From positions 6,502,001 through 6,566,000 of the forward strand of contig NZ_CP097800.1 in assembly GCF_000612545.2 (NCBI RefSeq): 64,000 nt of DNA. Direction: 5' to 3'. This document shows, one piece after another, positions 1 through 64,000 of this stretch. The DNA comes from Streptomyces sp. PCS3-D2 (lineage in GTDB: Bacteria; Actinomycetota; Actinomycetes; Streptomycetales; Streptomycetaceae). Below the pieces are notes generated by a model. The model saw only the letters and a list, made by a program, of their open reading frames with translations. It did no database searches and was not told where the DNA came from. How positions within the stretch are numbered: position 1 is the stretch's first letter; each line of letters starts with the position of its first letter. Both the position numbers and the translations under genes were made by a program.

Positions 1-436
1 GCCACCGCTGGTACGACGCCCAACGGGAGGCCCCGCTCTTCCCCTTCGGACACGGCCTGTCCTACACGGCCTGTCCTACACGAGCTGGCACTACGAGAAA
101 CTCACGGTCCGGGCGCAGCGCGGCGGGCTGCGCGTGGAGTTCACGGTCCGCAACACCGGCCGCCGCAAGGGCACGGAAGTGGCCCAGGTGTACGTGGGCC
201 CCTCGGCGGAGCTCCGGCTCGACCAGCCGGTCCGCGCACTCGCCGGCTACCGGCGGATCACCCTGGCACCGGGCGCGGCGCAGCGCGTCACCGTCGACAT
301 CGACGCACGGACGCTGTCGTCGTGGGACCCCGAGAAGCACGGCTGGGTGCCGGGCGCCGGCCGCCGTGACGTGTTCGTGGGACGTTCCTCGCGGGAACTG
401 CCTCTGAGGTCAAAGGCCGAACCGGGGAGCCGATAG
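1..436 (+). pseudogene. GH3 beta-glucosidase, C-terminal end, frameshifted
   Basis: This is the 3' end of a glycoside hydrolase family 3 gene that begins outside the window. From base 3 one frame reads WYDAQREAPLFPFGHGLSYT, the conserved block before the fibronectin-III-like domain of GH3 beta-glucosidases. The rest of that domain (TSWHYEKLTV, then VEFTVRNTGRRKGTEVAQVY) lies in a different frame ending at TAG 434-436. The switch falls exactly on a 14-bp tandem duplication (acggcctgtcctac, period-14 stretch 50-82). Removing one copy restores a continuous GH3 tail. The enzyme would normally release glucose from beta-glucosides. As sequenced, the product loses its last domain, so the gene is broken, phase-variable or misassembled here. 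Confidence 0.8.
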
Positions 437-494
437 GCTGCGCGTTCGGCGTGTCACAGGGGGCGCGCCGGGGACGACTCGGGAGGACGTACCG

Positions 495-1166
495 GTGCAC
501 ATCCAGGAATGGCTGGAGACGATTCCGGCGGTCAGCATCTATCTCCTGGTGGGTCTGGTCATCGGTCTGGAGAGCCTCGGCATTCCGCTGCCGGGGGAGA
601 TCATCCTGGTCAGCTCGGCACTGCTGGCCTCCCAGCACGGGGACATCGACCCCGTCGTACTGGGGCTCTGCGCGATCACCGGCGCGATCGTGGGCGACTC
701 GATCGGCTACGCCATCGGACGCCGGGGCGGCAAACCGCTGCTGGATCGGCTCGGCCGGCGCTTCCCGAAGCACTTCGGCCCCCAGCAGGTGGCTGTGGCG
801 GAACGCTCCTTCGAGAAGTGGGGCATGTGGGCCGTCTTCTTCGGCCGGTTCGTGGCACTGCTGCGGATCTTCGCCGGACCGCTGGCGGGTGTGCTGCACA
901 TGCCGTACTGGCGGTTCCTCGTCGCGAACGTCCTCGGCGGGATCCTCTGGGCGGGCGGAACCACCGCCGTCATCTACTCGGTCGGCATCGTCGCGGAGCC
1001 CTGGCTGAAGCGCTTCTCCTGGCTGGCCCTGGGCCTCGCCGTGGCGTTCGGGCTCGTCGTGACCCTGGTGGTGCGCAGCCGGATGAAGAAGGCGGCAGAG
1101 TCCGCCGGGGCGGCCGGCGCGGAGATCCCCGCACAGCCGGCGGCCCGCGCCACCGTCGGCGAGTGA
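495..1166 (+). CDS. DedA family integral membrane protein
   Basis: The 223-residue product has the DedA/SNARE-associated layout: an N-terminal hydrophobic stretch (about residues 12-35), the motif ESLGIPLPGEIIL, a GDSIGYAIGRRGG segment, a conserved FFGRFVALLR motif near residue 115, and two C-terminal membrane helices (about 135-160 and 170-190). DedA proteins act in the cytoplasmic membrane, and several are thought to recycle undecaprenyl phosphate or other lipids. The GTG start at 495 has a GGGAGG ribosome site at 481. The tail is Ala-rich and charged. It converges on the gene at 1275, with a hairpin between. The substrate cannot be told from sequence. Confidence 0.9.
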   Translation: MHIQEWLETIPAVSIYLLVGLVIGLESLGIPLPGEIILVSSALLASQHGDIDPVVLGLCAITGAIVGDSIGYAIGRRGGKPLLDRLGRRFPKHFGPQQVAVAERSFEKWGMWAVFFGRFVALLRIFAGPLAGVLHMPYWRFLVANVLGGILWAGGTTAVIYSVGIVAEPWLKRFSWLALGLAVAFGLVVTLVVRSRMKKAAESAGAAGAEIPAQPAARATVGE

Positions 1167-1238
1167 CGGGGCCGCCCGCCCCGGCGGCTCGAAACCCCGG
1201 GCCGTGGCCCGCCGGATCGGCCCGAGGGCGTGCGCGCC

Positions 1239-1275
1239 GGGCGTCGCGGGCCGGGCGGGACTCCCGCGAACGCCC
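1239..1275. terminator. Bidirectional hairpin between convergent genes
   Basis: GGGCGTCGCGGG (1239-1250) pairs with CCCGCG (1263-1268) and ACGCCC (1270-1275), giving a 12-bp stem with one bulged A. It lies between the convergent DedA and gamma-carbonic-anhydrase genes and touches the stop codon of the latter. Confidence 0.55.
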
Positions 1276-1820
1276 TAACCCCCGGGAGTGACCGAGGCGC
1301 GGTGCTGCTTGGCCAACTCCACGTACATCAGGGCATTGCCCCGGATGTGCTCGCGCTCCTCCTCGGTCAGCCGGCGGCGCACCTTCGCGGGGACGCCCGC
1401 GACCAGCGAACCGGGCGGGACGACCATGCCCTGCGGCACCAGCGCCTGCGCGGCGACCAGGGAACCGGCGCCGATCACCGCGCCGTTCAGGAGGGTGGCG
1501 CCCATCCCGATCAGGCAGTCGTCCTCGACGGTGCAGCCGTGCACGACGGCGTTGTGGCCGATGGAGACGCGCTCACCGATCGACACGGGGAAGCCCGGGT
1601 CCACGTGGAGCGTGCAGTTGTCCTGCACGTTGCTGTCGGCGCCCAGCGCGATCGGGCCGCAGTCGGCGCGCAGCACCGCCGAATACCAGATGCTGGCGCC
1701 GGCGGCGAGGGTGACCTCCCCGACCACGACCGAGGTGGGCGCGGTGAAGGCCGTGGGGTCGATGTCCGGGTTCTTCCCCCCGACACCCGCCACGAGTGCC
1801 TGGGCCGCCTGGTGCGTCAT
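1275..1820 (-). CDS. Gamma-carbonic anhydrase-like hexapeptide-repeat protein
   Basis: The 181-residue product is a left-handed beta-helix protein of the YrdA/PaaY/gamma-carbonic anhydrase family. Hexapeptide repeats run from about residue 25 to 150. The three metal-ligand histidines of the family are visible in NCTLHVD and in SIGHNAVVHGC. A C-terminal helix (LTEEEREHIRGNALMYVELAKQ) follows, as in the family. The ATG at 1820 was chosen because GAGGAAGAGAAC precedes it, although the frame is open further upstream. These trimeric proteins hydrate CO2 or act as thioesterases or acyltransferases; activity is not certain here. Confidence 0.88.
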   Translation of the reverse strand: MTHQAAQALVAGVGGKNPDIDPTAFTAPTSVVVGEVTLAAGASIWYSAVLRADCGPIALGADSNVQDNCTLHVDPGFPVSIGERVSIGHNAVVHGCTVEDDCLIGMGATLLNGAVIGAGSLVAAQALVPQGMVVPPGSLVAGVPAKVRRRLTEEEREHIRGNALMYVELAKQHRASVTPGG

Positions 1821-1980
1821 GTTCTCTTCCTCTGCCGTCCGTCGTACGCCGTCTGGGGTCTGCCGTCCTGGTGCCGCGCCAACAGCACCGTAGGGCACGG
1901 GGAGCACGGTGCCCGCGATGGGGTGAAGATCACAGGACCGTCGTCCGGACGGGGGAGGCCCGGCGCACTACCGTGGCCGA

Positions 1981-2724
1981 GTGCCGAAGAAACAGAACAC
2001 GTTCTCATCTGTGGCCGCCCTGCGCCGCAGACTGGCGAGCCGGGCTGTCCACGCCGGCTGGCGCTGGATGCAGCAGGCCGGTGCGGTGACCGCGCAGGCT
2101 CCCGGCCGGCTGCGGTTCGGTGCGATCGGCGAGGGCACCCGCCTCGCCTTTCCGCAGGGCACGGTCTTCGGCGAGCGGTGGATCAGGCTCGGCGCGCACT
2201 GCATCATCGGCGAGCAGGTCACCCTCACCGCCGGCATGATGCCGGATCTCGACCTGGGCGCGGAACCGATGCTGGTGCTCGGTGACGGGGTGGTCATCGG
2301 CCGCGGCAGCCACGTCATCGCGGACGCCCGCATCACCATCGAGTCGAACACCTTCTGCGGTCCCGGCGTCTACATCACGTCCACCAACCACAGCTACGAC
2401 GACCCGCACGAGCCCGTCGGGCGGCAGTGGCCGCGCAGCGCACCGGTGCAGATCGGACCCGGCTGCTGGCTCGGTACCGGCTCGGTGATCCTGCCCGGCG
2501 CGCGACTGGGCCGCAATGTCGTGGTGGCCGCGGGTGCGGTCGTGCGGGGCGAGGTGCCCGACCACGCGGTGGTGGCCGGTGCGCCGGCCCGGGTCGTGCG
2601 GCGCTGGCAGCCGGAGACGGGCTGGCAGCCGCCGCTGCGGACACCCGCTCCGGTGCCGATCCCCGACGGCATGACCCCGGAACAGCTGCGCGGGCTGGCC
2701 GAGCTCGCCGAGGCCGAGCGGTAG
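1981..2724 (+). CDS. Acyltransferase, left-handed beta-helix family
   Basis: The 247-residue product has a basic N-terminal region (RRRLASRAVHAGWRWMQQAG) and then hexapeptide repeats from about residue 45 to 205. These include the catalytic-type segment TNHSYDD (His near residue 137) and the closing motif HAVVAGAPARVVRRW typical of maltose/galactoside O-acetyltransferase relatives. It probably moves an acyl group from acyl-CoA or acyl-ACP to a sugar or similar acceptor. The acceptor is unknown, since there is no sugar cluster nearby. The start is GTG at 1981. It converges on the transporter gene at 2753 with only 28 bases between. Confidence 0.8.
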   Translation: MPKKQNTFSSVAALRRRLASRAVHAGWRWMQQAGAVTAQAPGRLRFGAIGEGTRLAFPQGTVFGERWIRLGAHCIIGEQVTLTAGMMPDLDLGAEPMLVLGDGVVIGRGSHVIADARITIESNTFCGPGVYITSTNHSYDDPHEPVGRQWPRSAPVQIGPGCWLGTGSVILPGARLGRNVVVAAGAVVRGEVPDHAVVAGAPARVVRRWQPETGWQPPLRTPAPVPIPDGMTPEQLRGLAELAEAER

Positions 2725-2752
2725 GACGCCGGGCGGCTCCGGGCTTCGGGGC

Positions 2753-3619
2753 TCAGCCGGCGGCCAGCAGGACCGTTCCCGCGAGGGCCAGGCCGGCGCC
2801 CGCCGCCTGGACGGTGCGCAGCCGCTCCCTGAGGACGGCGAAGGCGGCCAGCGCGGTGATCACCGGGTAGAGGGAGGAGAGCACGGCTGCCATGGTGACC
2901 GGGCCGTTCTGGGCGGCGACCGCGTACGTGCCGTTCGCCGCGACGTCTGCCAGGCCGACGAAGGCGAGCGCGGGCAGCAGCCCCCACAGGATCCGCGGGT
3001 GCGTTCCCTCGGGGAGGGCGGGGACACCGCGCCGGGTCTGCGCCCACAGGGCCGCGCCGCCGACGCTGACGTTGGTGACCCGCTGGACGAACAGGGCGAG
3101 GAAGAGCCCCGTGACGGTGGTGGAGGCCTGGGCGATCAGGGCCATCACCGCCCCGAAGCCGAAGGCCGCCACCAGGGTGAGGACCACGGCCTGCCGCTGG
3201 ACGGGGGCGCCGCGCAGCTCGGGACCACCCGCGAGGACGATGCCGACGACGGCCACGGCGATGCCGGCGAACTGGCCGGGTCCGGGCCGCTCGCCCAGGA
3301 GCAGCCCGGCGGCGACGGGCACGACCACGCCGAGGGAGCCGAGCGGTGAGACCACGCCCATCGGGCCGAGGGCCAGGGCCTTGTAGAAGCTGAGCATGGC
3401 GACCGGGCCGACCACGCCCGCGGCGACGGCGAACCACAGCTGGGGGCCGGCCTCGTGCCAGGCCCTCGTGCCGAGGACCACGGCACCGAGTACGACGACG
3501 GCGACGACCTGCGAGACGACCACCACGGTGAGCGCCGGTATCTTGCGGGTCAGCAGCCCGCCGCCGAAGTCGGCGAGACCCCACAGCACGGCTGTGGCCA
3601 GGGCGAAGAGGGCGGTCAT
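2753..3619 (-). CDS. EamA/DMT-superfamily transporter
   Basis: The 288-residue product consists of two five-helix EamA repeats. It starts MTALFALATAVLWGLADFGGG, the usual first helix, and the second half carries ALAFVGLADVAANGTYAVAA and SSLYPVITALAAFAVLRERL, the typical EamA end motif. Members export metabolites across the cytoplasmic membrane. The ATG at 3619 fits the family start, and the longer open frame upstream has no membrane character. It is divergent from the XRE-cupin regulator (start 3723), a pairing often seen when the regulator controls the exporter. Confidence 0.88.
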   Translation of the reverse strand: MTALFALATAVLWGLADFGGGLLTRKIPALTVVVVSQVVAVVVLGAVVLGTRAWHEAGPQLWFAVAAGVVGPVAMLSFYKALALGPMGVVSPLGSLGVVVPVAAGLLLGERPGPGQFAGIAVAVVGIVLAGGPELRGAPVQRQAVVLTLVAAFGFGAVMALIAQASTTVTGLFLALFVQRVTNVSVGGAALWAQTRRGVPALPEGTHPRILWGLLPALAFVGLADVAANGTYAVAAQNGPVTMAAVLSSLYPVITALAAFAVLRERLRTVQAAGAGLALAGTVLLAAG

Positions 3620-3704
3620 CAGGGGCCTCGCAGTACAGTGCGGTGAACGCCGGAGTGCAGCATGGAATACGGAACACGGTAGTGCACCCTGTTGAACCGC
3701 AGCA

Positions 3705-3718
3705 TCCAAAATATTGGA
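3705..3718. promoter_or_regulatory. Inverted repeat TCCAA-N4-TTGGA before regulator gene
   Basis: TCCAAAATATTGGA is an AT-rich perfect inverted repeat (5-bp arms) inside very GC-rich DNA. It ends four bases before the ATG of the XRE-cupin gene and lies in the spacer shared with the divergent exporter. It is a plausible autoregulatory operator, by position and symmetry only. Confidence 0.4.
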
Positions 3719-3722
3719 CGGA

Positions 3723-4370
3723 ATGGTGTCGGATCTCGAACAGCTCACCCAGGCGCTCGCCCGGAACCTCAAGAGGTGGCGCGCAGAGCGCGGCTTCACC
3801 CTGGACTCCCTGGCAGCCCGGTCCGGCGTGAGCCGCGGGATGATCATCCAGATCGAGCAGGCCCGCACGAATCCCAGCGTCGGCACGACCGTCAGGCTGG
3901 CCGACGCCCTGGGCGTCAGCATCTCCGCGCTCCTCGACCACGACCGCGGCCCCCGGGTGCGGATCGTCCCGCCGGAACAGGTGGTGCGGATCTGGTCGAG
4001 CGAGGCGGGCAGCTCGACGACCATGTTGATCGGCACGGACCAGCGCGGGCCCATGGAGCTGTGGACCTGGCACCTGGTGCCGGGGGAGGGCACGAACTCC
4101 GTCCCGCACCCCTCCGGCACCGTCGAGATGCTGCACGTCACGGCCGGTGAGCTGACCCTGGTCGTCGGCGACGAGGAGTTCCACGTCCCCGCCGGGGCCG
4201 CGGCGGCCTTCGAGGCCAACCTCCCGCACGCCTACCGCAACGAAGGTTCCGTGCCGATGGAGATGACCCTCGCGGTGTCGGTCCCGCCGGTGTCCGCCCC
4301 GGTGCCCGCGGCCACGGCGCACGCACACGGCGCCGCGACCGCGACCGCGACCGGGCACGGCGAAAGCTAG
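3723..4370 (+). CDS. XRE-family regulator with C-terminal cupin domain
   Basis: About 215 residues. The N-terminal helix-turn-helix is LARNLKRWRAERGFTLDSLAARSGVSRGMIIQIEQ and so on (about residues 9-65). A cupin_2 sensor follows (about 100-185), with PHPSGTVEMLHVTAGELTLVV and VPAGAAAAFEANLPHAYRN. The last 30 residues are Ala/Thr/His-rich. Such XRE-cupin regulators bind a small ligand and control a nearby enzyme or transporter, here probably the divergent EamA exporter. ATG 3723 is preferred; GTG 3726 and TTG 3714 are alternatives. Its stop codon overlaps the stop of the convergent gene in the shared tetranucleotide CTAG (4367-4370). Confidence 0.88.
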   Translation: MVSDLEQLTQALARNLKRWRAERGFTLDSLAARSGVSRGMIIQIEQARTNPSVGTTVRLADALGVSISALLDHDRGPRVRIVPPEQVVRIWSSEAGSSTTMLIGTDQRGPMELWTWHLVPGEGTNSVPHPSGTVEMLHVTAGELTLVVGDEEFHVPAGAAAAFEANLPHAYRNEGSVPMEMTLAVSVPPVSAPVPAATAHAHGAATATATGHGES

Positions 4371-4771
4371 AGCGCCGGGATCTCGATCGCCGGGCAGCGG
4401 TCCATCACCATCGTCAGCCCGGCCTCGCGGGTCCGTTCGAAGGCCGACTCGTCGATCACGCCGAGCTGGAACCAGACCGCCTCGGCGCCGACGGCGGCCG
4501 CCTGGTCGGCCACGGCTCCGGCCAGCCCGCTGTTGACGAAGACGTCCACCACGTCGACCTTGAACGGGATCTCCTCCAGCGAGGCGTAGCCCGGCTCGCC
4601 GTGCACGGTCTCGGCCCTGGGGTGCACGGGGACCACCCGCTTGCCGAACTGCTGGAGCACCCGGGCCACCCCGTAGGCCGCCCGGTCGCGGTTGTTCGAG
4701 AGGCCCACCACGGCCCAGGTGTCGCCGAGCTCGGTGAGGATCTTGCGAATGGCCGCCGGGTCGCCGTACAC
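4367..4771 (-). CDS. CoA-binding (YccU-type) protein
   Basis: The 134-residue product is a single Rossmann-like CoA-binding_2 domain. It has the early WAVVGLSNNRDRAAYGVARVL nucleotide loop, then FGKRVVPVHPR, VDVVDVFVNS and EAVWFQLGVIDESA. The family resembles the nucleotide-binding half of succinyl-CoA synthetase but lacks the ligase part, and its exact role is unknown. The GTG start at 4771 is supported by an AGGAGG about ten bases upstream. Its end overlaps the XRE-cupin gene by four bases, tail to tail. Confidence 0.9.
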   Translation of the reverse strand: MYGDPAAIRKILTELGDTWAVVGLSNNRDRAAYGVARVLQQFGKRVVPVHPRAETVHGEPGYASLEEIPFKVDVVDVFVNSGLAGAVADQAAAVGAEAVWFQLGVIDESAFERTREAGLTMVMDRCPAIEIPAL

Positions 4772-4930
4772 GTGCGCCGCCTCCTGATGGTGTCTTCCGT
4801 CATCTTCCGCTGCTGCTCAGCCGGATCAACCGCACAGGCGCGCGCCCCATTCCCGCAGGGCCGACGGGGCACCGCGCACCCCGTCGATCCGTTCGAACGC
4901 AGCGGGACGGCCACGGACTAGGGTGGAGCG

Positions 4931-5557
4931 GTGAAGGCAGACCAGTACGTGACGGTGGCCCGTGAGGGCGTCCACGAGTCGGAGATCAACCGCTCCCGCT
5001 TCCTGTGCGCGCTCGCGCCGGCCGCGACCGAGCCGGAGGCGCAGGAGTTCATCGCGCGGATCCGCAAAGAGCACCCCACCGCCTCGCACCACTGCTACGC
5101 CTACGTCATCGGTGCCGACGCCGCCGTCCAGAAGGCCAGCGACGACGGCGAGCCCGGCGGCACCGCCGGGGTGCCCATGCTGCAGATGCTCATGCGCCGG
5201 GACGTCCGCTACGCCGTCGCCGTCGTCACCCGCTACTACGGCGGCGTGAAACTCGGCGCCGGAGGTCTGATCCGCGCCTACGGCGGAGTCGTCGGCGAGG
5301 CCCTCGACGAGCTCGGCACCGTCACCCGGCGGCGCTACCGGCTGGCCACCGTCACCGTCGACCACCAGCGGGCCGGGAAGACGCAGAACGACCTGCGCTC
5401 CACCGGCCGGACCGTGGTGGACCTGCGCTACGGGGCCGCCGTCGAGATCGAGGTCGCCCTCCCCGAGGCGGACCTGCCCGCCTTCGAGGCCTGGCTCGCC
5501 GACACCACGGCCGGCAGCGCCGCCCTCACCCTCGGCGGGGAGACGTACGCGCCCTGA
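4931..5557 (+). CDS. YigZ/IMPACT family protein
   Basis: The 208-residue product begins with the UPF0029/IMPACT domain. Visible motifs are SEINRSRFLCALAPA, HPTASHHCYAYVIG, KASDDGEPGGTAGVPML and YYGGVKLGAGGLIRAYGG. A DUF1949-type C-terminal domain follows (about residues 140-205). The eukaryotic relative IMPACT affects translation control through GCN1, while the bacterial role is unsettled. The GTG at 4931 fits the family N-terminus. It lies upstream of sbcD in the same direction with about 65 bases between. Confidence 0.9.
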   Translation: MKADQYVTVAREGVHESEINRSRFLCALAPAATEPEAQEFIARIRKEHPTASHHCYAYVIGADAAVQKASDDGEPGGTAGVPMLQMLMRRDVRYAVAVVTRYYGGVKLGAGGLIRAYGGVVGEALDELGTVTRRRYRLATVTVDHQRAGKTQNDLRSTGRTVVDLRYGAAVEIEVALPEADLPAFEAWLADTTAGSAALTLGGETYAP

Positions 5558-5624
5558 GCGCCCCCGGGGACGGGTTAGCGTAGAGGGGTTCAGCGAGCGG
5601 GAGACGACCAGGGGGAGACCGTAT

Positions 5625-6812
5625 GTGCGGCGGGGCCGGCGAGTGAAGTTCCTGCACACCTCCGACTGGCACCTCGGCCGGGCCTTCCACCGGGTGAACC
5701 TGCTCGGCGCCCAGGCCGCCTTCGTGGACCACCTCGTCGAGACGGTCCGCACGCACGAGGTGGACGCCGTCCTCGTCGCCGGAGACGTCTACGACCGTGC
5801 CGTGCCCCCGCTGCCCGCCGTCGAGCTGTACGACCGGGCGCTGCACCGGCTCGCACGGCTGGGCGTGCCCACCGTCATGATCTCCGGGAACCACGACTCC
5901 GCGCGCCGGATCGGGGTCGGGGCCGGGCTGATCGACCGCGCCGGGATCCACCTGCGCACCGACCCGGCGGGCTGCGCCGACCCGGTGGTCCTGGCCGACG
6001 CGCACGGTGACGTGGCGCTGTACGGGCTACCGTACCTGGAGCCGGCCCTGGTCAAGGACCAGTTCGGCGCGCAGAAGGCCAGCCACGAGGCGGTCCTGGG
6101 CGCGGCCATGGACCGGATCCGGGCCGATCTCGCCGGCCGCCCGCCCGGCACCCGCTCCGTCGTCCTGGCGCACGCCTTCGTCACCGGCGGGCAGTCCAGC
6201 GACAGCGAGCGGGACATCGCCGTCGGAGGCGTTCAGGCCGTCCCCGCCTCCGTCTTCGACGGGATCGACTACACCGCCCTCGGCCACCTCCACGGCTGCC
6301 AGACGATCAGCGAACGGGTCCGCTACTCCGGCTCCCCGCTCGCCTACTCCTTCTCCGAAGCCGACCACCGCAAGAGCATGTGGATGATCGAACTGGGCGC
6401 ACAGGGAGAGATCACCGCCGCCGAGCGCGTCGACACCCCCGTACCCCGTGCCCTCGCGAGGCTGCGCGGACGGATCGACGACCTGCTCGACGACCCCGCG
6501 TACACCGTGCACGAAGAGGCCTGGGTGGAGGCCACCCTCACCGACCCGGTACGCCCCGAGGAGCCGATGGCCCGCCTCGCAGCCCGTTTCCCGCACACCC
6601 TCACTCTCGCCTTCGACCCCGAGGGCCGCCGGGAGGAGACCGGGGCCTCCTATGCCCAGCGGCTCCGCGGCCGCACCGACCAGCAGATCGCCGAGGACTT
6701 CGTCGCCCACGTGCGCGGCGGCGGCCGGCCGGACGAGGCCGAACGCGCCGTCCTGGCGGGCGCCTTCGACGACGTACGCGCCGACGACAGCCACCGGGAG
6801 ATCCACCGATGA
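5625..6812 (+). CDS. sbcD: Exonuclease subunit SbcD
   Basis: The 395-residue product is the Mre11-like phosphoesterase of the SbcCD complex, which opens hairpins and trims blocked DNA ends. Metal-binding motifs are all present: HTSDWHLGR, AGDVYDR, SGNHDSARR, LAHAF and LGHLHGCQ. A C-terminal capping domain follows (about residues 280-395). GTG 5625 has GGGGGAG seven bases upstream. The family more often starts at VKFLHTSDW, which would be GTG 5643. The ATG of sbcC overlaps the sbcD stop (ATGA at 6809-6812), so the two are translationally coupled. Confidence 0.93.
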   Translation: MRRGRRVKFLHTSDWHLGRAFHRVNLLGAQAAFVDHLVETVRTHEVDAVLVAGDVYDRAVPPLPAVELYDRALHRLARLGVPTVMISGNHDSARRIGVGAGLIDRAGIHLRTDPAGCADPVVLADAHGDVALYGLPYLEPALVKDQFGAQKASHEAVLGAAMDRIRADLAGRPPGTRSVVLAHAFVTGGQSSDSERDIAVGGVQAVPASVFDGIDYTALGHLHGCQTISERVRYSGSPLAYSFSEADHRKSMWMIELGAQGEITAAERVDTPVPRALARLRGRIDDLLDDPAYTVHEEAWVEATLTDPVRPEEPMARLAARFPHTLTLAFDPEGRREETGASYAQRLRGRTDQQIAEDFVAHVRGGGRPDEAERAVLAGAFDDVRADDSHREIHR

Positions 6813-9800
6813 GGCTGCACAGGCTGGCCGTCACCGCCTTCGGGCCGTTCGCCGCACCCCAGGAGATCGACTTCGACGCCCTCTCCGGCGCCGGCATCTT
6901 CCTGCTGCACGGACCCACCGGTGCGGGCAAGACCTCGGTGCTCGACGCCGTCTGCTACGCCCTCTACGGTTCGGTGCCCGGCGCCCGCCAGGCCCCCGGC
7001 ACCAGCCTGCGCAGCGACCACGCCGCCGCCGGCACCCCCACCGAGGTCACCCTCGAACTCACCGCGGGCGGCCGGCGCCTGGAGATCACCCGCCGCCCCG
7101 AGCAGGAGCGTCCGAAGAAACGGGGCACGGGCACCACCAGGGACAAAGCGCAGAGTTGGCTGCGCGAGCGCACCGGCGCGGGCTGGGAGGCGCTCAGCCG
7201 ATCCCATCAGGAGATCGGCGAGGAGATCGAGCAGCTGCTCGGCATGAGCCGCGAGCAGTTCTGCCAGGTCGTGTTGCTGCCGCAGGGGGAGTTCGCGCGG
7301 TTCCTGCGCGCCGACGAGGCGGCCCGCGGCCGGCTTCTGGGCCGGCTCTTCGACACCCGCCGGTTCGCGGCCGTGGAGACCCTGCTCGGGGAGCGGCGCC
7401 GGGCCGCCGAGGCCCGGGTCCGGGCCGGCGACGAGAAGGTGCTGCACACCGCCCAGCGGCTCGCCCAGGCCGCCGGGGACAGCGCCGACCTGCGGGCCTG
7501 GCCACTGCCCGGACACCAGCCGGGAGACCCCGGGCTGGCCGGAGCGGTCCGTGCCTGGGCGGCCGTCGCCCGCTGCTCGGCCCGGGACCGCCTCGACGTC
7601 GCCGCGTACGCGCTCGCCGCCGTCGAAGGCCGGCACGCCGCCGCCCGGCGGGCCGCCGAGGAAGCGCGCGAGCTCGACCGGCTGCAGCGCCGGCACGCGG
7701 AGACCGTCCGCCGCGCCGCGCTGCTCGCCGAGGCCGGGCCGGAGCGGGAGCGCGTGCGCGGGCTGCTGGACGGGGCCCGGCGCGGAGCGCTGGTGGCCCC
7801 CGCCCTGGAGCTGCGCGGCGCGGCCTCCTCGGCGCACCTCGCCGCCGCGCACGCCGAGACGGCCGCCCGGGCGGAACTGCCGCCCCCGCTGCGGGAGGCG
7901 GGCGCCGAGCAGCTGGCCGGCGTCGAGCAGCGGCTGCGCGAGGAACTGGGCGCGCTCGGCGCCGCGTACCGCGCCGAGCAGCGCAGCGCCGGGATCGGCC
8001 GCGAACGGGCCGACCTGGAGCGGGAGTCCCGGGCGGCGGAGGAACAGCACCAGGAGTCCGCCGAGTGGCTGGAGCACTGGGAGGAGACCCGCACCGCCCT
8101 TCAGGAGAAGGTGGACGCCGCCCAGCAGGCCGCCACCCTGGCCGAGCAGCTGGCCGGCCGGCTGGAACCGGCCCGGATGAGCCTGAACGCCGCCCGCAGG
8201 CGGGACGGGTTCGCCGCCGAGGAGGAGCGCGCCGAGGGCGAACTGCTCGACCTGCGCGAGGAGTCGGCGGCCGCGCGGGAGAGCTGGCTGGAGCTGAAGG
8301 AGGCCCGGCTGCGCGGAATCGCCGCCGAGCTCGCCGAGGCGCTGGTGGCCGGAGAAGCCTGCGGCGTGTGCGGATCGGCGGAGCACCCCGCTCCGGCACG
8401 CCCCGCCCCCGGCCATGTGGACCGCGCCGCCGAGGACGCCGCCCACGCCGTCCTCGAACGGGCCGAGCGGGCACGGGCCGCCGTCGAACGCCGGCTGGCC
8501 GCCGCCCGGGAGGCCCGCGCCGAGGCGGCGTCCGCCGCCGGCGACGCCACCACCGCCGAACTCCTTGGTCTCACCGCCGACCTGAGCGCCCGCCACGCCG
8601 CCGCCCACGCCACGGCCGCCGGCCTGCACACCGCCCGCGAGCGGCTCGCCCGGGCCGAACGGGAGTACACCACGCGTAGCGCCGATCGGCTCGACGCAGA
8701 GACCCGGGCCGCCGCCAGGGCCTCCCGCCGCGAGGCCCTGGACCGGGAACAGGCCTCGCTGGAGGCCGAACTCGCCCTCGTGCGGGGCGATGCGCCCACC
8801 GTCGCGGCCCGTGCCCGAACCCTGGAGGACCGGGTCAGGACCGTCGCCGGTGCCGCGGTCTGCCTGCGCCGGGCCGAGACGGCCGCCGCCCGGCTGAAGG
8901 AGGCCGACGACCAGCTCGCCGACGCCGCCTTCAAGGCCGGCTTCGACACCGTCGAGGCCGCCGCCGACGCGGTCCTCCCCGACTACGAACGCACCGCTCT
9001 CCAGCACCGGTTGGACACCTGGCAGGCCGAGGAGGCCCTTCTGGCGGACCGTCTCGGCGAGAGTGGCACCGCCGAGGCGGCGGCGCTGCCCCCGGCCGCG
9101 CCGGACACCGCCGAGGCCTACGCGGTCCAGGCCGCGGCGAAGCTTCGTACGGCGGCCTCCGCCTACGACGCGGCCCGGGCCCGCTGCACCGAACTGGACC
9201 GGCTCTCCCGCCAGATGGAGCAGGAACTGCGTGCGCTCGGGCCGCTGCGCGAGGAATACGGCCGGGTGGCCCGGCTGGCCGGACTGACCGCGGGCACCTC
9301 CGCCGACAACGAGCGCAAGATGCGTCTGGAGGCCTACGTGCTGGCCGCCCGTCTGGAGCAGGTGGCCGCGGCCGCCACGGTACGGCTGCTGCGGATGTCC
9401 GGCGGCCGCTACACCCTGGTCCACTCCGACGCGAGAGCGGGCGGGCGGGGGCGTTCGGGCCTCGGGCTGCACGTCGTCGACGCGTGGACGGGCAGCGAGC
9501 GGGACACCGCCACCCTGTCCGGCGGTGAGACCTTCTTCGCCTCGCTCGCACTCGCGCTCGGCCTGGCCGACGTGGTCACCGACGAGGCGGGCGGCACGCG
9601 CCTCGACACCCTCTTCATCGACGAGGGCTTCGGCAGCCTCGACGACCAGGCGCTGGACGAGGTGCTCGACGTGCTCGACTCGCTGCGCGAGCGGGACCGC
9701 AGCGTCGGCATCGTCAGCCACGTCGCCGACCTGCGGACCCGGGTCCAGACCCAGCTGGAGGTCGTCAAGGAGCGCGGCGGCTCCGTCGTGCGCCACCGCA

Positions 9801-9820
9801 CGGCGGCCCTCACGGACTGA
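6809..9820 (+). CDS. sbcC: Exonuclease subunit SbcC (Rad50-like ATPase)
   Basis: The 1003-residue product is an SMC-type ATPase that partners SbcD. The Walker A motif GPTGAGKTS is near residue 36. Two long Ala/Glu/Arg-rich coiled coils flank a zinc-hook motif, ACGVCGS, near residue 517. The ABC signature LSGGETFFASLALALG and Walker B LFIDEGFGSLD sit in the last 120 residues. The hook cysteines are spaced C-x-x-C as in Rad50. Length and architecture are normal. Its 3' end overlaps the convergent Lrp-type gene by 11 bases. Confidence 0.95.
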   Translation: MRLHRLAVTAFGPFAAPQEIDFDALSGAGIFLLHGPTGAGKTSVLDAVCYALYGSVPGARQAPGTSLRSDHAAAGTPTEVTLELTAGGRRLEITRRPEQERPKKRGTGTTRDKAQSWLRERTGAGWEALSRSHQEIGEEIEQLLGMSREQFCQVVLLPQGEFARFLRADEAARGRLLGRLFDTRRFAAVETLLGERRRAAEARVRAGDEKVLHTAQRLAQAAGDSADLRAWPLPGHQPGDPGLAGAVRAWAAVARCSARDRLDVAAYALAAVEGRHAAARRAAEEARELDRLQRRHAETVRRAALLAEAGPERERVRGLLDGARRGALVAPALELRGAASSAHLAAAHAETAARAELPPPLREAGAEQLAGVEQRLREELGALGAAYRAEQRSAGIGRERADLERESRAAEEQHQESAEWLEHWEETRTALQEKVDAAQQAATLAEQLAGRLEPARMSLNAARRRDGFAAEEERAEGELLDLREESAAARESWLELKEARLRGIAAELAEALVAGEACGVCGSAEHPAPARPAPGHVDRAAEDAAHAVLERAERARAAVERRLAAAREARAEAASAAGDATTAELLGLTADLSARHAAAHATAAGLHTARERLARAEREYTTRSADRLDAETRAAARASRREALDREQASLEAELALVRGDAPTVAARARTLEDRVRTVAGAAVCLRRAETAAARLKEADDQLADAAFKAGFDTVEAAADAVLPDYERTALQHRLDTWQAEEALLADRLGESGTAEAAALPPAAPDTAEAYAVQAAAKLRTAASAYDAARARCTELDRLSRQMEQELRALGPLREEYGRVARLAGLTAGTSADNERKMRLEAYVLAARLEQVAAAATVRLLRMSGGRYTLVHSDARAGGRGRSGLGLHVVDAWTGSERDTATLSGGETFFASLALALGLADVVTDEAGGTRLDTLFIDEGFGSLDDQALDEVLDVLDSLRERDRSVGIVSHVADLRTRVQTQLEVVKERGGSVVRHRTAALTD

Positions 9821-10256
9821 GCGGGCGCCGCGGCAGCGGTGAGGAGTAGACGACGCTCGTCGTCACCGGGCCGAGCCCCGAGATCCTGCCGGTGACCTCC
9901 TCCAGGTGCCTCATCGAGCGGGCCGCGACCTTGAGGACGAAGCAGTCGTCGCCCGTGACGTGGTGTGCCTCCAGGACTTCGGGGGTGGTTTCCAGGAAGT
10001 CGTGGAACGGCCGGTAGTTACCGTGCGGATAGCGCAGCCGCACCAGCGCGAGGATCGATTTGCCGAGTTTCTCCGGGTCCACCACGGCCGTGTAGCCGGT
10101 GATCACTCCGGCCTCCTCCAGCCGGCGGACCCGCTCGGTGACGGCGCTCGCGGACATGGACACGGAGCGGGCGAGCTCGGTGAAACTCGCGCGGCCGTCG
10201 CGCTGGAGCGCCTCAAGGATCCGCCAGTCGGTGACGTCAGGGGAATATCCGGTCAT
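9810..10256 (-). CDS. Lrp/AsnC family transcriptional regulator
   Basis: The 148-residue product has an N-terminal winged helix (DWRILEALQRDGRASFTELARSV, then SASAVTERVRRLEEAGVITGY) and a C-terminal RAM/ActD domain (about residues 70-140) that binds amino acids and builds octamers. The length is standard for AsnC/Lrp proteins. It is divergent from the rhodanese gene, and a strong 10-bp inverted repeat lies between them, so local control of the rhodanese and of itself is the simplest reading. The effector is not known; sulfur amino acids are a guess from the neighbour. Confidence 0.92.
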   Translation of the reverse strand: MTGYSPDVTDWRILEALQRDGRASFTELARSVSMSASAVTERVRRLEEAGVITGYTAVVDPEKLGKSILALVRLRYPHGNYRPFHDFLETTPEVLEAHHVTGDDCFVLKVAARSMRHLEEVTGRISGLGPVTTSVVYSSPLPRRPLSP

Positions 10257-10275
10257 GCGCCAGGTCTAGCAGGGA

Positions 10276-10322
10276 ATTCCCCGGCCGTACAGCGCAAGTG
10301 CCGGGGAATCCAACTTCCCGGC
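10276..10322. promoter_or_regulatory. Inverted repeat in Lrp/rhodanese divergent promoter
   Basis: ATTCCCCGGC (10276-10285) and GCCGGGGAAT (10300-10309) form a perfect 10-bp inverted repeat with a 14-base spacer. A third half-like TTCCCGGC follows at 10315-10322. Multiple spaced half-sites are typical of Lrp-type operators. The assignment is positional. Confidence 0.5.
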
Positions 10323-10350
10323 GTGATCGACGGATCGTAGATTTCTGGCC

Positions 10351-10866
10351 ATGACGACGACACAGAACGCTTCCTCCGCCCCGGCCGACATCAACCCCGT
10401 GCTCCGTGTCCCCCCGGCCTCCCCGGCAGCTGCCGCCGCGTACTTCGCTGCCGCCCTGGCCTTCCACACGGACGTCTCGGACGTCGCGAGCGCCCTCGAA
10501 GCCCCGAGCGGGTCGGGAGCCGGGCCGGGTTTCCAGCTCGTCGACACCCGCTCCGCGTCCTCCTGGGACCAGGGGTACGTGCCCGGCGCGATCCACCTGC
10601 CCACCGCCCTCATCCCGGAGCAGGCCGAGCGGCTCCTGGACAAGAACGTTCCCGTGGTGACGTACTGCTGGGGTCCCGGCTGCAACGGCGCCGCCCGTTC
10701 CGCTCTCGCCCTGGCCGAACTGGGCTTCCAGGTCAAGGAGATGCTCGGCGGCGTCGAGTACTGGATCCGCGAGGGCTTCGAGGTCGAGACCGGGCAGGGC
10801 ACCCGGCAGCGCGGCGAGGCCGACCCGCTGACCGCGCCGACCGGCTCGGACGACTGCGGCTGCTGA
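10351..10866 (+). CDS. Rhodanese-like sulfurtransferase
   Basis: The 171-residue product contains one rhodanese domain. It has FQLVDTRSASSWDQGYVPGAIHLP, then the active-site loop TYCWGPGCNGAARSA, whose first cysteine (near residue 110) would carry the persulfide, and the closing MLGGVEYWIREGF. A Pro/Ala-rich leader of about 45 residues precedes it. The protein ends in CGC. Single-domain rhodaneses move sulfur between donors such as thiosulfate and thiol acceptors in the cytoplasm. The divergent Lrp-type gene probably controls it. A strong terminator follows at 10886. Confidence 0.9.
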   Translation: MTTTQNASSAPADINPVLRVPPASPAAAAAYFAAALAFHTDVSDVASALEAPSGSGAGPGFQLVDTRSASSWDQGYVPGAIHLPTALIPEQAERLLDKNVPVVTYCWGPGCNGAARSALALAELGFQVKEMLGGVEYWIREGFEVETGQGTRQRGEADPLTAPTGSDDCGC

Positions 10867-10885
10867 CGGGGCCGCCCCACGCACC

Positions 10886-10921
10886 GGGGCCGCTCGTCTC
10901 CACCGGGAGACGGGCGGCCCC
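10886..10921. terminator. Strong bidirectional terminator hairpin
   Basis: GGGGCCGC-T-CGTCTC pairs with GAGACG-G-GCGGCCCC, a 15-bp stem with one G-U type pair and a six-base loop. It lies between the convergent rhodanese gene (stop 10866) and the DUF885 gene (stop 10946) and can serve both. Confidence 0.75.
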
Positions 10922-10945
10922 TGCGGCGCGCGGTGGCACGTGCCG

Positions 10946-12649
10946 TCAGAGCTTCGAGAGCTCGTCCAGCAGGTCGTCCAGCCCGAGCGAACCCTGCGAC
11001 AGCGCCGCCATGTGCCAGGCCTTCAGGTCGAAGGAATCGCCGTGCGCGGCACGGGCGTTGTCCCGACCCAGCAGCCAGGTGCGCTCGCCCAGCTTGTAGC
11101 CGATCGCCTGCCCCGGCATCGACAGGTAGCGGGTCAGCTCGCTCTCGATGAACTCCGCCGGGCGGCCGCTGTGCAGGCCGAAGAACTCCTGCGCGAGGTC
11201 CACGGTCCACGTCTCACCCGGGTGGAACGGCGAGTCCGCCGGAATCTCCAGGCCCAGGTGCATGCCGATGTCGACGATGACGCGCGCCGCGCGCATCATC
11301 TGGCAGTCCAGGTAGCCCAGGCGCTGCTCGGCGTCCTTGAGGTAGCCCAGCTCGTCCATCAGCCGTTCCGCGTAGAGGGCCCAGCCCTCGCAGTTGGCGC
11401 TGACCCAGCCGACGGTGGCCTGGTAGCGGGAAAGCCGGTCCGCCACGTGCGTCCACTGCGCGAGCTGCAGGTGGTGGCCCGGCACTCCCTCGTGGTACCA
11501 GGTGGACACCAGGTCGTAGACCGGGAAGCGGGTCTGGCCCATCGTGGGCAGCCAGGTGCGGCCGGGGCGGGAGAAGTCCTCCGACGGGGAGGTGTAGTAC
11601 GGAGCCGCGGGGCCGCCCGGAGGCGCGATCCGGGACTCCACCTTGCGGACGCGCTCGGCCAGTTCGAAGTGGGTGCCGTCGAGGTTCTCGATGGCCTCGT
11701 CCATCAGGCCCTGCAGCCAGGCCTGGACCTCCTCCACCCCCTCGATGTGGGTGCCGTGCTCGTCCAGGTGCTTCAGCGCCTCCCAAGGGCCCACGCCCGG
11801 GAGGATCTTCGCCGCCTCGGTCTTCATCTCGGCGAGCAGCCGGTGGTACTCCGACCAGCCGTAGGCGTACGCCTCGTCCAGGTCCAGGTCGGTGCCGTTG
11901 AAGTACCGGGACCAGCGGGCGTAGCGCTCACGGCCCACGGTGTCCGGCCGGCCCTCGACGGCGGGGGCGTACACCTCGGTCATCCAGTCGCGCAGCTCGA
12001 TGACTGCGGCGGTCGCGGCGGCGGCCGCCGCGTCCAGCTCGGCGCGCAGGGACTCCGGGCCGCCGGAGGCGAAGTCCTCGAAGAAGGCCGCGGCGGCGCC
12101 GTCCTGGCCGGCCCAGGTGGTCAGCTGACCGATCATGGTCCCGGTGGCGCGCGGGCCGCCGTACAGACCGCGCGCCAGACCGAGCTGGAGGGTCTCGCGG
12201 TAGCCGGTGAAGGCCGCCGGTACGGCGCGCAGCCGCTCGGCGATGGCCGCCCAGTCCTCGTCGGTGTCGGCCGGGGTCAGGGCGAAGACCTCCCGTACCG
12301 AGTGCGCGGGGCTGTGGATGTTGCTGACCGCCCGCAGGTCCTCGTCGGCCTCGTGGACCGCGAGCTCGGCGGTGAGCCGTTCACGCAGCAGACGGCCGCA
12401 TCGCCGTTCGGCGTCGTCGTCGGCGCCGGGCAGCGCCTCGGCGGCGTCGAGGCGGGCGAGGGTCTCACGGGCGAGTTCGGCGGCGGCCGCACGACCGGCC
12501 GGGGAGAAGTCGGGGAGCTTGGCGGAGCTCTCGGCAACACCCAGGTAGGTGCCGGTGATCGGGTCGAGGGCGATGAGGGAGTCGACGTAGGCGTCGGCCA
12601 CCTGGCGGGGCAGTTGGGGGGCGCTGCTGGTGTGGAGGGTCTCTGACAT
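10946..12649 (-). CDS. DUF885 family putative metallohydrolase
   Basis: The 567-residue product is a DUF885 protein, a largely helical family related to zinc carboxypeptidases. The likely metal motif is WYHEGVPGHHLQLAQ (about residues 380-395), of the HExxxH type, with a downstream NCEGWALYAERL segment that probably supplies a third ligand. There is no signal peptide, so it is cytoplasmic. The ATG at 12649 gives the usual start MSETLHTSS; the frame is open further upstream without similarity. The substrate is unknown, possibly peptides. The gene appears to stand alone. Confidence 0.88.
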   Translation of the reverse strand: MSETLHTSSAPQLPRQVADAYVDSLIALDPITGTYLGVAESSAKLPDFSPAGRAAAAELARETLARLDAAEALPGADDDAERRCGRLLRERLTAELAVHEADEDLRAVSNIHSPAHSVREVFALTPADTDEDWAAIAERLRAVPAAFTGYRETLQLGLARGLYGGPRATGTMIGQLTTWAGQDGAAAAFFEDFASGGPESLRAELDAAAAAATAAVIELRDWMTEVYAPAVEGRPDTVGRERYARWSRYFNGTDLDLDEAYAYGWSEYHRLLAEMKTEAAKILPGVGPWEALKHLDEHGTHIEGVEEVQAWLQGLMDEAIENLDGTHFELAERVRKVESRIAPPGGPAAPYYTSPSEDFSRPGRTWLPTMGQTRFPVYDLVSTWYHEGVPGHHLQLAQWTHVADRLSRYQATVGWVSANCEGWALYAERLMDELGYLKDAEQRLGYLDCQMMRAARVIVDIGMHLGLEIPADSPFHPGETWTVDLAQEFFGLHSGRPAEFIESELTRYLSMPGQAIGYKLGERTWLLGRDNARAAHGDSFDLKAWHMAALSQGSLGLDDLLDELSKL

Positions 12650-12840
12650 GCGGCCATCTTCGTATGCGATGCGTCCTCCCGTCATCACCGATTGCCGTCA
12701 GCCTCCTGACACGGGCTGGACTACGGCTGCCGGACCCGGCCCGGGACGAGCGCCCGACGCCGGGTACAGGCGGCTTCAGGGCCTTCGGCGGAGCGTGGCC
12801 GACGAGGGGGCGGCGCGGAGTTTGGCGAAAACCTTACGGA

Positions 12841-12868
12841 GCCGCCCGCTCCGTCGGGAGCGGGCGGC
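12841..12868. terminator. 12-bp perfect hairpin downstream of GNAT gene
   Basis: GCCGCCCGCTCC (12841-12852), loop GTCG, and GGAGCGGGCGGC (12857-12868). It lies 33 bases beyond the stop of the minus-strand ACT-GNAT gene. Nothing else recognisable was seen in the 251-base space 12650-12900, apart from the DUF885 promoter region. Confidence 0.7.
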
Positions 12869-12900
12869 TGCGGCCGCCGCAGCGGCCGCGGTCAGCGGGT

Positions 12901-14355
12901 TCAGTGCGGGCGGCGCGGAGCGCGGTGCTCGCGCGGCAGTCCGAGGGGGAGCTCGTGCGGCAGCCGCGGGCCGGCACCGGGCGCGTCCAGCCGTGCCGTG
13001 ATCACCAGGGTGCCCTCCTCGATCTGGTAGTCGAGGGGGAGCCCGAGACCGCGCATCGCGGCGACCATGCCGGTGTTGGCGGCCTGGGTGACGGCGTACA
13101 CGCTGTCGCACCCGGCCTCGACGGCCAGGGCGACGAGCCGGCGCAGCAGTTCGGAGCCGATGCCGCGGCGTTGCCAGTCGTCCTCGATCAGCAGGGCGAT
13201 CTCCGTCTCATCCCCGTCCCATAGCAGGTGGCCGAGGGCGACGAGCTTGCCGGACGCGGTCGTGGCGGCGAGGGTGCGGCCGAAGCGGGGGCCGAGCAGG
13301 TGGCCGAGGTAACGGTCGGCGTCGGCCACGGGTCCGTGGTAGCGCAGCCCGAGGGTCCGCTCGGAGCAGCGGTCGTGCATGGCCCGGGCCGCGGGCAGGT
13401 CGGAGCCGTCGGCGCGGCGCACGGTGATCTCGTTGCCCTCGGGGAGGGTCAGGACGTCCTGGCTGCGCGGGACGCGCGGGCCGAGCCGCGCGTCGAGTTC
13501 GACCAGGGCGCGGGCCCGCGCGAACTCGGTCGGGGTGAAGGGCAGATAGGGCCGCTCCACGGTGATCGCGCCGCCCGAGGGGTCGCGCAGCCGCATGACC
13601 GTCGCCTCCAGCACTCCCTCGACCGGGGCGTCCGCGCCCGCGTTCGGGCGGCCGGAGAGGGTGGTCGCCGGGATCGAGTGGATCGTGCAGCGGCCCAGCA
13701 GCTGGCGCAGGGCGAGGGGGAGCTCGGCGGCGTCCAGTGCGGTGCGGGTGGCCAGGCCCAGCAGTCGGGTCGGGGTGTCGACGAGGTCGTGGGCGTCGGC
13801 GCGCTCGATCCAGGTGCTGTGCCCGCCGGCCCGGGAAACGGCGCGGGTGAGGTCGCCCGAGGGGAGTTGCTGCGGGGCCCGCAGCAGGAACTCGTCCACG
13901 GTGCCGCCCTCGGGCAGCGGGTGCGTCTGGAGGGTCAGGATGTCCACGCCGTTGCGGGCGAGCGCGGTGCAGAGGACGGCCAGTGAGCCGGGCTGGTCCC
14001 GTACGGTCGTGCGCATCCGCCACAGTGCGGTGGTCCCGGCCGTGCCGGAGGCGTCGGGCGGCGAACCGGCCGGGCCGTCCGGCGGTGGTGTGCCCTTCGG
14101 TGGTGTGTGCTGCGGCGGCGCATGGCTGTGGCGCCGGGCCCACCACGTGTGGAAGGCGGCGGTCAGGAGCAGTGCGATGGCTGATGCGACCAGTAGGACC
14201 GGGCCCCTGGGGCCGTGTACGACGAGATTGGCGATGGCGTCGGCGACCGTGACGGCGCAGAACAGGGCGGCCAGTTCGACGACGTCGCGGCGCCAGTGGT
14301 GGCGGTGGGGACGCTGGGCGGAGGCGTGGGCGGAGGCGTGGGCGCGGTCAGTCAT
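12901..14355 (-). CDS. Membrane-anchored ACT-GNAT fusion protein
   Basis: The 484-residue product has an unusual order. A His/Ala-rich N-terminus leads into two hydrophobic segments (about residues 25-42 and 50-70). A Pro-rich linker follows. Next is an ACT-like amino-acid-binding region (about 110-175, with VRDQPGSLAVLCTALARNGVDILTLQ) and a middle domain. A C-terminal GNAT acetyltransferase domain comes last (about 315-465, with EIALLIEDDWQRRGIGSELLRRL as the acetyl-CoA loop). It probably acetylates a protein or metabolite in response to an amino acid, at the membrane. ATG 14355 is preferred over an upstream start. It has no operon partners. Confidence 0.8.
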   Translation of the reverse strand: MTDRAHASAHASAQRPHRHHWRRDVVELAALFCAVTVADAIANLVVHGPRGPVLLVASAIALLLTAAFHTWWARRHSHAPPQHTPPKGTPPPDGPAGSPPDASGTAGTTALWRMRTTVRDQPGSLAVLCTALARNGVDILTLQTHPLPEGGTVDEFLLRAPQQLPSGDLTRAVSRAGGHSTWIERADAHDLVDTPTRLLGLATRTALDAAELPLALRQLLGRCTIHSIPATTLSGRPNAGADAPVEGVLEATVMRLRDPSGGAITVERPYLPFTPTEFARARALVELDARLGPRVPRSQDVLTLPEGNEITVRRADGSDLPAARAMHDRCSERTLGLRYHGPVADADRYLGHLLGPRFGRTLAATTASGKLVALGHLLWDGDETEIALLIEDDWQRRGIGSELLRRLVALAVEAGCDSVYAVTQAANTGMVAAMRGLGLPLDYQIEEGTLVITARLDAPGAGPRLPHELPLGLPREHRAPRRPH

Positions 14356-14465
14356 GCACGACACTGTTGCCCAAGGGTGTTGCGTGATCACGAACGATCT
14401 GTGACCGACTGGTTAAGTGTCCATCTGGCCTATTTCACCCGGTTTTCGCGGGTGTTCTAGTCAAC

Positions 14466-16034
14466 CTACTGGCCCACACGCCCCGGCTGGAGGGTCCTGG
14501 TGAAGAGAATGCCGCCGCCCTGGCGGCGCAGCCGGACGGTGAGCTCGCCGCTGCCGCCGTCGATGCCGACCTCTCCGTAGTACGGGGGGTGCTCGGACGG
14601 CGACATATTGGCGAACGGGGCCGACTGTACGAAGGCCGTATGCGGGCCGAAAGTGGCGTCGAGCCGCCCTGCAGGGAAGCCGCCGGCCCCGATGGGGCCG
14701 GAGACGAACTCCCAGAACGGTGCGAAGTCGGCGAAGGCGGCGCGCTCGGGGGCGTAGTGGTTCGCGGCCGTGTAGTGCACGTCGGCAGTGAGCCACAGGG
14801 TGCCGGTGATGCGCTGGTGCTTGATGTGCCGCAGCAGTTCGGCGATCTGCAGCTCCCGGCCCAGCGGGGCGCCGGGGTCGCCCTGGGCGACGGCCTCGAA
14901 GTCCGTCGCTCCGTCGGGGACGACGATGCCCAGGGGCATGTCGGAGGCGATGACCTTCCAGGTGGCCCGGGAACGCGAGAGCTCGCGCTTGATCCAGGCC
15001 AGCTGCTCGGGGCCGAGGATGCCGACGGGGTCCTCGGTCAGGTCGCCCGGGGAGTTCGCGTTGCGGTAGGTGCGCATGTCGAGAACGAAGACGTCGAGCA
15101 GCGGGCCGTAGCGCATCACGCGGTACATCCGGCCCTCGGCACGGCCGCCCCGTAGGTCGGTGACGGGGAAGTACTCGCCGAAGGCGCGGCGCGCACGGAT
15201 GGCGAGGGTGTCGACCTCCTTGACGGTGTAGCGGGGGTCGTCGATCAACTGGCCGGGGTACCAGTTGTTGCGCACCTCGTGGTCGTCCCATTGGGCGAGG
15301 ACGGGGACCTGGGCGTTGAAATTGAGGAGGTTGCGGTCGAGGAGGTTGTAGCGGAAGTTCCCGCGGAACTCGTCGAGGGTCTCGGCGACCTTCGACTTCT
15401 CCGCGGTGGTGATGTTGCGCCATACGGTGCCGTCGCGCAGCGGCACCGCCGACTTGATCGGCCCGTCGGCGTAGATGGTGTCCCCGCTGAAGAGGAAGAA
15501 GTCGGGGTCGTGCCGGCGCATCTCGTCGAAGACGCGGTAGCCGCCGATGTCGGGGTTGATGCCCCAGCCCTGGCCGGCCAGGTCGCCGGACCACACGAAG
15601 CGCACGTCGCGGCGGCGTGAGACCGGGGTGGTGCGGAAGGTGCCGTGGACGGGCTCGGCGGTGCGGCGCGGGTCGTCCGGGTCGGCCAGGACGACCCGGT
15701 AGTGGATCTGCTGTCCGGGCGGGAGGTCACGCAGGCCGGTGGTTCCGGTGAAGTCGCTGGACGGACCGAGCAGCGGGCCGCGGTGGCGGCGTACGGCGTA
15801 GCGGAACGCCTCGCTCGGAGAGGTCTCGACGTACATGCGCGCGAGACGGTCGGAACGGGTCCACACGGTGGCCGAGTGCGCGGTGATCTCGCCGGACTGG
15901 ACGCCCCAGCGCGCGTTCGGCCGACCGGAGCGGGCGAAGGCGGGGGCGGCGAGCGCCGGAGCGGCGAGCAGCGCGGACGACAGGGCGAGGGAACCGCCGA
16001 TGAGGGACCGTCGGGTGTGCGGGGTCGATGCCAT
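14466..16034 (-). CDS. phoD: PhoD-like alkaline phosphatase, Tat-exported
   Basis: The 522-residue product has a Tat signal (TRRSLIGGSLALSSALLAAPALA). A PhoD N-terminal domain follows (about residues 45-140), then a metallophosphatase core with VWSGDLAGQGWG, FSGDTIYADGP, WDDHEVRNNWYPGQ, LDMRTYRN and LTADVHYTAANHY. PhoD enzymes use calcium and iron to release phosphate from phosphodiesters and teichoic acid outside the cell. ATG 16034 gives the twin-arginine start. A candidate PHO box lies 72-111 bases upstream, so control by PhoP under phosphate starvation is likely. Confidence 0.92.
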   Translation of the reverse strand: MASTPHTRRSLIGGSLALSSALLAAPALAAPAFARSGRPNARWGVQSGEITAHSATVWTRSDRLARMYVETSPSEAFRYAVRRHRGPLLGPSSDFTGTTGLRDLPPGQQIHYRVVLADPDDPRRTAEPVHGTFRTTPVSRRRDVRFVWSGDLAGQGWGINPDIGGYRVFDEMRRHDPDFFLFSGDTIYADGPIKSAVPLRDGTVWRNITTAEKSKVAETLDEFRGNFRYNLLDRNLLNFNAQVPVLAQWDDHEVRNNWYPGQLIDDPRYTVKEVDTLAIRARRAFGEYFPVTDLRGGRAEGRMYRVMRYGPLLDVFVLDMRTYRNANSPGDLTEDPVGILGPEQLAWIKRELSRSRATWKVIASDMPLGIVVPDGATDFEAVAQGDPGAPLGRELQIAELLRHIKHQRITGTLWLTADVHYTAANHYAPERAAFADFAPFWEFVSGPIGAGGFPAGRLDATFGPHTAFVQSAPFANMSPSEHPPYYGEVGIDGGSGELTVRLRRQGGGILFTRTLQPGRVGQ

Positions 16035-16105
16035 CGGAGCGTCTCCTGGGGGCGGCGAGGACGGGTCGGACCAGCGTGCCGTCGCGCACCGGCCCGGCCG
16101 CGTCG

Positions 16106-16145
16106 CCCACGCGAACCACGGATGAACAGCCGTCGGCCGCTGAAC
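16106..16145 (-). promoter_or_regulatory. Candidate PHO box upstream of phoD
   Basis: Read on the minus strand, GTTCAGCGGCC (16145-16135) is followed after seven bases by two adjoining 11-base units, GTTCATCCGTG (16127-16117) and GTTCGCGTGGG (16116-16106). Streptomyces PhoP binds 11-bp direct repeats whose conserved part is GTTCA. Position and gene function agree. Confidence 0.55.
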
Positions 16146-16194
16146 CGTTGAGCCGTGCAACCATGTGACCCCGGCTGCTCCGACGTCCTTGCGG

Positions 16195-16331
16195 GCTCTC
16201 CCGTGTCCTCCCGACCCGGGGTCTCCCGCGCCTTCCCGGGCCCTCTCGCGTCTTCCCGGGCCCTCTCGTCTTCCCGCACCGTCCCGCGTCTTCCCGTGCC
16301 GTCCCGCGCTGTCCCGCGCCGTCCCGCTCCC
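16195..16331. repeat. Degenerate reiterated TCCCG-rich tract
   Basis: The stretch is built from imperfect short units such as tcttcccgggccctctcg and ccgtcccgcg, repeated with a loose 10-20 base period and strong strand asymmetry (pyrimidine-rich on the plus strand). It fills the space between the alpha/beta hydrolase stop (16332) and phoD's promoter. No coding or hairpin function was recognised. Confidence 0.6.
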
Positions 16332-17183
16332 TCACGCGACCGGGACGGCGGCGCTGCGCGCTGTGTCCAGCACCACCCGGGAGACGAGCGCCGGGTCGTC
16401 ACCCATCGGGACGTGGCCGCAGCCCGGGAGGCGGACCAGCCGTGCGCTGGGGACGGTGTGCTTGGCACGGACGCCCTGTCGGCGCAGCAGCAACCGGTCG
16501 CGGGTGCCCCACGCGATGGTGACCGGCAGCCCCGGCACGTCGTCGGTGAAGCGTGCAGAGCCACCCGCGGCCAGGGTGTCGTCGAATCCGGTGGCGTGTC
16601 GCAGGGCGAGCGTCTCGGCGACCACGGCCTCGGGCGAACGGCGGTCCGGGCGGGCGTAGATGGTGCCGGTGAGTGCGGTTCGGCCGGCGGCGCTGCGGGA
16701 GAGGTGACGGACGGCGGGCAGGGGCAGCGTCCGGGCGCCCGCCCGCATCGCGCGGAGCGCGGCGAAGGCGTATCGGCGTTCCCCCTCGGTCCAGAACCCG
16801 GCGGGGGAGAGGGCCGTGACCGAGCGGACGAGACCGCTCCGGCCCATTTCGAGGGCGAGCAGGCCGCCGAGGGAGTTGCCCGCGACGTGCGGTCGTTCGA
16901 CGCCGAGCGCGGTGCACAGCGCTCCGAGCGCCGGGGCCACGGTGCCGAGGGAGTACGGCACGCCGCTGGGCAGCGGCTCCGAGGCGCCGAAGCCGGGCAG
17001 GTCGACGGCTATCACATCGTGCTCGGAGGCCAGGATGTCGGCCACCGGGTGCCAGGCCTGGAGGTGGTGGCCGATGCCGTGCAGCAGCAGGAGAGGTTCG
17101 CCGGAGCCTTTGCGCTCGTAGGCGACGGTGGCGGTGCGGGGGCCGAGCGGCGCGTCGATCGTGAAGGAGACCGTGGCGGTCAT
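16332..17183 (-). CDS. Alpha/beta-fold hydrolase
   Basis: The 283-residue product has the alpha/beta hydrolase layout. LLLLHGIGHHLQAWHPV is the oxyanion strand-loop, VAGNSLGGLLALEMG carries the nucleophile serine (near residue 105), and the late GCGHVPMGDDP carries the histidine. The acid is probably the Asp in WGTRDRL. It resembles esterases and haloperoxidase-like enzymes, and no substrate can be named. ATG 17183 matches the family start. It is divergent from the GntR regulator with about 290 bases between, which include that regulator's promoter. Confidence 0.88.
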   Translation of the reverse strand: MTATVSFTIDAPLGPRTATVAYERKGSGEPLLLLHGIGHHLQAWHPVADILASEHDVIAVDLPGFGASEPLPSGVPYSLGTVAPALGALCTALGVERPHVAGNSLGGLLALEMGRSGLVRSVTALSPAGFWTEGERRYAFAALRAMRAGARTLPLPAVRHLSRSAAGRTALTGTIYARPDRRSPEAVVAETLALRHATGFDDTLAAGGSARFTDDVPGLPVTIAWGTRDRLLLRRQGVRAKHTVPSARLVRLPGCGHVPMGDDPALVSRVVLDTARSAAVPVA

Positions 17184-17345
17184 GCTGCTCCTCGTCGGTT
17201 GGACTGCTGCGAGACAGGCTGTCAGGAGTGCCCACCGCCATGATTACCGTCGGGTAGCCCTTGACTACAAGCCCTTGCGGCCCACGAGAACATCCCATGA
17301 ACGGCTTGATACATATGCCCGATCTGCCCGGCAAAGGTATGAGCA

Positions 17346-17380
17346 TTGGTCTTGACCAAGGGGGTGCGCCGTCCTATCGT
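17346..17380 (+). promoter_or_regulatory. Promoter with DasR-type palindromic operator
   Basis: TTGACC (17352-17357) and TATCGT (17375-17380) are spaced by 17 bases, a good vegetative promoter. The -35 element is embedded in the perfect palindrome TTGGTCTTGACCAA (17346-17359). Its core differs from the DasR dre core TGGTCTAGACCA at one base. The GntR gene downstream starts at 17472. Confidence 0.65.
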
Positions 17381-17471
17381 CGCAGGGATAGTGCAGGAAC
17401 CTTTAATAAACAAGGGCGCAGAACTGCCGCTGGAACACACGGCGAGTGCAGCGATGGCAGGAGGAGTCAGG

Positions 17472-18239
17472 GTGGGGACCACGCAACTGGAAACGGTGCC
17501 GGAACCGAAGTACTGGCACCTCAAGACCGTCCTCAGCGAGGCGCTCGACCAGGACTTCGCCGTCGGCGAGGTGCTGCCCAACGAGCGTGAACTCGCAGCC
17601 CGCTTCGGAGTCGCCCGCGCGACCCTGCGCCAGGCGCTGGAGCAGCTGGAGCTCGAAGGCCGTCTGCAGCGCCGTCGCGGTGTCGGCACCACCGTCGCCC
17701 CGCCGCGGGTCGGCGTCGCCGTCGGCGGCGCGCACCACAGCTGGCCCGGGGAGGCCGCCGACGGTTGGGAGCCGCAGGACACCTCGGAGTCCCTGCCGCC
17801 CGCCGCGGTGCTGGGACTCCTCGGCAGCGGCGGGGCGTTCGCCGCCGACCAGCCGGTCCACACCGTACGCCGCACCAGGATGACGAACGGTCAGGCCGTC
17901 GCCGCCGAACTGCTGTACGTTCCGGCGGCTTCGGTGCCCGGACTGCCCGCCATCGAGGCCCCGTCGGGACCGGCCCGCGCGCGTGCCGTCCTGCGCGAGC
18001 TGCAGCGGCTCGTCCTCGACGGCCAGGACCGCTCGGTGGAGCTCGGCTCCGCCCGCGCCGACGACGCGAAGGAACTGGACCGGCTGCCCGGCGCACCGGT
18101 GCTCCTGGTCACCACCCGGTACTTCACCGCCGCGGGTACGGCCGCGGTCTCGGTGGCCACCTACCGCGCCGACACCTGCCGCCTCACCTTCGGAGACACG
18201 GGCGGCGTCGAGATCACGCACGAGCCCGTCGCCTCCTGA
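17472..18239 (+). CDS. GntR-family regulator with UTRA domain (HutC/DasR type)
   Basis: The 255-residue product has a winged-helix domain (PKYWHLKTVLSEALDQDF, then LPNERELAARFGVARATLRQALEQLELEGRLQRRRGVGT) at about residues 10-80. A UTRA effector domain follows (about 105-250, with VHTVRRTRMTNGQAVAAELLYV). The GTG at 17472 has AGGAGG eight bases upstream, and the frame extends upstream without similarity. The DasR-like palindrome on its own promoter suggests autoregulation or control by DasR, the GlcNAc-responsive regulator. It is a paralogue rather than DasR itself, as the effector domain differs. An 18-bp terminator follows. Confidence 0.9.
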   Translation: MGTTQLETVPEPKYWHLKTVLSEALDQDFAVGEVLPNERELAARFGVARATLRQALEQLELEGRLQRRRGVGTTVAPPRVGVAVGGAHHSWPGEAADGWEPQDTSESLPPAAVLGLLGSGGAFAADQPVHTVRRTRMTNGQAVAAELLYVPAASVPGLPAIEAPSGPARARAVLRELQRLVLDGQDRSVELGSARADDAKELDRLPGAPVLLVTTRYFTAAGTAAVSVATYRADTCRLTFGDTGGVEITHEPVAS

Positions 18240-18253
18240 CACCCCGACCGGGC

Positions 18254-18323
18254 CGGTACGGCCGTGGTCCCCGTCCGGTCCCGCGTCCGTGGGGCGGGCG
18301 CGGGACCACGGCCGTACCGTTTT
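18254..18323 (+). terminator. Terminator with 18-bp perfect stem
   Basis: CGGTACGGCCGTGGTCCC (18254-18271) pairs perfectly with 18302-18319 around a 30-base loop, and TTTT follows directly (18320-18323). It ends the GntR gene and separates it from the convergent ROK gene. Confidence 0.8.
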
Positions 18324-18392
18324 CCGGCGGTGCGCCGGTCCCCGGGTCCGCAGGTCCCCGGGCAGGAGCGCTGCGTCCCACTGCGCGTGGCG

Positions 18393-19550
18393 TCAGCGGC
18401 TGCGGGCCGTGACGGTCTTCTCCACGGCGAAGAGCTCCTCCTCGACGTGGTCGAGCGCGAGCCTGAGGGCACCGGTCGCCACTGCCGCCTCGCCGAGCAG
18501 CGACAGGGCCACCCGCGGCGGGCGCAGGCAGTAGCGTGCCAGCTCCCGGCGCAGCGGCTCCAGGACCCCGTCCAGGCCGGCCGCCCAGCCGCCGACGACC
18601 ACCAGCTCCGGATCCATCGCCAGGACCAGCGCCGCCACGTCGTGCACCAGGCGCTGCAGGAACCGGTCCACGGCGGCGACGGCCCGCTCGTCGCCGCGCT
18701 TGGCCTTCGCGAACACCTCGGCGACCGCCGGCTCGTCGAGCGGGTGCAACGGCTCGCCGGTCGTGGACAGCAGCCGCTCGGGCGTCGCCTCACGGCCCAG
18801 CAGGTGCAGGGCGCCGATCTCCCCGGCCGCCCCGCCGAAGCCCCGGTGGAGCCGGCCGCCGATGAGCGAGCCCGCACCGGGGCTGAGCCCCGCCATCACG
18901 AACACCATGTCCCCGGTGTCCCGCGCGGCGCCCTTCCAGTGCTCGGCGACCGCTGCCGCGTTGGCGTCGTTCTCCACCTGCACCGGGCAGCGGAACGAGC
19001 GCCGCAGCCGGTCCCCGAGGGGCAGCCCGGTCCAGCCCGGCAGAGCGGTCCCGAGACGTACCGTGCCGTCCGCCTCCACGATCCCGGGGCTGCCGACCCC
19101 GACCGCCCGCAGGGAGTCACGCGGCACGCCTGCCCGGCGCAGCAGGTCGGCGACGGCCGCACGCACCCGCTCCAGCCGCTCGTCGGCCGAGGCCGTCTCG
19201 GCGACCTCCTTGGTGCCCGCGCCGATGATGCGGCCGTCCAGCCCGGACAGCAGCACCGCGACCCGGTGCGCGCCGATCTCTATGCCGAGCAGGTGCCCCG
19301 CCTCGGCCCGGAACCGGAACCGACGGGCCGGCCGCCCCTGCCGCCGCGCGCCCTCCTCCGCTTCGGCCTCGACGACGAGCCCAGTCCCCATCAGCCCCTC
19401 CACGACCCCTTCGACGGTCGGCCGGGAGAGGCCGGTCAGCCGTGTCAGGTCGGTGAGCGTCGGCGACCCGGCCGTGCGCAGTGCCCGCAGCACCACCGCG
19501 GAATTGATCCGCCGGAGCAGAGAAGGATCCCCGCCGGTCAGCTGCCCCAA
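18393..19550 (-). CDS. ROK-family transcriptional regulator
   Basis: The 385-residue product has an N-terminal winged helix (INSAVVLRALRTAGSPTLTDLTRLTGLSRPTVEGVVEGL, residues 15-55) and a sugar-kinase-like ROK domain. The phosphate-loop analogue is GIEIGAHRVAVLL. The usual ROK zinc motif is degenerate here: GFGGAAGEIGALHLLG is present but there is no CxCGxxGC cluster. It probably represses sugar-use genes and responds to a sugar or its phosphate. Its start is TTG at 19550 with GGGAGGA eight bases upstream. The absent zinc motif suggests it is a regulator rather than a kinase. Confidence 0.88.
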   Translation of the reverse strand: MGQLTGGDPSLLRRINSAVVLRALRTAGSPTLTDLTRLTGLSRPTVEGVVEGLMGTGLVVEAEAEEGARRQGRPARRFRFRAEAGHLLGIEIGAHRVAVLLSGLDGRIIGAGTKEVAETASADERLERVRAAVADLLRRAGVPRDSLRAVGVGSPGIVEADGTVRLGTALPGWTGLPLGDRLRRSFRCPVQVENDANAAAVAEHWKGAARDTGDMVFVMAGLSPGAGSLIGGRLHRGFGGAAGEIGALHLLGREATPERLLSTTGEPLHPLDEPAVAEVFAKAKRGDERAVAAVDRFLQRLVHDVAALVLAMDPELVVVGGWAAGLDGVLEPLRRELARYCLRPPRVALSLLGEAAVATGALRLALDHVEEELFAVEKTVTARSR

Positions 19551-19662
19551 CGTGTGTCCTCCCAGCTAGCGAGCTTGTCAGCCGGATCGTACTGCGCGGT
19601 GGTTACGGCGGCGAGAAGCAGCCCCCCATCAGCCGGAGCGTCCCCCTGCAGCCCGGGGCCGC

Positions 19663-20313
19663 TCAGGCGGGTGAGACGAACCCGGACTCGTACGCGGTGA
19701 TCACCGCTTGCGTGCGGTCGCGGACCCCCAGCTTCGCCAGGATCGCACTGACATGTGACTTGACCGTCTCCGTCCCGATGATCAGCTCGGAGGCGATCTC
19801 CACATTCGTGAGCCCCCGGGCCACGAGCCGTAGGACCGCCTCCTCCCGCTCGGTCAGGGCGGCCCGCTCCAGTACCTCCCGCGCCTGCCGGTTGCCGTAT
19901 TCCGCGGCCAGGGCCCGCACGGCCGCAGGGAAGAGCAGCGTCTCGCCCTCCGCGACCAGCCGTACCGCGTGCACGATCTCCGAAGGCCGGGCCCGCTTCA
20001 GGAGGAACCCGTCCGCTCCGGCCCGCAGCGCCTGGTAGACGTACTCGTCGTTCTCGAAGGTGGTCACAACGAGGATCTTCGGCGGGGAGTCCACCGTCCG
20101 CAGCACCGCGCGGGTCGCCTCGATCCCGTCGAGCAGAGGCATCCGCACGTCCATGGCCACCACGTCCGGCCGCAGCTGCCGCACGAGCGGGATCACCGAG
20201 GCGCCGTCGGCTGCCTCACCGACCACCTCGATGTCGGGTTGGGAGTCCAGGACAGCCCGCAGACCAGCGCGGACCAGGGGTTCGTCGTCGACGAGCAGTA
20301 CGGTGACCGGCAT
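19663..20313 (-). CDS. Two-component response regulator, NarL/LuxR type
   Basis: The 216-residue product has a receiver domain (VTVLLVDDEPLVRAGLRAVL, phospho-acceptor Asp in VVAMDVRMP near residue 54, Lys in LLKRA near 105). A LuxR HTH closes the protein (LTEREEAVLRLVARGLTNVEIASEL and so on, about 148-210). It is the partner of the histidine kinase just upstream, with only four bases between their genes. The pair probably controls the divergent ABC genes, and a 26-bp palindrome between them is the likely target. Confidence 0.94.
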   Translation of the reverse strand: MPVTVLLVDDEPLVRAGLRAVLDSQPDIEVVGEAADGASVIPLVRQLRPDVVAMDVRMPLLDGIEATRAVLRTVDSPPKILVVTTFENDEYVYQALRAGADGFLLKRARPSEIVHAVRLVAEGETLLFPAAVRALAAEYGNRQAREVLERAALTEREEAVLRLVARGLTNVEIASELIIGTETVKSHVSAILAKLGVRDRTQAVITAYESGFVSPA

Positions 20314-20317
20314 CTGG

Positions 20318-21496
20318 TCAGCGTATTCGCTCCAGCGGAAGCCGTGCGCGCACCCGCCAGCCACCCTCGTACGGTCCGGTCTCTGCCTCCCCGCCGAGCA
20401 GGGCGGCGCGTTCCCGGATGCCGCGCAGTCCGCTCCCGCCGCCGAGCGAGAGACCGGGCCTGCCCCGCAGGGCGTTCGTCACCTCCAGATCAAGCCGGTC
20501 CACGGTCACCGCCACCCGCACCCGGACCGGTACCGGCCCGCAGTGGCGCAGCACGTTGGTGAGCGACTCCTGCAGGATGCGGTAACCCTCCCGGGTGACC
20601 GGCCCCGGCAGCTGCTCCACCGGCCCGGTGAGCTTCGCGTCCACCTCGGAGCCGGAAGCACGGGCCGATTCCAGCAGCCGGTCGGCCTCGGCCAGTGTCG
20701 GCCTTCGCGACGGCGGCTGACCGGACTCCCTCAACACCCCGAGTACCCGCTCCAGGTCCTCCAGCGCGGCCCGGCCCGTCTCCTCGATGGCGCACAGCGC
20801 CCGGTCGGTGAAGGCGGCATCACCCGCGGCGCGGGCCGCCCCGGCCTGAACCACCGCCACCGTGAGCGCGTGCCCGATCGAGTCGTGCAGCTCCCGTGCG
20901 ATCCGGGTGCGCTCCAGCAACTGCTCCGTACGTGCCTCCAGTGCGCTCAGCCGCTCGGCCGCCGAAGGGCCCAGCAGCCGGGTGGCAATGGCAGTGATCA
21001 GCTCGCCGAGCAGGACCACGACGACCATCAGGGCGACGAGCGGAAGAGGTGCCAGCAGCGCGGCGACCCAGCGGCGCTCCGGCATGAAGGGCGTCAGGGG
21101 CCCGGGATCCGACGCATACCCGAGGGCGTGAGAGATGAGCTCGACGGTCAGCACGGGCAGCCAGACGGTGGCGGCCATCGCGCCCGTCGCGATGACCATC
21201 CGTGTCTCCAGCCACAGCACCGTGCGCCAGCGGTCACCCCAGCGAGCAGAAGGAGCAAGGCTTATGGCGCCGTCGGGGGACCCGCGATCGTACGGGGTGA
21301 GGAGGAACTGAGCCTGGAGGCCCTCCGCGAGCCGCACCCAGGGCACCAGCCCGAACGGCAGGACGAGCAGCAGTGGTCCCCACGGCCAGTCCGGCACCAC
21401 GAACATCCACATGGCCACCAGTAGCAGCGGCACACAGAGGTGCAACCAGCGTGAATAGGTCACTGGTTGGAACGGAGCCCGCAGCAGTCGGTACAT
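20318..21496 (-). CDS. Sensor histidine kinase, HisKA_3 type
   Basis: The 392-residue product has membrane helices at about residues 18-50, 95-125 and 140-165. A linker coil (AAERLSALEARTEQLLER) leads to the phospho-acceptor helix RIARELHDSIGHALT (His near residue 204). A short HATPase_c domain ends it (SLTNVLRHCG and GGGSGLRGIRERAALLGG). It senses an envelope signal and phosphorylates the response regulator encoded directly downstream. In many actinomycetes and Firmicutes such pairs sit beside an ABC ATPase and permease and respond to antimicrobial or lipid stress. The signal is unknown. Confidence 0.92.
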   Translation of the reverse strand: MYRLLRAPFQPVTYSRWLHLCVPLLLVAMWMFVVPDWPWGPLLLVLPFGLVPWVRLAEGLQAQFLLTPYDRGSPDGAISLAPSARWGDRWRTVLWLETRMVIATGAMAATVWLPVLTVELISHALGYASDPGPLTPFMPERRWVAALLAPLPLVALMVVVVLLGELITAIATRLLGPSAAERLSALEARTEQLLERTRIARELHDSIGHALTVAVVQAGAARAAGDAAFTDRALCAIEETGRAALEDLERVLGVLRESGQPPSRRPTLAEADRLLESARASGSEVDAKLTGPVEQLPGPVTREGYRILQESLTNVLRHCGPVPVRVRVAVTVDRLDLEVTNALRGRPGLSLGGGSGLRGIRERAALLGGEAETGPYEGGWRVRARLPLERIR

Positions 21497-21526
21497 GCCT
21501 CCATGGTGGCAGCGCCCTCCTCACGG

Positions 21527-21552
21527 CCGTCTCCCCCACGTGGGGGAGACGG
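21527..21552. promoter_or_regulatory. 26-bp perfect palindrome between kinase and ABC genes
   Basis: Each half is CCGTCTCCCCCAC followed by its exact complement with no spacer; the centre is CACGTG. It lies 30 bases before the kinase start and 53 before the ABC ATPase start, so it can control both divergent units. It is the best candidate binding site for the adjacent response regulator, though a cruciform or RNA hairpin is also possible. Confidence 0.6.
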
Positions 21553-21604
21553 CACCCTCGCACGGGGGAGGGAGAGGATTGGGGACGGCGGCGAGCCTTG
21601 AGCC

Positions 21605-22516
21605 ATGAACAGCCTCGAGTTCCGAGAACTGACCAAGGCATACGGCGCCCACCGTGCGGTGGACGGCCTCACCTTCGACGTCCTGCCCGGCCGGGTCACC
21701 GGCTTCCTGGGCCCCAACGGCGCCGGGAAGTCGACCACCATGCGCCTCCTGCTGGGTCTGGACCGGCCCACCTCCGGAACCGCCACGATCGGCGGCCGGC
21801 ACTACCGGGACCTGCCGGACCCGCTGCACCGGGTCGGGGCCCTCCTGGACACCCAGTCTGCGCACGGCGGCCGGACCGCCCGCGACCACCTGCGCCTCCT
21901 CGCCGCCGCCGGCCGTATCGCGCCCCGCCGGGTCGAAGAGGTCCTGGAGCAGGCCGGAATGGCCTCCGTGGCCGGGCGGCGGATCAAATCCTTCTCACTG
22001 GGGATGCGCCAGCGCCTCGGCATCGCCGCCGCGCTGCTGGGCGAACCCGGGGTGGTCATCCTGGACGAGCCGGCCAACGGGCTCGACCCCGAGGGCATCA
22101 TCTGGATCCGCGAGCTGATGCGCAGCCTCGCCGCCGAAGGGCGCATCGTTCTTGTTTCCAGCCACCTCATGTCCGAGACCTCGGCGCTCGCCGACCACTT
22201 GGTCGTCCTCGGCGGGGGCCGGCTGCTGGCCGACACGTCGATGGCGGAGTTCATCGACGCCCGCAGCACCCGCAGAGCGCGCCTGCGGACCTCCGAACCG
22301 GTGCGGCTGCGGGCCGCTCTGGCCCGGGACGGCTTCGCCCTGGCCTTGGCCGACGAGGGGCGATGGACCGTCGAAGGCATACAGGCGGAGGAGCTCGGCA
22401 ACCTGGCAGCCCGAGAGGGCATCCCCGTGCTGGAACTGTCCGACGAGCGCGCCTCACTGGAGCAGGCGTACCTCGATCTCACAGCGGAACACGCACAGTT
22501 CACCGCGACTCGCTGA
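21605..22516 (+). CDS. ABC transporter ATP-binding protein
   Basis: The 303-residue product is of the CcmA/BcrA type. Walker A is GPNGAGKST (near residue 39), the signature is SFSLGMRQRLGIAAALLG, Walker B is VVILDEPANGLDPEG, and the switch His is in VSSHLMSE. A C-terminal extension of about 85 residues (EELGNLAAREGIPVLELSDERASLEQAYLDLT) is typical of drug/bacitracin exporters. It energises the permease encoded 28 bases downstream. It is probably regulated by the divergent two-component pair. Confidence 0.93.
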   Translation: MNSLEFRELTKAYGAHRAVDGLTFDVLPGRVTGFLGPNGAGKSTTMRLLLGLDRPTSGTATIGGRHYRDLPDPLHRVGALLDTQSAHGGRTARDHLRLLAAAGRIAPRRVEEVLEQAGMASVAGRRIKSFSLGMRQRLGIAAALLGEPGVVILDEPANGLDPEGIIWIRELMRSLAAEGRIVLVSSHLMSETSALADHLVVLGGGRLLADTSMAEFIDARSTRRARLRTSEPVRLRAALARDGFALALADEGRWTVEGIQAEELGNLAAREGIPVLELSDERASLEQAYLDLTAEHAQFTATR

Positions 22517-22544
22517 CGTCACCGACCCTCAAGGAGGCCCCGCC

Positions 22545-23294
22545 GTGTGTGCCGCCCTGCCCACCGTCCCCGCCCTGCACTCGGAATGGATCAAGATACG
22601 GTCCCTGCGTGGAACGCTCGGGGGGCTTATAGCCACCTTCGTCGTCACCGTGGGAGTCCAGGCCCTGATGGCTTCCGCCACCGGCCGGTCCGAAGGCGGA
22701 GGCCTGGGTGACGATCCGCTCTTCGCCGCTTTCTCCGGCATCTCCTTCGGCCAGATCGCCGCCATGGTCTTCGGCGCCGGCGCTGTGTCCTGCGAGTTCC
22801 ACAACAGGGCGCTGAGCACCTCACTGACGGCGGTGCCGAACCGAACGCGTTTCTACCTGTCGAAGATCGTGACGTTGGGCGTCCTGGCCTTGATGGCGGG
22901 TCAGGTCACCGGGCTGGCCACCTTCGTCGCGGGGCAGGCGTTCATGGGCCGGCACGCCCTCGCGCTCGGCGACCCGGGCACTTACCGCGCGGTTGTCGGC
23001 AGCGGGCTCTACCTCACACTGATGGTGCTGTTCGCGGCCGGACTGACCGCGGTGCTGCGCAGCGGGACCGTCGTCCTCAGCCTGCTCATACCCTTCGTAC
23101 TGATCGTGTCCTTCGTCGTCGGTGAGGCTGCAGGGGGTGCGGCCCGCTTCCTGCCGGACCATGCCGGGCAGTTGGTGCTGCGCTCCCGGACAGAGGGTGA
23201 CCTCGGCCCCTGGACCGGGCTCGGCGTGACGGCCCTGTGGGCCGGGGCCGCGATGCTCAGCGGCTGGCTGGCGGTGTGCCGGAGGGACGCGTGA
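22545..23294 (+). CDS. ABC transporter permease (ABC-2 type)
   Basis: The 249-residue product has six predicted membrane spans and the early LHSEWIKIRSLRGTLGGLI segment seen in ABC-2 permeases next to BcrA-type ATPases. The GTG start at 22545 has AAGGAGG seven bases upstream. With the ATPase gene before it, it forms a two-gene exporter, perhaps for a lipid-active compound or an antimicrobial. The substrate is not shown by sequence. Confidence 0.88.
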   Translation: MCAALPTVPALHSEWIKIRSLRGTLGGLIATFVVTVGVQALMASATGRSEGGGLGDDPLFAAFSGISFGQIAAMVFGAGAVSCEFHNRALSTSLTAVPNRTRFYLSKIVTLGVLALMAGQVTGLATFVAGQAFMGRHALALGDPGTYRAVVGSGLYLTLMVLFAAGLTAVLRSGTVVLSLLIPFVLIVSFVVGEAAGGAARFLPDHAGQLVLRSRTEGDLGPWTGLGVTALWAGAAMLSGWLAVCRRDA

Positions 23295-23334
23295 CACCGG
23301 GCCAGTTGTCAGTGCGGCTGGGGATACTGGCGCC

Positions 23335-23772
23335 ATGACCACGGCAGAGCACCTCGACACGATCGACCGGCTTCTGGCGAAGGAGTTCCCACAGGTGCCG
23401 GTCCGGACCGTCGACAGCAGCAGCGGTCCGGGATTCCATCTGGTGGGCCTGTCCCGGACGCGGGGCTTCTGGGACGACGACGGCTCGGGCCGCATCGAGG
23501 CCGCCGACCAGATCAGTGCCGAGTACGGGGCGCTCACCCAGGCCGTGACCAACCGGTGGGGCGATCCGCACGTCTTCAGCCTGGGGACACTGAGAGACCG
23601 TGTGCTGGAAGGAGAGGCGATACCGGAGCCGTGGAGGGAACTGAGCTGCGGCACCGACCACGTCCATCTGTGGCGGGCCGGGGAGCGCTGGCTGGTGGCC
23701 TGCGTGACGCAGAGGGACAGCGAGGACTCCTACGTGCTGACGGCAGGGGCCACGGTCGCGGATCCGCCCTAG
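23335..23772 (+). CDS. Hypothetical protein, 145 residues
   Basis: I do not recognise a family. The product is soluble and acidic, starting with a helix (TAEHLDTIDRLLAKEFPQVPV). It carries several Trp and His residues (SRTRGFWDDDGSG, CGTDHVHLWRAGERWLVACVTQRDSED) in an alternating strand pattern. There is no signal or membrane segment. Codon use is normal for the window, so it is likely a real gene. It follows the ABC permease by 40 bases but may be independent. The 136 bases after it, up to the convergent mug gene, contain no recognisable gene. Confidence 0.65.
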   Translation: MTTAEHLDTIDRLLAKEFPQVPVRTVDSSSGPGFHLVGLSRTRGFWDDDGSGRIEAADQISAEYGALTQAVTNRWGDPHVFSLGTLRDRVLEGEAIPEPWRELSCGTDHVHLWRAGERWLVACVTQRDSEDSYVLTAGATVADPP

Positions 23773-23908
23773 GCACATACCTGCCGGAGCGTGGCTACAT
23801 CCGGGTCTGGGGAACGGCGCGATCGGGACCGGGTTCCACTGGGCCGAGGTCCGGACGTCCTGGTCGAGAGCTGCCGGGCCGACCGGCCTGCCCGGTCCGC
23901 CACACGCT

Positions 23909-24406
23909 CTAGTCGGCCGGGGATTCCGCGGCCTCGCGGAGGCGGGCGTACTCCTGGGCCATGGAGTCCGCGGTCCAGTGGGCGTTGAGGCCGCTGGGGT
24001 TGGGAAGGGCCCAAATGCGGGTGGAGCCGATGGTGCGCTCCTGGGGGCCGATCTGTGCCTTCTTCTCGCCGAAGGCCGTGCGATAGGCGGTCACTCCCAC
24101 CACTGCCAGCCATTGGGGGCGCAGGAGTTCCACCTTGGCCGTCAGGATGCGGCCGCCCTCGCGGAACTCCTCCGCGCTCAACTCGTCGGCGCGGGCCGTG
24201 GCGCGCGCCACGACGTTGGTGATGCCGAGGCGGTATGCGAGGAGCTCCTCCTGCTCGGCCGGTGCCAGGCGGCGAGGGGTGAAGCCCGAGAGGTGCAGGA
24301 CCGGCCAGAAACGGTTGCCGGGGCGGGCGAAGTGGTGGCCCGTCGCGGCGGAGAGGAGGCCGGGGTTGATGCCGCAGAACAGCACGCGCAGACCGCCCGC
24401 GACCAC
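23909..24406 (-). CDS. mug: Mismatch-specific uracil/thymine-DNA glycosylase (Mug)
   Basis: The product belongs to the Mug/TDG family, which removes U or T opposite G. Catalytic-loop motif CGINPGLLSAATGHHFARPGN is at the front, and the second motif ALPNPSGLNAHW is near the end. The GTG at 24406 starts the protein at VVAGGLRVLFCGINPG. Residues usual in homologues continue in frame upstream (SPEELAAARDRVLPD), where the only candidate start is CTG 24454, overlapping the purB stop as CTGA. With that start the protein has 181 residues. The gene is probably coupled to purB. Confidence 0.88.
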   Translation of the reverse strand: MVAGGLRVLFCGINPGLLSAATGHHFARPGNRFWPVLHLSGFTPRRLAPAEQEELLAYRLGITNVVARATARADELSAEEFREGGRILTAKVELLRPQWLAVVGVTAYRTAFGEKKAQIGPQERTIGSTRIWALPNPSGLNAHWTADSMAQEYARLREAAESPAD

Positions 24407-24450
24407 GTCCGGGAGGACGCGGTCGCGGGCGGCTGCCAGTTCCTCGGGGC

Positions 24451-25884
24451 TCAGAGGATCGACCCCGGCGCGTACCCGGCGGCCTCCGGGTGCTGCTTGG
24501 CGATCGCCTCGATGCGAGAGAGGACCGCGGCGACCTGGTCGCCCGCGGCTCCGGTGAAGGAGAGCTTGTCCGCCATCAGTGCGTCGAGCTGGGGCCGGTC
24601 CAGCGGCATTCGCTCGTCGGTTGCCAGCTTGTCCAACAGCTCGTTGCGCTCGGCGCCCTGCTCGCGCATGGCGAGCGCGGAGGCCACGGCGTGCTCCTTG
24701 ATGACCTCGTGCGCGGCCTCGCGGCCCACACCCGCACGCACCGCGCCCATCAGGACCTTCGTGGTCGCGAGGAACGGCAGGTAGCGGTCCAGCTCACGAG
24801 CAACGACCGCGGGGAATGCGCCGAACTCGTCCAGGACCGTCAGGAAGGTCTCCAGCAGGCCGTCGAAGGCGAAGAAGGCGTCGGGGAGGGCCACGCGGCG
24901 GACCACGGAGCAGGAGACGTCGCCCTCGTTCCACTGGTCGCCGGCCAGCTCGCCGGTCATCGAGGCGTAGCCGCGCAGGATGACCATGAGGCCGTTCACG
25001 CGCTCGCAGGAACGGGTGTTCATCTTGTGCGGCATCGCGGAGGAGCCGACCTGGCCGGGCTTAAAGCCCTCGGTGACCAGTTCGTGGCCTGCCATCAGGC
25101 GGATCGTCTTGGCGATCGAGGAGGGTGCTGCGGCCAGCTGGACCAGCGCGGTGACCACGTCGTAGTCGAGGGAGCGCGGGTACACCTGGCCGACCGAGGT
25201 GAAGGCGTGCGCGAAGCCGAGGTGGGCGGCGATGCGCTGCTCGAGGTCGGCGAGCTTGGTGGCGTCGCCGCCGAGCAGGTCGAGCATGTCCTGGGCGGTG
25301 CCGACCGGGCCCTTGATGCCGCGCAGGGGGTAGCGCTCGAGGAGGTTCTCCAGGCGGTCGTAGGCCACCAGCAGTTCGTCGGCCGCCGTCGCGAACCGCT
25401 TGCCCAGGGTGGTCGCCTGCGCGGCCACGTTGTGGGAGCGGCCGGCCATGACCAGCTCGGCGTGCTCGCCGGCCAGCTTGCCGAGGCGGGCGAGCACGGC
25501 GACCGTGCGGTCGCGGGCCAGCTCCAGCGAGAGGCGGATCTGTAGCTGCTCGACGTTCTCGGTCAGGTCGCGGGAGGTCATGCCCTTGTGGACGTGCTCG
25601 TGGCCGGCGAGGGCGTTGAACTCCTCGATCCGGGCCTTCACGTCGTGCCGGGTGATCTTCTCGCGCTCGGCGATGGAGGCGAGGTCGACGTCCTCCAGGA
25701 CGCGCTCGTAGTCGGCGAGGGCCGCGTCCGGGACCTCGATGCCGAGGTCCTTCTGGGCGCGCAGCACGGCGAGCCACAGCCGCCGCTCCAGCGTCACCTT
25801 GTACTCGGGGGACCACAGCACGGCGAGCTCCGCGGAGGCGTAGCGGCCGGCCAGGACATTGGGGATGCGGGGCTTGGCAGTCAC
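24451..25884 (-). CDS. purB: Adenylosuccinate lyase
   Basis: The 477-residue product catalyses two purine-pathway steps: release of fumarate from SAICAR and from adenylosuccinate. The fumarase-superfamily signature GSSAMPHKMNTRSCER is near residue 285. AGRSHNVAAQATTLGKR and TSRDLTENVEQLQ carry further active-site residues. The length is typical of actinobacterial PurB. GTG 25884 yields VTAKPRIPNVLAGRYAS, the family start; a much longer open frame upstream is not coding. The mug gene follows with a possible overlap. Confidence 0.96.
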   Translation of the reverse strand: MTAKPRIPNVLAGRYASAELAVLWSPEYKVTLERRLWLAVLRAQKDLGIEVPDAALADYERVLEDVDLASIAEREKITRHDVKARIEEFNALAGHEHVHKGMTSRDLTENVEQLQIRLSLELARDRTVAVLARLGKLAGEHAELVMAGRSHNVAAQATTLGKRFATAADELLVAYDRLENLLERYPLRGIKGPVGTAQDMLDLLGGDATKLADLEQRIAAHLGFAHAFTSVGQVYPRSLDYDVVTALVQLAAAPSSIAKTIRLMAGHELVTEGFKPGQVGSSAMPHKMNTRSCERVNGLMVILRGYASMTGELAGDQWNEGDVSCSVVRRVALPDAFFAFDGLLETFLTVLDEFGAFPAVVARELDRYLPFLATTKVLMGAVRAGVGREAAHEVIKEHAVASALAMREQGAERNELLDKLATDERMPLDRPQLDALMADKLSFTGAAGDQVAAVLSRIEAIAKQHPEAAGYAPGSIL

Positions 25885-25955
25885 GTGTAGGGATTCTACT
25901 TGGGCCGCAGCTGTGTGTTTACGCAGGTCGGGCCGCCGGTCGTGATTGTGCCTTG

Positions 25956-26738
25956 CTACGAGAGCGGTGCATCTCCGTAGGGCTGTAGCTCGGGGCGCTT
26001 GGCCGGCCGGCCGTCGCCGGAGGAGCGGCCCGTCAGCCGGCGGCCGATCCAGGGGAGCAGGTGCTGCCGGGCGAAGCTCAGGTCCTGGGCCCGGCGTACC
26101 GCCCAGCCGGGCGGTTTGGAGGCCGGAAGCTCGCCGCGCCAGTCGAGTGTGGCGGGCAGGCCCAGCGTCTGCCAGACGGCCTCCGCCACCCGACGGTGGC
26201 CCTCCGCCGTCAGGTGCAGCCGGTCGGCGTCCCACATCCGGGGGTCTGCGAGCACGGGAGCCCCGTAGAGGTCGACTACCAGTGCGCCGTGCCGGGCCGC
26301 GAGCTCGTCGATGGTGGTGAAGAGCTGTTCCATGCGGGGGCGGAAGCGTTCCATCACCGGCCCGCTGCGTCCCGGGGAGCGCATCAGGACGAGCTGCTTG
26401 CACGAGGGCGCGAGCAGTTCCACGGCCGCCTCCAGATGGTCCCGGACCAGCCCCATGTCCACCTTGGGACGCAGGGCGTCGTTCAGCCCGCCCACCAGGG
26501 TGACCACGTCCGCGCCCATCGCGGCCGCCACCGGGGCCTGGTCCTGCGCGATCTGCCCGATGAGCTTTCCCCGGACGGCGAGGTTCGCGTAGCGGAAGCC
26601 CGGCTCGCGCGCCGCGAGACGGGCGGCCAGCAGGTCGGCCCAGCCCCGGTAGGAGCCGTCCGGCAGGAGGTCGGACATGCCCTCGGTGAAGGAGTCGCCG
26701 ACCGCGACAAGACTGGTGTAAGAGGCATTCATCTCCAT
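25956..26738 (-). CDS. SGNH/GDSL-family hydrolase
   Basis: The 260-residue product has the four SGNH blocks: AVGDSFTEGMSD (Ser near residue 15), ANLAVRGKL, LVGGLNDALRPK and DRLHLTAEGHRR (Asp/His). It has no signal peptide. The C-terminal 60 residues are basic and Pro-rich (PPGWAVRRAQDLSFARQHLLPW) and outside the core. It is an esterase or lipase of unknown substrate. ATG 26738 or ATG 26732 (MNASYTS) is the start. It lies upstream of purB on the same strand with 71 bases between. Confidence 0.9.
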   Translation of the reverse strand: MEMNASYTSLVAVGDSFTEGMSDLLPDGSYRGWADLLAARLAAREPGFRYANLAVRGKLIGQIAQDQAPVAAAMGADVVTLVGGLNDALRPKVDMGLVRDHLEAAVELLAPSCKQLVLMRSPGRSGPVMERFRPRMEQLFTTIDELAARHGALVVDLYGAPVLADPRMWDADRLHLTAEGHRRVAEAVWQTLGLPATLDWRGELPASKPPGWAVRRAQDLSFARQHLLPWIGRRLTGRSSGDGRPAKRPELQPYGDAPLS

Positions 26739-26805
26739 GGCCGAGTGATGTTACCGCGCGGTACCCCTGCCCCGCAGGGCCGGGGACCCGTGCTCCCGCC
26801 GTGCC

Positions 26806-27831
26806 CTACGCGGAGGCAGGTCGTCCGAACAGCTCGCGCAGCACGTCTTCCATCGTCACCAGCCCCGTCATCGCGCCCTCCGCCCCGAGGACGGCTGCCA
26901 GGTGGGTGCGGCTGCGCCGCATGGCGGTCAGTACGTCGTCCAGCGGGGTCTCCGCCCGTACCTGCGCGATCGGGCGCAGCGCCGACGCGGGAAACGGCTC
27001 TTCGCGCGACTCCCCGTCCGCATCCAGGGCGTCCTTCACGTGCAGGTAGCCCAGGATCCCCTGCTGCGCATCGACCACCGGGAAACGGGAGTACCCGCTC
27101 TCGGCCGACAGCCGCTCCAGCCCGGCCGGCGTGACGCCCTCACGGGCCGAGATCACCCGTTCCGCCGGCAGTACCACGTCGTTCACCGGCCGGCGGCCCA
27201 GTTCCAGGGCGTCGTGCAGGCGCTCGCTGGCCCGGTCGTCGAGGAGCCCGGCGTCACTGGAGTCCTTCACCATCCGGGCCAGCTCGTCGTCGGAGAACGT
27301 CGCCGCGACCTCGTCCTTGACTTCCACCCGCAGCAGCCGCAGCAGGGCGTTGGCGAAGGCGTTGATCGTGAAGATCACCGGCCTCAGCGCCCGGGTGAGC
27401 GTGACCAGCGGCGGCCCCAGCAGGAGTGCCGTGCGCACGGGCTCCGACAGAGCCACGTTCTTCGGGAGCATCTCGCCGAAGAGCATGTGCAGATACGTCG
27501 CCAGGGCCAGTGCCACCACGAAGGAGATCACGTGCGTCAGCCCGGACGGCACCCCGACCAGGTCGAACAGCGGGGTCAGCAGATGGGCGATGGCCGGCTC
27601 GGCCACCACGCCCAGCACCAGTGTGCACAGGGTGATCCCGAGCTGCGCCGCGGCCATCAGGGCCGACACGTGTTCCAGCCCCCACAGGACGGCACGGCCC
27701 CGCAGGTCGCCCTGCTCGGCATACGGTTCGATCTGGCTGCGCCGGACCGAGATCAGCGCGAACTCCGCGCCGACGAAGAAGGCGTTCAGGACCAGCGTCG
27801 CCAGGCCGATCACCAGCTGGACCACGGTCAT
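26806..27831 (-). CDS. CNNM/CorC-type membrane protein with CBS domains (second of pair)
   Basis: The 341-residue product has a DUF21/CNNM membrane domain (about residues 1-175, four hydrophobic segments, motifs AEFALISVRRSQIEPYAEQG and FGEMLPKNVALSEP) and then a CBS pair (about 205-335). It lacks most of the C-terminal CorC_HlyC domain. CNNM proteins move magnesium or sodium, or affect membrane stress; the old name hemolysin is misleading. Its start codon overlaps the stop of its partner by four bases (ATGA), so the two are made together and may form a heteromer. Confidence 0.9.
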   Translation of the reverse strand: MTVVQLVIGLATLVLNAFFVGAEFALISVRRSQIEPYAEQGDLRGRAVLWGLEHVSALMAAAQLGITLCTLVLGVVAEPAIAHLLTPLFDLVGVPSGLTHVISFVVALALATYLHMLFGEMLPKNVALSEPVRTALLLGPPLVTLTRALRPVIFTINAFANALLRLLRVEVKDEVAATFSDDELARMVKDSSDAGLLDDRASERLHDALELGRRPVNDVVLPAERVISAREGVTPAGLERLSAESGYSRFPVVDAQQGILGYLHVKDALDADGESREEPFPASALRPIAQVRAETPLDDVLTAMRRSRTHLAAVLGAEGAMTGLVTMEDVLRELFGRPASA

Positions 27832-29180
27832 CGTGCGTCCTCCGTCCCGTCCGCGGACCCGGCCGACCCGGCGGGCCCGAAGGGCGCGTGCAGCAGCACC
27901 CGCGCCGCCCGGCGTCCGATGTCGTCCACCACGTCCAGCCGCCAGCCGTCGAGCTCCAGACTGTCGCCGACGGCCGGGATCCGGCCCAGCTCGGTCGCTA
28001 TCAGGCCGGCCAGGGTCTCGTACGGGCCGTCCGGCACCCGCAGCCCGATCCGCCGAAGCTGGTCGGTGCGGGCGGCACCGTCGGCGGAGTACAGCCGGCG
28101 CCCGGCGGCGTCCGTACCAGCCGGGGCCAGGTCCGGGGTCTCGTGCGGGTCGTGTTCGTCGCGCACCTCGCCGACGACTTCCTCGACGATGTCCTCCAGC
28201 GTCGCCACGCCCGCCGTGCCGCCGTATTCGTCGATGACCACGGCCATGGTCTGCTTGCCGGACAGCCGGTCCAGCAGGCGGTCCACGGTCAGCGACTCCG
28301 GTACCAGGAGGGGTTCGCGCAGGAGCTGCGAGACCGGGCGGCGGCGCCGCTCCTCGGCGGGCAGGGCCAGGACGTCCTTGATGTGGACGGTGCCCACGAC
28401 GGTGTCCAGGCTGCCGCGGTACACGGGGAAGCGGGAGAGGCCGGTGGCCATTGTCGCGTTCGCCACGTCCTCGGCGGTGGTCTGCACGTCGAGGGCGGTG
28501 ACCTGGACGCGCGGCGTCATCACGTTCTCCGCGGTCAGGTCGGCCAGGTTCAGGGTGCGGACGAACAGCTCGGCCGTGTCCTTCTCCAGGGCGCCCTCCT
28601 TCGCGGAGTGCCTGGCCAGGGCGACCAGCTCCTGCGGGGTGCGCGCGGAGGCCAGCTCTTCGGTCGGCTCCATCCCGAAGCGGCGCACGAGGTGGTTCGC
28701 CGTGGTGTTGAGGTGGCTGATGAGCGGCCGGAACGCCCGGCTGAAGACGCGCTGGAAGGTCGCCACCCGCTTGGCGATCACCAGGGGGGAGGAGATGGCC
28801 CAGTTCTTCGGCACCAGTTCGCCGACGACCATCAGGACGACGGTGGACAGGGCCGTTCCGAGGACCAGGGCCGTGGACGAGGCGGCGCCCGCGGACAGCC
28901 CGGCGGCCTCGAAGGGGCCCTGCAGCAGGGCGGCGATCGACGGCTTGGAGATCATGCCGATGACCAGGCCGGTCACGGTGATCCCGAGCTGGGCGCCGGA
29001 GAGCTGGAAGGTGAGGGTGCGGACGGCCGCGAGGGCGCTGTCGGCACCGCGCTCACCGCGCTCGGCGGCCCGTACGAGCTCGCTGCGCTCGACGGTCGTG
29101 AGGGAGAACTCGGCCGCGACGAAGACGCCGCAGGCAAGGCAGAGCAGCAGTGCCACGACGAGCAGGAGCACCTCGGTCAT
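27828..29180 (-). CDS. CNNM/CorC-type membrane protein with CBS and CorC domains
   Basis: The 450-residue product has the full architecture. The DUF21 membrane domain spans about residues 1-190 with ECxxE-like AAEFSLTTVERSELVRAAERG and GELVPKNWAIS. A CBS pair follows (about 215-335, with MTPRVQVTALDVQ and VVIDEYGGTAGVATLEDI). A CorC_HlyC domain ends it (about 350-435, RRLYSADGAARTDQLRRIG). It is the upstream, longer member of a two-gene unit with the 341-residue paralogue. Probable role is divalent-cation transport or resistance. Confidence 0.92.
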   Translation of the reverse strand: MTEVLLLVVALLLCLACGVFVAAEFSLTTVERSELVRAAERGERGADSALAAVRTLTFQLSGAQLGITVTGLVIGMISKPSIAALLQGPFEAAGLSAGAASSTALVLGTALSTVVLMVVGELVPKNWAISSPLVIAKRVATFQRVFSRAFRPLISHLNTTANHLVRRFGMEPTEELASARTPQELVALARHSAKEGALEKDTAELFVRTLNLADLTAENVMTPRVQVTALDVQTTAEDVANATMATGLSRFPVYRGSLDTVVGTVHIKDVLALPAEERRRRPVSQLLREPLLVPESLTVDRLLDRLSGKQTMAVVIDEYGGTAGVATLEDIVEEVVGEVRDEHDPHETPDLAPAGTDAAGRRLYSADGAARTDQLRRIGLRVPDGPYETLAGLIATELGRIPAVGDSLELDGWRLDVVDDIGRRAARVLLHAPFGPAGSAGSADGTEDAR

Positions 29181-29389
29181 CGGTCGATCACCTCCGTCCC
29201 ATGGTCGGCCAGGAGGAGGCGGATCGCGCGACGTCGCGGCGACGCGGAAGGTCGAGAACTCGGGGGCTCGCCCATGGGCGGACGCTCACACACCTTTCCG
29301 TCGAGTGGATCCGCTCCTGACGGCAAAGGAACGGCAAAGCGGATGGGGAACCCTCCCCGCGTCGTGCGGCCGGAGGGTGGGATGCGGGC

Positions 29390-29827
29390 ATGAGCGATCT
29401 TCACATAGGCCCGGCCTCGGCCGGGGATCTCGGTGCCGTACTGGAGTTCTGGAAGACCGCGGCCCAGGGGACCAGCATCAGCGATGACCTCGCGGGCGTC
29501 GAGCAGCTCCACGAACGGGACCCGCAGGCGCTGCTGCTGGCACACCGCGACGGTGAGCTGGTCGGGACGGTGATCGCGGGCTTCGACGGCTGGCGCTGCC
29601 ACCTCTACCGGCTCGCCGTGCACCCGGGGCACCGGCGGCGCGGTACAGGCCGCGCACTGCTCGCCGCCGCCGAGGAGCGGTTCGCCGCGCTCGGCGGGCG
29701 GCGGGCCGACGCGATGGTGCTCGACGGGAACGAGCGGGCGCACCCGGCGTGGGAGGCGGCCGGGTACGGGCCGCAGGAGGCGTGGACGCGGTGGGTGAAG
29801 CCGCTCGCCCCGCCGGCGGGGCCGTAG
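29390..29827 (+). CDS. GNAT-family N-acetyltransferase
   Basis: The 145-residue product is a single GNAT domain. It has IGPASAGDLGAVLEFWK at the front, the acetyl-CoA loop LYRLAVHPGHRRRGTGRALLAAAEERF (near residue 70) and the closing VLDGNERAHPAWEAAGYGPQEAWTRWVK. The acceptor is unknown. It is divergent from the CNNM pair with a 209-base spacer in which I saw no clear operator. A hairpin directly follows its stop codon. Confidence 0.9.
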   Translation: MSDLHIGPASAGDLGAVLEFWKTAAQGTSISDDLAGVEQLHERDPQALLLAHRDGELVGTVIAGFDGWRCHLYRLAVHPGHRRRGTGRALLAAAEERFAALGGRRADAMVLDGNERAHPAWEAAGYGPQEAWTRWVKPLAPPAGP

Positions 29828-29829
29828 CG

Positions 29830-29904
29830 GTCCGGGGCCGCGTCCCCGGACGGTCCGGTGCGAGGCCGTGGTGGAGGGCTCCGCCCACCCCGCGTCGGCG
29901 GAGC
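29830..29904. terminator. Two hairpins between GNAT gene and bioD
   Basis: GTCCGGGG (29830-29837) pairs with CCCCGGAC (29844-29851) two bases after the GNAT stop. GCTCCGCC (29878-29885) pairs with GGCGGAGC (29897-29904). The rest of the 221-base convergent gap is GC-rich. It contains a 17-base direct repeat, GGCCGGGCTCGGGGTCC, at 29948 and 29999, but no gene. Confidence 0.55.
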
Positions 29905-30048
29905 GCGATGGCCGGCGCTCCGCCCCGGGCTCCGCGCCGCGCAGGCCGGCCGGGCTCGGGGTCCCCGGCGGTGCCGCACAGCCGGACCCGGTGCCCCGGG
30001 CCGGGCTCGGGGTCCGGAGGGCCAGCCCTTCCCCTGCGGGTGCGGCGG

Positions 30049-30792
30049 TCAGGCGCCGGCGGGGACGAACGCCGGCGGGGACCAGGTGGTGAGGAAGGAC
30101 TGCGACGACCAGGTGCCCGAGAGGGGCGGGGCCAGCCAGGAGGGGGCCGCGGCGCGGAAGCGCTCGGGGGGCAGGGTGCCCGAACACTCCGGGACCGCGC
30201 CCAAAAGCGGCAGCTCCGAGGACCTCGGGAGGTCCGCCAGGTTGCAGCGGGCCGCGAGGTCCGGGGAGTGCGGCCAGCTGCCGACCACCACACCCAGCGG
30301 GGTCAGACCGCGGACCCGCAGGGCTTCCGCCGTGAGGGTCGTGGAGTTGAGGGTGCCCAGACCCGCCTGGGCGACGATCAGGGTCGGGGCGTCCAGCAGG
30401 CGCGCCGCGTCGGCCAGCGTGTGGCCCGCCTCGTCGAACTGCACGAGCAATCCGCCCGCACCTTCCACCAGGACCAGGTCGTGATCCTCCGACAGCCGCC
30501 GCGCGGCCTCCGCGATCTGCGCCGGGGCCAGTGTCGGCAGCCCCGCGCGACGGGCGGCCGTGTCCGGAGCCAGGGGCTCCGGGTAGCGGGCCAGTTCCAT
30601 CGCCGTCACGGAGGGGCCGGCGAGCCGTGCCACCTCCGCCGCGTCCCCCGGCTCCTGCGGACCGACACCGGTCTGTGCGGGCTTGAGCACCGCCACCGAG
30701 CGGCCGGCCGCCACGGCCGCCGCCGCAACGGCAGAGGTGACCACGGTCTTGCCGATCTCCGTGCCCGTCCCGGACACGATCAGTACGGACAT
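30049..30792 (-). CDS. bioD: Dethiobiotin synthetase
   Basis: The 247-residue product closes the ureido ring of biotin, using ATP, CO2 and DAPA. The P-loop GTGTEIGKTVV is at residues 8-18, with KPAQTGVGPQE and LVEGAGGLLV as further active-site motifs. It lies downstream of bioA with ten bases between, in a bioB-bioA-bioD unit. The last 40 residues are Ser/Pro-rich and may be disordered. ATG 30792 is the family start. Confidence 0.95.
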   Translation of the reverse strand: MSVLIVSGTGTEIGKTVVTSAVAAAAVAAGRSVAVLKPAQTGVGPQEPGDAAEVARLAGPSVTAMELARYPEPLAPDTAARRAGLPTLAPAQIAEAARRLSEDHDLVLVEGAGGLLVQFDEAGHTLADAARLLDAPTLIVAQAGLGTLNSTTLTAEALRVRGLTPLGVVVGSWPHSPDLAARCNLADLPRSSELPLLGAVPECSGTLPPERFRAAAPSWLAPPLSGTWSSQSFLTTWSPPAFVPAGA

Positions 30793-30802
30793 CTGCGCCT
30801 TC

Positions 30803-32125
30803 TCAGCCTTCCTGGGCCGCCGCGCACACCGCGCGGCAGATACGGGTCACGTCCGCGTCGCCCGTGACGAACGGCGGCATCACATAGATCAGGTCCCGGA
30901 AGGGCCTCAGCCACACGCCCTCGCGCACCGCCGCCCGGGTGGCCGCGACGACGTCGACCTCGTGGTCCAGCTGGACCACGCCGATGGCGCCCAGGACCCG
31001 TACGTCCCGCACACCGGGGATCCCGGCCGCGGCCGCCAGGCCCTCGCGCAGCCCCGTCTCGATCCGCTTGACGTCGAACGCCCAGTCCTGGCCGAGCAAC
31101 AGTTCCACGGAGGCCAGCGCCACGGCCGTGGCCAGAGGGTTCCCCATGAAGGTCGGTCCGTGCGCCAGCACCGGGACCTCGCCCTGGGAGATCCCGTCCG
31201 CCACCCGCTCCGTGCACAAGGTCGCCGCCAGCGTGAGGTAGCCACCCGTCAGGGACTTGCCCAGGCACATCACGTCCGGGGTGACTCCGGCGTGGTCGGC
31301 CGCGAAGAGCGCGCCGGTACGGCCGAAACCTGTGGCGATCTCGTCCAGGATCAGCAGGACCCCGTACTCGTCGCACAGTTCGCGCAGCACCCGGAGGTGG
31401 GCGGGGTGGTGGAAACGCATGCCGCCCGCGCCCTGCACCACCGGCTCCACGATCACGGCGGCCAGCTCGTCCGCGTGCGTGGCGATCATGCCGCGCAGGT
31501 GGTCGGCGTACGCGGGATCCACGGGCGTGTCGAAGCCGCCCGGCGGGGCGTCCGCGAAGACCTGCCGCGGCAGGTGGCCCTGCCACAGCTCGTGCATGCC
31601 GCCCTCCGGGTCGCACACCGCCATGGGCTGCCAGGTGTCCCCGTGGTAGCCGCCGCGCCAGGTGAGCAGCCGGGTCTTGCCGGTGCGCCCGAGCGAACGC
31701 CAGTACTGGAGGCACATCTTGACGGCGACTTCGACGGAGACCGAACCCGAGTCGGCGAGGAAGACGTGTTCCAGTCCGGGCGGGGTGATCTCGACGAGCT
31801 TCGCCGCGAGCCGGACGGCGGGCTCATGGGTGAGCCCGCCGAACATCACGTGCGACATGCGCCCGAGCTGCGCGGTCACTGCCTCGTTGAGCACCGGGTG
31901 GTTGTAGCCGTGGATGGCCGACCACCAGGAGGACATGCCGTCGACCAGCTCGTCGTGACCTTCCCCCTGGGACGGGTCGGCGAGCCTCAGCCGCACCCCC
32001 GTGGCGGAGGCGATGACCAGCGGCTCCTGCCGTCCGGGCATCGGGCCGTACGGGTGCCAGACGTGCTGCCGGTCCAGCGCGAGCAGTTCCGCACCGGCCG
32101 ACCGCGGGTGGGACCGGTCAGGCAT
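30803..32125 (-). CDS. bioA: Adenosylmethionine-8-amino-7-oxononanoate aminotransferase
   Basis: The 440-residue product is a class III PLP aminotransferase that makes DAPA from KAPA with S-adenosylmethionine as amino donor. Motifs include [11 protein letters not shown], the Trp pair [38 protein letters not shown] and the PLP lysine in [11 protein letters not shown]. The ATG at 32125 overlaps the bioB stop by eight bases, so translation is coupled. Length and motifs are standard. Confidence 0.96.
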
Positions 32126-33374
32126 TGGGCGCGATGTCCGTCCCCGCGCCGCGGCGGCGCACCGCCACCAGGTCCGACCGCAGCTCGCCGGGCCCGGCCT
32201 GGGCCGGCTGCTCCGGCACCGGCGCGGCCTCCGCGTGCGGGTGCCCCGAACAGCCGCCGCACGCCGATCCGCAGCCCACGGCGTCGTCGGCCCCGGCCGC
32301 GCCCGAACCGCACACCGAGGCACCGCCCTGAGAACCGCAGCCGCCGGAGGGGGCCGCGTCGGCGGCGTCGGAGCGGTGCGCGGGAAGGGTCGTCGTACCG
32401 GCGCCCTCCACCTCGAAACCGGCGTCCGCGATCATGTCGAGGTCGGCCTGGCCGGCCTGCCCCTCACTGGTGAGGTAGTCACCGAGGAAGATCGAGTTGA
32501 CGATGTTCAGCGCCAGCGGCTGCAGCGAGCGCAGGTGCACCTCGCGCCCGCCCGCCAGCCGGACCTCGACGTCGGGGCAGACGAACCGCGCCATCGCCAG
32601 GATCCGCAGGCAGCGCTGCGGGGTGAGGTTCCACTCCTTGGCCAGCGGCGTGCCCTCGAAGGGGATCAGGAAGTTGACCGGGACCGAGTCGGCGTCCAGC
32701 GCGCGCAGCGAGAAGACCACGTCGACGAGGTCCTCGTCGGTCTCGCCCATGCCGGCGATCAGGCCCGAGCAGGCCGACAGGCCCGCCGCGTGGGCCTTCT
32801 CCACGGTGTCCACGCGGTCGGCGTAGGTGTGGGTCTTGGTGATCTGGCCGTAGGTGGCCTCGGAGGTGTTCAGGTTGTGGTTGTAGGCGTCTGCGCCGGC
32901 CTCGCGCAGCTTCTCCGCCTGGCCGTCCGAGAGCAGACCGAGGCAGGCACAGACCTCGATGCCCTCGTTCTGTTCCTTGATCGCCTCGATCGTCTTGCCG
33001 ACACGCTCCACGTCGCGGTCCGTCGGCCCGCGGCCGCTCGCCACCAGGCAGACCCGCTTGGCCCCGCCCGCAACACCCGCGGCGGCGGCCTGGGAGGCCT
33101 CCTCCGGCTTGAGCCACGTGTACTTGAGGATCCCGGCCGTCGAGCCCAGCCGCTGGGAACAGTAGGAGCAGTCCTCCGGGCACAGGCCCGACTTCAGGTT
33201 GACCAGGTAGTTCAGCTTGACCCGACGCCCGAACCACTGACGGCGCACCTTGCCGGCCGCGGCCACCACGTCGAGCAGTTCGTCGTCAGAAGTCGCCAGT
33301 ACGGCGAGCGCTTCTTCGCGGGTCGGCAGCTCGCGCCGCAGCCCCTTGTCCACCAGGGTGTTCAGCAGGTCCAT
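32118..33374 (-). CDS. bioB: Biotin synthase with Cys/Gly-rich C-terminal extension
   Basis: The 418-residue product is a radical-SAM enzyme that inserts sulfur into dethiobiotin. The 4Fe-4S motif [12 protein letters not shown] is near residue 65. Conserved cluster-binding and substrate residues follow in [21 protein letters not shown] and [12 protein letters not shown]. The core ends near residue 345. After it comes a tail of about 70 residues with five cysteines in Gly/Ser-rich context ([23 protein letters not shown]), then an Ala/Pro-rich end. E. coli BioB lacks this tail. It could hold or donate iron-sulfur clusters, by inference. It is the first gene of bioB-bioA-bioD and is divergent from bioF. 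Confidence 0.95.
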
Positions 33375-33438
33375 GGAGCTGATCCTGGACCACTCGACCC
33401 ATCCCGGCCAAGGAGAGATCGCACAACATGGCCGGATG

Positions 33439-33460
33439 GGTGTGTGTGTATCACCACACC
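33439..33460. promoter_or_regulatory. Possible operator in bioB-bioF divergent region
   Basis: GGTGTG (33439-33444) and CACACC (33455-33460) form an inverted repeat with a ten-base spacer, in a TG-rich stretch between the two divergent biotin genes (65 bases from bioB and from bioF). Position suggests a biotin repressor site, but it does not match a consensus I can name with confidence. Confidence 0.3.
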
Positions 33461-33524
33461 TGGCGGACACGTCGCGGCGGCTAGGGTCGGGCAGGCCTGT
33501 GGACTGCCGACAAAACACGAGGAC

Positions 33525-34700
33525 ATGCCGATGCCCCAGCACACTCCCGATCCCGCGGACGTCTTCGCCTGGATCGACGCCGCGGAGCGGGCACGGGAGC
33601 ATGCCGGGCTGGTCCGCACCCTGCGCCCCCGGCCGCCGGTGTCGCCGCTGCTGGACCTCGCGAGCAACGACTACCTCGGCCTGTCCCGGCACCCCGAGAC
33701 CGTCCGCGGGGCCCGCGAGGCGGCCGAGGGCTGGGGCGCCGGGGCCACCGGCTCCCGCCTCGTCACCGGCACCACCGAACTCCACGCGGAACTGGAACGG
33801 GAGCTCGCGGCCTTCTGCGGGTTCGAGGCCGCGCTCGTCCTGTCCTCCGGATACGCGGCCAACCTCGCCGCGGTGACGGCGCTCAGCGACCGGGGCACGC
33901 TCGTCGTCTCCGACGCCGGCAACCACGCCTCCATCGTCGACGGCTGCCGACTCTCGCGCGCCGAGACCGCGGTGGTCGCGCACGCCGACCCGGACGCCGC
34001 GCGCAAGGCGCTCGCCGCGCACGCGGGCCGGGCCCTGCTGGTCACCGACTCGGTGTTCTCCGTCGACGGCGACGCCGCTCCGCTGGGAGCCCACGCGGCC
34101 GTGTGCCGGGACGTGGGAGCGGCCCTGCTCGTGGACGACGCCCACGGACTGGGCGTATTGGGTGAGGGCGGCCGTGGTGCGCTGCACGCCGCCGGGCTGG
34201 CCGGCGCGCCCTACGTGGTGGCCACCCTGACCTTGTCGAAGTCGCTGGGCAGCCAGGGAGGTGCCGTGCTCGGCCCGGCCAAGGTGATCAGGCACCTGGT
34301 CAACACGGCGCGCACCTTCATCTTCGACACCGGGCTGGCCCCGGCCGCCGCGGGAGCGGCACTGGCGAGCCTGCGCCTTCTCCGGCGGGAGCCGGAGCGC
34401 GCCGACCGGGCTCGCGCGGTGGCCGACCGGCTGTACGGGAGGCTCACTGCCGCCGGGCTGACCGCGGCCCGGCCGGACGCGGCCGTGGTGTCGGTGCGTG
34501 CCCCGTCGGCTCCGGAGGCGCTGCGCTGGGCCGCCGACTGCCGCGAGGCGGGTCTGTCCGTGGGGTGCTTCCGCCCGCCGTCGGTGCCGGACGGCATCTC
34601 CCGGCTGAGGTTGACCGCCCGGGCCGACCTGACGGGGGAGGAGATCGATCGGGCGGTCACGACGATCGTCGCCACCGCGCCTGCCGGGGCCGCGCCGTAG
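33525..34700 (+). CDS. bioF: 8-amino-7-oxononanoate synthase
   Basis: The 391-residue product joins pimeloyl thioester and L-alanine to KAPA, the first ring-building step of biotin synthesis. PLP-fold motifs are [62 protein letters not shown] and the PLP lysine in [18 protein letters not shown] 33525 is used; ATG 33531 is also possible. It is divergent from bioBAD, and together they supply the late pathway. No pimeloyl-forming genes are in the window. Confidence 0.95.
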
Positions 34701-35000
34701 GGCGGGTCGTGAACGCCGTGCCTGCCCTACGGTGCCCGGCACGCACGCCCGCCGCGTGGTCGGGATCGTCCGAGTACGCCCGGTACGGGACGGTCCTGCG
34801 CCGTGCGAGCGCACGCACCGGACGCCGCGGGGCCCGTCCCTCGGGCGGACGGCGCCACTGTCGCCACACGCCCTGAGAGGGCCGCTGCCGTGGCCGCGAA
34901 GGTCCACCGGGTCACGTCACGAGGCGGGGTCCGCGCCCCCGCTGGGACCGCCCGGCGGGTGGCCTGCGGCGCTGTGCGGTGTGCTGCCGCGGCCCGGGCC
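34701..35000. other. 300-base gap with no recognised gene
   Basis: This convergent space between bioF and the DUF397 gene is GC-rich and has short open frames on both strands, but none has a plausible ribosome site together with protein-like codon use. No long hairpin with a T-run was found. It may mark the edge of the inserted WhiJ-type module. Confidence 0.5.
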
Positions 35001-35231
35001 TTAGGCGGACGCGGGCGCCCCGGTCCGTACGGAGGCGAGGAAGCCGTCCCAGGCCGGGCCGGTGAAGAGTACGGCCGGGCCGTCCGTCCGCTTGGAGTCG
35101 CGGACGGCCAGCAGGCCGCCGCCGAGGACGGCCGCCTCCACGCAGTTGTTCATTCCGGTGCTGCGGCTGCTGCGCCGCCACCGCGGAGCTCTGATCAGAA
35201 GTCCGCCGGTGCTTAAGGGGGTTGCGGACAC
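35001..35231 (-). CDS. DUF397 protein of a WhiJ-type module, with TTA codon
   Basis: The 76-residue product has the DUF397 pattern RAPRWRRSSRSTGMNNCVEAA, then VAVRDSK-type LLAVRDSKRTDGP and PAWDGFLASVRTG near the end. Such proteins are encoded beside XRE/DUF5753 regulators in many copies per Streptomyces genome and affect development and antibiotic production. GTG 35231 has GAGGAGG nine bases upstream. Codon 6 (35216-35214) is TTA, the rare leucine codon read by the bldA tRNA, so expression is probably developmentally timed. The gene follows the regulator by 13 bases. Confidence 0.88.
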   Translation of the reverse strand: MSATPLSTGGLLIRAPRWRRSSRSTGMNNCVEAAVLGGGLLAVRDSKRTDGPAVLFTGPAWDGFLASVRTGAPASA

Positions 35232-35244
35232 GGGGGTGCCTCCT

Positions 35245-36129
35245 CTACGCGTCGTCAGCGAGTGAGCTGATGAGTTCACAAGAGTCCTGGGGCGGCAGGG
35301 CGTGCGCCTGAATGGTGCGGAACGCGGCGCCGTACGCCTCTAGGTCTTCCTTCCGCTCCAGATAGAGGCTACTCGTCAAATGGTCGAGTACCACCACATC
35401 CAGATCGGAGATGTTCGTAAATGAGAAAATGACGAACGGTCCGGTGAGGCCGAGATGGCCACCCACACTGAACGGCAGTACCTGGACGTTCACCTGGGGG
35501 AGCTGTGCCACCTGCGCCAGGTGCCGCAGCTGCTCCGCCATCACCCCGGGCCCGCCGATCTGGCGGCGCAGCACCGCCTCGTCCAGCACCGCGCTCAGCT
35601 CCAGCGGCGGATCGGCCCGCAGTACCGCCTGCCGGGCCAGTCGTACGTCGACCAGCGCGTCCACCTTCGGTTCCGGAAGCCCGCCGAGCGCGGCCCGGGT
35701 CACGGCCCGTGCGTACTCGGGGGTCTGCAGCAGCCCGGGCACCACCGACAGTTCCACCGTACGGGCGGACCGGGCTCCCGCCTCCAGGCTGATGAAGTCC
35801 CGGTACTCCTGGGGCAGCAGCCCCCGGTAGTCGTGCCACCACTGCCGTCCCCGCCCCGTGTCGCCGCCCGTTCCGGGGCCTGCGGCCGAGGCGGACAGGG
35901 CCTCCAGCAAAGCGCGTTGCTCCGGGCTCACGACCTCCCCGTAGGCGTCGAGGAGCAGCCGGATGTCCTCCGGTTTCACGCCGCTGCGGCCCGTCTCGAT
36001 GCGGCTGATTTTCGACTGGTGCCATCCCACGATCCGGGCGGCCTCACCACTGGTGAGGCCCGACCGGTCACGCAGGGCACGCAGTTCCTCGCCGAGCTTG
36101 CGTCGGCGCACCGCGGGACCGTGCTGCAC
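35245..36129 (-). CDS. XRE-family regulator with DUF5753 domain (WhiJ type)
   Basis: The 294-residue product has a helix-turn-helix (RRKLGEELRALRDRSGLTSGEAARIVGWHQSKISRIETG, about residues 9-60) followed by a DUF5753 domain (about 105-285) with QEYRDFISLEAGARSARTVE, PGLLQTPEYARAV and the late TGPFVIFSFTNISDLDVVVLDH. GTG 36129 has AAGGAGG eight bases upstream. The conserved segment near 35420 uses AT-rich codons unlike its surroundings. It is transcribed with DUF397 and divergent from the RsbW-like gene, the classic WhiJ/AbaA-type cluster. Confidence 0.92.
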   Translation of the reverse strand: MQHGPAVRRRKLGEELRALRDRSGLTSGEAARIVGWHQSKISRIETGRSGVKPEDIRLLLDAYGEVVSPEQRALLEALSASAAGPGTGGDTGRGRQWWHDYRGLLPQEYRDFISLEAGARSARTVELSVVPGLLQTPEYARAVTRAALGGLPEPKVDALVDVRLARQAVLRADPPLELSAVLDEAVLRRQIGGPGVMAEQLRHLAQVAQLPQVNVQVLPFSVGGHLGLTGPFVIFSFTNISDLDVVVLDHLTSSLYLERKEDLEAYGAAFRTIQAHALPPQDSCELISSLADDA

Positions 36130-36200
36130 GCCCGCCTCCTTCCACCGGCGCAGGTCGCACCAGTTTGCCGTCCAAATACGTTCTTCCGTAGCAGAGTTCA

Positions 36201-36226
36201 CTGCATCGGGCGACAGATATATGCAG
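36201..36226. promoter_or_regulatory. Inverted repeat CTGCAT-N14-ATGCAG in WhiJ-module promoter
   Basis: CTGCAT (36201-36206) and ATGCAG (36221-36226) lie in the AT-rich 196-base spacer between the XRE gene (start 36129) and the RsbW-like gene (start 36326). A site for the XRE protein would fit here. No consensus was available to test it. Confidence 0.35.
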
Positions 36227-36325
36227 ATCTTTGGGGAAAAGCAGATGTGGCGGCACGATGGGTGGCAGTCTGGCGTCCAGCACAGATCCGGGGCGATTCC
36301 GCTCCGGTGGGAAAGGGACGTCGCC

Positions 36326-36772
36326 ATGGCAGACCACCAGGAAGCATCCATCACTCTGCCGAGCGATCCCGCCTCGGTGGCCGCTGCCCGACGCTATGTC
36401 GGGGAGGTGCTGGGCGCATGGGGGCTGCCCGAAGACGCCGAGGCCGCGGACAGTATCCGGCTGATCGTCTCAGAGCTCGCCACCAACGCCGTGCAGCATA
36501 CTTTCGGCCAGTCGCCGACCTTCACCGTCGACCTCCGTCTGGAGCGCGAGGAGTGGCTGCGGGTCGGGGTGACCGACAGCTGTCCGCGCCGGCCCAAGCG
36601 GCTTCCGGCCGCCGTCCAGCAGGACAACGGCCGCGGGCTGGTCATCATCCGCTGGCTCGCCGTGGAGGCGGGGGGCCGGCTCTCGGTCACCCCCGCCGAG
36701 GACGGCGGCAAGACGGTCTGGATCGCGCTGCCCTGGACCGCGGCCGCGCCGGCCGCCGCCAGGGGCTGCTGA
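36326..36772 (+). CDS. RsbW-like ATP-binding protein (HATPase_c)
   Basis: The 148-residue product is a stand-alone GHKL ATPase of the anti-sigma-factor kinase type. The N box is IRLIVSELATNAVQHTF (near residue 50), with VGVTDSCPRRPKRL and DNGRGLVIIRWLAVEAGG as G1/G2 boxes. Streptomyces genomes carry dozens of these, many beside WhiJ-type regulators. It may bind a sigma factor or act in a partner switch, but no sigma or STAS gene is adjacent. ATG 36326 has GAAAGGGA upstream. Confidence 0.9.
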   Translation: MADHQEASITLPSDPASVAAARRYVGEVLGAWGLPEDAEAADSIRLIVSELATNAVQHTFGQSPTFTVDLRLEREEWLRVGVTDSCPRRPKRLPAAVQQDNGRGLVIIRWLAVEAGGRLSVTPAEDGGKTVWIALPWTAAAPAAARGC

Positions 36773-36803
36773 CCGCAGGTCGCACCGCCGAACCCACCAC
36801 GAA

Positions 36804-36830
36804 CGCCGGGCGGCCCTCGGGCCCCCGGCG
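36804..36830 (+). terminator. Hairpin after the RsbW-like gene
   Basis: CGCCGGG (36804-36810) pairs with CCCGGCG (36824-36830), with an inner GGCCC/GGGCC segment after one mismatch. It lies 32 bases after the stop codon. Confidence 0.55.
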
Positions 36831-36831
36831 T

Positions 36832-36870
36832 CTTCCGTATACGGAAGTCCCGGCCGGCGGGCCGCCGGCC
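36832..36870. repeat. 16-bp palindrome CTTCCGTATACGGAAG and adjacent GC hairpin
   Basis: The palindrome at 36832-36847 is perfect with no spacer. GGCCGGCG (36852-36859) then pairs with CGCCGGCC (36863-36870) across a three-base loop. They lie in the 334-base space before urease. They may be terminator parts or an operator. Confidence 0.5.
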
Positions 36871-36888
36871 CGAACCGGGTGCCTTCCC

Positions 36889-36914
36889 GAAACGTGGGTT
36901 AACTCTGCGGAAAA
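36889..36914 (+). promoter_or_regulatory. Possible GlnR box upstream of urease
   Basis: TTAAC (36899-36903), six bases, then GAAAA (36910-36914) match the GlnR pattern gTnAC-n6-GaAAc at seven of nine fixed positions. A GAAAC sits just before (36889-36893). It is about 190 bases upstream of ureA. GlnR controls nitrogen genes, including urease, in Streptomyces. Confidence 0.45.
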
Positions 36915-37044
36915 GATCGGCCCATAGCGTGGCGGGCACGTGCGTCCGCCATTGATCACCCATCGGCCGGTAAAGCCGCGGTCGGCGCAACGGAAAGCCT
37001 TCCCCTGCGTTGGGCAAGAGACGCTTGGGTCGGAAATGCGCAGG

Positions 37045-37059
37045 TCAACAGAGTGTTGA
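37045..37059. promoter_or_regulatory. Inverted repeat TCAACA-N3-TGTTGA before ureA
   Basis: A perfect 6-bp inverted repeat (37045-37050 and 37054-37059) lies 48-62 bases before the ureA start, next to a TATAAG that could be a -10 element (37065-37070). It is a candidate operator for the urease promoter. Confidence 0.4.
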
Positions 37060-37106
37060 ACGCCTATAAGGTCACCTCGGCGTGAAGTCGATCTTGTCCC
37101 GGAAGC

Positions 37107-37421
37107 ATGGTGATACGAGTGCAACTGACACCGCACGAACAGGAGCGACTGCTCCTCCACGTGGCCGCGGACGTGGCCGAGAAGCGGAGGGCGCGCGGAG
37201 TGCGCCTGAACCATCCCGAGGCGGTGGCGCTGATCACTTCGCACATCCTCGAAGGGGCCCGCGACGGCCGGACGGTGGCCGAGCTCATGGCCTCCGGCCG
37301 CACCGTGCTGACCCGGGCCGAGGTCATGGAGGGGATCCCCGAGATGATCCACGACGTGCAGGTCGAGGCGACCTTCCCGGACGGCACGAAACTCGTCACG
37401 GTCCACGACCCCATCGTCTGA
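37107..37421 (+). CDS. ureA: Urease subunit gamma
   Basis: The 104-residue product matches UreA over its whole length: [79 protein letters not shown]. It forms part of the (alpha-beta-gamma)3 urease that splits urea to ammonia and carbamate. The start is uncertain. ATG 37107 and GTG 37110 sit close to GGAAG at 37101, and GTG 37119 gives the commonest N-terminus (VQLTPHEQ). It opens ureABCFGD. Confidence 0.96.
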
Positions 37422-37437
37422 CAAGGAGTACCCCCGC

Positions 37438-37749
37438 ATGATCCCCGGCGAAATCGCCTTCGGGGAGGGCCCGGTACTGCTCAACGAGGGCCGCCCCGTC
37501 ACCCGTCTCACCGTGCTCAACTCCGCCGACCGGCCCGTCCAGGTCGGCTCCCACTACCACTTCGCCGAGGCCAACCCCGGCCTCGACTTCGACCGTGCCG
37601 CGGCCCACGGGCTGCGCCTCAACGTCCCCGCCGGTACGGCCGTCCGCTTCGAGCCGGGCATCCCGGCGGCGGTGGAACTCGTCCCGCTGGCGGGCTCGCG
37701 GACCGTACCGGGACTGCGCGGCGAGACCGGAGGGCCGCTCGATGGCTGA
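37438..37749 (+). CDS. ureB: Urease subunit beta
   Basis: The 103-residue product matches Ure[68 protein letters not shown]. It packs against the catalytic alpha subunit. An AAGGAG ribosome site lies 11 bases upstream of the ATG. Its end overlaps the ureC start by eight bases, so the subunits are coupled. Confidence 0.96.
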
Positions 37750-39463
37750 GATCTCCCGCCAGGTGTACGCCGACCTCTTCGGGCCGACGACCGGCGACCG
37801 GATCCGGCTCGCCGACACCGACCTCTTCGTCGAGATCGAGCAGGACCTCGGCGGCGGCCCCGGCCGCTCCGGCGACGAAGCCGTCTTCGGCGGCGGCAAG
37901 GTCATCCGCGAATCCATGGGCCAGGCCCGCACCACCCGCGCCGAGGGCGCACCCGACACGGTGATCACCGGGGTCGTGATCCTCGACCACTGGGGCATCG
38001 TCAAGGCCGACCTCGGCATCCGCGACGGTCGGATCTGCGGCATCGGCAAGGCCGGCAACCCCGACACCATGGACGGCGTCGACCCGGCACTGGTCATCGG
38101 TCCCGAGACCGAGATCATCGCGGGCAACGGGAAGATCGTCACCGCCGGGGCCATCGACGCCCACGTGCACTTCATCTCCCCGACCGTCGTCGACGAGGCC
38201 CTCGCCTCCGGGATCACCACCCTGGTCGGCGGCGGTACCGGACCGGCCGAGGGCACCAAGGCCACCACCGTCACCCCCGGCCCCTGGCACCTGGCCCGGA
38301 TGTTCGCGGCGCTGGAGGCCTACCCGGTCAACATCGGCCTCCTCGGCAAGGGCAACACCACCTCGCGCGAGGCGATGCACTCCCAGCTGCGGGGCGGAGC
38401 CCTCGGATTCAAGATCCACGAGGACTGGGGAGCCACCCCCGCGGCCATCGACGCCTGCCTCGGCGTCTGCGACGAGACCGGCGCCCAGGTCGCCATCCAC
38501 ACCGACACGCTCAACGAGGCGGGCTTCGTCGCCGACACCCTCGCGGCCATCGCCGGGCGGACCATCCACTCCTACCACACCGAGGGCGCGGGCGGCGGGC
38601 ACGCACCCGACATCATCACCGTGGTCTCCGAGCCGAACGTCCTGCCCAGCTCCACCAACCCCACCCGGCCGCACACCGTCAACACCGTCGAGGAACACCT
38701 CGACATGCTGATGGTCTGCCACCACCTCAACCCGGCCGTCCCCGAGGACCTCGCCTTCGCCGAGTCCCGCATCCGACCCTCGACGATCGCCGCCGAGGAC
38801 GTGCTGCACGACCTCGGCGCCATCTCCATCATCTCCTCCGACTCCCAGGCCATGGGCCGTGTCGGCGAGGTCGTGCTGCGCACCTGGCAGACCGCCCACG
38901 TGATGAAGCGGCGACGCGGATTCCTCCCCGGCGACGGACCCGCCGACAACCACCGGGCCCGCCGCTACGTCGCCAAGTACACGATCAACCCCGCCGTGGC
39001 CCAGGGGATCGCCCGCGACGTCGGCTCGGTCGAGACCGGCAAACTCGCCGACCTGGTGCTGTGGAACCCTGCCTTCTTCGGCGTCAAGCCCGAGCTCGTC
39101 ATCAAGGGCGGCCAGATCGCCTACGCGCAGATGGGCGACGCGAACGCCTCCATCCCCACCCCGCAGCCCGTCCTGCCCCGGCCGATGTTCGGCAGCCACG
39201 GCCGCGCCCCCGGCCTGAACTCGCTGAACTTCACGGCCCAGGCCGCGCTCGACGACGGCCTGCCCGAACGGCTCGGACTCGGCAAGCGGTTCACCGCCAT
39301 AGAGAACACGCGGAAGGTGACCAAGGCGGACATGCGCAACAACGACGCCATGCCGCGGGTCGAGGTCGACGCCGACACCTTCACCGTCACCATCGACGGC
39401 GAAGCGATCGAACCGGCGCCCGCCGCGGAACTGCCCATGGCCCAGCGCTACTTCCTCTTCTGA
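37742..39463 (+). CDS. ureC: Urease subunit alpha, catalytic
   Basis: The 573-residue product holds the di-nickel centre. Visible ligands are HVHFISP (two His), the carbamylated lysine in [12 protein letters not shown], the His in [13 protein letters not shown], and [16 protein letters not shown]. The flap [21 protein letters not shown] carries the catalytic His. Length and motifs are complete, so the enzyme should be active if nickel is supplied. The urea-derived ammonia feeds nitrogen metabolism. Confidence 0.97.
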
Positions 39464-39476
39464 TGGGGTCCGCCAC

Positions 39477-40151
39477 ATGAGCCTCGCCGCGCTCCTCGTC
39501 CTCGCGGACGGCCGGTTCCCCGCAGGCGGCCACGCCCACTCCGGCGGGGCCGAGGCCGCCTGCAAGGCCGGCCGGATCCACGACGCCGCCACCCTGGAGG
39601 ACTTCTGCCGCGGCCGGCTGCACACCGCCGGGCTCACCGCGGCGGCCCTCGCCGCGGCGGCCGCCGTCGGGCTCGACCCCGCCGTGCTCGACTCCGCGGC
39701 CGACGCCCGCACCCCGTCGCCCGCCTTGCGCACCGCGGCGCGGCGGCTGGGCCGCCAGCTGCTGCGGGCCGCGCGGGCCACCTGGCCCGACCCCGGCCTG
39801 GAGCAGCTGGCCGCGGCGTTCCCGCGCGGCGCCCACCAGCCCGTCGTGCTCGGCCTCACCGCCCGGGCGGCCGGGCTCGGGCCGCTCGACGCCGCCCACG
39901 TGGCGGCGTACGAGAGCGTCGGCGGACCGGCGACCGCCACCGTGCGGCTGCTGGGCCTGGACCCCTTCGAGGCGAGCGGGGTGCTGGCCCGACTCGCCCC
40001 CCAGCTCGACGCGGTCGCGGCCCGGGCCGCCGAGGCCGCCCACCAGGCCCTGCTGGACGGGCCAGGAGCCCTGCCCGCGGCCTCCTCGCCGCTGCTGGAG
40101 ATCACGGCCGAGGTCCATGCCGACTGGCCGGTCCGGCTGTTCGCCTCCTGA
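39477..40151 (+). CDS. ureF: Urease accessory protein UreF
   Basis: The 224-residue product is an all-helical Ure[24 protein letters not shown] is the family start, and the C-terminal part has [27 protein letters not shown]. UreF bridges UreD and UreG and gates nickel delivery to UreC. The ATG at 39477 lies 14 bases after ureC. The Ala content is very high but the reading frame is clean. Confidence 0.93.
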
Positions 40152-40188
40152 CCGACCGCCGCACCCCTTCGACCCCCGGGAGCCCCCG

Positions 40189-40880
<692 letters not shown>

Positions 40881-40884
<4 letters not shown>

Positions 40885-41666
40885 CCACGGCGCCCCCCGC
40901 CCCCCGGCCCGCCGCCGGAGTACGGGCCACCGCCCGCATCCACGCCGTGGCCGACGGGCGGGGCGGGACCGCGCTGCCCCTGCTGGCCGGGGAGGGCCCG
41001 CTCGCCCTGCGCCGCACCCGCGGCCGGGAGGCCGAGGCGGGGGTCGTCCTCGTCGGAGCGATGAGCGCCCCGCTGGGCGGCGACCACCTCACGGTCCGCG
41101 CCACCGCAGGACCCGGGGCCCGGCTGTCCCTGGCCTCGGCGGCGGCCACCCTGGCCCTGCCCGGCCGGGACGGCGAACCCGCCCGCTACGACGTGGAGCT
41201 GGACCTGGACGACGATGCCTCGGTGCGGTGGCTGCCGGAGCCGCTCGTCTCGGTCCGCGGCAGTGACCTGCGGGTGCGCACCCAGGTCCGGCTGGCCCCT
41301 ACCGCGCGCCTGCTGCTGCGCGAGGAGCAGGCGCTGGGACGCCACGGGGAGCCGCCCGGTCTGCTGCGCAGCCGCCTCACCGTCACCCACGGCGGCCGCC
41401 CGCTGCTGGACCAGGAGCTCGCCTGCGGCCCCGGCGCACCCGGCGGCTGGGACGGCCCGGCCGGCCTCGCCGGACACCGGGCCGTCGGCCAGCTCCTCGT
41501 CGTGGACCCCGCCTTCGCGCAGGACCCGCCGCCGGCCGCGGTGCTGGGAGAGTGCGCCGTCGCGACCCCGCTCGCGGGTCCGGCCGTCCTGGTGACGGCC
41601 CTGGCCGGGGACGCCCTCCGGCTGCGCGAGGTCCTCGACGCGGCCTGCCGTACCTATCACCGCTGA
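40881..41666 (+). CDS. ureD: Urease accessory protein UreD/UreH
   Basis: The 261-residue product is a divergent UreD scaffold: [56 protein letters not shown] and the ELACGPG region follow the family. The GTG start overlaps the ureG stop (GTGA at 40881-40884). UreD binds UreC and recruits UreF-UreG. It is the last gene of the operon and is followed by a short tandem repeat. Confidence 0.9.
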
Positions 41667-41674
41667 CGCGGACG

Positions 41675-41734
41675 ACCCGGCCACCGTCGGCCGTACCCGG
41701 CCACCGTCGGCCGTACCCGGCCGTACCCGGCCGT
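41675..41734. repeat. Short tandem repeat after urease operon
   Basis: The 20-base unit ccaccgtcggccgtacccgg occurs at 41681-41700 and 41701-41720. A half unit (ccgtacccgg) and a degenerate piece follow. It lies in the 106-base convergent gap between ureD and the acyltransferase gene. It could be a slippage product. Confidence 0.8.
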
Positions 41735-41772
41735 TCGGCCGCCGCGGCGCAGACCCGTGAGGAGGGGCAGGC

Positions 41773-42483
41773 TCAGCGCGTGCTGCGCCGGGCCCTCTTG
41801 CGCGCCTGCTCCTCCTCGGCCTTCACCTCGGCCGCGTACCGGTCGACGTACTCCTGCCCGGAAAGGCCGAGGATCGCGTACATGATCTCGTCGGTGACCG
41901 CCCGCAGGACGGCGCGCTCGCCCTCCATGCCGGCGTACCGGGAGAAGTCCAGCGGCTCACCGAAGCGGATCGTCACCCGCCGGATGTTGGGGATCTTCTG
42001 GCCGGGCGGCTGGATCTCGAAGGTTCCCACCATCGCGCAGGGGATGACCGGCACCCCGGCGCCCAGGGCCATCGCGGCCACCCCCGCCTTGCCCTTGTAC
42101 AGCCGGCCGTCGTGCGAGCGGGTGCCCTCCGGGTAGATGCCCAGCAGCTCGCCCCTGGCCAGCACGCCCAGCCCCTCGCGCAGGGCGGCCCGGCCGGCGT
42201 CCTTGCCGGACCGGTCCACCGGGATCTGCCCGGCGCTGCGGAAGAACGCCGCGGTCAGCCGGCCCTTGACTCCCGGACCGGTGAAGTACTCGGCCTTCGC
42301 GAGGAAGGTGATCCGACGCGCCAGGATCGCGGGCATCAGGAAGTGGTCGGAGAACGACAGGTGATTGCCCGCGACGATCGCGGCGCCCTGCGCGGGGACG
42401 TTCTCCAGCCCCTCGATCCGCGGCCGGAACAGCAGCCTCAGCAGAGGTCCGAGGAGCACGTGCTTGAGCAAGTGGTAGAACAC
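41773..42483 (-). CDS. 1-acyl-sn-glycerol-3-phosphate acyltransferase (PlsC-like)
   Basis: The 236-residue product has the PlsC blocks: AGNHLSFSDHFLMPA (HxxxxD catalytic motif near residue 40), a GQIPVDRSG segment, YPEGTRSHDGRLYKGKAG and GVPVIPCAMVGT. It is expected to add the second acyl chain in phospholipid synthesis at the membrane. The C-terminus is charged (EEEQARKRARRS). The start is GTG 42483. Streptomyces has several paralogues, so the exact substrate is open. Confidence 0.9.
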   Translation of the reverse strand: MFYHLLKHVLLGPLLRLLFRPRIEGLENVPAQGAAIVAGNHLSFSDHFLMPAILARRITFLAKAEYFTGPGVKGRLTAAFFRSAGQIPVDRSGKDAGRAALREGLGVLARGELLGIYPEGTRSHDGRLYKGKAGVAAMALGAGVPVIPCAMVGTFEIQPPGQKIPNIRRVTIRFGEPLDFSRYAGMEGERAVLRAVTDEIMYAILGLSGQEYVDRYAAEVKAEEEQARKRARRSTR

Positions 42484-42565
42484 CAGGCCGCTCCTGTCGG
42501 TATCCCGTCGTCACGGCCATTTTACGGACGGTGAGCTCCGGGACGAGGGGCGGCGGCGGCCTTCC

Positions 42566-42724
42566 TCAGGTACTGCGTGAGGCGGCCATCCCGGCGGTCA
42601 GAAGCCCCAGCACCACCCAGCCGAACCACAGCCAGCCGTTGCTGCCGAGGACCACCGAGTACGTGGCGACGGCCACCAGTGCGGCGAAGGTCATCACTGC
42701 CATCGCCTTAACGGATCCGGTCAT
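42566..42724 (-). CDS. Small two-helix membrane protein, 52 residues
   Basis: The product begins MTGSVKAMAVMTFAALVAVA and has two hydrophobic segments (about residues 7-24 and 29-46) separated by SNGWLWFG. It ends in TAGMAASRST. ATG 42724 lies 32 bases after the stop of the CtaG-like gene on the same strand, so the two may be cotranscribed. I do not recognise a family. The hydrophobic pattern and normal codon use support a real gene. Confidence 0.65.
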   Translation of the reverse strand: MTGSVKAMAVMTFAALVAVATYSVVLGSNGWLWFGWVVLGLLTAGMAASRST

Positions 42725-42756
42725 GCCCCATGGTGGCGCGCCGGAGCGGGATCGCG

Positions 42757-43713
42757 CTACCGGCCACGCGCCTGAAGCGAGGCGAGATACGCGTTGTACG
42801 CCTCCAGCTCCCGGTCGCCGTTGCGGTCCGCGGCCCGGTCGGAGCGCTTCGCGGTCCGCTGCTCGGAGTGGTACCACTGGTAGATCAGGGCGATCAGGAC
42901 CAGTACCGAGGGGATCTCGCTGAAGGCCCAGGCGATGCCGCCGCCCCACTGCTGGTCGAGCAGCGGATCGATGCCGAGGGATGCGGGCGGGTTCGCGTAC
43001 GTCTTGATCATCGGCTGGCTCGCCATCATCAGGGCGATGCCGAAGAAGGCGTGGAAGGGCATGCCCGCGAAGAGCTCCAGCATCCGCATGACATAGCCCG
43101 GACGGTGCGGACCGGGGTCGATGCCCATGATCGGCCAGAAGAAGATCAGACCGACGGCGAAGAAGTGGACCATCATCGAGATGTGCCCGGCCCGGCTCTC
43201 CATCAGGAAGTCGAAGAGCGGGGTGAAGTACAGCGCGTAGAGGCTGGCGATGAACATCGGGATCGTGAACGCCGGATGGGTGATCACCCGCATGTACCGG
43301 CTGTGCAGCAGCGCCAGCAGGAGCTCGCGCGGCCCCTTGCGCCCGCGGGCGGCGGGCGGCAGGGCGCGCAGGGCCAGCGTCACCGGGGCGCCCAGCAGCA
43401 CCAGGATCGGGGTGACCATGCTGATCACCATGTGCTGGACCATGTGCACGCTGAACATCACCATGCCGTAGTCGTTCAGCCTGGTGCACATCACGAGGAG
43501 CACGGTCAGCACGCCCAACGTGAAGGCGATGGTGCGGCCCGGCGCCCAGGAGTCCCCTCGCCGGCGCAGCCGCAGCACGCCCCACCCGTACAGCGCCAGC
43601 CCGAGCAGGGAGCCGAACAGGAAGAACGCGTCGAAGGAGAACTCCAGTCCGCGCCCGAGAGTGAACGGCGGCAAGTCCATGTGCAGGTCCATGCCGTGCC
43701 CGCTGTGGTCCAT
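42757..43713 (-). CDS. Cytochrome c oxidase assembly protein, CtaG/caa3 type
   Basis: The 318-residue product has seven or more membrane segments. The His-rich N-terminus (MDHSGHGMDLHMDLPPF) and conserved pieces FSVHMVQHMVISMVTPILVLLGAP, HPAFTIPMFIASLYALYFTPLFD and GMPFHAFFGIALMM are typical of the actinobacterial CtaG/DUF2243-like assembly factors. These are thought to deliver copper to oxidase. The His and Met ladder fits copper handling. ATG 43713 is used. It may be cotranscribed with the 52-residue protein. Confidence 0.88.
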   Translation of the reverse strand: MDHSGHGMDLHMDLPPFTLGRGLEFSFDAFFLFGSLLGLALYGWGVLRLRRRGDSWAPGRTIAFTLGVLTVLLVMCTRLNDYGMVMFSVHMVQHMVISMVTPILVLLGAPVTLALRALPPAARGRKGPRELLLALLHSRYMRVITHPAFTIPMFIASLYALYFTPLFDFLMESRAGHISMMVHFFAVGLIFFWPIMGIDPGPHRPGYVMRMLELFAGMPFHAFFGIALMMASQPMIKTYANPPASLGIDPLLDQQWGGGIAWAFSEIPSVLVLIALIYQWYHSEQRTAKRSDRAADRNGDRELEAYNAYLASLQARGR

Positions 43714-43825
43714 CTGTTCACTCCCTCGACTGTGCTGCCCCACCACAGTAGTGCCGCCCCCGTACGCTCGTGCGCGCGGGGGCGGTCTGTCACAAAAGGG
43801 ACGTCGGGCAGGGGCGGGAGAACCG

Positions 43826-44851
43826 TCAGAGAACCGTCTGGGCCTCGGCGTAGCGCTCGGCCGGGACGGTCTTGAGGGTGGAGGTCGCCTCGGCGAGCGG
43901 CACCATCTCGATGTCGGTCCCGCGCAGCGCGGTGAGCATGCCGAACTCGCCCCGGTGCGCCGCCTCCACCGCGTGCCACCCGAACCGGGTGGCGAGGACC
44001 CGGTCGTACGCGGTGGGCGTGCCGCCGCGCTGGACATGGCCCAGGATCACCGGCCGGGCCTCCTTGCCCAGGCGGTTCTCCAACTCGACGGCGAGCAGGG
44101 TGCCGATGCCGGCGAACCGCTCGTGGCCGTAGATGTCCTTGCCCCGCTCCTCGAAGGCCATCGAGCCCGGCCGGGGCTTGGCGCCCTCGGCGACGACGAC
44201 GATCGCGAACCGCTTGCCCGCGGAGAAGCGCTCGCCGACGATCGCCGTCAGCTCGTCGATGTCGAAGGGGCGCTCCGGCACGACGATGGCGTGCGCGCCG
44301 GCCGCCATGCCCGAGTGCAGGGCGATCCACCCCGTGTGGCGCCCCATGACCTCGACGACCATCACGCGCTGGTGCGACTCGGCGGTGGTCTTCAACCGGT
44401 CCAGCGCCTCCGTGGCGACCCCGACGGCGGTGTCGAAGCCGAAGGTGACGTCGGTGGAGGAGATGTCGTTGTCGATCGTCTTCGGGACGCCGACGATGGG
44501 CAGGCCGGCCTGGGAGAGCAGGTTCGCGGCCTTCAGGGTGCCCTCGCCGCCGATCGGGATGATCGCGTCGAGCCCGAGGTCGGCGACGTGCCCGCGGGCA
44601 CGCTCGACGCCGTCGCGCAGGTGCGCGGGCTGGACCCGGGAGGATCCGAGGATGGTGCCGCCGCGGGCCAGGATGCCGGCGACGGCATCGAGGTCGAGCT
44701 TGCGGTAGTCCGCCTCCAGCAGGCCCTTCCAGCCGTCGTGGAAGCCGATCACCTCGTCGCCGTGATCGACGACGGCACGGTGCACGACGGAGCGGATGAC
44801 GGCGTTGAGGCCGGGGCAGTCGCCACCGGAAGTGAGCACACCTATGCGCAT
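43826..44851 (-). CDS. pfkA: 6-phosphofructokinase
   Basis: The 341-residue product makes fructose 1,6-bisphosphate in glycolysis. Motifs are IGVLTSGGDCPGLNAVIR, PIGGEGTLKAA, GVPKTIDNDIS, GRHTGWIALHSG and ILGHVQRGGTPTAYDR. The Gly in GGEGT favours ATP as phosphate donor, while the Lys in PKTIDND is the residue usual in pyrophosphate enzymes. This mixed pair is known for actinomycete ATP-dependent enzymes. ATG 44851 is the family start. An inverted repeat lies 32 bases upstream. Confidence 0.95.
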   Translation of the reverse strand: MRIGVLTSGGDCPGLNAVIRSVVHRAVVDHGDEVIGFHDGWKGLLEADYRKLDLDAVAGILARGGTILGSSRVQPAHLRDGVERARGHVADLGLDAIIPIGGEGTLKAANLLSQAGLPIVGVPKTIDNDISSTDVTFGFDTAVGVATEALDRLKTTAESHQRVMVVEVMGRHTGWIALHSGMAAGAHAIVVPERPFDIDELTAIVGERFSAGKRFAIVVVAEGAKPRPGSMAFEERGKDIYGHERFAGIGTLLAVELENRLGKEARPVILGHVQRGGTPTAYDRVLATRFGWHAVEAAHRGEFGMLTALRGTDIEMVPLAEATSTLKTVPAERYAEAQTVL

Positions 44852-44883
44852 GGCAGAAGAGACCTTTGCAACGTGGGCCGGCG

Positions 44884-44903
44884 ACCGGACCACGTCGTCC
44901 GGT
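44884..44903. promoter_or_regulatory. Inverted repeat ACCGGAC-N6-GTCCGGT before pfkA
   Basis: ACCGGAC (44884-44890) and GTCCGGT (44897-44903) form a perfect 7-bp inverted repeat in the pfkA 5' region. It could be an operator or a leader hairpin. Confidence 0.4.
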
Positions 44904-44988
44904 TGGAACTACGGCCACCCTACAAGCGGTTTAGCAGTGCGCTGAACCATCCTCCACATGCTGGTCGCACTCCTCGTACAAAACGACG

Positions 44989-45022
44989 TCGGCCCGGTCC
45001 CCCCAAGGGAAAACCGGGCCGA
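44989..45022 (-). terminator. Terminator of murT-gatD
   Basis: TCGGCCCGGT (44989-44998) pairs with ACCGGGCCGA (45013-45022). Read on the minus strand, CGTCGTTTTG follows, giving a short T-run. It lies 44 bases after the gatD stop. Confidence 0.75.
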
Positions 45023-45066
45023 ACACATGATGCGGGGGTCGCCCTGATGAGCGGTTCGCCCGGCTG

Positions 45067-45795
45067 CTACGCGGGCTGCGTGGCAGCCGCGATGCGCTCC
45101 GCGCGCAGCGCCTCGTACCACCGGTCGTCCATGGCCGGGAGCGCGTTCACGTCCAGGGCCAGCTTCAGCAGCAGGTCCGCGATCTGCGGGTTGCGGGCCA
45201 TCACCGGACCGTGCATGTACGTCCCGAACACCGTGTCGTTGTAGGCGCCTTCGGTACCGTCGCCGGTGCCGTTGCCGCGGCCCATCGTCACCCGTGCGAA
45301 CGGCTTCGCCGTCGGGCCGAGGTGGGTGACGCCCTGGTGGTTCTCGAAGCCGGTCAGCTGCGGCAGGCCCAGGCGCGGGTCGATGTCCGCGAGGACGTCG
45401 CCGACGCACCGCTCGCCCTCACCGCGCACGGTGACGACGTCGAGCAGGCCGAGGCCCTCCTGACGGTGGCCCTGGTCGTTGACGAACTCCTGGCCCAGGA
45501 TCTGGTACCCGGCGCAGACGGAGAAGACGATCGCGCCGTTGGAGACGGCGCGCTCCAGGCCGCCGTCGCGCAGCAGCCGCTCCGCCGCCAGGCGCTGAGG
45601 CCGGTCCTCGCCGCCGCCGATCAGGTAGATGTCGCCCGAGGTGGGGATGGGCTGGTCGCTGCGCACGTCCACGCGCTGCACGTCCAGGCCGCGCTGGCGG
45701 GCCCGGCGCTCCACCACGAGGGCGTTGCCCTGGTCTCCGTACGTGCTGAGCAGGTCGGGGTAGACCCACACCAGACGCAGGCTGTTGTCGCTCAT
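45067..45795 (-). CDS. gatD: Lipid II isoglutaminyl synthase, glutaminase subunit GatD
   Basis: The 242-residue product is a class I glutamine amidotransferase. The nucleophile is in VFSVCAGYQILGQEF (Cys near residue 94), and the catalytic His is in GTYMHGPVMARNP. It supplies ammonia to MurT, which amidates the D-Glu of lipid II during peptidoglycan synthesis. It follows murT on the same strand with 28 bases between. Start VWVYPDLLSTYGDQGNAL agrees with the GatD family rather than cobyric acid synthase. Confidence 0.93.
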   Translation of the reverse strand: MSDNSLRLVWVYPDLLSTYGDQGNALVVERRARQRGLDVQRVDVRSDQPIPTSGDIYLIGGGEDRPQRLAAERLLRDGGLERAVSNGAIVFSVCAGYQILGQEFVNDQGHRQEGLGLLDVVTVRGEGERCVGDVLADIDPRLGLPQLTGFENHQGVTHLGPTAKPFARVTMGRGNGTGDGTEGAYNDTVFGTYMHGPVMARNPQIADLLLKLALDVNALPAMDDRWYEALRAERIAAATQPA

Positions 45796-45823
45796 GCTCG
45801 TGTGTCCTCTGGGGGTATGAGTA

Positions 45824-47062
45824 CTAGTTGCCGACGCGGCGGCGCACGTCCTGGAAGGCGGTGTAGTTGGCGATCAGCTCGATCTGCCCGGGCGGTGCGA
45901 GCTGCACGGCCTCGTCGATGGTCTCGCACACCCGGAAGTCCAGGCCGGCGACCTCCAGGCGGACGGCGAGGTCCAGCTTGCGGTCGCCGATCACGAAGAT
46001 CGGGTGACCGGCCAGGCGCGGGTAGTCGACGTCCCACAACCAGGAGGTGTCGGTACCGTCGGCGCCGCGCGCGTTCACGGAGAGGATCACCGGGGCGGGC
46101 GGCGGGTCGATCAGCGAAAACGTTTCGAGCCAGCCCGCGGGGTTCTTCGCGAGCAGGAGGCGCAGCTCGCGGCCCTGGAAGTGGACCACGTCGTAGCGGC
46201 CGGCGACCGCCTGCACCTGGTACATCCGCTCCAGCGCGACCTGCGGCGGGACGCCGAAGACGGCGGCCACGGCGGCCGAGGTGGCGGCGTTGGCCTTGTT
46301 GGCGCGGCCGGGCAGCTGGAGGTGGATCGGCCAGGCCGAGCCGTGCGGGTCCAGCACGTGGTCGCCGGAGAGCACCCACGTCGGGGTCGGGCGGCGGAAG
46401 CCGCACTCGCCGCAGAACCAGTCGTCGCCGGGGCGCTGCATGACACCGCCGCAGGAGGGACACGACCAGGCGTCGTCCTTCCACTCCTGACCAGCCGCGA
46501 CCCACACCACGTTCTGCGAGGAGGAGGCGGCCCAGACGATCAGCGGGTCGTCGCAGTTGGCGACGATGGCCGCCTTGGAGCCCTGGAGGCCCTCCCGCCA
46601 CTTCTCCGCCAGCATGCGGGTCTCGGCGGCGCGGTCGAGCTGGTCGCGGGAGAGGTTGAGCAGGGCGATCACCTTGGGGGTGACGTCCCGGGCCACTCCG
46701 GCCAGGTACTTCTCGTCGACCTCGATGACGCCGTACTTGGCATCCGAGCCGCCGGCGAGTGCCGAGGTGATGCCCGCGGGCATATTGGCGCCCAGGGCGT
46801 TGGAGACGACCGGACCGCTGGCCCGCAGGGCCTCGGCGATCAGTCGGGTCGTCGTGGTCTTGCCGTTCGTCGCGGAGACGAGGACGACGTCGAGGTGTTG
46901 CGCCAGCGCGCCGAGAAGATCGGGGTCGAGCCTGAGAGCGACCTTGCCTCCGATCACCGATCCGCTTCCGCGTCCCGCGGCCCGCGACACCGCCGCCGCG
47001 GCCTTGCCCGCCGTCACGGCCAGCTTGGCCCGCGGCGAAAGCGGCTCCGTGTTGCCTGCCAT
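45824..47062 (-). CDS. murT: Lipid II isoglutaminyl synthase, ATPase subunit MurT
   Basis: The 412-residue product is a Mur-ligase-like enzyme. The P-loop VSATNGKTTTTRLIAEAL is near residue 65, with EVDEKYL and NLSRDQLDR following. A four-cysteine zinc ribbon (CPSCGG and CGECGF, about residues 210-235) marks MurT. A DUF1727 domain ends the protein. It activates the D-Glu carboxyl of lipid II with ATP, and GatD supplies the amine. The operon is murT-gatD, as in other Gram-positives. ATG 47062 is used. Confidence 0.94.
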   Translation of the reverse strand: MAGNTEPLSPRAKLAVTAGKAAAAVSRAAGRGSGSVIGGKVALRLDPDLLGALAQHLDVVLVSATNGKTTTTRLIAEALRASGPVVSNALGANMPAGITSALAGGSDAKYGVIEVDEKYLAGVARDVTPKVIALLNLSRDQLDRAAETRMLAEKWREGLQGSKAAIVANCDDPLIVWAASSSQNVVWVAAGQEWKDDAWSCPSCGGVMQRPGDDWFCGECGFRRPTPTWVLSGDHVLDPHGSAWPIHLQLPGRANKANAATSAAVAAVFGVPPQVALERMYQVQAVAGRYDVVHFQGRELRLLLAKNPAGWLETFSLIDPPPAPVILSVNARGADGTDTSWLWDVDYPRLAGHPIFVIGDRKLDLAVRLEVAGLDFRVCETIDEAVQLAPPGQIELIANYTAFQDVRRRVGN

Positions 47063-47185
47063 CGTCCCTTGTCCTCCTAGCGTCGGTCGGCCCCAGCCTA
47101 TCCAGTACCTGTCGCAGCCTTGACCGCGGCGCCCCCGCCCCGCCGTCGATCTCCTCCCGCGACCGCCCGTCGTACGCTTACGGCC

Positions 47186-47740
47186 ATGCGACAGCGCCTG
47201 ATCCCCGGTACCACCGGCCTCGTCCGCACCATGAGCCTGCTGGGTGATCCGGTGCTCCACTCACCCTGCCCGGAGGTCACCGAGTTCGGCCCCTCCCTCG
47301 ACCGGCTCGTCGAGGACATGTTCGCGACGATGTACGCCGCCGAGGGGGTCGGCCTCGCCGCGAACCAGATCGGAGTCGCCCAGCGGGTGTTCGTCTACGA
47401 CTGTCCCGATGATGAAGACGTACGGCACGTCGGGCACGTCGTCAACCCGCGTCTGGTGGCGGCCGACGGGGACGAGTTCGTCGGGCCCGAGGGCTGCCTG
47501 TCCCTGCCGGGCCTGGAGGCGGGCACGGCCCGCTTCGACCACGCGGTGGTGGAGGGGGTCACCTCGGACGGCGCGCCCGTGCGGGTCTCCGGTACCGGGT
47601 TCTTCGCGCGCTGCCTCCAACACGAGTGCGACCACCTCGACGGGACGGTGTACGCGGACCGGGTGACCGGCATGCGGGCCCGCCGTCTGCGCCGGGCGAT
47701 CGCGAAGGCCCCCTGGGGGGCCGATGCGCAGCGCGGCTGA
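47186..47740 (+). CDS. def: Peptide deformylase
   Basis: The 184-residue product removes the formyl group from nascent proteins. The three motifs are GVGLAANQIG (near residue 52), EGCLSLPG (Cys metal ligand) and LQHECDHLDG (two His metal ligands, catalytic Glu). ATG 47186 gives a short leader before the conserved LLGDPVLHSPC. Streptomyces usually has several deformylases, so this may be one paralogue. It is divergent from murT with 123 bases between. Confidence 0.95.
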   Translation: MRQRLIPGTTGLVRTMSLLGDPVLHSPCPEVTEFGPSLDRLVEDMFATMYAAEGVGLAANQIGVAQRVFVYDCPDDEDVRHVGHVVNPRLVAADGDEFVGPEGCLSLPGLEAGTARFDHAVVEGVTSDGAPVRVSGTGFFARCLQHECDHLDGTVYADRVTGMRARRLRRAIAKAPWGADAQRG

Positions 47741-47826
47741 CGGATCTTCCCCGAGGGCGGCCTGCCCCGCCACGCCCTAGGCCCCGCCAACCGGCCACCC
47801 CGTCGGCCTCGGCGGGCCCGGACGGG

Positions 47827-48471
47827 TCAGAAGCCGGGGCCGTCCTCGCGGTTGCCGGCGGTGGCGAGGCGACCCCAGAGCAGGTCGGTGAGGCCCGCGA
47901 CCAGGTCCGCGCGGCCGCAGGGGCGTTCACCCAGCCACCAGTCGCCGGCCGCGTGCATCATGCCGACGATGCCGTGGCCCCAGACCCGGGCCAGCTGCTC
48001 CCCGCCGGGGCCGAGGTCCACCCGCTCGCTGATCACCTGGGCCAGCTCCTCCCCGAGCCTGCGCAGCAGGGGCGCCGAGTGCAGGCCGACGTCGAAGCCC
48101 CGTTCGGTGGTGTGCGAGTCCTCCGCGGGGTGCATCAGGAAGCGGTACACCTGCGGGCGGGCCTCGATGGCGGCCAGGTAGGTGTCGAGGGTCGATTCCA
48201 CCCGCCGGCGCCGCTCGGCCGGGGCGTCCAGCGCCGCCCGGAGCGAGCCGAGCAGGGCGTCGGTGTGCCGGACGGCGAGTGCCTGGTAGAGGCCCGCCTT
48301 GTCCCCGAAGTGCCGGTACAGGATGGGCTTGGTGATGCCCGCCTCGGCCGCGATGGCGTTCATGGAGGCCTTGGGGCCGTCCCTGAGCACGACCCGGTCG
48401 GCGGCTTCGAGCAGCTCCCGCCGGCGGCGCTCGGCCGCTCCGGGTTCGCCGGTCTGCTGCGTGGTCTCCAT
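47827..48471 (-). CDS. TetR-family regulator
   Basis: The 214-residue product has a TetR HTH (RRRELLEAADRVVLRDGPKASMNAIAAEAGITKPILYRHFGDKAGLY, about residues 16-62) and a TetR ligand domain with several Trp/His residues. It is divergent from the acyl-CoA dehydrogenase with 214 bases between, where two related TTAC/GTAA inverted repeats lie. It therefore probably represses that gene and responds to an acyl-CoA. ATG 48471 is used. Confidence 0.92.
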   Translation of the reverse strand: METTQQTGEPGAAERRRRELLEAADRVVLRDGPKASMNAIAAEAGITKPILYRHFGDKAGLYQALAVRHTDALLGSLRAALDAPAERRRRVESTLDTYLAAIEARPQVYRFLMHPAEDSHTTERGFDVGLHSAPLLRRLGEELAQVISERVDLGPGGEQLARVWGHGIVGMMHAAGDWWLGERPCGRADLVAGLTDLLWGRLATAGNREDGPGF

Positions 48472-48590
48472 GACGTGTTCTCTCCCCGCCCTTGCGATGT
48501 GCCTGACGCCCACGCAACGTAACACCCGGGGCGCCCCGGCGATCGAATCGGCGGACACGACCGGGCAGCCGTCGACCGAATCGCTCGCGC

Positions 48591-48652
48591 TTGACAGTGC
48601 TTACTCGCCGGTAACAGACTGTGCCCCCCGGATGGGTTACCGCTAGTAACCC
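48591..48652 (+). promoter_or_regulatory. Acyl-CoA dehydrogenase promoter with two TetR-type operators
   Basis: TTGACA (48591-48596) and CAGACT (48615-48620) are spaced by 18 bases. TTAC-N6-GTAA (48601-48614) sits between them. GGGTTAC-N5-GTAACCC (48634-48640 and 48646-48652) follows. Both repeats share the half-site TTAC, as expected for the adjacent TetR protein. Confidence 0.6.
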
Positions 48653-48685
48653 CTGGAGTGACGAGTACGGACAGGTGGAGGGGAC

Positions 48686-49915
48686 ATGGCGGAGTTCACC
48701 ATGGAGCTGAACGACGACCAGAAGCAGGTGCGGGACTGGATCCACGGCTTCGCGGCCGATGTGATGCGACCCGCCGCCGCCGAATGGGACGAGCGCGAAG
48801 AGACTCCGTGGCCCGTCATCCAGGAGGCCGCCAAGGTCGGCATCTACTCGCTGGACTTCTACGCCCAGCAGTACTTCGACCCGACCGGGCTCGGCATCCC
48901 GATGGCCATGGAGGAGCTCTTCTGGGGCGACGCCGGCATCGCGCTCTCCATCGTCGGCACCGGGCTCGCGGCCATCGGCGTCGTGGCCAACGGCACCGAG
49001 GAGCAGATCGGCACCTGGATCCCCCAGATGTACGGCACCCCCGACGACGTGAAGGTCGCCGCCTTCTGCTCCTCCGAGCCGGACGCAGGCTCGGACGTCG
49101 GCTCGATGCGCACCCGCGCGGTCTACGACCAGGCGAAGGACGAGTGGGTGCTCAACGGCACCAAGACCTGGGCCACCAACGGCGGGATCGCCAACGTCCA
49201 CATCGTCGTGGCCGTCGTCGACCCGGAGCTGGGGACCAAGGGGCACGCGTCCTTCATCGTGCCGCCGGGCACCCCCGGGCTGTCCCAGGGGCAGAAGTTC
49301 AAGAAGCACGGCATCCGCGCCTCCCACACCGCCGAGGTGGTCCTGGAGGACGTGCGGATCCCCGGAAACTGCCTGCTCGGCGGCAAGGAGAAGCTGGACG
49401 AGCGCCTCGCCCGGGCCCGCGAGCGGGCCCGCAGCGGCGGGGGCGAGCGCGTCAAGAACGCGGCCATGGCCACCTTCGAGGCCTCCCGGCCGGCCGTCGG
49501 CGCGATGGCCGTGGGCACCGCGCGCGCCGCGTACGAGGTCGCTCTCGACTACGCGAAGACCCGTACGCAGTTCGGCCGCCCGATCATCGACAACCAGGGG
49601 GTGGCCTTCCAGCTCGCCGACATGCGCACCCAGATCGACGCCGCCCGGCTGCTGGTGTGGCGGGCGTCCTGGATGGCGGTCGCGGGCCGGCCGTTCGAAT
49701 CGGCCGAGGGTTCGATGTCCAAGCTGTTCGCGAGCGAGGTCTCCAAGAAGGTCACCGCCCAGGCCGTGCAGATCCTCGGTGGCAACGGCTTCACCCGCGA
49801 GTACCCGGTCGAGCGGATGCACCGGGACAGCGCGATCTACACGATCTTCGAGGGCACCAGTGAGATCCAGCGGCTGGTGATCGCGCGCACGATCTCCGGC
49901 ATCCCGATCCGCTGA
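48686..49915 (+). CDS. Acyl-CoA dehydrogenase
   Basis: The 409-residue product has the full acyl-CoA dehydrogenase fold. Visible are AAFCSSEPDAGSDVGSMRT, NGTKTWATNGGIANV, KTRTQFGRPIIDNQGVAFQLADM, QILGGNGFTREYPVERMHRD and the catalytic glutamate in IFEGTSEIQRLVIA. It oxidises a fatty or branched acyl-CoA with FAD and passes electrons to ETF. A short charged insertion (ARARERARSGGGE, near residue 245) is unusual. It is preceded by TetR-type operators and followed by a hairpin. Confidence 0.95.
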   Translation: MAEFTMELNDDQKQVRDWIHGFAADVMRPAAAEWDEREETPWPVIQEAAKVGIYSLDFYAQQYFDPTGLGIPMAMEELFWGDAGIALSIVGTGLAAIGVVANGTEEQIGTWIPQMYGTPDDVKVAAFCSSEPDAGSDVGSMRTRAVYDQAKDEWVLNGTKTWATNGGIANVHIVVAVVDPELGTKGHASFIVPPGTPGLSQGQKFKKHGIRASHTAEVVLEDVRIPGNCLLGGKEKLDERLARARERARSGGGERVKNAAMATFEASRPAVGAMAVGTARAAYEVALDYAKTRTQFGRPIIDNQGVAFQLADMRTQIDAARLLVWRASWMAVAGRPFESAEGSMSKLFASEVSKKVTAQAVQILGGNGFTREYPVERMHRDSAIYTIFEGTSEIQRLVIARTISGIPIR

Positions 49916-49969
49916 CGCGGGACGGGACCGGACGAAGCGGGGCCGGGATACGAGGCGGGCTGGGATGAG

Positions 49970-49999
49970 GCGGTGCGGGTGCGGGCGGGCCCGCACCGC
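49970..49999 (+). terminator. Hairpin after acyl-CoA dehydrogenase gene
   Basis: GCGGTGCGGG (49970-49979) pairs with CCCGCACCGC (49990-49999) around a ten-base loop. It serves the dehydrogenase gene and perhaps the convergent SRPBCC gene. Confidence 0.65.
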
Positions 50000-50108
50000 T
50001 GCGTCCCGGCCGCCCGGCTGCGGGCTCGGGGCCGTTGCGTTCCGGCCGCCGCGCGTCCGCCGTCGGGTGCGTAGCGGTGCGATGATCACGCAGGACCCGG
50101 CCGGCTCC

Positions 50109-50546
50109 TCAGACGGCCAGCAGCCGGGTGATGGCGCGGCCGAAGACGCGACGGCCGACGGCCGCCACCAGGGGGTCCAGGGCGCGGGGGAGGCCGCGCA
50201 GGTGCAGTTCCTCGCGCCAGTGGACCTCCGAACCACCCGCCGGTAGGGAGTGGATCTCGATCTCCGCCCAGCCCGTCACCGCCCGGCCGCGCTTCTCCAG
50301 CCGGACGAGGCCCGCCGCCTCGGACACCGGCGGCCGCCAGACCACGACCTCCATCCTGTCGTCGAAGGTGATCCTTCCCACACCCGTGCGGGCCGTGAAG
50401 ATCGTTCCCGCGTGCGTCGGCGGCGGACTCTCGATGATCGTCCGCGTGAGGGGGACCTGCGCCCCGTGGCGCTCCCAGTCCGTGAGCCTCGACCACGCCT
50501 CGGCGACGGGCGCGGACGTACGGTGAACGATCCGGATAACGGGCAT
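50109..50546 (-). CDS. SRPBCC-family (polyketide cyclase/dehydrase-like) protein
   Basis: The 145-residue product is a START/SRPBCC fold protein: IRIVHRTSAPVAEAWSRLTDWERHG at the front, then alternating strands and the long C-terminal helix ALDPLVAAVGRRVFGRAITRLLAV. It should bind a hydrophobic ligand. No partner gene suggests the ligand. ATG 50546 gives the usual MPVIRIVH start; ATG 50567 is also in frame. No strong ribosome site was seen at either. Confidence 0.82.
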   Translation of the reverse strand: MPVIRIVHRTSAPVAEAWSRLTDWERHGAQVPLTRTIIESPPPTHAGTIFTARTGVGRITFDDRMEVVVWRPPVSEAAGLVRLEKRGRAVTGWAEIEIHSLPAGGSEVHWREELHLRGLPRALDPLVAAVGRRVFGRAITRLLAV

Positions 50547-50579
50547 GAGCGCATCGTAATCGGGCATACACACCGTGAA

Positions 50580-50637
50580 CTGGACGGCGAATACGGGTTC
50601 CGTCCAGGGGTGGCGATCGGTAATACTCGCCGCCACC
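50580..50637. repeat. Two inverted repeats upstream of the DUF5999 gene
   Basis: CTGGACGG (50580-50587) pairs with CCGTCCAG (50600-50607). GGTGGCG (50609-50615) pairs with CGCCACC (50631-50637). They lie side by side in the 154-base divergent spacer and could be operators or leader hairpins. Confidence 0.4.
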
Positions 50638-50700
50638 GTGGATCGCGGTACGACCGGGTGACCACCGGCCCTCCCGCCCCACATCGCGAGGAGGTGCGCC

Positions 50701-50886
50701 ATGTGCTCCCACCAGCCCCCCTGCCCAGCCGCCGACAGCGCCGACCACGACGCCGCCCGCACCGTGGCCTCCCACCCCGAACAGGGATGGAGTCTGCTCT
50801 GCAACGGAGTCGTGATCTTCGACGACACCGGTGAACTGCTCCCCGACAGCCGTGCGGTGGACCCCCGCCGCCCGGCCCTGGTCTGA
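50701..50886 (+). CDS. DUF5999 family protein
   Basis: The 61-residue product matches a small protein conserved in Streptomyces: MCSHQPPCPAADSADHDAAR, VASHPEQGWSLLCNGVVIFDDTGELLP. Two cysteines near the N-terminus and one in LLCNG are conserved in my recollection of the family. The function is unknown. AGGAGG lies eight bases upstream of the ATG. A 30-residue ORF with its own ribosome site follows 13 bases after the stop. Confidence 0.88.
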   Translation: MCSHQPPCPAADSADHDAARTVASHPEQGWSLLCNGVVIFDDTGELLPDSRAVDPRRPALV

Positions 50887-50899
50887 GCGAGGAGGCAGC

Positions 50900-50992
50900 A
50901 TGCGCCAGCAGCTGATCCGAAAGCCCGTCCCCAAGCCCGCTCCCCGAGACCTGGACCTGCGCACACCGTCGGGCAGACCCCTCCCGTACTGA
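50900..50992 (+). CDS. Small peptide gene, 30 residues
   Basis: ATG 50900 is preceded by AGGAGG five bases upstream (50890-50895), a near-ideal ribosome site. The product begins MRQQLIRKPVPKPAPRDLDL and ends RTPSGRPLPY. It is basic and Pro-rich with no membrane segment. It follows the DUF5999 gene by 13 bases and is probably cotranscribed. I do not recognise it. Its position and ribosome site are the evidence that it is translated. Confidence 0.6.
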   Translation: MRQQLIRKPVPKPAPRDLDLRTPSGRPLPY

Positions 50993-51038
50993 CGGGAGCC
51001 CCGACGCGGTTACACAGCGCGCCGTCCACGGGCCGGGT

Positions 51039-53135
51039 TCAGCCCGTGGGCGCCGCCGCCCCGCCCCGGAACGCCGCCTCGAAGGCGGCGTCTCCGATCG
51101 CCGCCCGCGCCTGCCGTTCGCTCCGGTCCCGTACGGCCGTCAGCGAGGGCGAGCCCATCTGCGGTCGGCCCACCGTGCGCCACCAGGCGTGCCCGGTGCC
51201 CAGCAGGCGCGCCGCCAGCTCGCCGTCGCCCAGTCCGGCCACCGCTGCGGCCAGCAGGTCCAGGCCGAGCGCGATGCCCAGCCGGTCGCCGAGGAGCCGC
51301 TTCCCGGAAAGCATGGCCCGTACGTGGCGTGCGGCCTCCCCGTGGTCGCCCAGGCCCAGCGCGGCCACCGCCAGGACGTAGTCCGCGTACGCCCGCATCC
51401 AGCGCTCGCCCAGCTCCGCGCAGGCCTCCCGCAGCGAGTGCGCCTCCTCGGCCGCCTCCTCGAAGCGTCCCAGCGCGCACAGGGAGTATCCGGTGGCCAG
51501 CTTGCACAGGAGCCAGCCCGGTCCGGTGGTGCGCCCGCCATGGGCGGCACGGGCCTGCGGGCCGGCCAGCCGCAGGGCCCGTACCGGGTCGCCCGGCATC
51601 AGGACCGACGCCGCGTGCAGGTAGGCGGCGCGCAACTCCCGCTCGGGGTCGGCCAGGTGGGCCGCGTCCCGGGCGCACTCCTCGCCGAGGCGCCGCGCCT
51701 CGTCCATGTCGCCCTGGAGGACCATGGTGAGCCCGAGGGCCCACCGGGCCTGGTTGTGGGCGAGCCCGGTGCGAGGGGCGAGCCGCAGGGCCCGTTCCAG
51801 GAAGGCGCGGCCCTCGTGCACGTGCCCGCACGCGAACCAGTAGAACCACAGCGCCCCGGCCATCTCCAGCGCTGCCGACGGGTCGGCGCCGAGCAGGTGT
51901 TCCAGGGCCGTACGCAACTGCGCGTGCTCGGCGGTGATCCTCCGGTACCAGTCCACCTGCCCCGGGCCCATCCAGCCCCGGTCGGCGGCGTGCGAGAGCG
52001 CCGCGTACCAGTGGGCGTGCCGGTCGGCGACCAGCTGCGTCTCGCCGAGCTCGCCCAGCCAGTCGTGCCCGTACTCGCGGATCGTGTCCAGCAGCCGGTA
52101 GCGGGCGCCGGCGCCGCGTTCCTCGGTGCGCAGGACCACGGACTTGGCGGCGAGACCGGCGAGCGTGCGTTCGACCCGGGCGGCCGGCAGTGGTCCGCCC
52201 GCGCATACGGCGCGCGCCGCAGCGATGTCGAAGTCGCCGGTGAACACCGAGAGTCGGGCCCACAGGAGCCGTTCCAGCGGCTCGCACAGCTCGTGGCTCC
52301 AGCCGATCGTGGTCCGCATCGTCCGGTGCCGGGGCGGCCGGGAGACGCGGACGTCCGACAGCATTTCGAAGCGCTCGCCGATCCGCTCGGCCATCTGCTC
52401 GACCGTCCACAACCGCATCCGGGCGCCGGCGAGTTCCAGGGCGAGGGGGATGCCGTCGAGGCGTCGGCATACCTCGGCGGCGACGGCGGTCCGCTCCGGG
52501 TCGGCGAAGACGGCCGCGGCGCGCGGGGTCGCGGCGAGCGCGCGGGTGCGGAAGAGGGCCAAGGCGTCGCTGTCGGGTCCTTCGCAGGGCAGCGGGCGGA
52601 CCTCGACGACCTCTTCGATCGCGCTGCGCAGGGGCTCCCTGGAGGTGATCAGGATGGTCAACCCGGGTGCCGACTGCAGGAGTTCGCCCGCCAGGTGGCG
52701 GCACTCGGGAACCAGGTGCTCGCAGGTGTCCAGGACCAGCAGGAGCTCCCTGTCGGCCATCCACGCGCAAAGTTCCTCGTCGAGGGGGCGGGGGGAGTGG
52801 TCGGCGAGGCCGACGGCGTGCGCGACGGTGGCGGTCAGCAGGGCGGGATCGCGCAGTGGTGACAGCTCGACCCACCAGGCGCCGTCGGGCCGGGCCCGGT
52901 CGGCGCCGGCGACCGCGCGCAGGGCGAGCCGGGACTTGCCGACGCCTCCCACCCCGGTCAGGGTGATCAGTCTGCGCTCGCGCAACAGCTTCCCGAGCAG
53001 CTGGAGTTCGGGCTGTCTGCCGATGAAGCCGGCGGGCTCCGCGGGCAGGTTGCCCGGCGGTCTGCCGGCTCCCGGCCCGGGGGCATCTTCCGTGGAATCT
53101 GGCTGATTGTCATTGACCGAGTACTCACCGAACAC
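51039..53135 (-). CDS. STAND/NB-ARC ATPase, LAL-like without HTH
   Basis: The 698-residue product has a nucleotide-binding domain with Walker A GVGGVGKSRLAL (near residue 65), Walker B LLLVLDTCEHL and the sensor ILITSREPL. A winged-helix-like region and then TPR-like helices follow (about 380-680). Such proteins usually carry a DNA-binding domain: LuxR at the C-terminus or SARP at the N-terminus. Neither is present. The end FEAAFRGGAAAPTG is where a LuxR domain normally begins. It may act as a signalling partner or be truncated. The start is GTG 53135, without a clear ribosome site. Confidence 0.88.
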   Translation of the reverse strand: MFGEYSVNDNQPDSTEDAPGPGAGRPPGNLPAEPAGFIGRQPELQLLGKLLRERRLITLTGVGGVGKSRLALRAVAGADRARPDGAWWVELSPLRDPALLTATVAHAVGLADHSPRPLDEELCAWMADRELLLVLDTCEHLVPECRHLAGELLQSAPGLTILITSREPLRSAIEEVVEVRPLPCEGPDSDALALFRTRALAATPRAAAVFADPERTAVAAEVCRRLDGIPLALELAGARMRLWTVEQMAERIGERFEMLSDVRVSRPPRHRTMRTTIGWSHELCEPLERLLWARLSVFTGDFDIAAARAVCAGGPLPAARVERTLAGLAAKSVVLRTEERGAGARYRLLDTIREYGHDWLGELGETQLVADRHAHWYAALSHAADRGWMGPGQVDWYRRITAEHAQLRTALEHLLGADPSAALEMAGALWFYWFACGHVHEGRAFLERALRLAPRTGLAHNQARWALGLTMVLQGDMDEARRLGEECARDAAHLADPERELRAAYLHAASVLMPGDPVRALRLAGPQARAAHGGRTTGPGWLLCKLATGYSLCALGRFEEAAEEAHSLREACAELGERWMRAYADYVLAVAALGLGDHGEAARHVRAMLSGKRLLGDRLGIALGLDLLAAAVAGLGDGELAARLLGTGHAWWRTVGRPQMGSPSLTAVRDRSERQARAAIGDAAFEAAFRGGAAAPTG

Positions 53136-53199
53136 GGGAGTATTCTGCGTGATCTTCTTATCCCACCGTGCCGTTAAGGCCGGATCGGGTCCCCCGGGT

Positions 53200-54156
53200 T
53201 CACGCGACGAGCGTGATCCGGCGTTCGGCGGAGAACGCCCCCCAGTTGCCGTCGGGGAGCCTTGCGCGCAGCTTCACGGCCCACTCGGTGCCGGTGGGCT
53301 CGGCCACCGTGAGGCGGTGTTCCGCCCGGCCGGCCGGTACCGCTCCCGCGCCGAACTGGATGACGGTCGTGGGCCGTCCGTTGACGTACAGCTCGTACTC
53401 GGTGGTGGGCCGGCCGGTCTCGGGGGCGGTCCAGGTGAGCGTGACCGTGCCCGGCGAGGCGGTGGCGGTGAGGTCGGCGGGGGCGGTGCCCGGACCGTCG
53501 CCGGAGGCGGGCGGGGTGCTCACGTCCACGGCCGGGCCGTCGGGGGAGGAGTTGTCGGCGCCGTCCCGGGCCCGGACCGTGAAGGTGTAGACGGTGTCGG
53601 GCCGCAGGCCGGTCAGGGTGGTGTCGGTGTCGCCGGGGCCGGCCGTGTGGATGCGGGCGCCGCCCTGGTAGACGTCATACGCCGTGACGCCCGTGTCGTC
53701 CGTCGACGGGGTCCACGACAGCCGGGCCGACCGGGGTCCGGTCGCGCTGCCGGTGGTGGCGCCGGGTGCGGTGGGCGGCGTCCGGTCCTCGGGCTTCGCC
53801 GCCGGGGTGGTGGCGAGCGCGGCCGGAGCGGCTTCGGAGAGGTTCCCGGCGGCGTCCCGGGCCCGCACCGTGAAGGAGTAGCCGGTCCCCGGGACGAGGC
53901 CGGTGACGTCCATCATGGTCCTCTCGGCCGGGAGTTCCCGTACCAGCCGTCCGCCCTCGAAGACCTGGTAGCGGGTCACGCCGTCGCGATCCGCGGCCGC
54001 GTCCCACATGACGTGCACGGTGGTGGCGCTGCCGGCCTGGGCGGTGAGTCCGCTGGGGGCGGACGGCGGCTCGGTGTCCGGCGCGCTGCACGCGGTGAGG
54101 CCCATGAGGCCGGTGGGGATCAGGAAGAGGGCGAGCGTGGGGGCGCTGCGTCGCAC
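53200..54156 (-). CDS. Secreted lipoprotein with three fibronectin type III domains
   Basis: The 318-residue product has a lipoprotein signal (LFLIPTGLMGLTAC, lipobox Cys near residue 24). Three FnIII domains follow (about residues 33-120, 128-215, 225-318) with motifs GTGYSFTVRARDAAGNLSEAAP and DTVYTFTVRARDGADN. FnIII modules are common in Streptomyces chitinases and other polymer-degrading enzymes, but no catalytic domain is present here. GTG 54156 has GAGGAAGG upstream. A DasR-like sequence lies 26 bases upstream, suggesting aminosugar control. Confidence 0.9.
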   Translation of the reverse strand: MRRSAPTLALFLIPTGLMGLTACSAPDTEPPSAPSGLTAQAGSATTVHVMWDAAADRDGVTRYQVFEGGRLVRELPAERTMMDVTGLVPGTGYSFTVRARDAAGNLSEAAPAALATTPAAKPEDRTPPTAPGATTGSATGPRSARLSWTPSTDDTGVTAYDVYQGGARIHTAGPGDTDTTLTGLRPDTVYTFTVRARDGADNSSPDGPAVDVSTPPASGDGPGTAPADLTATASPGTVTLTWTAPETGRPTTEYELYVNGRPTTVIQFGAGAVPAGRAEHRLTVAEPTGTEWAVKLRARLPDGNWGAFSAERRITLVA

Positions 54157-54181
54157 GGGGTGCCTTCCTCGGCTCCAGTAA

Positions 54182-54193
54182 AGGTCTAGACAT
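54182..54193 (-). promoter_or_regulatory. DasR-like (dre) half palindrome before FnIII lipoprotein
   Basis: AGGTCTAGACAT matches the dre core TGGTCTAGACCA at nine of twelve positions, with the central GGTCTAGAC intact. It is 26 bases before the FnIII lipoprotein start and in the spacer shared with the nickel-type importer. Confidence 0.4.
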
Positions 54194-54283
54194 ATATGGC
54201 ACGGCAGGTGCGAGGACGACAAGACCCGTGCGGCGTCAGTCGGTGATGTGACCCGATTCGTCGACTTCTGATCAGGTCTGGCA

Positions 54284-54306
54284 TTATTGCCAGCTCTTTG
54301 CAATAA
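54284..54306. promoter_or_regulatory. Candidate Nur (nickel-Fur) box upstream of importer operon
   Basis: TTGCCA (54287-54292), five bases, TTGCAA (54298-54303) matches the Nur box tTGCaa-N5-ttGCAA at all but one fixed position. It is enclosed in a 7-bp inverted repeat, TTATTGC/GCAATAA (54284-54306). It is 31 bases before the start of the SBP gene. Confidence 0.65.
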
Positions 54307-54336
54307 CGGAAGAACGCGAACAGGGATGTGCAGAGC

Positions 54337-55935
54337 ATGACGGCCCGGACAGTACGGGGAGCGGTCAGGGCGACACTGGCCGCCGCACTCATCACGGGCG
54401 CGGCGGCCTGCTCCACGCCCGGCGCCGGGGTCGGCGGCGCGGCCGGTACGGACTCGGTCGTGGTCGGCATCGCCACCGAGCCGGAGACCCTCAGCCCGCT
54501 GCTGGGCTACGGCAAGGACGGCAACTCCAAGATCTTCGACGGTCTGCTCACGCACGACGCCGACATGAAGCTCCGGCCCGCCCTGGCCGCGTCCCTCCCG
54601 GAGGTCTCCGAGGACGGGCGCACCTACTCCTTCACGCTGCGCAGGGGTGTCACGTTCAGCGATGGAGCGCCCTTCTCCGCCAAGGACGTCGTCTTCACCT
54701 ACCGGACCATCCTCGCCCCGGGGACGAACAACGCCTCCAAGACCGAACTGGATGCCATCGAGAGCGTCGAGGCGAAGGGTGAGGACACCGTCGTCTTCAC
54801 CCTGAAGTACCCCTACGCGCCCTTCGCCGAGCGGACCGTGCTGCCCATCGCCCCGGAACACATCGCGGGCAGACAGGACGTCAACAGCGGCGACTTCACC
54901 AAGCGGCCGGTCGGCACCGGCCCCTACGTGCTCACCGCCTGGTCCAAGGGCGAGAAGCTCAGCTTCAGGGCCAACCCCGGCCACTGGGGCGGTGAGCCCG
55001 CCGTCAAGAAGTTCACCATGGCCGTGATCAAGGACGACGACGTACGCGCCACAAGGCTGCGCTCCGGTGAGCTGGACGGCGCCATCCTGCCCCCCGGCCT
55101 GGCCAAGGGCTTCGCCAAGGACACCACGCGCCGCACCTACGCCGCCAGGACCTTCGACTACCGCAACGTGACCCTTCCGACGCACCATGAGGTCACCGGC
55201 GACCTCGCCGTCCGCCGGGCACTGGACATCGCCGTCGACCGCACGGCCATGGTCGACAGGCTGCTCGACGGCGCGGGCAAGCCCGCCTTCGGGCCGGTGC
55301 CCACCGACAGCCCGTGGTTCACGGCCGGCACCGAGCGCCGCCACGACCTCGACCGGGCCCGCGAGATCCTCGACGACGCCGGCTGGAAGGAGGGGCACGA
55401 CGGTATCCGCACCAAGGACGGGATCCGCGCGTCCTTCCCGCTCTGGTACACCGCCGGAGACAAGATCCGCCAGGACCACGCCCTCGCCTTCGCCTCCGAC
55501 GCGAAGAAGGCCGGCATCGAGGTCAAGGCCGAGGCCGGGACCTGGGAGGTCATCGAACCCCGGATGAAGACCGAGGCCGTCCTCGCGGGCGGCGGCTCAC
55601 CGGCCGACCCGGACTTCGACCAGTACCTCCTGCTGACCTCCTCGCTCGGCGGCGACGGCTTCAACAACATGGCCCGGTACGACGACCCGGCCGTGGACGC
55701 CGCCCTCGCCGAAGGGCGCCGCAGTGCCGACCCGGCCGTGCGCAAGGCCGCGTACGACACCGTGCAGCGCCGCCTCGCCGAGAACCCGGGCTATGTCTTC
55801 CTCACCCACATCGACCACCTCTACGTCGTCAACGACGCGTGGGACGGCCCCGGCACGCAGGTGGAGCCGCACGACCACGGTCTCGGCACCGGCCCCTGGT
55901 GGAACGTCGAGGACTGGAAGCCCCAGCAGAAGTGA
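54337..55935 (+). CDS. Nickel/peptide-type ABC transporter substrate-binding lipoprotein
   Basis: The 532-residue product is a family 5 solute-binding protein (NikA/DppA/OppA type). It has a lipoprotein signal (ATLAAALITGAAAC, Cys near residue 25) and the core ATEPETLSPLLGYG, RPALAASLPEVSEDGRTYSFTLRRGV, RTYAARTFDYRNVTLPTH and HIDHLYVVNDAWDG. The ligand could be nickel chelate or peptide. The Nur-type box, the nik-like gene order and urease elsewhere in the window favour nickel. ATG 54337 is used. It is the first gene of a five-gene operon. Confidence 0.9.
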   Translation: MTARTVRGAVRATLAAALITGAAACSTPGAGVGGAAGTDSVVVGIATEPETLSPLLGYGKDGNSKIFDGLLTHDADMKLRPALAASLPEVSEDGRTYSFTLRRGVTFSDGAPFSAKDVVFTYRTILAPGTNNASKTELDAIESVEAKGEDTVVFTLKYPYAPFAERTVLPIAPEHIAGRQDVNSGDFTKRPVGTGPYVLTAWSKGEKLSFRANPGHWGGEPAVKKFTMAVIKDDDVRATRLRSGELDGAILPPGLAKGFAKDTTRRTYAARTFDYRNVTLPTHHEVTGDLAVRRALDIAVDRTAMVDRLLDGAGKPAFGPVPTDSPWFTAGTERRHDLDRAREILDDAGWKEGHDGIRTKDGIRASFPLWYTAGDKIRQDHALAFASDAKKAGIEVKAEAGTWEVIEPRMKTEAVLAGGGSPADPDFDQYLLLTSSLGGDGFNNMARYDDPAVDAALAEGRRSADPAVRKAAYDTVQRRLAENPGYVFLTHIDHLYVVNDAWDGPGTQVEPHDHGLGTGPWWNVEDWKPQQK

Positions 55936-55945
55936 GCCACGCGCA

Positions 55946-56947
55946 GTGACCCCCCGCTCCGTCCGCCTCCCCTGGGGGCCGATGGCGCGCATGGCGGGGC
56001 GGCGGACCCTGGCCGCCGCCCCCGTCCTGCTCGCCGTCACCTTCGGTGTCTTCGCCATCGCCGCGCTGTCCCCCTTCGACCCCGTCAAGGCCTACGCCGG
56101 CACCGCCGGACTCACCGCCTCGCAGGCCGAACTCGACCAGCTGCGGATCAACCTCGGCGTCGACCGCCCCCTGGCCGCACGCTGGTGGGACTGGCTGGCC
56201 TCGGCGCTCACCGGCGACCTCGGCACCTCCGCCGTCATGCGCCAGCCCGTATCCGACGTGATCGCGGAGCGGCTCGGCTGGTCGGTGCTGCTCGCCGCCT
56301 GCGCGTTCGCGATCGCCGTCCTGACCGGCACCGTGCTCGGCGTGCTGGCCGCCCGCCGGACAGGTGGCGCGCTGGACCGCACCGTGTCCGCGCTCGCCTA
56401 CACCCTGGAAGCCGCCCCCGCCTTCTGGCTGGCCCTGCTCGCCCTCTGGTTCTTCTCGGTACGGCTCGGTGCGCTGCCCCCGGGCGGCCTCACCGACGCC
56501 GGCAGCGACACCGTCACCTTCGCGCAGGTCGCCTCCCACCTCGTGCTGCCCGCACTGGTACTGAGCGCCTCCCAACTGCCCTGGTTCTTCCTCTACGTCC
56601 GCCAGGGCGTGGCCGACGCCCTCGGGGAGGACCCGGTGCGCGGCGCCCGGGCGCGGGGGTTGGCCGAGCGCAGGGTCCTGCTCGGCCACGCCCTGCGCTC
56701 CGGCATGCTGCCGACGCTCACGCTGATCGGCTCCCGGGTGCCCGAACTCATCACCGGCGCCCTGCTGGTGGAGACGGTCTTCAGCTTCCCGGGCATCGCC
56801 GCGGCGACCGTGCAGGCGGCCACCTCGGTCGACTTTCCGCTGCTGGCGGCACTGACGGTGCTGGCCAGCGCGGCCGTACTCGCCGGCAATCTGCTGTCCG
56901 ACCTGCTGTACGGGCTGGTCGACCCGAGGGTGGGCTTCGATGGCTGA
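55946..56947 (+). CDS. ABC transporter permease, NikB/DppB type
   Basis: The 333-residue product has six membrane spans and the DppB/NikB loop (GLAERRVLLGHALRSGMLPTLTLIGSRVPELITGALLVETVFSFPGI). An N-terminal segment with the NLGVDRPLAARWWDWLASALTGDLGTSA pattern is typical. The start is GTG 55946, ten bases after the SBP stop. It overlaps the next permease by eight bases. It imports the SBP ligand. Confidence 0.92.
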   Translation: MTPRSVRLPWGPMARMAGRRTLAAAPVLLAVTFGVFAIAALSPFDPVKAYAGTAGLTASQAELDQLRINLGVDRPLAARWWDWLASALTGDLGTSAVMRQPVSDVIAERLGWSVLLAACAFAIAVLTGTVLGVLAARRTGGALDRTVSALAYTLEAAPAFWLALLALWFFSVRLGALPPGGLTDAGSDTVTFAQVASHLVLPALVLSASQLPWFFLYVRQGVADALGEDPVRGARARGLAERRVLLGHALRSGMLPTLTLIGSRVPELITGALLVETVFSFPGIAAATVQAATSVDFPLLAALTVLASAAVLAGNLLSDLLYGLVDPRVGFDG

Positions 56948-57806
56948 GCCGGTCTGGCGCTCCCCGGGCCGCGCCCGGTGCTCCACGCGCACCCTGCGGG
57001 TACGCGCCGCCGTGACCGTCATGGCGGTGGTCGTCGCGGCCGTGCTGCTCGTTCCCCCGCTTGCGCAGCTGGACCAGCAGGCGGTCGACCTGGCGGCGAA
57101 GCTGCAACCCCCCTCGTGGGCCCATCCCTTCGGCACCGACGACCTCGGACGCGACCTGCTGCTGCGGTGCGTCTACGGACTGCGCGTCTCCCTGCTCGTC
57201 GGCCTGGTGGCCGCACTGGTCGCCACCGTGATCGGCACGGCGGTGGGCGCGGCCGCCGGTGCGCTCGGCGGCTGGGCCGACCGGGTGGCGATGCGGGTGG
57301 TGGACACCCTCTCCTCCGTCCCGCACCTGCTCCTGGGCGTCTTCGTCGTGGCGGTGTTCCGGCCGGGGCTCTGGCCCGTCGTGGCCTCGGTCGCGATCAC
57401 CCACTGGCTCTCGACGGCCCGGATCGTCCGCGCGGAGGTCCTGTCGCTGCGCCGCCGGCCGTACGTGGACGCGGCCGTCTCCGGCGGCGCCTCACGGTGG
57501 CGGGTCGCCGTCCGGCACCTGGTGCCCGGCATCCTGCCGCAGGCGGGCCTCGCCGCCGTGTTGATGATCCCGCACGCGATGTGGCACGAGTCCGCCCTGT
57601 CCTTCCTGGGACTGGGACTCCCGGCCCACCAGGCGAGCTTGGGCAGTCTGGTGCAGACCGCGCGCGGCTCGCTGCTCGCCGGGCACTGGTGGCCCACCCT
57701 CTTCCCCGGCCTCCTCCTGATCATCCCGACCCTGGCCATCGCCGGCCTCGCGGGCGCCTGGCGCGACCGCCTGAACCCGCGCCGCCGCTCGGAGCTGACC
57801 CTGTGA
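56940..57806 (+). CDS. ABC transporter permease, NikC/DppC type
   Basis: The 288-residue product has the DppC/NikC pattern: HPFGTDDLGRDLLLRCVYGLRVSLLVGL, ADRVAMRVVDTLSSVPHLLLGVF, RRRPYVDAAVSGGASRWRVAVRHLVPG and ESALSFLGLGLPAHQASLG. It pairs with the NikB-type permease. ATG 56940 overlaps it by eight bases, and its own stop overlaps the following GTG (GTGA). It forms the membrane channel of the importer. Confidence 0.92.
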   Translation: MAEPVWRSPGRARCSTRTLRVRAAVTVMAVVVAAVLLVPPLAQLDQQAVDLAAKLQPPSWAHPFGTDDLGRDLLLRCVYGLRVSLLVGLVAALVATVIGTAVGAAAGALGGWADRVAMRVVDTLSSVPHLLLGVFVVAVFRPGLWPVVASVAITHWLSTARIVRAEVLSLRRRPYVDAAVSGGASRWRVAVRHLVPGILPQAGLAAVLMIPHAMWHESALSFLGLGLPAHQASLGSLVQTARGSLLAGHWWPTLFPGLLLIIPTLAIAGLAGAWRDRLNPRRRSELTL

Positions 57807-58795
57807 CCCCCTCGCCCGCCGCCGCCCCCGCCGCAGGCGAAGAGCCCCGGACCACCGGGGGCGGGCCCGTCCTGCGCGTCGAGGGCCTCTCCGTCCGCTT
57901 CCGCATGCCCGCCGGCCGCCACGTGGAGGCCGTCACCGGCGCCACCTTCGCCCTGGCCCCTGGCGAGAGCCTCGCCCTCGTCGGGGAGAGCGGCTGCGGC
58001 AAGTCCGTGCTCGCCTCCGCGCTCCTCGGACTGCTCCCGGGCAACGCGGAGACCGCCGGATCGGCCCGGCTCGCCGACGGCCTCGACCTGCTCGCCGCCG
58101 ACGAGCGCACCCTCGCCCGGTCCGTGCGCGGCCGGCGCATCGGCCTGGTCCCGCAGAGCCCCGCCGCGCACCTCACCCCGGTCCGCACCGTCCGCTCCCA
58201 GCTGGAGGAAACGGTCCGGGAACTGACCGGAACCCGGCCGCCCGCCCTGCGCGCGGCGGCGGAGGCGGCCGCCGGGCGTGCCGCCTTCCCCGCCTCCCAC
58301 CTCGACCGCCATCCCCACGAGCTCTCCGGCGGTCTCGCCCAGCGCGCGGCCACTGCCCTCGCCCTCGTGGGCGGCGCCCCGCTGCTCCTGGCCGACGAGC
58401 CGACCACCGGCCTCGACCGCGACCTGGCCCGGCGCACCGTCGACGAGCTCCGCGCCCACACCCGGGCCGACGGCCGGGCGCTGTTGGTGATCACGCACGA
58501 CCTGGTCGCGGCCGAGCGGATCGCCGACACCGTCGCGGTCATGTACGCGGGCCGACTCGTCGAGATCGCCCCGGCCGGGTCCTTCTTCGGCCGCCGCGGG
58601 CCCCGGCACCCGTACTCCCGGGGACTCCTGGACGCCCTGCCCGAACGCGCCTTCATCCCGGTGCCCGGCGCGCCGCCCGAGCTCGGCGCGCTCCCACCCG
58701 GCTGCGCCTTCGCCGCCCGCTGCCCGGCCGCCGACCTGCCGTGCCGGACCCGCCGTCCCGCGCTCACCGAAGGGGTGGCCTGCCACCATGCTTGA
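57803..58795 (+). CDS. ABC transporter ATP-binding protein, NikD/DppD type
   Basis: The 330-residue product has Walker A ALVGESGCGKSVLASALLG (near residue 62), the signature ELSGGLAQRAATALAL, Walker B LLLADEPTTGLD and VITHDL. The C-terminal oligopeptide-transporter extension with CAFAARCPAADLPCRTRRP (Cys-rich iron-sulfur-like region) is present. The GTG start overlaps the permease stop. It powers the importer together with the NikE-type ATPase downstream. Confidence 0.92.
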   Translation: MTPSPAAAPAAGEEPRTTGGGPVLRVEGLSVRFRMPAGRHVEAVTGATFALAPGESLALVGESGCGKSVLASALLGLLPGNAETAGSARLADGLDLLAADERTLARSVRGRRIGLVPQSPAAHLTPVRTVRSQLEETVRELTGTRPPALRAAAEAAAGRAAFPASHLDRHPHELSGGLAQRAATALALVGGAPLLLADEPTTGLDRDLARRTVDELRAHTRADGRALLVITHDLVAAERIADTVAVMYAGRLVEIAPAGSFFGRRGPRHPYSRGLLDALPERAFIPVPGAPPELGALPPGCAFAARCPAADLPCRTRRPALTEGVACHHA

Positions 58796-59462
58796 GCTCA
58801 AGGGCATCACCGCGGGCTACGACCGCCGTGCCCCCGCCTTCCGCGGCGCGGACCTGAGCCTGTGCCCGGGAGAGTCCCTCGGCCTGCTCGGGCCGAGCGG
58901 CTGCGGCAAGTCCACCCTGGCCCGGGTCGCCGCCCTGCTGCACCGGCCGGACGAGGGGACCGTCACCCTCGACGGCCACGCCGTGACCGGCTTCTCCCAC
59001 CGGGCCCCGCGCGCCCTGCGCACCGCGGTCGGTGTCGTCTTCCAGCAACCGCGCCTCGCCGCCGACCCCCGCCTGCGGCTGCGCGACCTCGTCGCGGAGC
59101 CCCTCCGCGCGACCGGCCGGCGCGGCGAAGCGGGCACGCGGGTGGCCGAGCTGGCGCAGCGCGTGGGACTCGGCGCGGACCTGCTCGCCCGCCGGCCCCA
59201 CGAGGTCAGCGACGGCCAGCTGCAACGAGCCTGTCTTGCCCGGGCCCTGGTGCTGCGGCCGCGCTGGCTGGTCTGCGACGAGATGACCGCGATGCTGGAC
59301 GCCTCCACCACGGCCGCGCTGGTCGCCGTCGTGGAGGACTACCGGGACGAGACGGGGGCCGGACTGCTCGCGGTGGGCCACGACCCGGTGCTGCTGGAGT
59401 GCTGGTGCGAACGCACGGCCCACTGGAACGAGATCGTCAAGGACCGACCCCCCGCCGCGTGA
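58788..59462 (+). CDS. ABC transporter ATP-binding protein, NikE type
   Basis: The 224-residue product has Walker A LLGPSGCGKSTLARVAAL (near residue 38) and Walker B LVCDEMTAMLD. The signature is degenerate: EVSDGQLQRACLARAL in place of LSGGQ. It lacks the C-terminal extension of its partner. It is the last gene of the nik-like operon and overlaps the preceding gene by eight bases. Pairing a full and a degenerate ATPase is common in heterodimeric importers. Confidence 0.9.
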   Translation: MLELKGITAGYDRRAPAFRGADLSLCPGESLGLLGPSGCGKSTLARVAALLHRPDEGTVTLDGHAVTGFSHRAPRALRTAVGVVFQQPRLAADPRLRLRDLVAEPLRATGRRGEAGTRVAELAQRVGLGADLLARRPHEVSDGQLQRACLARALVLRPRWLVCDEMTAMLDASTTAALVAVVEDYRDETGAGLLAVGHDPVLLECWCERTAHWNEIVKDRPPAA

Positions 59463-59625
59463 GCACTGCGGCCTGCGTCCCGGCCGCCCGCTGCGGGGCC
59501 GGCTGCGCCGCCGTGAATCATGCGGCGCATGCATGGACTCCTCGGGCACCGCGCTCTAGCGTCGGCCGACGGTGCGACGCCAGACGCGATGTCAACAGGC
59601 CCGCTCCGACACGGAGGAGTCGCGG

Positions 59626-61197
59626 ATGTTCCGAAGACCGCTGAGCTGCGCCGCGGTGCCCGTCCTGGCCGCCTTCGCGGTGCTGCTCCACAGCGGCTCC
59701 GGGGCCGGGGCCGGCGGGGAGATACCCAAGGCGCCCGGCCACCGGCTGATCGCCCGTTACGAGGGCAGCCCCGCCACCGCCGCCCCGCTGCCGGGCGAGG
59801 GGCCTCCGCAGCACCCGTACCTCGCGCCGAACGGCCGCAGCGGCATGCACTCCGACGCGGCCGGGAGTGCCACCTCACCCTGGTCCGGTCCGCTCGGCGA
59901 GAACCCTCAGGTGACCAGCCAGCAGATCGCGGTCCTGGGAGGCGAGTGCGCCACCGCCACCTTCGACTCGGGCGGTCGACTCGTCACGGTCTGCGGCACC
60001 TTCTCGGGCTTCAAAGTCAAGCTCCTGCACCCGGGTACGCTCGCCACGCTCGCGGAGTACCGGCTCCCGCAGCGCTCCTCCACCGTCGAGGCGATCACCT
60101 CGCTCGACTTCTCGAAGATCTTGAAGGACACCTCGGGCGGCGCCTACTTCTACCTGGACGACCGGGACCGAGCCGTCCTGGCCGACTCGCGGCAGCACGT
60201 CCTGCGCCTCGCCCACTCCCAGAACGCCGACGGAGGCTGGAAGTTCAGCGTCGTCGACGACTGGGACCTCACCGGCCACGTCCCGCACGACTGCGTCGCC
60301 TGGACCAACCTGCGGCCCAACGGCACCTGCGACCCCGTCACCTCGGTGATGCCCGACTGGGACGGCCGGATCTGGTGGGTGACCCGCCAGGGCCGGGTCG
60401 GCACCGTGGATCCGGCGACCTCGCAGATCCGCTCCGTGCGGCTGGAGGGCGAGGAGATCCAGAACTCCTTCTCGGTGGCCGAGGACGGCGTCTCCATCGT
60501 CTCCGACCACGCGCTCTACGGCTTCCGGGCCGCCGCCGACGGCACCCCCGAGGTGCAGTGGCGTCAAACCTACGACCGGGGGACCGGTACCAAGCCCGGT
60601 TCCGTCAACCAGGGTTCGGGCACCACGCCGGACCTCTTCGGCGACGGCTACGTCGCCATCACCGACAACGCCGACGACCGGATGAACGTCCTGGTCTACC
60701 GGCGGGGCACCGATGTCGCCGCGGACCGGCGGCTGGTCTGCAAGGTGCCCGTCTTCGGCTCCGGCTCCTCGACCACCGACAACTCCCTGATCACCTGGGG
60801 CAACAGCATCGTCGTCGAGAACAACTACGGCTACGAGAACCCCGCCGGCCTGCTGTTGGGCAGGTCCGTCCTGGGCGGGGCGACCCGCATCGACGTCCGC
60901 GCCGACGGCAGCGGCTGCGACACGGTGTGGGAGAGCGCCGTGCGCGCGCCGTCGGTGGTACCGAAGCTCTCCACCGCGAACGGGCTGCTCTACTTCTACG
61001 AGAAGGAGCCCAACGACTGGGGGATCGACGGCTGGTACCTCACGGCCGTGGACTTCCGCACCGGCGAGCGGCGCTGGCGGCAACTGACCGGCACCGGCCC
61101 CCTCTACGACAACAACTGGGCGCCCATCACGCTCGGCCCCGACGGCACCGCGTACATCGGGGTCTTCAACGGCATCGTCGCCGTCCGCGACCGCTGA
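59626..61197 (+). CDS. Secreted protein of unknown function, beta-propeller-like
   Basis: The 523-residue product has a signal peptide (VPVLAAFAVLLHSGSGAGA). It is rich in WxV, DGxxY and GR-type strands with blade-like spacing, for example MPDWDGRIWWVTRQGRVGTVDP and LYDNNWAPITLGPDGTAYIGVFNGIVAV. It resembles PQQ-like or YncE-type propellers, but no family could be named. Four or more cysteines (GGECATATFD, VCGTFSG, HDCVAW, GTCDPV) could form disulfides outside the cell. ATG 59626 has GGAGGAG eight bases upstream. It precedes the streptavidin remnant. Confidence 0.7.
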   Translation: MFRRPLSCAAVPVLAAFAVLLHSGSGAGAGGEIPKAPGHRLIARYEGSPATAAPLPGEGPPQHPYLAPNGRSGMHSDAAGSATSPWSGPLGENPQVTSQQIAVLGGECATATFDSGGRLVTVCGTFSGFKVKLLHPGTLATLAEYRLPQRSSTVEAITSLDFSKILKDTSGGAYFYLDDRDRAVLADSRQHVLRLAHSQNADGGWKFSVVDDWDLTGHVPHDCVAWTNLRPNGTCDPVTSVMPDWDGRIWWVTRQGRVGTVDPATSQIRSVRLEGEEIQNSFSVAEDGVSIVSDHALYGFRAAADGTPEVQWRQTYDRGTGTKPGSVNQGSGTTPDLFGDGYVAITDNADDRMNVLVYRRGTDVAADRRLVCKVPVFGSGSSTTDNSLITWGNSIVVENNYGYENPAGLLLGRSVLGGATRIDVRADGSGCDTVWESAVRAPSVVPKLSTANGLLYFYEKEPNDWGIDGWYLTAVDFRTGERRWRQLTGTGPLYDNNWAPITLGPDGTAYIGVFNGIVAVRDR

Positions 61198-61311
61198 CCG
61201 CCGGCGGTCACCGCCCTACGCTCTTCCCCGGACGAGCCCGTGGCCTTCCGCCGTCACGGGCTACGGGCGGGCCCTGCCGGCCCGCACAGGGGGAATCGTC
61301 TCGCGACGCGT

Positions 61312-61731
61312 ATGCGCCAAGCCTCAGTCGCACGGTGCGCCGTGTCCCTGACCCTCGCCACCGTATCCGCGCGCGCCGCCGCCGACACCCGGGGAACGGT
61401 GTCCGTCGAGGCCGCGAACGGCGGGTACGTCGGCACCTACGAGTCGGCGGTCGGCAACGCCGAGAAGCGGTACGCCATGACCGGCCGCTACGACAGCGTG
61501 CCCGCCGACGGGACCGGGGCCGCCGTCGGATGGACGGTCGCCTACCGCAACGCCCACCGCGATGCCCACTCCGTCGCCACGTGGAGCGGTCAGTACGTCG
61601 GCGGCAGACAGGAGCGGATTTCCTCGGCTGCAACGAGCTCACCCGTGCCGGGCCCTCCGCCGAAGAGTTCGACACGGCGCGCCGGCTGGGCGTCACACCT
61701 GCCAATCCACCGGCCTCCGACGGGGGAGTGA
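61312..61731 (+). pseudogene. Streptavidin-like (avidin family) gene, degraded
   Basis: ATG 61312 opens a signal-like leader ([20 protein letters not shown]) that aligns with the streptavidin signal. The body then matches streptavidin strands closely: [42 protein letters not shown]. The first beta-strand, which in streptavidin carries Asn23 and Ser27 of the biotin pocket, is missing. After YVGGRQERI the frame is lost. The C-terminal tail ([19 protein letters not shown], like the streptavidin end) is in a different frame from 61617. The segment that would hold Trp108 and Trp120 is deleted. The remnant cannot form a normal biotin-binding barrel. It sits in the same window as bioBADF. Confidence 0.85.
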
Positions 61732-61775
61732 GTCGACCCGGCGGTCGAGCGTGCGATCCATCCGCAGCGAGAGGA

Positions 61776-64000
61776 CTACCGCGGCGGGCGGGTCACCCCG
61801 GTGCGCACCCGGTCGACCGCCGCCAGGCGCGCCCCCACGTCGAGGTCCCACAGCCGTACGGTGCCGTCCGTGCTGCTGCTCGCCACCGTCCGCCCGTCGG
61901 GGGCGAAGACGACCCCCCACACCGCGCTCGTGTGTCCGGAAAGCGCCGCCAACGCGCGCCGGCCGGACACGTCCCACAGCCGCACCGTGCGGTCGTTGCC
62001 GCTGCTCGCGAGCGTGCGGCCGTCGGGGGAGAAGGCGATGCCCCGCGCCGACCCGGTGTGACCGGCGAGGGTGGCCTCCGGTCGGTGGCTGCCCGCGTCC
62101 CAGAGCCGTACGGTCCCGTCGTTGCCGCTGGAGGCGAGGGTGCGCCCGTCGGGACTGAAGGCAACGCCCCGAACCGCCCCGGTATGACCGGTGAGGGTGG
62201 CCAGCGGGCGCCGTCCGGCCACGTCCCACAGGCGAACCGTCAGATCGTCGCCGGCGCTCGCCAGAGTGCGCCCGTCGGGACTGAACGCCACGTCGTTGGC
62301 GAAGTCGGTGTGCCCGCTGAGCGTCGCGAGAGGGCGGCGCGAGGCGACGTCCCACAGCCGGACCGTGCCGTCGGAGCCGGCCGAGGCCAGCGTCCGCCCG
62401 TCCGGTGCGAAGTCCACCGCGAACACGGTCCCGCCCTGGCCGGCCAGGACCGCCGAAGGGGTCCCCGCGGCGACGTCCCACAGCCGGACCGTGCCGTCGG
62501 AGCCGGCCGAGGCCAGCGTCCGTCCGTCGGGCGCGAAGTCCACCGCGAAGACCGTCTCACTGTGCCCCTCGAAGGCGGCCGCCACCCGGCGCCCCGCCAC
62601 GTCCCACAGCCGGACCGTGTGATCCGCCTCCGCCGTGGCGAGCAGCGTTCCGTCCGGGCTGTACGCGGCGTGCCAGACCTCCGTGAACGGCCGCGAGGCC
62701 AGCATCGCGCCCCGCAGGTCCCACAGCACCACCGACTGGTCGAACCCGGCGGTGGCCAGCACCGCCCCCCGGCTGTCGACGGCCACCCCGAGCACGTAGT
62801 CGGTGTGCCCGGCGAGCGTGGCCGTCAGCCGGCCGCCGGCCACGTCCCACATCCGGGTGGCGCCGTCGCCGCCCGCGCTCACCACCGTCGTCCCGTCCGG
62901 GGTGAAGGCGACACCGTTGACGTCATCGCTGTGGCCGGTCAGCACGGCCCTCGTCCGGCGTCCGGCCACGTCCCACAGCCGCACGGTACGGTCCACGCCC
63001 CCCGTGGCGACCGTATGGCCGTCCGGGGCGAACGCCGCCCCCAGTACCTCGTCGGTGTGCCCGGACAGCACCGCGAGCGGACGTGCCTCGGCCACGTCCC
63101 ACAGCCGCACGCTCCGGTCGGCGCCCGCCGACACGAGCGCCCGGCCGTCCGCGGCGAAGGACAGGGCGTTGACCCGCCCGGCATGCCCGGCCAGGGACGC
63201 GACGGCGCGGTACTCCCCGCTGGTCTCCCACAACCGGACCGTCCCGTCCGGGCAGCCGGTCGCCACGCTCCGCCCGTCCGGTGCGAAGGCCACGGCCCGC
63301 GTGCCGGTCGTGCTCGTCGGGAGCACCGCCGCCGGGCGGCCGTCGGCGGTGTCCCACAGTCGCACGGGCCCGTCCGTGGAGGCCGCCGCGAGGGTCCGGC
63401 CGTCGGGGCTCAGGGCGACCGAGCGCACCCGTCCGGGAAGCCTGAAGGTTGCGGTCGTGTGCCGGTCGGACACCCGCCGCAGGGTCACCGTCCCATCGGA
63501 ACTGCCCGTCGCCAGCATGCCGTCGTCCGGTCCGAAGGCGACCGTGTTGACCGGCCCGCCGTGTCCTCCCAGCCGGGCGACGAACGGCTGCGATTGCGTG
63601 CTCAGCAGCGCACCGCGAGCCTCGCTCGTTCGCGCGGTCCGGTACGCGTCCCCGGCGAGCAGCATCGAAGCCTCCGGCTGGCCGGCGGCCAGCGCCGCCG
63701 ACTGCAGCGCGAGCGCCCGTGAGCGGGCGATCCGCTCCTCGCCGAGTGCCCTCGTACGCTGCTGGTACGCCAGCCCGCCCGCGCCCACGGCCAGGACCAG
63801 GAGCACGACCAGGGTGGCCAGCATCCGCTGGCGCAGCCGCGCCTGGCGGGCTGCCTGCCGCTCCCGGACCTCCTGGGCCTTCTGGCTCTCCCGGAGGAAG
63901 GCCGCCTCCCGGGGGGCGAGGCGGCTCCGGCCGTCGAGCTCGTCCGCCCAGGAGAGGGCGGTGTCCAGCCGGGTACCCCGGTGGAGCGCCGACGGATCGC
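61776..64000 (-). CDS. WD40-repeat protein (nSTAND-type C-terminal half), 5' end outside window
   Basis: The visible part begins beyond the right edge. It contains a short region ending TALSWADELDGRSRLAPREAAFL, a coiled coil (QKAQEVRERQAARQARLRQR), a membrane helix (MLATLVVLLVLAVGAGGLAY) and then fourteen WD40 repeats (two seven-blade propellers). Repeats have the usual HTxxVxxVAFSPDGRTLASAGxDxTVRLWDV form. Adjacent blades 9 and 10 are nearly identical in DNA. Such proteins in Streptomyces usually carry an N-terminal NTPase or protease/caspase-like domain and may be defence or signalling proteins. That part is not in the window. Confidence 0.9.
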   Translation of the reverse strand, partial: DPSALHRGTRLDTALSWADELDGRSRLAPREAAFLRESQKAQEVRERQAARQARLRQRMLATLVVLLVLAVGAGGLAYQQRTRALGEERIARSRALALQSAALAAGQPEASMLLAGDAYRTARTSEARGALLSTQSQPFVARLGGHGGPVNTVAFGPDDGMLATGSSDGTVTLRRVSDRHTTATFRLPGRVRSVALSPDGRTLAAASTDGPVRLWDTADGRPAAVLPTSTTGTRAVAFAPDGRSVATGCPDGTVRLWETSGEYRAVASLAGHAGRVNALSFAADGRALVSAGADRSVRLWDVAEARPLAVLSGHTDEVLGAAFAPDGHTVATGGVDRTVRLWDVAGRRTRAVLTGHSDDVNGVAFTPDGTTVVSAGGDGATRMWDVAGGRLTATLAGHTDYVLGVAVDSRGAVLATAGFDQSVVLWDLRGAMLASRPFTEVWHAAYSPDGTLLATAEADHTVRLWDVAGRRVAAAFEGHSETVFAVDFAPDGRTLASAGSDGTVRLWDVAAGTPSAVLAGQGGTVFAVDFAPDGRTLASAGSDGTVRLWDVASRRPLATLSGHTDFANDVAFSPDGRTLASAGDDLTVRLWDVAGRRPLATLTGHTGAVRGVAFSPDGRTLASSGNDGTVRLWDAGSHRPEATLAGHTGSARGIAFSPDGRTLASSGNDRTVRLWDVSGRRALAALSGHTSAVWGVVFAPDGRTVASSSTDGTVRLWDLDVGARLAAVDRVRTGVTRPPR

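Follow-up and report, generated by a model that had tools for sequence, protein, structure and literature searches.

The relic sav2 gene and its lesions

The stretch analysed here (the window, 64,000 nucleotides of Streptomyces sp. PCS3-D2, contig NZ_CP097800.1) carries close to its right-hand end the remains of a streptavidin gene, located between genes for a PQQ-like and a WD40-repeat protein, with the primary biotin genes further to the left. Judged from its alignments, the segment 61303-61731 is a dead streptavidin gene, namely sav2, which is the second of the two streptavidin genes in the "Streptavidin BGC Nexus". The features of the locus are as follows:

30049..34700, mixed strands: bioD, bioA and bioB (minus) and bioF (plus), primary biotin genes with open frames, identified with NCBIfam
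59572..61197, plus strand: beta-propeller-like gene (PQQ-like by our reading), the left nexus flank in relatives; orthologues in 80/393 genomes
61303..61731, plus strand: pseudogene of sav2 (streptavidin 2), delimited by the positions of the ancestral start and the ancestral TGA in a DNA alignment with six intact sav2 genes
61409..61411, plus strand: point of a 90-nt in-frame deletion, removing strand 1 with Asn56 and Ser60 of Sav2
61410..61619, plus strand: retained sav2 body, 89-92% identical at the DNA level to the six intact genes, keeping Tyr76, Ser78, Asn82, Tyr112 and Ser121
61619..61620, plus strand: point of a 58-nt frame-breaking deletion, removing Trp141 and Tyr145 of Sav2
61620..61728, plus strand: remaining sav2 tail, read in a different frame from the body; its GHD motif has become GCN
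61776..63824, minus strand: WD40-repeat protein gene, the right nexus flank in relatives; start uncertain, because the frame continues to the window edge
61795..61803, no strand: nexus deletion junction, with the sav2 3' flank on the left (S. virginiae C7:121688) and the end of the WD40 gene on the right (C7:170548)

The relic passes the curated cut-off of Pfam PF01382 (E 3.3e-8, 34.4 bits, cut-off 24), with a partial match to profile positions 17-81 of 116. A phmmer search against PDB sequences gave 135 matches at E ≤ 0.001, and the best 60 of these 135 were all streptavidins (E 2e-25 or better), spanning approximately residues 32-99 of the query. Avidin-family proteins fold as an eight-strand barrel, and the relic does not encode a complete barrel in one frame, as strand 1 is gone with the 90 nt and the 58-nt deletion is accompanied by a frameshift. 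The PF01382 profile has a single match in the 7.6-Mb genome of this strain, which is the relic, and no second avidin gene was found by this search.

The relic shares its family with streptavidin (sav1), and its body aligns with the PDB streptavidins at E ~1e-25, but its DNA identity to sav1 is just 77-81%, and sav1 lies as a gene of its own at the opposite end of the nexus, inverted relative to sav2. The 89-92% identity of the body was obtained with the intact sav2 copies of S. virginiae, S. amritsarensis, S. sp. F-2664, S. sp. F-2580, S. katrae and S. avidinii, and all six of these species (orthologues found by name) also have sav1. With the sav2 genes of the nexus in S. avidinii and S. virginiae, as described in the available parts of PMC13336041, the relic has the left flank gene, position, strand, tail and 3' flank in common; unlike these it has neither the nexus nor a sav1 gene beside it, and unlike the intact genes it has no start codon, carries two deletions and is split over two frames.

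The ancestral start is GTG in all six intact orthologues and GCG in the relic (61303-61305), and hence the start codon is lost. The ATG at 61312 is a new triplet, where the relatives have GTA or TTA, and by eye a ribosome-binding-like AGGGGGA is better placed for the lost start. The length of the in-frame deletion, 90 nt, equals the spacing of two GCCGCG direct repeats in four of the five intact sav2 genes tested (positions 160 and 250 of the fetched stretch; S. avidinii left out, F-2580 being the exception), and for this reason slippage between direct repeats is the likely cause; a single GCCGCG copy remains in the relic at 61411-61416. Beyond the second deletion, the tail and 3' flank (61620-61794) are 80% identical to S. 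virginiae sav2 DNA in the other frame, and in the window control tblastn with sav2 picks up the tail as a separate match (E 3e-13). A one-base insertion near the end puts the ancestral TGA (61729-61731) back in the frame of the body. As a side observation, the intergenic region 61198-61302 is ~100 nt shorter than in S. virginiae, and an inverted repeat seen there by eye after the upstream gene is absent.

These results bear out the original prediction of a decayed streptavidin gene, as both deletions and the lost frame were confirmed against intact orthologues, the avidin-family match of its translations was recovered, and the tail does continue in another frame. The first strand, said to be missing, corresponds to the 90-nt deletion, and the missing segment for Trp108 and Trp120 to the 58-nt one. 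The predicted span of 61312..61731 was right, except that the ancestral start lies at 61303-61305. The biotin pocket, described as removed, is reduced and not wholly removed: the Sav2-acidomycin structure in the available parts of PMC13336041 names nine Sav2 contact residues, and with the Sav2 numbering verified at all nine, Asn56, Ser60, Trp141 and Tyr145 are deleted (4/9) and the other five are retained. Tyr112 and the Ala of HSVATW differ from classical streptavidin and are shared by the intact Sav2 proteins of S. virginiae and S. avidinii. Going beyond the prediction, the alignments identify the gene as sav2, not the classical sav1, add the loss of the start codon, and place the gene at the probable scar of a ~49-kb loss of biotin-antimetabolite clusters plus sav1.

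The substitution evidence for decay is mixed. Private changes are found at 35/328 conserved sites of the relic (compared with six other sav2 genes) and at 119/2949 sites of the flanks (50/1318 + 69/1631, counted from five species, as the set includes no S. katrae flanks), giving an odds ratio of 2.8 (p 1.6e-6, Fisher test); with the same five species the count for the relic is 36/335. The intact sav2 genes of S. virginiae, S. amritsarensis, F-2664 and F-2580 have no excess of private changes over their flanks, and the intact S. avidinii sav2 is also fast (37/365 in the same columns vs 148/3097 in its flanks). The third-position bias of the relic cannot be separated from that of intact sav2 genes, which themselves show no strong bias, and together with the fast S. 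avidinii gene this led us to drop codon-position decay as proof of long neutrality. Amino-acid changes at codons uniform in all other sequences number 5/17 in the leader, 3/58 in the body and 11/25 in the tail, where the last two (2/11 in the tail, 2/19 of all private changes) stem from the one-base insertion and not from substitution. With three amino-acid and four silent changes in 58 codons, the retained body does not have a relaxed appearance; it still looks gene-like and the tail after the frameshift does not, which would fit a loss that is not very old, or stepwise losses.

The junction between the flanking genes

The collinearity with the nexus-bearing relatives breaks directly beside the relic. 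Window positions 23076-61619 are collinear with S. virginiae C7 80002-121455, with small gaps and in the same direction, and 61804-64000 matches C7 170548-172744, in the same direction as the left block; the same two blocks are seen against S. avidinii. The sav2-side homology ends at 61794, ~60 bases beyond the stop of sav2, and the WD40-side homology begins at 61804; thus S. virginiae 121,689-170,547 (~48.9 kb) has no counterpart at this site, where nine bases are found instead. What is absent comprises sav1 and the entire nexus, with its stravidin, acidomycin and alpha-methyl-KAPA clusters. By eye, the two sides of the junction have in common only a short CCGCnnCCGGT-like stretch. The C-terminus and stop of the WD40 gene (61776-61800) have been rewritten, in that its last codons and stop lie in former sav2 3' flank DNA.

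The position of the relic between the PQQ-like and WD40 genes is that of the nexus in relatives. For the PQQ-like gene the orthologue count was made at E ≤ 1e-150 and includes the strain's own genome, and no family match was found in a Pfam and NCBIfam search of the protein. In place of the two streptavidin genes of a nexus the genome has one relic only, and the acd, sta and mkp clusters, which lie between the sav genes of a nexus, are missing from the site. We also searched the genome for nexus DNA elsewhere, using S. virginiae 121.76-170.54 kb in three pieces, and among the best 40 of >1000 first-look candidates scored in each search there was none at orthologue identity: matches of >300 bases were 64-72% identical (one being bioB), matches of ≥80% were all <90 bases, and the sav1 part hit only the relic. 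In the primary biotin genes, TIGR00347, TIGR00508 and TIGR00433 score above their cut-offs, and TIGR00858 gives 385.8 bits for bioF, under its cut-off of 426.45.

The nexus and avidin genes in related genomes

According to the available parts of PMC13336041, the nexus is made up of mkp, sta and acd, joined in S. virginiae by nda, and has sav1 and sav2 at its two ends. The S. virginiae strain of that paper is DSM40094, and the genome compared here is NRRL ISP-5094, which is named in the accessible parts of PMC13111796 as a carrier of the acidomycin and stravidin clusters; the same source lists several acidomycin-cluster strains without a stravidin cluster. In trees of both flank genes (two genes with 14 and 10 sequences, excluding S. 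katrae and most nexus-free genomes, and hence not a whole-genome phylogeny) the window forms a clade with S. virginiae, S. sp. F-2664 and S. amritsarensis (support 100/100), and it is sister to S. amritsarensis in the WD40 tree (97/97), with the same pairing in the PQQ-like tree (83/81). In the comparison with close relatives called for by the original prediction, these three were all found to have sav1, an intact sav2 and nexus DNA.

The nexus DNA is unbroken over S. virginiae 121.8-160.0 kb in F-2664 and F-2580, and in S. katrae it is present as pieces on several contigs. The S. amritsarensis nexus is without a 12.5-kb piece that is also absent in S. avidinii and corresponds, by the published order, to the place of nda. 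As a separate observation, the nexus DNA of S. amritsarensis MTCC 11845 (G433 C90:6611-32316) includes the part matching S. virginiae 145.1-160 kb, whereas S. amritsarensis JCM 19660 is given as lacking the stravidin cluster in the portions of PMC13111796 at hand, and this discrepancy may be a difference in strain or in search settings.

We also compared the PQQ-like gene and the DNA following it in 21 nexus-free genomes; the 20 kb retrieved include the WD40 gene in four of them (G054, G199, G227 and G269) and not in the other 17. Both flanks of these four sites are shared with the window, but the DNA between them (5.6-10.8 kb) is different and has no recognisable piece of sav2. A tblastn search for sav2 in nine of the 21 stretches (these four and five others) gave nothing convincing (best E 0.027, window control E 3e-58). 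The nexus-bearing S. avidinii groups in both flank trees with three of the nexus-free species (G199, G227 and G269), and judging from this grouping the nexus appears to have been gained and lost at this site more than once, or DNA has moved between strains. The three genomes G054, G199 and G269 keep ~4.5 kb, and G227 keeps 0.7 kb, of DNA that is also present beside sav1 in S. avidinii. This ~4.5-kb stretch (G039 C18:27129-31597, between sav1 and the WD40 gene), common to the former three, ends at 31586-31597 in all of them, by the end of inter-nexus homology (31601); it marks the sav1-side nexus border and is absent from S. virginiae. The gap in G227 (L123 ~7673-7810) contains stretches of 74 and 52 bases, 83-90% identical to the S. 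avidinii nexus at 39.0 and 38.7 kb, either a nexus crumb or a shared gene motif.

In the genus scan PF01382 matched in 10/393 Streptomyces genomes, which agrees with the original prediction that streptavidin genes are rare even in Streptomyces, and its check for an intact paralogue came out negative in the own-genome search. The genus scan scored the strain's own genome as no match though the relic is found by the own-genome search, so decayed copies can be undercounted there; a second scan of 383 of the same genomes added no avidin gene. A DNA search of 61 relatives with the relic gave short weak matches in 19 other genomes (E 2.8e-6 or worse), with no match in the phage records searched and two weak ones in the plasmid records. 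Avidin-like stretches 42% identical to the relic are present on two Streptomyces plasmid records (NZ_CP109361.1:36745-36945 and NZ_CP108366.1:1346666-1346866), the first being a 64-kb plasmid of S. sp. NBC_01562 where the stretch is annotated as avidin/streptavidin family protein. Another partial avidin gene, probably broken (L011; G255 C1:9404446-9404628, minus strand), has a frame open for 71 residues only (profile positions 9-72), lies ~0.33 Mb from the chromosome end and by eye is like another avidin subfamily (intact L005 and L006).

Probable loss of the nexus and its implications

Taken together, the collinearity break, the position of the strain nested among nexus carriers and the lack of orthologue-like nexus DNA elsewhere in the genome argue that the locus is very probably the scar of a deletion of the whole nexus (~48.9 kb in S. 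virginiae coordinates), with the dead sav2 as the only remnant found. The deletion would have begun ~60 bases downstream of the sav2 stop, extended as far as the last WD40 codons and left sav2 outside. As there is no long shared stretch at the junction, and sav1 and sav2 are inverted, we infer a single illegitimate deletion event. We considered sav1-sav2 recombination as the source of the deletion and rejected it, as inverted genes would give an inversion and not a deletion, and the junction lies outside both. Selection on sav2 may have been relaxed after the deletion or already before it, and the death of the gene through the lost start codon, the 90-nt and 58-nt deletions and the 1-nt insertion could stand in either order to the nexus loss. 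The decay may have come about because the partners of sav2, the antibiotics that it neutralises or works with, were gone; a secreted biotin sink without nexus partners may bring only cost. Transfer of flank blocks between strains is conceivable and counts against the deletion, since the nexus is patchy, with G199, G227, G269 and G054 lacking it.

That the strain never had the nexus, and that its ancestor had a lone sav2 at this site which later decayed, appears improbable. Nexus-free species with the same flanks do exist (the four genomes above), and only one streptavidin-like gene was found in S. olivoreticuli and S. boncukensis in that scan, but both flank trees group the window with three nexus carriers at full support, the relic body resembles intact sav2 at 89-92% and is followed by the sav2 3' flank, sav1 accompanies sav2 in 6/6 species, and the nine nexus-free stretches gave no convincing sav2 piece. 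It is very unlikely that the truncated frame (new ATG at 61312 to TGA at 61731) is still made and useful as a minimal exported avidin fragment: while it is open, ends at the ancestral TGA, begins three codons after the lost start and has a body with just three private amino-acid changes in 58 codons, strand 1 and the Trp141/Tyr145 segment are gone, the tail is in a foreign frame, AGGGGGA fits the lost start better (by eye), and 11/25 conserved tail codons are changed, two of them via the one-base insertion. An assembly or sequencing error can hardly be credited; the case is a single genome known from its assembly alone, but the site lies inside a 7.5-Mb contig of a genome listed as 100% complete with 0.04% contamination, and four separate lesions plus 35/328 private substitutions are unlike read errors.

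The streptavidin family, the nexus (2026) and the patchy content of clusters are known already; no mention of a streptavidin pseudogene or nexus deletion scar was found in the literature searched, including the available parts of PMC13336041, PMC13111796 and PMC8033661. In the published model, as given in the accessible parts of PMC13336041, acidomycin is neutralised by Sav1 and Sav2, which also take up biotin alongside the stravidins. Tentatively, the whole-nexus deletion might offer a natural experiment on the 2026 model of streptavidin as a shield of its producer against acidomycin: once the antimetabolite clusters were deleted, sav2, unneeded for self-protection or co-attack and costly as a biotin sink, would have mutated, and the strain's own biotin operon stayed. 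If this is true, sav2 should survive across Streptomyces only together with at least one nexus cluster.

Streptavidin is among the most used proteins in biology, and why a soil bacterium makes it is still argued, a question on which the scar bears and from which it draws its interest. As a probable loss of the entire block, the case is an example of a nexus lost as a single unit, and a strain losing its partner antibiotics and (then, before or simultaneously) its streptavidins offers a direct comparison with nexus-bearing sister species. With this case it can be tested if self-protection and co-attack are what streptavidin is kept for, or if it has a use of its own.
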